Shown here piece by piece: positions 1 through 18,421 of a stretch of DNA of 18,421 nucleotides. Origin of the DNA: an uncultured Desulfobacterales bacterium (lineage in GTDB: Bacteria; Desulfobacterota; Desulfobacteria; Desulfobacterales; G020354645); assembly GCA_947259865.1 (NCBI GenBank), contig CAMYNZ010000073.1:1-18421 (forward strand), read 5' to 3'. Within the stretch, counting starts at the first letter, position 1. Each line of letters begins with the position of its first letter. The notes below the pieces were generated by a model. It made no database searches, was not told where the DNA came from, and saw nothing but the letters and a program-made list of their open reading frames with translations. The translations under genes and the position numbers were made by a program.

Positions 1-2
1 AA

Positions 3-659
3 TTGGTTGAGGCCACCGGCGTCCCCAAATCGACGATTCTGCATTATTTAAACCAGGGCCTTTTGCTCGAACCGATGAAAACCAGTCCGAACATGGCTTA
101 CTATGATCCTGGCTGCGTCGATCGCATTCGATACATTCAGCACCTGCAGCAAAGCCACCGTTTATCGTTGTCCGAGATCAAGCAGATGTTAGCAAAGAAA
201 GGGGATCATTCGGACTTTTCAATTTTTAATGAATTGGCCACGATTATATTCGGCCGGCCCCAGCAGGAGGGGCATCTCAATGCGGTCGATTTTTGTTTGG
301 CCACAGGGTTAACCCGGGACCAGTTGAAAGAACTGTTACGGGTCAGGCTGCTTTTGCCCGTGGCAGAAGAGAGCTACGACCCGGAGGACGTCAGCATGGG
401 AAAAATGTATGCCCGGGGATTTGAGTTTGGCGTTCAAATCCGGGACATGGCACCCTATGTGGCGCTGTTTGAAAAGATCGTAGATCATGAAATGGCGTTT
501 CGGCGACGTCTTACGCATCACCTGCCCTATAGTGAAGATGCAGCCGTTACCATCGAACTGGTCAAATTTGCGCGGATGGGCCGCGCCTATGTTTCTGAGC
601 GTCTGTTTCAGCAACGGGTGGCCGCCATGAAAGACCTCAAGGAAGAGGAGGAAAACTAA
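3..659 (+). CDS. MerR-family transcriptional regulator, 5'-truncated by the window edge
   Basis: The reading frame is open at the left edge. The visible part starts inside the first helix-turn-helix (EATGVPKSTILHYLNQGLL), so roughly ten N-terminal residues lie outside the window, and the TTG at position 3 is not a real start. Visible residues 1-65 are a standard MerR winged helix: HTH, a tyrosine-containing wing (MAYYDP) and a helix (DRIRYIQHL). Residues about 95-140 (VDFCLATGLTRDQLKELL through YDPEDV) look like a second, divergent MerR-type HTH and wing. The rest is helical and ends in an acidic tail. No cysteine pattern of a metal-sensing MerR is visible. It lies 73 bp upstream of the flavoprotein gene in the same direction, so it may be co-transcribed with it. 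The family call is firm; the effector is unknown. Confidence 0.85.
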   Translation: MVEATGVPKSTILHYLNQGLLLEPMKTSPNMAYYDPGCVDRIRYIQHLQQSHRLSLSEIKQMLAKKGDHSDFSIFNELATIIFGRPQQEGHLNAVDFCLATGLTRDQLKELLRVRLLLPVAEESYDPEDVSMGKMYARGFEFGVQIRDMAPYVALFEKIVDHEMAFRRRLTHHLPYSEDAAVTIELVKFARMGRAYVSERLFQQRVAAMKDLKEEEEN

Positions 660-732
660 TGTCAAACCGAATAACGATCAGGCGTTTGTCAAAAATAATC
701 CAATAACCCATTCCCAAACGGAGGAACCCAAA

Positions 733-1896
733 ATGTCGGAAAACCCAACCATTGTCGCTGTAAACGGCTCACCCCACGCCGGCATGGGCAATACAACCAT
801 GATGATCGAAATGCTGCGCAAACCGTTGGCAGAAGAGGGATTTAATCTTGAAATGATCTATCTTTCCGAAAAGGAGATCAATTACTGTTACGGCTGCGGT
901 TTTTGCATGGAAAAAGGCAAATGTTGGATCGAAGATGACCACCGATCCATCGTAAATAAACTGCTTTCCGCCGATGGTATTGTATTGGGATCGCCGGTAT
1001 ATGTCTTACATGTGACCGGCCAAATGAAAACATTTCTGGATCGCAGCCTGGCCTATGGACATAAACCCAGACCCACCTGGAAGCCCGGGCTGGCAGTATG
1101 CGTATCAGCCGGTCTGGGTGAAACCCAAACGGCTGAGTATCTGGCCGGCGTTCATCGAGTGTATGGTGCTTTTGCGGTTGGAAGATTCACGGCTATGGCT
1201 GTCGGTCCCGGCAATTTCGTGGGGCTTGAAGCGGTAAAAACCCGGGCAAATGATTTGGCACATAATTTAGCCCGGGCCATAAAAGAAAAGCACCGCTATC
1301 CGGCCACGGATATGGATCTGCGTTTCTACCAGTTCATGGGTAACCTCGTAGGGAAATATAAAGACAGCGTCATGAAACATGATTACAAACACTGGCAGGC
1401 GCACGGTCTTTATGACGGTTTCGAAAGTTACATTCAACAAACCACAACAAATCCGCAGTACAATCCCCAGGCCAGAGATGCCTGGATCAAGGAATTAATT
1501 GCATCCCATAAAAATAAAAAGAATGTTGAACCCATGGCTACCCCTGCACAGCCAGATGACCCGGAAGGCCGGACGGCCAAAAACTGTGCCGAGCTGTTGC
1601 AAATGATGCCGTTGGGATTCAATGCGGCAGAATCCAATGGTCTGGAGGCTATCTATCAGTTTGAGGTCAGCGGCGAAGAAAGCTTCACCGCCCATCTTAA
1701 AATCAGCGGGCGCGCCTGCACCTATCATAATGGTCCGGCAACCAGTCCCTCTGTAACCATTATGACTCCGGCCAAAGTCTGGCTGGCGATAGCAAACGGT
1801 GAGTTAGATGGCCAGCAGGCGTTTATGAACGGCCAATATAAGGTGGAAGGCGATCTCAACCTGTTATTGAAGCTAAAGTCACTGTTTTCAGACTAG
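733..1896 (+). CDS. Iron-sulfur flavoprotein (flavodoxin-like, NADPH-dependent FMN reductase family) fused to an SCP2 domain
   Basis: 387 aa, probably cytoplasmic. Residues 5-190 are a flavodoxin-like FMN-binding fold: the phosphate loop NGSPHAGMGNT near residue 11, and GSPVYVLHVTGQMKTFLDR at the second flavin loop. Cysteines 52, 55, 58 and 64 have the C-x2-C-x2-C-x5-C spacing of the compact 4Fe-4S motif in Isf-type iron-sulfur flavoproteins. After a linker, residues about 285-385 resemble a sterol-carrier-protein-2 (SCP2) lipid-binding domain (EAIYQFEVSG, PSVTIMTPAKVWLAIANGE, AFMNGQYKVEGDL). The start is ATG 733, with GGAGG at 720-724, 8 nt upstream. Family knowledge suggests an electron-transfer or reductase role; the SCP2 part suggests a lipid or hydrophobic substrate. 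The real substrate is not known. It follows the MerR gene. Confidence 0.85.
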   Translation: MSENPTIVAVNGSPHAGMGNTTMMIEMLRKPLAEEGFNLEMIYLSEKEINYCYGCGFCMEKGKCWIEDDHRSIVNKLLSADGIVLGSPVYVLHVTGQMKTFLDRSLAYGHKPRPTWKPGLAVCVSAGLGETQTAEYLAGVHRVYGAFAVGRFTAMAVGPGNFVGLEAVKTRANDLAHNLARAIKEKHRYPATDMDLRFYQFMGNLVGKYKDSVMKHDYKHWQAHGLYDGFESYIQQTTTNPQYNPQARDAWIKELIASHKNKKNVEPMATPAQPDDPEGRTAKNCAELLQMMPLGFNAAESNGLEAIYQFEVSGEESFTAHLKISGRACTYHNGPATSPSVTIMTPAKVWLAIANGELDGQQAFMNGQYKVEGDLNLLLKLKSLFSD

Positions 1897-2394
1897 AACC
1901 TGATCCGGTTTGGGGTCGTATATTCGATTATAACATTTTATCATTACCCGCATTTTACCTGTACAGCGCATGGGCAACCGTGGCGCAATTCAATCTTCAG
2001 TTGTGCTTTGCTAAATAGCACGGCATCCTGCGCGCAAAATCGATAGTGTTTTCTTGGCTGGTTTTCGGTGATTCTTGCGTTTCAACTGCGCCTTGGCAGG
2101 CACCTTCCTGATTAAATTATGAAAAACGTAAGATCAGTGCTGTTTCAAGCCAAAAACAACAGTATCTGAAAGGTTTCCAGAGATCATACGGCGGCGTCAA
2201 TCTTTGATCCCATGTAACAAATTTTTTATTTTTTTTGGATTTTTTAGTTCACCGCCCGTTTCAATGTATTATATTATGGTACGCAGTTGAGCCTATATTT
2301 TGCACTACTTGTGTATTATTTCTATGACACTTGACTATTGTAAAAACTGATAAACCTCGCTACCCTATTGTTTAAATCAAAGGGAGGATAGATC
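1897..2394. other. AT-rich intergenic region, no gene seen
   Basis: About 500 bp without a credible coding frame. The right half is rich in A/T, including long T tracts at 2221-2245. The only promoter-like match I found for the response regulator is weak: TTCACC at 2248-2253, an 18-nt spacer, and TATTAT at 2272-2277, about 120 nt before the start codon. A short GTGCT/AGCAC hairpin lies near 2003-2025. No tRNA, riboswitch or repeat array was recognised. Confidence 0.5.
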
Positions 2395-2898
2395 ATGGAG
2401 CCGAGTAAAATTTTAAAGGGCAAAAAAATTCTTATCGTAGACGATGAACCGGATGTTCTTGAAATTTTGATTGAGCTATTGGATATGTGCCGGATTGATA
2501 CGGCTTCCTCGTTCGAAGACGGAAAAAAACTCCTTGAAAATGAGACTTACGATATCGCAATCCTGGATATAATGGGCGTACAAGGATTTGACCTCCTCAG
2601 GATTGCCAATGCACAAAAAATACCCGCTCTGATGCTTACGGCTCACGGTTTATCCGAAGAGAGTCTCAAAAAGTCTGCCAAAGAGGGGGCTTTATACTAC
2701 GCCCCTAAAGAGAAAATGAATGAAATCGATCTATTTGTTGCAGACGTGCTCGATGCCATTAACAACAAAAAAAACCCCTGGGCTAAATGGTTCGATAGGC
2801 TGGCGGGGTTTTACGACAGCAGATTTCACGGTCCTGACTGGAGAGAGCAGGAGCGGGAGTTTTGGAAAGAAAAACTAAAGAAGTACCCGGAGCTTTGA
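2395..2898 (+). CDS. Stand-alone response-regulator receiver protein with a short C-terminal helical tail
   Basis: 167 aa. Residues 9-125 form a complete receiver (REC) domain: acidic pocket D16-D17 (ILIVDDEP), phospho-acceptor D58 (AILDIMG), conserved T82 (LTAHG) and K105 (APKEK). No DNA-binding, GGDEF or HD domain follows, only about 40 residues rich in W, R, K and E (NPWAKWFDRLAGFYD, DWREQEREFWKEKLKKY). The start is ATG 2395, with GGGAGG at 2382-2387, 7 nt upstream. No histidine kinase is encoded nearby, so it is an orphan. It is likely to work through protein contact (CheY-like or phosphorelay role) rather than direct DNA binding. Similar REC-plus-tail proteins are common in Desulfobacterota, usually of unknown output. 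Confidence 0.88.
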   Translation: MEPSKILKGKKILIVDDEPDVLEILIELLDMCRIDTASSFEDGKKLLENETYDIAILDIMGVQGFDLLRIANAQKIPALMLTAHGLSEESLKKSAKEGALYYAPKEKMNEIDLFVADVLDAINNKKNPWAKWFDRLAGFYDSRFHGPDWREQEREFWKEKLKKYPEL

Positions 2899-2930
2899 TG
2901 CCGGTTAGAAGTGGTAATTTCTCCATTGAA

Positions 2931-2983
2931 TCTAGCAGTCTGTCGGAGAACCTCGTTTGTTGGGTTATCGACAGACTGCTAGA
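2931..2983. repeat. Perfect 15-bp inverted repeat, possible terminator or mobile-repeat remnant
   Basis: Arms 2931-2945 (TCTAGCAGTCTGTCG) and 2969-2983 are exact reverse complements. The 23-nt centre holds a further 4-bp pairing (AACC 2949-2952 with GGTT 2963-2966). It begins 33 bp after the response-regulator stop codon and is followed by a short T-rich run (CTTTTTCTTTT, about 2986-2996), so it could end transcription. The long symmetric arms also look like a dispersed palindromic element. Confidence 0.65.
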
Positions 2984-3122
2984 TGCTTTTTCTTTTAGGA
3001 AAGACACTACCAAACCCGCCTTTAAAAAAATGTCATAAAGACCTTCCTGTTATATTCCATGTAATTTCGAATTCTTAACAGACTACCAATATTTGTATTA
3101 CAAATAATTTGCACTGCATTAC

Positions 3123-3151
3123 TTTATATTTCAGACATTTTTATGTATAAT
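3123..3151 (+). promoter_or_regulatory. Candidate sigma-70-type promoter for the 11-residue-repeat protein
   Basis: TTTATA at 3123-3128, 17-nt spacer, and a perfect TATAAT at 3146-3151, about 130 nt upstream of the start codon at 3280. The -10 match is full; the -35 matches 4 of 6. The region is AT-rich, so a chance match is possible. No ECF-type promoter pair was evident. Confidence 0.4.
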
Positions 3152-3279
3152 TTAGATTACTTATGTTTTTCCTCGAAACCAGTGCTAAAAAAATCGCCTT
3201 TGGGTGTCAACCAATCTGCTACTTGACCGTTATACAAAGTAGAGGCCTCAGTTATTATGGTTTAAAGGAGGTAACACCC

Positions 3280-4005
3280 ATGAAAAAATTGGCTATTACA
3301 TTGAGTTGCGCTATCGCGTTTTACGGAATGCTGTTTTTGCAACCCGGACTGGCAGACGAGAATACGCAATGGCGTGAAAATCAAAATGATCCCCGGCCCG
3401 AGCGTATCCAGGAGCGTCAGCAAATGCGACAGCGATGGCAGAATATGACCCCGGAGCAGCGCCAGCAGATGCGTCAGCGGCAGGCGCGACAGCGATGGCA
3501 GAACATGTCACCGGGGGATAGATTGGACAGAAAAGGCGATCGGATCGATAGAAGATTGGACCGACGCGGTGACCGCGCGAACGCCCGCTGGGATCGACGA
3601 GGCGACCGCGTCGATGCCCGGCTGGACCGAAAAGGGGATCGCATCGACGAGCGCCTGGACCACAAAGGTGATCGCATCGAAAACAGATACGATCGTCGGG
3701 CGGATAAGGCCCGTGAGCAAGGACGTGATGGCCTGGCCGACCGTCTTGAAAACAAAGGAGACCGGATCGATAACCGCCTCGACCGACGGGGAGATCACGT
3801 CGACCATCGGCTCGATATGCGAGGGGATCGGATTGATGGTCGCATGGATCACCGCGGTGATCGCATTGATCGCCGGCTCGACCGACGTGGCGATAACATT
3901 AACAACCGGCTGGACCGACGCGGCAATCGCCTTGACAGGAGGATGAACCATGGCGGTCAACGTAGTCAAACACGCCACCAACGCGGGCCGAGCCGCAGAC
4001 GTTAG
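3280..4005 (+). CDS. Exported basic repeat protein with 11-residue RLDRRGDRID-type repeats
   Basis: 241 aa. An N-terminal signal peptide (KK, hydrophobic residues 4-20, probable cleavage after GLADEN or nearby) indicates export. Residues 45-78 carry two RWQNM[TS]P units like those of the DUF3106-type protein at 5210-5980. From residue 81 to about 231 there are roughly twelve 11-residue units of the form R-L-D-x-R/K-G-D-R-I-D-x, with one irregular stretch at 136-154. The C-terminus is very basic. Alternating Arg and Asp suggest a charged helical array. The start is ATG 3280, with AAGGAGG at 3265-3271, 8 nt upstream; an upstream in-frame codon at 3163 lacks such a site. It ends 69 bp before the sigma-factor gene. 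Similar proteins are annotated as hypothetical; the function is unknown. Confidence 0.8.
   Translation: MKKLAITLSCAIAFYGMLFLQPGLADENTQWRENQNDPRPERIQERQQMRQRWQNMTPEQRQQMRQRQARQRWQNMSPGDRLDRKGDRIDRRLDRRGDRANARWDRRGDRVDARLDRKGDRIDERLDHKGDRIENRYDRRADKAREQGRDGLADRLENKGDRIDNRLDRRGDHVDHRLDMRGDRIDGRMDHRGDRIDRRLDRRGDNINNRLDRRGNRLDRRMNHGGQRSQTRHQRGPSRRR
3520..3972 (+). repeat. 33-bp in-frame tandem repeat array coding the 11-residue units
   Basis: The DNA follows the protein repeat at 33-bp steps, with units starting at 3520, 3553, 3586 and so on. The phase shifts by 24 bp at the irregular unit near 3685-3741. Units differ at many third positions, which points to an old, selected array rather than a recent expansion. 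The repeats keep other frames open by accident, including a 157-codon antisense frame. Confidence 0.75.
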
Positions 4006-4074
4006 ATCGGAGGCGGCCTGCGCTCAACATTGGACATTCCGGACGGATATCGAGCGGCGGGTTGAAGGAATTTT

Positions 4075-4626
4075 ATGCAGGATAACAGCCGAGCAATGGA
4101 TGGTTTCTTGGCCTCTGTTGAACGACGAGCCTTCCGCATGGCGCAGATTGCAACAAAAAATTCCGAAGACGCGCTCGATATCGTCCAGGATGCCATGTTA
4201 TGTCTGGTCAGGCGTTATGGGAATAAACCGGAAGCAGAGTGGAAACCGCTGTTTTACCGTATTCTGGTAAGCCGGATCCGAGATTGGTACCGCCGCCAGA
4301 AAATACGCAGCCGCTGGCGTACCTGGCTGCATTTCACCCGCAAACAAGAAGAATCCCGGAGCGCTGATCCTATTGAATTGCTGCCGGATCCGGCGGGTCA
4401 GAATCCTTGCGAACAGATCATTATGGGACAATCGGTGGCGGCGTTGGATGCCGCCCTGCAAACTTTGCCGCAACGTCAGCTACAGGCCTTTTTATTACGA
4501 GTCTGGGAAGGGTTGAGCGTGCGCCAGGCTGCAGCGGTAATGCGGTGCTCACAAGGCAGTGTCAAGACCCACTATGCCCGAGCACTCCTGAAGCTGCGTG
4601 AATTGCTGGAGGAATATCGGCCATGA
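4075..4626 (+). CDS. ECF-type RNA polymerase sigma-70 factor
   Basis: 183 aa. Residues about 10-78 are region sigma-2 (SEDALDIVQDAMLCLVRRY for the core-binding helix, then WKPLFYRILVSRIRDWYRRQK for -10 recognition). A linker follows at 79-118, and region sigma-4 lies at about 120-178 (LQTLPQRQLQAFLLRVWEGLSVRQAAAVM, then CSQGSVKTHYARALLKL as the recognition helix). No extra domain is present, so it is an ECF-type factor. The start is ATG 4075, with AAGGA at 4065-4069, 5 nt upstream. Its stop overlaps the next start by 4 bp (ATGA, 4623-4626), indicating translational coupling to the DUF3619-like membrane protein. In sigma/DUF3619/DUF3106 clusters known from Proteobacteria the order is similar. 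The signal sensed is unknown. Confidence 0.93.
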   Translation: MQDNSRAMDGFLASVERRAFRMAQIATKNSEDALDIVQDAMLCLVRRYGNKPEAEWKPLFYRILVSRIRDWYRRQKIRSRWRTWLHFTRKQEESRSADPIELLPDPAGQNPCEQIIMGQSVAALDAALQTLPQRQLQAFLLRVWEGLSVRQAAAVMRCSQGSVKTHYARALLKLRELLEEYRP

Positions 4627-4985
4627 CACACAAAAATCAAGACAAAGAACTGGTTGGAAAGGTCAGACAAGCGCTGGACGAAAGCATCCAAAACATGGAT
4701 GCCCGGATACTATCGCGGCTGAATCAGGCCCGCCAAAAAGCGCTGGCGCAAACCAAGCCGGGCTGGCGCGAGCGTCTGCAATTCAACAGGTTTCCACTGG
4801 CAGGCGGGGTTGCAGCCGCTATGGCACTGATTATCGTCTTCTTTCATTTTACAAACCCTTCGGAGCTAAAAACCTACAGTGGTATTGAAGATGTTGAAAT
4901 TCTTGCAACCGGCGACAGCCCTGAGTTTTTTTCTGAACTTGATTTTTACACCTGGCTGGCTGAGGAAATGGATAATGCCGGCTAG
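4623..4985 (+). CDS. DUF3619-like single-pass membrane protein, candidate sigma-factor partner
   Basis: 120 aa. Residues 1-55 are cytoplasmic, helical and charged (DKELVGKVRQALDESIQNMD, ARILSRLNQARQKAL). Residues 58-76 form one hydrophobic membrane segment (PLAGGVAAAMALIIVFFHF). The remaining 44 residues would be periplasmic and acidic (FFSELDFYTWLAEEMDNAG). Length and layout match DUF3619 proteins, which typically follow an ECF sigma gene. It overlaps the sigma gene by 4 bp and the next gene by 11 bp. An anti-sigma role is plausible from position and topology, but there is no zinc-binding anti-sigma motif (HxxxCxxC) and no direct evidence. The family call is from layout and context. Confidence 0.78.
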   Translation: MTHKNQDKELVGKVRQALDESIQNMDARILSRLNQARQKALAQTKPGWRERLQFNRFPLAGGVAAAMALIIVFFHFTNPSELKTYSGIEDVEILATGDSPEFFSELDFYTWLAEEMDNAG

Positions 4986-5220
4986 AACCATTGCTGTGGC
5001 GATTATTGTGTGTCTATTAAGTGCACCGGTATGTGCGGACGATACGGATGACCGCAGGCCGACCGACTCGCAGCACACCCGAAAAAAGGCCCAGGAACCC
5101 TCGATGCGGGAGTTGCTGGAGTTTCTGGGGCAATGGGAAACGGATGACGGTCATTGGATCGACCCAACCGATACAGACTGGCTCATCACACCGAATCAGG
5201 AATCGAACAATGAAGACTAG
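4975..5220 (+). CDS. Small exported hypothetical protein of the sigma/DUF3106 locus
   Basis: 81 aa. ATG 4975 is chosen because GAGGA at 4962-4966 lies 8 nt upstream and because it gives a clean signal peptide (RTIAVAIIVCLLSAPVCADD, cleavage after CA). An upstream in-frame ATG at 4879 would only add residues inside the preceding gene. The mature part is about 60 residues, very acidic at its end, with a conserved-looking core PSMRELLEFLGQWETDDGHW. Small proteins with a LLEFLGxWE-type core occur between DUF3619 and DUF3106 genes in other bacteria, as I recall. It overlaps the previous gene by 11 bp and the next by 11 bp. Function unknown; it may bind the strongly basic repeat protein encoded next. 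Confidence 0.75.
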   Translation: MPARTIAVAIIVCLLSAPVCADDTDDRRPTDSQHTRKKAQEPSMRELLEFLGQWETDDGHWIDPTDTDWLITPNQESNNED

Positions 5221-5980
5221 AACATACCAAATTTTCCTATTAACGCTGGTATTCATGCTCGGGCTGCTGGCAGGGCCTTTTGAATTGAATGCCGAGCAAG
5301 GCAGTATCGCCTGGGAGCAACTCGACCCCGATGAACAAAGAATTCTTCAATCTTTTTCAGAACGGTGGGATAGGTTGCCGCCCGGACAGCAGCAGCGACT
5401 CAGAAAGGGCGCCCGGCGCTGGGCAACCCTGACGCCGGAGCAACGCGATCGCGTAAAAGAAAGGTTGAAACGCTGGCAGCAAATGACACCCGATCAGCGT
5501 GAAAGAGCACGGCAACGCTTTGATCGGTTCCGCAGCCTCCCACCCCAAGAACAACAACGGTTGCGTAAAACACAGCGCTGGTTTCGAAATCTGTCGCCCG
5601 AACGGAGGCAGGAGTTGAGGAAGCGCTGGCGCAATCTGACACCGGAACAGCGGCAACAGCTGCAACGACGCTGGCAACAATCCAGGCCTCAAAACCGCCA
5701 GGACCTGTCCCCGCAGCAACGCCAACAAATGCGGGAACGTTTACAAAATATGACGCCCGAGCAAAAACGAAAACTCCGTGAACGCTGGCAAAATATGACT
5801 CCTGAACAGCGACAGCAAATTCGTCAGCGCCGGCAGAACATGTCCCCGGAACAGCGACAGCAGATGCGACAACACTGGCAGAACATGTCGCCCGAAGAAA
5901 GGTCAGCCAGGCGCGATAAAATGCGCAGTAGGTCGAGGAATAACGGCGAAACGTTTGGTGGTAAAAACCGTAAGCGCTGA
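5210..5980 (+). CDS. DUF3106-like exported repeat protein
   Basis: 256 aa. Signal peptide at residues 1-28 (TRT, then YQIFLLTLVFMLGLLAG, cleavage near ELNA-EQ). The rest is a series of about ten units containing W/F/R-x-x-[LM]-[TSP]-P-[ED]-Q/E-R, spaced at 18 residues early (near 71, 89, 107) and 15 later (from about 178: LQNMTPEQ, WQNMTPEQ, RQNMSPEQ, WQNMSPEE). It is highly Arg/Gln-rich and predicted helical, ending in a basic tail. The pattern matches DUF3106; the PEQR units resemble the LTxxQ-type motifs of Spy/CpxP periplasmic proteins, though homology is not shown. The start is ATG 5210, overlapping the previous stop by 11 bp; the upstream extension to 5021 lies inside the previous gene. 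It is the last gene of the series. Confidence 0.83.
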   Translation: MKTRTYQIFLLTLVFMLGLLAGPFELNAEQGSIAWEQLDPDEQRILQSFSERWDRLPPGQQQRLRKGARRWATLTPEQRDRVKERLKRWQQMTPDQRERARQRFDRFRSLPPQEQQRLRKTQRWFRNLSPERRQELRKRWRNLTPEQRQQLQRRWQQSRPQNRQDLSPQQRQQMRERLQNMTPEQKRKLRERWQNMTPEQRQQIRQRRQNMSPEQRQQMRQHWQNMSPEERSARRDKMRSRSRNNGETFGGKNRKR

Positions 5981-6068
5981 ATACATAAAGGTATCTGAAG
6001 GGCTGATGTAAACAAACTAATTAAGTCAAGGGTCGGGGAGCTTTTTGACGAAGTCGCTGCATGCATCA

Positions 6069-6249
6069 TCAGCGACTGCATCGTGCAAACTCATGCATAA
6101 GGGGTCGTAGCCAAAGAACAGCGCTTAGACATTAAAACAATAGGTAAGGGGTAATATCAACATCGTGCCCCCAAGACACCTTTGGGTTACCGCCTGTTCT
6201 TTGGCAACGCTCCCTAATGCCTTCAGACAGTGCACGATTTCGCTGCTGA
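6069..6249. repeat. Imperfect long inverted repeat between convergent genes (MITE-like or structured RNA)
   Basis: Left arm 6069-6121 and right arm 6194-6249 are partly complementary: 12 exact bp (GCCAAAGAACAG at 6110-6121 against 6194-6205), within a 28-nt stretch matching at about 23 positions, plus ATCGTGCA (6080-6087) against TGCACGAT (6231-6238). A small hairpin also lies at 6052-6077 (AGTCGCTG/CAGCGACT). The right end is 10 bp beyond the lutB-lutA stop codon. It may end transcription from both sides. There is no coding sequence in the 5981-6259 gap. Confidence 0.6.
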
Positions 6250-6259
6250 TAATTAAGTA

Positions 6260-8380
6260 TCAGTCAACTGCAATTTCCAGGGGGTGCCGAACCACCATAC
6301 CGGTTCCTTCTTTCAAATGGATACTGCAGACACTGCTCTCTGTTACAATGGCCTCCACGCCGGACTCTTTGAAAGCCTGGAACAACGGTTCACCCACTGC
6401 CCGGGAAAGCTCGTAACCCAAAAAACCTGCCTTGAGTCCAAAAGTCCCTGCCATCCCGCAGCAGGTACCTGTTTCGATTACCGCCACTTCGGCGCCTCTC
6501 TGTTTCAGATACGCCAGCGCGTGGGTACCGGCCCCCAGTGCACGCTGGTGACAGGGAATATGGAAACCCAACCGACGCCCGCTAAGCGAAACCAATGTCT
6601 GGCGGGGTGTCTCACCCTCAAGCATTTGCAGATACTCAAAGAATTCGTACGTTCGGTTGGCCACATCATGGGCGTCCTGGCGATCGTTCAGCAACTTGGG
6701 ATATGAAAACTTGAGCGCGTAAACCGCCGTCGGCTCTGTCGCTACAATATCGTATCCCTGGCTCGCATAGACGACCAGATTGCGAACATTTTCATCTGCT
6801 GCCCGCCGCGCCCGTTTCAGATCACCATATCCGATGTAGGGATACCCACTGCCCCTCTGGGTTGGCATAACCACGTTGCAACCCCGCGCTTCCAGATGCT
6901 GGACAGCTGCCAATCCCAATTCGGGTGCGTTATAATTTGCGTACACGTCGGCAAAAAAGGCTACCCGGTGAACCGGATCGGATACCGGAGATGGGCCTCT
7001 TTTCTTAATGCGCTTGGCCAGCGTTTTGCGACTGAAGGGCGGCAGCACCCGGCGACGGTCGATGCCGACGATCTTTTCCATGCCTCCCCTGAGAATTCGG
7101 CTTTTCAGAAACCAGTTGGATATCGGTGCAAAGGCACTGCCGAATTTCGCCATGGTCTCGGCAGCCATCAGCGCCCGGTCAACTCTCAGATGCGGGTGCT
7201 GCACGCTGTGCCGGTCCTTCACAGCCGCAATCATCATGGGAATATCGATCTCTGCCGGGCAGATCTCTTTGCACAGCCCGCATGATACACACAGGGGCGC
7301 AAATTCCCCGGCTTTTTCCAGCCCGTGCACTGCAGCTGTCCAGGGGATTCCGATCGGCCCGGGGTATATATAGCCAAAGGTATGCCCCCCGACAACCCCA
7401 TACGTGGGACAGATATTCATACAGGCTGCGCAACGGATACAATTCAAAGCGTCTTGAAGCAAGGGATCCTCCCGCATCCGGGTGCGGCCGTTGTCGAGCA
7501 CGATAATGTGGGATTCCCGACGGCGATTTTCCCCGCCCTCTCCCAGCGGCGATCTCCCCGCCATCAGGGTTTCATAAGTGGTCAGATGCTGTCCCACGGC
7601 ACTGATCGGATGGGCCAGCATCATCTGCAACGCGTCCTCCACCGTCTCCACAATTTTTTCCCGGCCCATAATACAGATGTGAACATCGGGGATACTGGAT
7701 ACCAGTCGGGCATTGCCCTCATTGGTTTCAATCACGATGGCACCGATCTCTGCAATCCCTACATTGGCACCGGTCATACCGATATCGGCATTCAGAAATA
7801 TAGGGCGCATATATCGGCGAACAACCTTCATAATGGCGTCCGCATCGGCGAGGACCTCCTCACCCGTGACATCCCGGAAGATATCGGCCACTTCAGATAC
7901 CGTTTTGTGCACCGCCGGGAAGACGAGGTGAAACGGTTTCTCACCAACCAGTTGGATGATCAGTTCTCCTAAATCGGTCTCGACCACCTCCAGCCCGGCT
8001 TCTTCCAGCGGTTGGTTGATCTCAATTTCTTCGCTGGTCAGCGATTTTGACTTGGCCACAATCCTGGCCTCACGCTCACGGGCAATTTCGAGGATATAGG
8101 CGATAGCCTCGGCCCCATCTTTGGCCAGCAAAACCGAAGTGCCCCGTTCACGAACCTTCTCGGCAAAGCGATCCACCAATTCATCCTGGCGTGCCAGGCA
8201 ACGCAGCTTGGTTTCCCGCACTTTCTTTCGGAAATCCTCTCCGCCGGGCAGGAGGCCAACTGCCGCGTTTCGGCTGTCCCGCCCACGTTTCATAGACTGG
8301 TAAAGCGCGGTGCGCTTGGATTTTTCTTTAATGGCCGTTTCGATCTTTTGATAAAGGTCTAAATAGCGTTGATCTGTCAT
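6260..8380 (-). CDS. LutB-LutA-type fused iron-sulfur protein of L-lactate utilisation
   Basis: 706 aa, cytoplasmic. Residues 50-300 form a LutB-type LUD domain (AEIGAIVIETNEGNARLVSSIPDV region). Two 4Fe-4S motifs follow: C314-x2-C317-x2-C320-x3-C324-P and C364-x2-C367-x2-C370-x3-C374-P. The C-terminal third is LutA/GlpC-like with two CCG domains. The second is intact (C610-H, C640-C641-G, C685). The first (about 470-565) keeps ANYNAPELG and FSYPKLL but reads QRGSGYP where CCG is expected and EPTA where a Cys is usual. With LutC it should oxidise lactate to pyruvate and pass electrons on; a fused LutB-LutA next to LutC is known from sulfate reducers such as Desulfovibrio vulgaris. The start ATG is preceded by AAAGGAC (8388-8394). 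No lactate permease is in the window. Confidence 0.88.
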   Translation of the reverse strand: MTDQRYLDLYQKIETAIKEKSKRTALYQSMKRGRDSRNAAVGLLPGGEDFRKKVRETKLRCLARQDELVDRFAEKVRERGTSVLLAKDGAEAIAYILEIAREREARIVAKSKSLTSEEIEINQPLEEAGLEVVETDLGELIIQLVGEKPFHLVFPAVHKTVSEVADIFRDVTGEEVLADADAIMKVVRRYMRPIFLNADIGMTGANVGIAEIGAIVIETNEGNARLVSSIPDVHICIMGREKIVETVEDALQMMLAHPISAVGQHLTTYETLMAGRSPLGEGGENRRRESHIIVLDNGRTRMREDPLLQDALNCIRCAACMNICPTYGVVGGHTFGYIYPGPIGIPWTAAVHGLEKAGEFAPLCVSCGLCKEICPAEIDIPMMIAAVKDRHSVQHPHLRVDRALMAAETMAKFGSAFAPISNWFLKSRILRGGMEKIVGIDRRRVLPPFSRKTLAKRIKKRGPSPVSDPVHRVAFFADVYANYNAPELGLAAVQHLEARGCNVVMPTQRGSGYPYIGYGDLKRARRAADENVRNLVVYASQGYDIVATEPTAVYALKFSYPKLLNDRQDAHDVANRTYEFFEYLQMLEGETPRQTLVSLSGRRLGFHIPCHQRALGAGTHALAYLKQRGAEVAVIETGTCCGMAGTFGLKAGFLGYELSRAVGEPLFQAFKESGVEAIVTESSVCSIHLKEGTGMVVRHPLEIAVD

Positions 8381-8411
8381 TGATCATGTCCTTTTGTCTG
8401 AAACCGTTTCC

Positions 8412-8670
8412 AGAACCCATCTCAAAAATGCGTCTAGGGGTCCAGTGCTGCATTGCCCCGCAGACGGGACTCAGCATCTGTTAATAATAAGGTATATCGC
8501 GACACATCCTGGTTGGCGGGACCACGCTTTTCCGCCTGTCCGGCCATATATGTTTGAGCGACGACGGACTCTCCCGCGCTTTACCCGCCAAAGAACTCTG
8601 GCGGGTTAACCCGCCGTTATTGTGGCGGGCTTGCCCTGAACCACAATCCACTATTTTTGAATTAGGTTCT
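8412..8670. repeat. Intergenic palindromic element with degenerate terminal inverted repeats between lutC and lutB-lutA
   Basis: The ends 8412-8429 (AGAACCCATCTCAAAAAT) and the reverse complement of 8653-8670 (AGAACCTAATTCAAAAAT) agree at 15 of 18 positions. Inside lie a 16-bp perfect palindrome at 8600-8615 (GGCGGGTTAACCCGCC) and a TTGTGG/CCACAA pairing (8620-8625 with 8641-8646). No protein is encoded. The right end overlaps the lutC stop codon. It looks like a non-autonomous mobile repeat or a transcript-structuring element. No target-site duplication was evident. Confidence 0.5.
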
Positions 8671-9241
8671 AGTGATTGGAGGTTATAATCACCGCATGGG
8701 TTTCGGCGGGTCCGTGAACGCCGAGGGTCAACCGCATCTCGATATCACCGGTGCGGCTGGGGCCGGAAATAAAAGACACGTTCGCATTCCGGGGATTTTG
8801 GACATAAAAATTGCGAATGCGTGAGGCGGCTTGCTCAAGGGTTTCCAGCAGATCCGCTGTTCTAAATACGCCAACGTGCACCCTGGGCAGGGCCGAGACC
8901 AGGCGAACGGCATCATCTGTCGTAAACTCCACCAGGGAACCGGTCTCGGCAATAGCAAACGCCGCCCAGGTAACCCCTGCCTGGACGGAATCAAGTGCCT
9001 GGGGCAATTCGCTGCTGTCAAAGGGCCGCATCAGCACATCCAGGCCGGACTGTTCACACCGCTGTAACAGGGGATGCAGGAAATCTTGCGGCAGATCACC
9101 CAACGCCACCCGTTGGGCCGGGGCCTCCCTCAGGATGGAAAAGACCTTATCGGCAGCTTCGGTTGCGCTGGTTACCAGGTGAACATTGCCCGCAAGCGTT
9201 TCATGTTTTTGTTTAAACTCCTGCACGAGATTTTCATTCAT
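8669..9241 (-). CDS. lutC: LutC-type LUD-domain protein of lactate utilisation
   Basis: 190 aa, about the normal length for LutC. Single LUD domain: GVTWAAFAIAETGSLVEF (residues 89-106), LVSALPRVHVGVF (114-126) and the signature GPSRTGDIE (160-168) with GVHGPAE near 174, all typical of the family. It is the first gene of a two-gene minus-strand unit, 288 bp upstream of the fused lutB-lutA gene, and probably forms a complex with its product for L-lactate oxidation. The start ATG (complement of 9239-9241) has GAAGAG and AAGGGAA just upstream (within 9244-9258). A promoter candidate lies at 9296-9324. The stop TAG sits in the end of the repeat element. The symbol is by family; the biochemical role here is inferred. 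Confidence 0.85.
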   Translation of the reverse strand: MNENLVQEFKQKHETLAGNVHLVTSATEAADKVFSILREAPAQRVALGDLPQDFLHPLLQRCEQSGLDVLMRPFDSSELPQALDSVQAGVTWAAFAIAETGSLVEFTTDDAVRLVSALPRVHVGVFRTADLLETLEQAASRIRNFYVQNPRNANVSFISGPSRTGDIEMRLTLGVHGPAETHAVIITSNH

Positions 9242-9295
9242 ATCTCTTCATTCCCTTCAAAATAGTATTGAGCCCTTACAATTATCTAGGATTTA

Positions 9296-9324
9296 ATAGT
9301 AATGCGCAACTCAAACGGACGCAA
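9296..9324 (-). promoter_or_regulatory. Candidate promoter for lutC
   Basis: Read on the minus strand: TTGCGT (9319-9324), 17-nt spacer, TACTAT (9296-9301), about 55 nt before the lutC start. The -35 matches 3 of 6, the -10 matches 4 of 6, with ideal spacing. No operator for a LutR/LldR-type regulator was identified. Confidence 0.3.
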
Positions 9325-9458
9325 GATATTAATAGAAATGTATAGGGGGCAGCACGCATACGTGTTTATTTGTAAAAAAATCCGCGCTCGATTGTCGGGT
9401 AAGTAGATAAAAGGGTTCAAATTTGTAATATAATGTAGTACTTGCACAAAAATCAAGG

Positions 9459-9487
9459 TTGACAATCAATCCTGTTTTCGATAAGAT
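9459..9487 (+). promoter_or_regulatory. Candidate sigma-70-type promoter for the cytochrome/CsgG/beta-barrel genes
   Basis: A perfect TTGACA at 9459-9464, a 17-nt spacer and TAAGAT at 9482-9487 (4 of 6 to TATAAT). It lies upstream of the three-gene plus-strand series starting at 9676. Confidence 0.5.
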
Positions 9488-9675
9488 TTAAGGATTCAGT
9501 CCTTTCTTAAATTGACCTCTCCAGATGCTGGGTTGCATCAAGAACAATATACAATTTAATAAAAGCGATTTCTTTTAAATATGACGTTGCAGGAAGGTGT
9601 AATGTAAACCTCTATCCTTCAATCATTGGCAGATTGCTGCCGGCATGGGTGACCCCATGTCAAAAAGAGGCCATT

Positions 9676-10647
9676 ATGAACAAAACATCTTATTTGTTTA
9701 TAGTTAGTCTTTGCCTGGCACTCACTTCACTTATATCATTTTCAGGCTGTTCAAACGACAGCGGCGATACCGTCGATCCGCCCACCATAAATCCGGCCCA
9801 GAGCCTTATTACTTTTCGTATCACCGGCCAGAGTGATGTAAATTTTACCCACCAGTCACACGCCGATTATTACGGCAACACCTGCATGGTATGTCATATG
9901 CACACCGATGTCAGAGATGACACCATCTGGTCGTGCAGCGAATGTCACGACAACAATGACGCCGACGGGCTTTGCGTGGATGACGCCTGGGGGCACAATT
10001 GCATGTATGTTCAATGCGGAGACTGCCACTCACAACAAACGCCGAATCCTACTCCCAACTGTGCCGACTGTCACGATGGTGCAATTTTACCGCCGCCGCC
10101 GGGTGGCCAAACGTTTACGATTTATGGCTCGATCGACGCCTCAACCCAGGTTGATCACTACTATTTCCAACTGAGCGTCCTGAGCGATGTGACCGTAGAC
10201 GTCGCGTCCTATGAGGAAACGGCTTCTGCCTTTGGTCATGGGGGGTCAGACCTCACTTTACCAATTCCCAATAACCCCAACGGTGCCAACAATGACAAAC
10301 TCCTGGGCAACATTTATCTGTTTACGGCCGGGGGTGCGCTTATGGGTTCCGTGGATGGCCAGACGACGTGCGTTTGTTCCGGTTGTCATTTTGGGGGTTT
10401 CAAAGACAATCCAGGACCCGGCTGGCCGGGATGCGATGCATCCGGCATCATCGGCACCTATGGAATTAACAACCCAACGCTTACTGTAACCGATTTGGCG
10501 GCCGGCGATTATTTTGTAGCCATCGGTGCGCAATATATGAGCGCTGCCGAAGCCCAAAGCGCGAATAACAATAGCGGAGACGAAACCGGTTGGAGTGGCG
10601 TTGCGAATAATTATTACAAGCTGATCGTTACGGTAACCCCGAAATAA
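9676..10647 (+). CDS. Multihaem c-type cytochrome lipoprotein with PPC-like beta domain
   Basis: 323 aa. Lipoprotein signal peptide with lipid-attachment Cys25 (SFSGC). Residues 55-135 hold four CxxCH haem sites (C70, C87, C114, C129) with added His such as HQSH at 59-62, resembling class III (c3/c7-type) cytochromes. After a PPPPGG linker, residues 145-320 resemble a PPC (pre-peptidase C-terminal) beta domain: DHYYFQLSVLSDVTVDV, then TVTDLAAGDYFVAIGA. A fifth CxxCH (CSGCH, C234-H238) lies within this domain, flanked by extra Cys (232, 253). The start is ATG 9676, with AGAGG at 9666-9670; an upstream in-frame ATG at 9634 would spoil the signal peptide. It is 55 bp upstream of the CsgG-like gene. 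Likely in the periplasm or on the outer membrane, in electron transfer; partner unknown. Confidence 0.82.
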   Translation: MNKTSYLFIVSLCLALTSLISFSGCSNDSGDTVDPPTINPAQSLITFRITGQSDVNFTHQSHADYYGNTCMVCHMHTDVRDDTIWSCSECHDNNDADGLCVDDAWGHNCMYVQCGDCHSQQTPNPTPNCADCHDGAILPPPPGGQTFTIYGSIDASTQVDHYYFQLSVLSDVTVDVASYEETASAFGHGGSDLTLPIPNNPNGANNDKLLGNIYLFTAGGALMGSVDGQTTCVCSGCHFGGFKDNPGPGWPGCDASGIIGTYGINNPTLTVTDLAAGDYFVAIGAQYMSAAEAQSANNNSGDETGWSGVANNYYKLIVTVTPK

Positions 10648-10702
10648 TAGGCAGCACTTTCTCGGGTACCGCTATGTTTCAAGCCGGCAAAGAGGAGTCG
10701 TA

Positions 10703-11497
10703 TTGAACTATCGCTTATGGATATTGGTGCTGATCGCTGTATACTGTCTAACCGGCTGTGCTGCTGGTGGCCCGACCGGTCCCTCCGCAAAAACAGTTTT
10801 GCGAAAGATACCCCGCGAAGAACGCGTCCCCCTGATGGTCTTGAACTTCAAAAACACTACCCTAAAAGACATTGCCAATCAATATCAACCCTGGGAGTTT
10901 GGAATCCCTTCCATGATAATGACCGACCTCGAGACCATAGGGCTTTTCAACATCTTGAGCTGGGAAAGAATGAAGGATATTTCCGAGCAGTTAAAATTTC
11001 AATACGAGGGGATGGTCGATGAAGATCAAGCCGTGGAAGTCGGCAGGCTTGCGGCAGCCCGATATATTATGACGGGTAATTTTATGATAATGGGTCAAAC
11101 GCTGCGAATTGAGGCCAAAGTAACTTCGGTGGAGTCGGGCATTCAATTGGGCGCCTCTGCGGTGACGGGCAGGATAGATCAATTCTTTGAGTTAGAAAAA
11201 AAGCTGGTAACGACAATGACGTCATATCTCGGTGCTGTACTCACAGCCGATGAGAAGGCCCGGCTTGCGCAGAATGTTGAGACCGTGTCAATTGATGCAT
11301 CGCTTAATAACTATGCGGGTGAAGTTGCGCTGATAAAGGCCGATCAATTCAAAGTCCAGGGCCGGAAAGATCTCGCAAAGAAACTGATTGAGCAGGCACG
11401 CACAAAATTCGAAAAAGCATTGGAACAAGACCCGGGTTACCGGCGGGCCCAAAAAAACCTAACTCGTCTGGCGATGGCCGTTCCCATGACTCTGTAA
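10703..11497 (+). CDS. CsgG/LpoB-like lipoprotein with C-terminal TPR-like helices
   Basis: 264 aa from TTG 10703, chosen because AGAGGAG at 10691-10697 lies 5 nt upstream and a good lipobox follows (LTGC, lipidated Cys19). Residues 42-180 resemble the CsgG-type fold: VPLMVLNFKNTTL, then IPSMIMTDLETIGLFNILSW, VGRLAAARYIMTGNF and LRIEAKVTSVESG, the alternating strand/helix pattern of CsgG, LpoB and FlgO relatives. Residues about 205-260 are helical with a TPR-like end (KKLIEQARTKFEKALEQDPG, YRRAQKNL). Family members assemble at the outer membrane as secretion pores, or act as accessory lipoproteins; which applies here is not clear. It lies between the cytochrome lipoprotein and a beta-barrel protein, in the same direction with short gaps (55 and 20 bp). 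Confidence 0.78.
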   Translation: MNYRLWILVLIAVYCLTGCAAGGPTGPSAKTVLRKIPREERVPLMVLNFKNTTLKDIANQYQPWEFGIPSMIMTDLETIGLFNILSWERMKDISEQLKFQYEGMVDEDQAVEVGRLAAARYIMTGNFMIMGQTLRIEAKVTSVESGIQLGASAVTGRIDQFFELEKKLVTTMTSYLGAVLTADEKARLAQNVETVSIDASLNNYAGEVALIKADQFKVQGRKDLAKKLIEQARTKFEKALEQDPGYRRAQKNLTRLAMAVPMTL

Positions 11498-11517
11498 CCG
11501 CGGTAAGAAAAATCCTG

Positions 11518-12408
11518 ATGTACGTTTTACATCGAACGGGACCAAACATGACACTGAATTCAATAATGCGCAACATGACAGGCGTTATGGTGGGAATGGT
11601 GCTGATATGGGCGTTACTCCTGTGGCCGGCAACCGCTGCGGCGGGGACGTATTTTCTCGGGGTTAAGGGCTGGTATGCAACCTGGGATTCGGGGATACTG
11701 GATTGGCTTGAGGAAGATATCGCAACAACCTTTGCAGAAAACAGATTGGTATTTGATGCCGACCGGGACCCCGGGGACGGATATCTGGTCGGTCCGTTGC
11801 TGGGGTATCAGACCGACGATGGAAGGTGGTCGTTTAGTTTGGCCGTGATGGTCTTCAGCGATTTTGACCAGGATTGGAGTGGAAATGCGGGGACCATGAT
11901 GCTAACCGGTGATGCAGACCTGGAACGGCATGACATTGATGTTGCGGTCAATTACACCCTGTCAAAGTACTACAAATTCTACGCTGGTTATAAATATCAG
12001 GATTCGGAATTGGATTTTACCCTAACGTTTACCCCACCCCTGGGAATGCAGCAGACGGATGTCTTCAAGGTAGATTTTAAAGCCCATATCCCGACAGTCG
12101 GAATCGCTGGGGTTTATCCTCTTAACGACAAACTGGTCATCGGCGGGCAGGCAGGTTTATTATATGTCATCATGGATATGAAAATAAAGAATCCCGGTGG
12201 TGATAAAGATAACATCTGGCCGCATCCCGGGTTAGGGTTCAATACCGAAGCCAATATTACCTGTATGCCGTGGCAGGATCTCATATTTCAACTGGGCTAT
12301 CGCTACCAGGTGTTTACCATCGAAGCCAGGGGACCCGGCAGAGAAAATAGGGTAAAATCATATGATATCACTTACGGTCCCACCTTTTCAGTCGTGTTAA
12401 CATTTTAA
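11518..12408 (+). CDS. Outer-membrane beta-barrel protein of unknown function
   Basis: 296 aa from ATG 11518. ATG 11548 and ATG 11566 are equally possible, none having a strong ribosome site; the last gives the most ordinary signal peptide (GMVLIWALLLWPATAAAG, cleavage before TYFLG). The mature part, about 255 residues, is rich in alternating amphipathic strands with aromatic residues (YFLGVKGWYATW, YLVGPLLGYQ, YYKFYAGYKYQDSELDF, LIFQLGYRYQVF) and ends in VVLTF, a C-terminal Phe typical of barrel proteins recognised by BamA. About 8-12 strands are plausible. It starts 20 bp after the CsgG-like gene. It is not recognisably a known porin family, so the function is undefined. There is no strong sign that it is a haem-conduit porin of MtrB size. 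Confidence 0.75.
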   Translation: MYVLHRTGPNMTLNSIMRNMTGVMVGMVLIWALLLWPATAAAGTYFLGVKGWYATWDSGILDWLEEDIATTFAENRLVFDADRDPGDGYLVGPLLGYQTDDGRWSFSLAVMVFSDFDQDWSGNAGTMMLTGDADLERHDIDVAVNYTLSKYYKFYAGYKYQDSELDFTLTFTPPLGMQQTDVFKVDFKAHIPTVGIAGVYPLNDKLVIGGQAGLLYVIMDMKIKNPGGDKDNIWPHPGLGFNTEANITCMPWQDLIFQLGYRYQVFTIEARGPGRENRVKSYDITYGPTFSVVLTF

Positions 12409-12491
12409 TAGTCAGATCAAAAAATTAAGCACCCGCCATTCAGGTTACCACATCCATCGCCGGCAGCAGAGATATGGCTGAAAAAATAATG

Positions 12492-12521
12492 TTGACACCC
12501 CATCCGGCGATTATCTATAGA
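12492..12521 (+). promoter_or_regulatory. Candidate promoter for ppk1
   Basis: A perfect TTGACA at 12492-12497, 18-nt spacer and TATAGA at 12516-12521 (4 of 6), about 140 nt before the ppk start. The spacer includes the right arm of an 8-bp inverted repeat (ATCGCCGG 12456-12463, CCGGCGAT 12504-12511), which might be an operator. No Pho box was recognised. Confidence 0.45.
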
Positions 12522-12660
12522 TTAAGGATGTCTAGCGGGAAAAAATTGCTTCCGCATTCTGCTGCAATTCTTGAACCGGTCCTTCATCGTTATTTCCCGT
12601 TTTGTTCGTTCTAAAATTAAAGCCCCGTCAAATTTCCCACATCGAGGAGAAGGACAACCC

Positions 12661-14907
12661 ATGAAGCCCTTGGATCAGGAATTTGAAGTATCATTGGAAT
12701 GCAAGCAAAACCAGGCAGCCAATGTAGCGGGCGCCCAGGATACGCGCATGGCTAAAAAAAGTACACAAAAAACGAAATCGAAAAAATTCAATATCGATTC
12801 GCCGGATGCCCTCATCAATCGGGAGCTCAGTTGGCTCAGCTTTGCACGCCGCGTACTTGCCCTGGCACAGGACCCCACTTTGCCCTTGCTGGAGCGTGTC
12901 AAGTTTGCAGGTATCATGGGTATGCTGTATGACGAATTCGCCATGAAGCGTATCGGGGGCCTCAAGCGAAGGATAGAAAAAGGCAAAACCAAAAAGAAAG
13001 TGACCCACGGTGGACTGACCCCGGAAGAGGAATTACAGGCCTGCAGAAAGGAGTTGCACGCACAGGCCCGCCTCGTTTCACGGTTATTGAGTGATGAGCT
13101 TCGCCCCGCTTTGAAAGCGGCCGGGATTCCAATTTTGGATTACAAGGATCTGAAAAAACAACAGCGCAAATATGTGCAGCGCTATTTTCATAAATCGGTG
13201 GAACCGATTCTGACACCCCTTGCCGTTGATGCGTCGCACCCCTTTCCCTTCATCAGCAACCTCGGACTGAACCTCGCGGTACTGGTGACCGAAACCAAGA
13301 AGAAACGCAACCGTTTCGTGCGAATCAAAGTACCGGCAAATAGACCGCGTTGGGTGCCGTTACCCGACGGTACCGGTTCTGTGCCTCTGGAGCAGGTAAT
13401 CGCGTCCAACCTTAAGCGGCTTTTTCCTTCGGCGGTTGGTCTAAAGTGCTATTTCTTCCGCGTAACACGCGGTGCCAAAGATGACCCCTGGGAACGGGTC
13501 TGCCAGGAAGACGATGAACCCGAGTTTGCACCGGGTAGTATCATCGGCATGGTGACCAATGAGCTGACAGCCCGAAGGTTTGCCGGTGTGACGCGTTTCC
13601 AGGTTAACGTGGAAATGCCGAAAATACTGCGGCGCTGGATTGCCGGTCAACTCGATGCTGATCCGAAAGACATTTTAGCAAACAGGGGCCTGCTGGGTCT
13701 GGCAGACTTGATGAACTTTCAAGTCGAGGGCTATCCGGAGCTGCGCTATCCACCCCATAAGCCGGTCACACATCCACGACTGCAATTACTGGACCCGGCT
13801 GAGCCCGGAGACATATTTTCCGAGATCCGCAGGGGCGACATCCTGCTTCATCATCCTTACCACAGCTTTGACAGCTCTACTTTGCATTTTCTGCAGAGTG
13901 CAGCAATCGATCCGCGGGTGCTGGCGATCAAGCTGACCATCTACCGTACCAGCAGCCAGTCACCGATCATCCAGGCTCTGGTGGAAGCGTCACGGCAGGG
14001 CAAACAGGTGGCCGTGCTGGTGGAGATCACCGCGCGTTTTGATGAAGCTCCCAACATTGCCTGGGGCAGATTGCTGGAGCGCGAAGGGGTGCACGTCGCC
14101 TATGGTGTCGAGCGACTGAAAACCCATGTAAAATTGGCCCTGGTCGTCCGCGAGGAGGAAGACGGTATCCGCCGCTATGTCCATGTCGGAACGGGCAACT
14201 ACCATGCCGGTACTGCCAGAATTTACGAAGATCTGGGTATCCTCAGCAACGATCCGGAACTGGGTGCTAATGTTGCGGCCCTGTTCAACGAACTGACGGG
14301 CGCCATGCCTTCTCCCGGCTACGGCAAGCTGATGGTCGCCCCCCATAATCTGCGCGAGCATTTCACCGAACTGATCCAGCGTGAAGTGCAGCATCGTCAG
14401 GAGGGACGCCCTTGTGGCATACAGGCCAAAATGAATCAACTTCAGGACGCGCGCATCATTCGCGAACTCTATCTGGCCGGCCAGGCAGACGTGCCGATCA
14501 GCCTCAATGTTCGCGGGCTTTGTTGTTTGCGTGCCGGTGTCCCCGGGCTGTCCGAAAATATTCGCGTTTTCAGCACACTGGGTCGCTTCCTGGAACACGG
14601 ACGTATTTATCGCTTTGAAAATGGCGGCGACCCGGAATTCTTTCTTGGCTCAGCCGACTGGATGCGGCGCAACCTGGACCGCCGCATGGAAACCATGATG
14701 CCCGTTACCGATCCGCAACTGAAACAGGAATTGGAACAGACCCTGTACGTTTTAGAAAATGACAACTGCTCGGCCTGGGATATGCAGCCCGATGGTAGCT
14801 ACACAAAACGCCGTCCACTGGAGGGTGAAGATCGCCGCGCCGCCCAGGAAGTGTTTATCGATCTTATCGGCCGCCAGGCCAAAGGCAAGGGCCAAATCTT
14901 GAAGTGA
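12661..14907 (+). CDS. ppk1: Polyphosphate kinase 1
   Basis: 748 aa, normal PPK1 size. It makes polyphosphate from ATP reversibly. The N-terminal 40 residues are an unusual Lys-rich lead; the family signature starts at residue 53 (NRELSWLSFARRVLALA). The helical N domain follows, with YDEFAMKRIGGLKRRI near 90. The phospholipase-D-like C domains show ILLHHPYHSFDSS, AIKLTIYRTSSQSPII, RLKTHVKLALV with the catalytic His489, YVHVGTGNYHAGTARIYEDLG, and GRFLEHGRIYRF with the second active-site His646. The usual SNLDEF segment reads GMLYDEF. The start is ATG 12661, preceded by GAGGAGAAGGA (12644-12654); an in-frame TTG at 12571 is poorer, and a Met at residue 30 is an alternative. It stands 186 bp before the CHAD gene, in the same direction. 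Confidence 0.95.
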   Translation: MKPLDQEFEVSLECKQNQAANVAGAQDTRMAKKSTQKTKSKKFNIDSPDALINRELSWLSFARRVLALAQDPTLPLLERVKFAGIMGMLYDEFAMKRIGGLKRRIEKGKTKKKVTHGGLTPEEELQACRKELHAQARLVSRLLSDELRPALKAAGIPILDYKDLKKQQRKYVQRYFHKSVEPILTPLAVDASHPFPFISNLGLNLAVLVTETKKKRNRFVRIKVPANRPRWVPLPDGTGSVPLEQVIASNLKRLFPSAVGLKCYFFRVTRGAKDDPWERVCQEDDEPEFAPGSIIGMVTNELTARRFAGVTRFQVNVEMPKILRRWIAGQLDADPKDILANRGLLGLADLMNFQVEGYPELRYPPHKPVTHPRLQLLDPAEPGDIFSEIRRGDILLHHPYHSFDSSTLHFLQSAAIDPRVLAIKLTIYRTSSQSPIIQALVEASRQGKQVAVLVEITARFDEAPNIAWGRLLEREGVHVAYGVERLKTHVKLALVVREEEDGIRRYVHVGTGNYHAGTARIYEDLGILSNDPELGANVAALFNELTGAMPSPGYGKLMVAPHNLREHFTELIQREVQHRQEGRPCGIQAKMNQLQDARIIRELYLAGQADVPISLNVRGLCCLRAGVPGLSENIRVFSTLGRFLEHGRIYRFENGGDPEFFLGSADWMRRNLDRRMETMMPVTDPQLKQELEQTLYVLENDNCSAWDMQPDGSYTKRRPLEGEDRRAAQEVFIDLIGRQAKGKGQILK

Positions 14908-14923
14908 TTTCAAAACCACGCCA

Positions 14924-15011
14924 CTGAGGCGGGCAAGCCTCAGATTAGGTTCAAAAGCAAAACGCACTCCGTAATTAGTACAATCGGATGGGTAGTCCCG
15001 CGCAAGCGGGA
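14924..15011. repeat. Pair of intergenic hairpins between ppk1 and the CHAD gene
   Basis: Hairpin 1: CTGAGGC (14924-14930), loop GGGCAA, GCCTCAG (14937-14943). Hairpin 2: TCCCGC (14996-15001), loop GCAA (a GNRA tetraloop), GCGGGA (15006-15011). Neither is followed by a U-run, so they are weak terminators at best; they may stabilise or process the transcript between the two genes. Confidence 0.55.
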
Positions 15012-15093
15012 GCAACGGACTCAACGGGTTAACCTGTGTTCTTCGTGAGCATTTTTAGATCGTTCAGGTAAAAAAAATTTAGAGAATCAAATC

Positions 15094-16638
15094 ATGGGTG
15101 TTAGTTCAAAATTCAAGTTGCCGGAAGGACACAACGAAACGCAATTTATGAAAAATTTAGCGGCTCAATTTGTAATCAAAAAAGAGCCGGCGATTGTCGA
15201 AAAATTTGCACTTTACGATACGTTTGATTGGCGTTTATTTAACAAATCACTTGTTTTGTCTGTGTCCGGCAAAAAGCTATGGTTACGCAAACTGACCAAA
15301 AACGAAATTATATACAGCATCGATACCACCACATTACCCGTTTTTTTATGGGATTTTCCCGACGGTGAATTAAAAGAATATCTGGCACCGATAATAAAAA
15401 TGCGGGCACTCTTAAAGCTTGTTGACGTTCACTCGAAATCAAAACCCTATCGTGTGTTGAACCGGGATGAAAAAACAGTGGCGCGAATCGTGTACGAAGA
15501 AATTCGATCGTCACGCAATCAAAATGCCCCGGTATTGATGGCTTATTTGAGGATCAAACCCGTACGGGGATACCCCAAATATTCACAGACCCTGACAAAA
15601 AGTTTCAAAGCAGCCGAACTCACGATCGATAAAGAAGAATCGCTGTATTCAAAAGCGCTTGCAGCAGCCGGTAAAAAACCGGGAAATTATTCTGCAAAAG
15701 TGAACGTTCCGCTTGATCCGCAGATGCCATCCGGCGAAGCCACCAGAGCTATTTTGCGGTTTTTGTTACAAATAATGCAGATTAACAAACCGCACATTGA
15801 AAAAGATTTGGATACGGAATTTTTACATGATTTCCGGGTTTCCATTCGCAGGACGCGCTCGGCCTTGGGGCAGATAAAATCAATTTTTCCGGTGCAAACA
15901 ACAAACCGATTTAAGGAGGATTTTGCCTTTGTCGGTAAACTTTCCAACCAGCTGCGGGATCTCGATGTTTATCTCCTAAAAGAGGATACCTATAAGGCCA
16001 TGCTCCCCGAAGTTTTGCGTGCAGACATTGAGCCTTTGTTTGCGTATCTGAGAAAAAAAAGATCCCAGGCCTTCAGCAAAGTCGTCAGCGGTTTGAAGAC
16101 AAAAAAATGCGCCCAAATCTTAAAGGATTGGGAGACCTTTTTAAATCATCCGCTAAAAAATTCTACAACTGCAGCCAATACCGAGCTTCCCATAATAGAT
16201 TTGGCACGCACCCGAATTTTTAAAAAATATAAAAACGTCGTAAAAACCGGCAATCAAATCATCGAAAATACTGAAGACGAGATGCTGCATGCCCTCAGGA
16301 TTGAGTGTAAAAAGTTAAGGTATTTGATGGAATTTTTTACCGGTCTTTTTCCACGTAAAAAGATTAACGTGCTGATAGATCAATTAAAAAAATTACAGGA
16401 TAATCTGGGTGACTTTAATGATCTTAGTGTTCAGGAAGATTATCTTTTACAAATCAGCGAAGAATTGCCCGCAACCCGTCAGCAGGGAAACAAGACACTG
16501 GTTGCAATAGGCAGCCTGATTGGCGCATTGGACAGCAAAAGACGGACAGTTAAGGATGCATTTGCCAGTACTTTTACCGATTTTGCATCACCTGCCAATC
16601 AGGCGTTATTCCACGAACTATTTGCTTCAGAAGCGTAA
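15094..16638 (+). CDS. CHAD-domain protein with degenerate CYTH-like N-terminus
   Basis: 514 aa, no signal peptide. The C-terminal part (about 215-500) is a CHAD domain, an all-helical fold with conserved His and many Lys/Arg, known to bind polyphosphate: FLHDFRVSIRRTRSAL with His245, LRDLDVYLL, and LHALRIECKKLRYLMEFF with His399, then LQDNLGDFNDL. Residues 1-205 show strand patterns reminiscent of CYTH/triphosphate-tunnel domains (LYDTFDWRLFNKSLVLSV, LWLRKL, LMAYLRIKPVRGY), but I see no ExExK metal motif, so that part is probably non-catalytic. The gene looks more AT-rich and Lys-rich than ppk1. The ribosome site is weak (AGAGA near 15080). Its neighbours are ppk1 upstream and a ParA-type ATPase gene 11 bp downstream, consistent with a polyphosphate-related role. 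Confidence 0.87.
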   Translation: MGVSSKFKLPEGHNETQFMKNLAAQFVIKKEPAIVEKFALYDTFDWRLFNKSLVLSVSGKKLWLRKLTKNEIIYSIDTTTLPVFLWDFPDGELKEYLAPIIKMRALLKLVDVHSKSKPYRVLNRDEKTVARIVYEEIRSSRNQNAPVLMAYLRIKPVRGYPKYSQTLTKSFKAAELTIDKEESLYSKALAAAGKKPGNYSAKVNVPLDPQMPSGEATRAILRFLLQIMQINKPHIEKDLDTEFLHDFRVSIRRTRSALGQIKSIFPVQTTNRFKEDFAFVGKLSNQLRDLDVYLLKEDTYKAMLPEVLRADIEPLFAYLRKKRSQAFSKVVSGLKTKKCAQILKDWETFLNHPLKNSTTAANTELPIIDLARTRIFKKYKNVVKTGNQIIENTEDEMLHALRIECKKLRYLMEFFTGLFPRKKINVLIDQLKKLQDNLGDFNDLSVQEDYLLQISEELPATRQQGNKTLVAIGSLIGALDSKRRTVKDAFASTFTDFASPANQALFHELFASEA

Positions 16639-16649
16639 CAGAGTTTTTC

Positions 16650-17414
16650 ATGACAACCCTGGCAATTTACAGCAATAAAGGCGGGGTGGGCAAGACCGCC
16701 ACCGCAGTAAACCTGTCCTATCTGGCCGCCCGGACTGGCTCCAAAACCCTCATATGCGATCTGGATCCCCAGGGTTCTGCCACCTACTATTTTCGTGTAA
16801 AACCCAAACTCAAGTCGGGGGCCAAGGGATTCATCAAAGGCGGCAAGAGTATTTATCGAAGTGTGAAGGGCACCGATTATGAAAACCTGGATCTGCTGCC
16901 GGCAGATTTTTCACTTCGTAATCTAGATTTGTCTTTTGACAAGTTAAAACGTTCAAAAAAGCGGCTGAGCCGGATAATAAATCCGTTTAAAGACCAATAT
17001 GATTTAATTATTCTCGACTGTCCGGTCACCATCAGTATCCTGGCTGAAAATATATTCAACGCTGTTGACTTTACCCTTGTCCCGGTTATACCAACAACGC
17101 TGTCGGTGCGAACCTACGGACAATTGCTGTCTTTTTGCAAAAAGCACAAATATGAGGTCGCTAAGATATACCCTTTTTTTTCAATGGTTGACCGGCATAA
17201 AAAAATGCACCGGGAACTCATGGCCACTGTGTCGAGAAAGTTTAACGGCGTCTTACAAAGTCCTATTCCCTTTTTATCCGAGATCGAAAAAATGGGAATT
17301 TATCGGGAGCCGGTCGTGGCCTTCTCGCCCGGTTCAACGGCTTCACAATCGTATCAAAACCTGTGGCATGACATCCGGGAAACTATTCTGAATTCAGATA
17401 ATCGGAAAAAGTGA
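16650..17414 (+). CDS. ParA/MinD-type P-loop ATPase
   Basis: 254 aa. Deviant Walker A KGGVGKT (residues 10-16, with signature Lys10 and Lys15), Walker A' CDLDPQG (36-42) and Walker B-like DLIILDCP (118-125) identify the ParA family. Between 49 and 75 there is a basic insertion (KPKLKSGAKGFIKGGKS). The C-terminal half has the usual VPVIPTTLSVRT motif and a basic, helical end that could bind DNA non-specifically. No ParB, parS, MinE or plasmid genes are near, so chromosome or plasmid partitioning is unlikely to be its job here. It starts 11 bp after the CHAD gene, without a strong ribosome site, suggesting coupling to it. It may position a cellular cargo, as orphan ParA proteins do for carboxysomes (McdA) and chemosensory arrays (ParC); the cargo is inferred, not shown. 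Confidence 0.9.
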   Translation: MTTLAIYSNKGGVGKTATAVNLSYLAARTGSKTLICDLDPQGSATYYFRVKPKLKSGAKGFIKGGKSIYRSVKGTDYENLDLLPADFSLRNLDLSFDKLKRSKKRLSRIINPFKDQYDLIILDCPVTISILAENIFNAVDFTLVPVIPTTLSVRTYGQLLSFCKKHKYEVAKIYPFFSMVDRHKKMHRELMATVSRKFNGVLQSPIPFLSEIEKMGIYREPVVAFSPGSTASQSYQNLWHDIRETILNSDNRKK

Positions 17415-17470
17415 GCCGCGGTGAACTCAGCCCGCCAAAAATCTCTGGCGCATAAATCTGCCAAAGTATC

Positions 17471-17537
17471 GATCGCGGCTGGAAGCCGCTCCCACAGATC
17501 GATGGTGAATATGGGGGAGCGGCTTCCAGCCGCGATC
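17471..17537. repeat. REP-like element with perfect 23-bp arms
   Basis: Arms 17471-17493 and 17515-17537 are perfect reverse complements, with a 21-nt loop. The arms contain GCGGCTGGAAGCCGC, itself nearly palindromic and a common core of dispersed REP-type repeats in bacteria. It lies in the 154-bp gap between the ParA-type and guanylate-kinase-like genes. A smaller CCGCCA/TGGCG pairing lies just upstream, near 17433-17451. Confidence 0.75.
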
Positions 17538-17568
17538 AAAACGAAAGAAATTCGCAAAGGAGTTACAA

Positions 17569-18312
17569 GTGAACAGATTTGTTATGTTATCGGGGCCATC
17601 GTGCGTTGGAAAGGGTCCCTTGTACAGCGCCCTGTGCAAATTTTATCCTGATCTGGCCGGCAGATTAGACAAGATCGTCTTATATAACAGCCGTGATCCG
17701 CGGCCCGGAGAACAGGAAGGGATAGATTACTATTTCCGGTCTAAATCTGAGATCGAGGAACTGGCTCAAAAGCCCGGATTTACATCTGCTAATGTTCGAG
17801 GAGATTTACAGGCTATCGCGTTCGCAGGTATTAAAACGATTTTGGATCGTGATAAGGACCCATTTTTTGAGGGCAATCCTTTCATTCCAGCCAATCTGAG
17901 CGAATTGACGGAATTGCGGGAGATCCCAACCCTAAAAATTTTTCTCTCTCCCCTTTCACAGGAGGAAATTCTGTTTCTCAAAGACCCGCGGCAGCGAACC
18001 AGTCTTGAAAAATTACTGCCGGATATCATGCGCCGGAAACTGTTGCGGCGCACCAAACGACAGAAAAATATTCTTTCTTTGAAGGATCTGGAAAACATCG
18101 AAATGCGCGTCGCCAGCGCCATTGTGGAGCTGCGGGAGGCCTGGAAATTCGACTATGTCATTCCCAACCACGATGGTGAAGACAGCGAGCACTGGGATGC
18201 TTTTTATTACCCAATCGGCGAGGCCCGCAAGGCTCTTATATCTTTTGCGGCACTTCTGCAGGGGGAGACACCGCCGGGTTTGGAACAGTGGGAAAAAGAA
18301 CTGGTGCCATGA
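17569..18312 (+). CDS. Guanylate-kinase-like P-loop protein with altered P-loop
   Basis: 247 aa from GTG 17569, with AAAGGAG at 17556-17562, 6 nt upstream. The N-terminus has MLSGPSCVGKGPLYSAL (P-loop at 9-16) and then LYNSRDPRPGEQEGIDYYF, matching the GMP-binding region of guanylate kinases (usual form TTRxPRPGExxGxDYxF). Later, DLENIEMRVASAIVELREAW and FDYVIPNHD match the family's C-terminal part. It is about 40 residues longer than a typical Gmk, the extra lying around 90-140 and at the C-terminus. The usual GKGT or GKST is GKGP, so the hydroxyl residue that helps bind Mg-ATP is replaced by Pro17, and the second P-loop Gly by Cys12. It may be a specialised or weak kinase rather than the housekeeping Gmk. 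It closes the ppk1/CHAD/ParA series. Confidence 0.78.
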   Translation: MNRFVMLSGPSCVGKGPLYSALCKFYPDLAGRLDKIVLYNSRDPRPGEQEGIDYYFRSKSEIEELAQKPGFTSANVRGDLQAIAFAGIKTILDRDKDPFFEGNPFIPANLSELTELREIPTLKIFLSPLSQEEILFLKDPRQRTSLEKLLPDIMRRKLLRRTKRQKNILSLKDLENIEMRVASAIVELREAWKFDYVIPNHDGEDSEHWDAFYYPIGEARKALISFAALLQGETPPGLEQWEKELVP

Positions 18313-18421
18313 ACCGGCATTTAGGCTGATGATCTAAGTTTTGGTCTGAAAATGGAAGCGAGGCCATGTTTAAATAAGCTCACCGCCCGCTTCGCTCGAG
18401 ACGCAGAGCGCGCAGAGATTA
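18313..18421. other. Right-edge intergenic sequence, no gene seen
   Basis: About 110 bp after the guanylate-kinase-like gene. It ends in a GC-rich stretch (GAGACGCAGAGCGCGCAGAG, 18398-18417) of the kind often found in dispersed repeats, cut by the window edge. Confidence 0.35.

What the first reader, a model, noticed from the sequence alone, without database searches (positions are those of the whole stretch)
12661..18312. ppk1 / CHAD / ParA / guanylate-kinase-like series: candidate polyphosphate-granule positioning and use system
Seen: four same-direction genes coding PPK1 with both active-site His, a CYTH-like/CHAD protein, a ParA-type ATPase only 11 bp behind the CHAD gene, and a guanylate-kinase-like protein. 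Known: PPK1 makes polyphosphate, CHAD domains bind it and locate to granules, and orphan ParA ATPases position cargo over the nucleoid. Inference: the CHAD protein could be the cargo adaptor linking polyphosphate granules to the ParA-type ATPase, and the kinase-like protein could connect the polymer to guanine nucleotides. I know of no described system with this set.
Basis: partly seen in the sequence, partly recalled or inferred. Interest (0 to 1): 0.75.

Follow-up and report, generated by a model that had tools for sequence, protein, structure and literature searches.

The report
Polyphosphate-binding protein paired with ParA ATPase
Next to a polyphosphate-making enzyme, this bacterial DNA carries a polyphosphate-binding protein and a ParA-type ATPase that stay together in many distant microbes, and the likeliest role of the pair is to position stored polyphosphate inside the cell.

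Summary
The four genes are real. The core is a CHAD gene and, 11 bp behind it, a ParA-type ATPase gene. CHAD lies next to this ParA in 80 of 80 nearest species-genome loci and near 0 of 23 ordinary ParA genes. By record titles the pair spans about ten bacterial phyla and Methanophagales archaea; the two gene trees share 24 of 43 splits. In 14 genomes PPK1, PPK2 or Ppx lie near this ParA in 7 of 14 loci, near ordinary ParA in 0 of 16; Chloroflexota pairs stand alone (0 of 17). The six residues tested for polyphosphate binding in the crystallised CtCHAD are invariant in 82 of 82 aligned proteins, 73 of them ParA-linked; a near-identical CtCHAD gene sits directly before this ParA. In one draw of 296 genomes the ParA goes with long CHAD proteins (62 of 64), not short ones (1 of 64).

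Best reading: a polyphosphate-granule positioning module. Not shown: ParA-CHAD contact, DNA binding, granule movement. Fourteen genomes lack the neighbourhood. The guanylate-kinase-like gene is a local extra. Acidithiobacillus papers noted ppk-parA-CHAD without this idea.

The parts
12661..14907 (+). ppk1, polyphosphate kinase 1 (in-frame TTG start also at 12571)
   Evidence: TIGR03705 and NF003921 above cut-off; aligns with E. coli PPK1 1xdo, histidines at residues 489 and 646
15094..16638 (+). CHAD protein, 514 aa, long class
   Evidence: Pfam CHAD; AlphaFold2 model pLDDT 91.1, pTM 0.85
15094..15687 (+). N-terminal domain (residues 1-198) with the fold of triphosphate tunnel enzymes, catalytic ExExK motif absent
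15694..16632 (+). CHAD domain (residues 201-513); H245, R248, R252, R288, R409, Y410 match the tested polyphosphate-binding residues of CtCHAD
16650..17414 (+). ParA-type ATPase of a distinct, CHAD-linked family (deviant Walker A KGGVGKT; D39; D123)
   Evidence: Pfam AAA_31; signature residues; tree
17466..17542 (.). 34-nt inverted repeat (88% complementary, 9 nt apart) between ParA and the guanylate-kinase-like gene; role unknown, might thin out transcription
   Evidence: the repeat finder
17569..18312 (+). guanylate-kinase-like protein (GTG start), lineage-specific extra
   Evidence: PF00625 above, TIGR03263 below cut-off; in L002, L004, L005, L007 and the window only, of 81 loci

Best explanation
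CHAD and ParA form a dedicated positioning or partition module for polyphosphate. PPK1 makes the polymer. The CHAD domain grips it (shown by others for the close relative CtCHAD). The N-terminal tunnel-fold domain, which has lost its catalytic motif, docks onto the ParA and triggers its ATPase (inferred). The ParA dimer, held on a large polyanionic matrix, most likely the nucleoid, turns over ATP and so spreads or moves the granule before division (inferred from the ParA family). In many lineages genes for PPK2, Ppx, SixA and CYTH enzymes nearby use or turn over the polymer. The guanylate-kinase-like protein is an accessory of one Desulfobacterales lineage.
For: Pairing: 80 of 80 nearest loci, chosen by ParA similarity alone; CHAD-to-ParA gap 30 bp or less in 63 of 79 same-strand pairs, 32 with a 4-bp overlap. 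Negative controls: 0 of 23 ordinary ParA loci with CHAD, 0 of 20 and 0 of 16 in wider stretches. Co-inheritance: 24 of 43 tree splits shared, shuffled mean 0.2, maximum 3 of 500 shuffles. Six genomes keep both genes on different contigs (15 kb read around ParA in two of them). Class match in one draw of 296 genomes: 62 of 64 long-CHAD genomes have the ParA, 1 of 64 short-only, 4 of 168 without CHAD. PolyP setting: in 14 genomes PPK1, PPK2 or Ppx near this ParA in 7 of 14 loci, near ordinary ParA in 0 of 16; outside Chloroflexota 39 of 61 loci of 9 kb or more. Binding: the six CtCHAD residues shown by mutation to bind polyP are invariant in 82 of 82 aligned proteins, 73 of them from loci with the ParA (PMC6537752, Results parts 1 and 2 of 3 read). 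A CHAD gene 99.7% identical to the crystallised chain lies directly before this ParA, with PPK1 near. Orphan state: ParB beside another ParA in 14 of 18 genomes, within 10 kb of this ParA in 0 of 18. ATPase motifs intact: K10, K15, D39 and D123 in 46 of 46.
Against: No contact, ATPase stimulation or granule movement was tested. In Chloroflexota 0 of 17 wide loci of the pair hold PPK1, PPK2, Ppx, SixA or CYTH genes by the single-sequence searches used, so the polyP setting is not general. Of the two arginines that other ParA proteins use for DNA, one is mostly kept as a basic residue (R 36, K 4, H 3 of 46; the window has H183) and the other is mostly lost (D 20, Q 11, A 5; the window has E211). 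The family is strongly basic (median pI 9.5 against 5.6), which fits DNA but fits polyphosphate as well. Fourteen genomes in the draws have a ParA of this family without CHAD next door; six of them have no CHAD at all. G032, G633 and G701 have long CHAD without this ParA at the cut-offs used.
Confidence: 0.55

Rival explanations
1. The ParA-fold ATPase controls polyphosphate metabolism rather than position: with CHAD it switches or paces PPK1, PPK2 or granule growth, as a polymer-sensing ATPase.
For: PPK1, PPK2, Ppx, SixA and CYTH genes cluster around the pair in many lineages. In E. coli YgiF the CHAD domain stimulates the tripolyphosphatase activity (PMC6537752), so CHAD can act as a regulator.
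Against: The pair persists where no PPK or Ppx gene is near (39 of 78 loci of 9 kb or more, among them 17 of 17 in Chloroflexota). The deviant Walker A family is best known for positioning (family knowledge).
Confidence: 0.2
2. The ParA binds polyphosphate itself, so that the granule and not the nucleoid is its matrix. CHAD and ParA would then form a granule coat or a size and fusion control system.
For: Family median pI 9.5 against 5.6 for 23 ordinary ParA proteins; one canonical DNA-contact arginine mostly lost, new basic positions R49 (46 of 46) and R219 (44 of 46).
Against: The other DNA-contact position is mostly kept basic. DNA-contact residues vary much among proven DNA-binding ParA proteins (PMC7229837, passages read).
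Confidence: 0.15
3. The pair acts on chromosome or nucleoid behaviour, with polyP as a signal: CHAD works as a ParB-like partner that reports polymer state to chromosome segregation or compaction.
For: In Caulobacter granule position depends on chromosome segregation (review PMC13052382, passages read). ParA is a segregation fold.
Against: An ordinary ParA-ParB pair is present elsewhere in 14 of 18 genomes, and no ParB lies within 10 kb of this ParA in those 18.
Confidence: 0.06

Closest known systems
McdA-McdB carboxysome positioning (PpfA, PomZ and other orphan ParA cargo systems recalled)
   Same: An orphan ParA next to a gene for a non-ParB partner that binds the cargo; a separate ParA-ParB pair serves the chromosome.
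   Different: The partner is a folded polyP-binding CHAD protein with a tunnel-fold domain; the cargo would be a mineral polymer granule. No functional proof yet.
CtCHAD (PDB 6qv7, 6qva; Q8KE09) of Chlorobaculum tepidum
   Different: The solved structure covers residues 207-522 only, without the N-terminal domain. A text search of the paper for words beginning 'para' gave only 'parameters'; its gene-cluster figure is not held.
Acidithiobacillus folD-ppk-parA-CHAD cluster (PMC10892726, PMC6416229)
   Same: The same set of ppk, parA and a CYTH/CHAD protein gene.
   Different: There ParA is called a plasmid or chromosome partitioning protein and the CYTH part an adenylyl cyclase; no positioning role in the passages read.
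E. coli YgiF (PDB 5a60)
   Same: Tunnel-fold domain followed by CHAD (Foldseek rank 5).
   Different: YgiF is an active tripolyphosphatase (PMC6537752); the window protein lacks the ExExK motif.
AlgP of Pseudomonas aeruginosa
   Same: A protein that affects number and spacing of polyP granules (review passages).
   Different: AlgP is a histone-like DNA-binding protein, not an ATPase of the ParA kind.

Membership tests
CHAD polyphosphate-binding domain | Pfam CHAD above cut-off | tested here: met
   181.6 bits against 25.6
CHAD polyphosphate-binding domain | Basic residues that bind polyP in CtCHAD | tested here: met
   H245, R248, R252, R288, R409, Y410 present; invariant in 82 of 82
CYTH / triphosphate tunnel enzyme | Tunnel fold | tested here: met
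CYTH / triphosphate tunnel enzyme | Catalytic ExExK motif near the N-terminus | tested here: not met
   Absent in the window; an E.E.[KR] match in the first 45 residues in 4 of 82 (starting at 17-33), against 23 of 23 stand-alone CYTH neighbours in their first 40
ParA/MinD deviant Walker A ATPase | KGGVGKT with signature lysine, catalytic aspartates | tested here: met
   K10, K15, D39, D123 in 46 of 46
ParABS partition system | ParB gene beside parA | tested here: not met
   No ParB_N match within 10 kb of this ParA in 18 of 18 genomes; parS not searched; window's own genome not held
Orphan ParA cargo-positioning system (McdAB-like) | Orphan ParA with a conserved cargo-adaptor gene next to it | tested here: met
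   CHAD next door in 80 of 80 nearest loci
Orphan ParA cargo-positioning system (McdAB-like) | ATP-dependent nonspecific DNA binding | tested here: inconclusive
   One of two known arginines mostly kept as basic, one mostly lost; protein strongly basic
Orphan ParA cargo-positioning system (McdAB-like) | Adaptor stimulates ATPase; cargo position depends on ParA | not testable with these tools
   Needs bench work
Cellulose-synthesis BcsQ (name given by a source to many relatives) | TIGR03371 cut-off | tested here: not met
   61.8 bits against 157.85
Guanylate kinase | TIGR03263 cut-off | tested here: not met
   61 bits against 160.45
Guanylate kinase | P-loop Ser/Thr and guanine contacts (roles recalled) | tested here: not met
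   Ser/Thr position is Gly in 16 of 17; the position aligned with the Glu of E. coli 'FLEHAEV' is Thr in 14 of 17; the one aligned with the Asp of 'VFLD' is Glu in 17 of 17
Polyphosphate kinase 1 | TIGR03705 cut-off and both active-site histidines | tested here: met
   715.4 against 465.85; histidines 489 and 646 (active-site role recalled)

The most novel reading that the evidence does not exclude
A separate ParA family, spread as one unit with its partner across some ten bacterial phyla and into archaea, exists to position polyphosphate. Its adaptor is a former triphosphate-processing enzyme whose dead catalytic domain became the ParA docking part while its CHAD domain holds the polymer.
Probability: 0.45. 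Interest if true: 0.85.

Novelty: new variant of a known kind. Interest (0 to 1): 0.76.

Why it matters
A 2025 review lists only the DNA-binding AlgP for polyP granule placement and says it remains to be seen whether energy is spent on it (PMC13052382, passages read). This pair gives a concrete ATPase and adaptor to test, in an organism whose CHAD structure with polyP is already solved. It would add a mineral polymer to the cargoes of ParA-type ATPases, and would explain why these CHAD proteins carry a tunnel domain without its catalytic motif.

Tried and rejected
The first structure run, on 21 close CHAD sequences, failed in the N-terminal half (mean pLDDT 62.5); an alignment of 82 gave 91.1. 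A natural CHAD-ParA fusion was looked for among long open frames (L233, L234); these are overlapping frames, not fusions. Phage origin: the best 80 of 157 viral relatives hold only distant ParA proteins (32% identity or less, save 37% over 79 and 45% over 47 residues) and no CHAD. Rfam: no match in the window. Promoter and terminator scans gave no more than shuffles. BcsQ and ParABS readings were rejected on cut-off and on absence of ParB. My first control for the polyP setting, 0 of 19 ordinary-ParA loci, was all Chloroflexota, where the family loci score 0 of 17 too; it says nothing, and I replaced it by ordinary ParA loci of the same 14 genomes. The Fisher value (3.5e-55) is not used, because one class probably dominates. 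Print: seven searches, with capped listings in 18 and 97, showed no title or opened passage that proposes this pair as a positioning system; I opened passages or sections of seven papers. Subscription papers and preprints are mostly not held.
Full report
WHAT IS THERE. The window is a single 18,421-base contig; no whole genome is held for it, and its close kin are Desulfobacterales. At its right end lie four genes in one direction: ppk1 (12661-14907), a CHAD protein (15094-16638), a ParA-type ATPase (16650-17414) and a guanylate-kinase-like gene (17569-18312). Gaps are 186, 11 and 154 bp. A 34-nt inverted repeat lies between ParA and the last gene. In the relatives L002 and L004, which have the same order, the row goes on with a 200-aa protein (no Pfam match for L002's), a CYTH enzyme and a SixA-type phosphatase, and two PPK2 genes and a phosphoesterase lie on the other strand.

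THE CORE IS CHAD PLUS PARA. One scan of species genomes with the ParA alignment gave 531 relatives, of which the best 80 were kept. CHAD is present next to ParA in 80 of 80. With the window this makes 81 loci: in 79 CHAD comes first on the same strand; in L066 it follows, and in L077 it lies behind on the other strand. The gap is 30 bp or less in 63 of the 79, and in 32 the genes overlap by 4 bp. Wider draws: Desulfobacterota, 6 of 148 genomes have the ParA (above 200 bits) and 12 have CHAD; 5 have both, adjacent. Chloroflexota, 7 of 201 have the ParA (above 200 bits), 6 of 7 with CHAD adjacent, while 0 of 23 weaker, ordinary ParA loci have one (30 of 64 matches were fetched). Order of L002's genome, 11 of 96 have the ParA (E up to 1e-45), 9 with CHAD adjacent. 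Bacteroidota/Chlorobiota, 67 of 296 genomes, 68 loci (E up to 1e-45): 57 adjacent, 6 with a long CHAD on another contig, 1 with a short CHAD elsewhere, 4 without any CHAD.

CLASS SPECIFICITY. In that last set 64 genomes have a long CHAD (open frame of 500 aa or more; two were classed by hand because the gene runs off a contig end) and 62 of them have the ParA. Of 64 with only short CHAD, 1 has it; of 168 without CHAD, 4 have it. Among Desulfobacterota the five paired CHAD frames are 515-553 aa; the seven unpaired ones are 299-425 aa save G032 with 535. So the ParA goes with the extra N-terminal domain, not with CHAD as such. This is why I propose that domain as the ParA contact (inference).

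THE PARA. It has all ATPase motifs and forms a group apart from 11 ordinary ParA proteins with full support. Y7, R49, H187, E213, M215 and W239 are the same in 46 of 46 family members (R219 in 44) and absent at those places in 23 of 23 ordinary ones. A ParB gene lies beside another ParA in 14 of 18 genomes examined (three have no ParB match), and none lies within 10 kb of this ParA (the list was cut, that not). Median pI is 9.5 against 5.6. One arginine known for DNA contact in other ParA proteins is mostly kept as a basic residue, the other mostly lost (PMC7229837 passages), so DNA binding stays open.

CO-INHERITANCE AND SETTING. Trees of 46 CHAD and 46 ParA proteins share 24 of 43 splits against a shuffled mean of 0.2 and maximum of 3; distances correlate at r = 0.85 over 78 CHAD/ParA pairs. 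Phyla are mixed in the same way: a split that puts the two Methanophagales archaea among bacterial lineages is shared by both trees. Of 78 CHAD-linked loci of 9 kb or more, 39 hold PPK1, PPK2 or Ppx: 39 of 61 outside Chloroflexota and 0 of 17 within. In 14 genomes read at both places, 7 of 14 loci of this ParA hold one, against 0 of 16 loci of ordinary ParA. Loci without CHAD next door were left out of these family counts; 0 of 9 of those hold PPK1, PPK2 or Ppx. The searches were with one sequence per enzyme, so distant enzymes may be missed. Cable bacteria, two of whose Electrothrix genomes carry the pair (L063, L076), show two polyP granules at the cell poles in thin filaments (PMC9159916, passages read); the strains are not the same.

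AGAINST. Fourteen genomes of the draws have this ParA without CHAD next door. Ten were fetched: L163, L191, L236-L240, L242, L251 and L252; four (G548, G611, G627, G671) are known only by coordinates on different contigs. For L251 and L252 a long CHAD lies on another contig; for L163 and L237 a short one elsewhere; the other six fetched genomes have none. L191's ParA is beside a PAS protein, and L237, L238 and L240 have an esterase near. Apart from L251 and L252, which sit among Chlorobia, these branch near the base or in side groups of the family, so some members may have other cargo.

THE GUANYLATE-KINASE-LIKE GENE. It is found in 5 of 81 loci and in 2 of 96 genomes, each time directly behind the ParA; the context of its many further relatives in the protein collection was not seen. 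It is well kept (75-87% identity) yet far from real guanylate kinases: below the curated cut-off, P-loop Ser/Thr changed to Gly in 16 of 17, guanine contacts changed (roles recalled). It may bind another nucleotide or be inactive.

MECHANISM, SHOWN AND INFERRED. Shown here: genes, pairing, class specificity, invariant binding residues, intact ATPase motifs, orphan state, polyP setting in part of the lineages. Shown by others: CHAD binds polyP; CHAD proteins sit on granules (passages of PMC6537752 and PMC9239181). Inferred: the N-terminal domain docks ParA; ParA uses the nucleoid; ATP turnover spreads granules.

KNOWN OR NEW. The gene set was reported in Acidithiobacillus (PMC10892726, PMC6416229; passages) with ParA taken for plasmid or chromosome partition. 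A 2025 review names no ATPase for polyP granules (PMC13052382, passages). My searches showed no proposal of this pair as a positioning system; the library lacks most subscription papers and all preprints. I file it as a new variant of the ParA cargo-positioning kind, unproven.

Noticed in passing
window 17466-17542; L051 9625-9642; L052 4638-4655: A palindromic arm GCGGCTGGAAGCCGCTCC lies just behind ParA in the window and again just behind the paired ParA in two Dadabacteria loci, and in none of the other 270 loci held at that time. It may be a REP-like repeat.
   Followed up: partly
L237 6894-7619, L238 6625-7374, L240 9205-9996: Three of the loci of this ParA family without CHAD next door have a putative esterase nearby; perhaps another cargo.
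   Followed up: partly
L191 5576-7008: A ParA-family gene follows a coiled-coil PAS protein in a genome without any CHAD match.
   Followed up: partly
Chloroflexota loci, e.g. L040, L044, L195: In 17 of 17 wide Chloroflexota loci the CHAD-ParA pair has no PPK1, PPK2, Ppx, SixA or CYTH gene near, unlike other phyla.
   Followed up: partly
L005 9324-10004 (same gene L250 7139-7816): The CHAD reading frame is short here, so the N-terminal domain seems out of frame in this assembly; error or decay not settled.
   Followed up: no
window 3163-4005 and 5021-5980: Two repetitive, charged proteins, one with DUF3106 repeats, flank a sigma-factor gene (4075-4626).
   Followed up: no
window 6260-9241, minus strand: A lactate-utilisation LutB/LdhH-like iron-sulfur protein and a smaller related protein, both below the curated cut-offs.
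   Followed up: no
L067, L071: Methanophagales archaea carry ppk1-CHAD-ParA in the bacterial order, a likely transfer between domains.
   Followed up: partly
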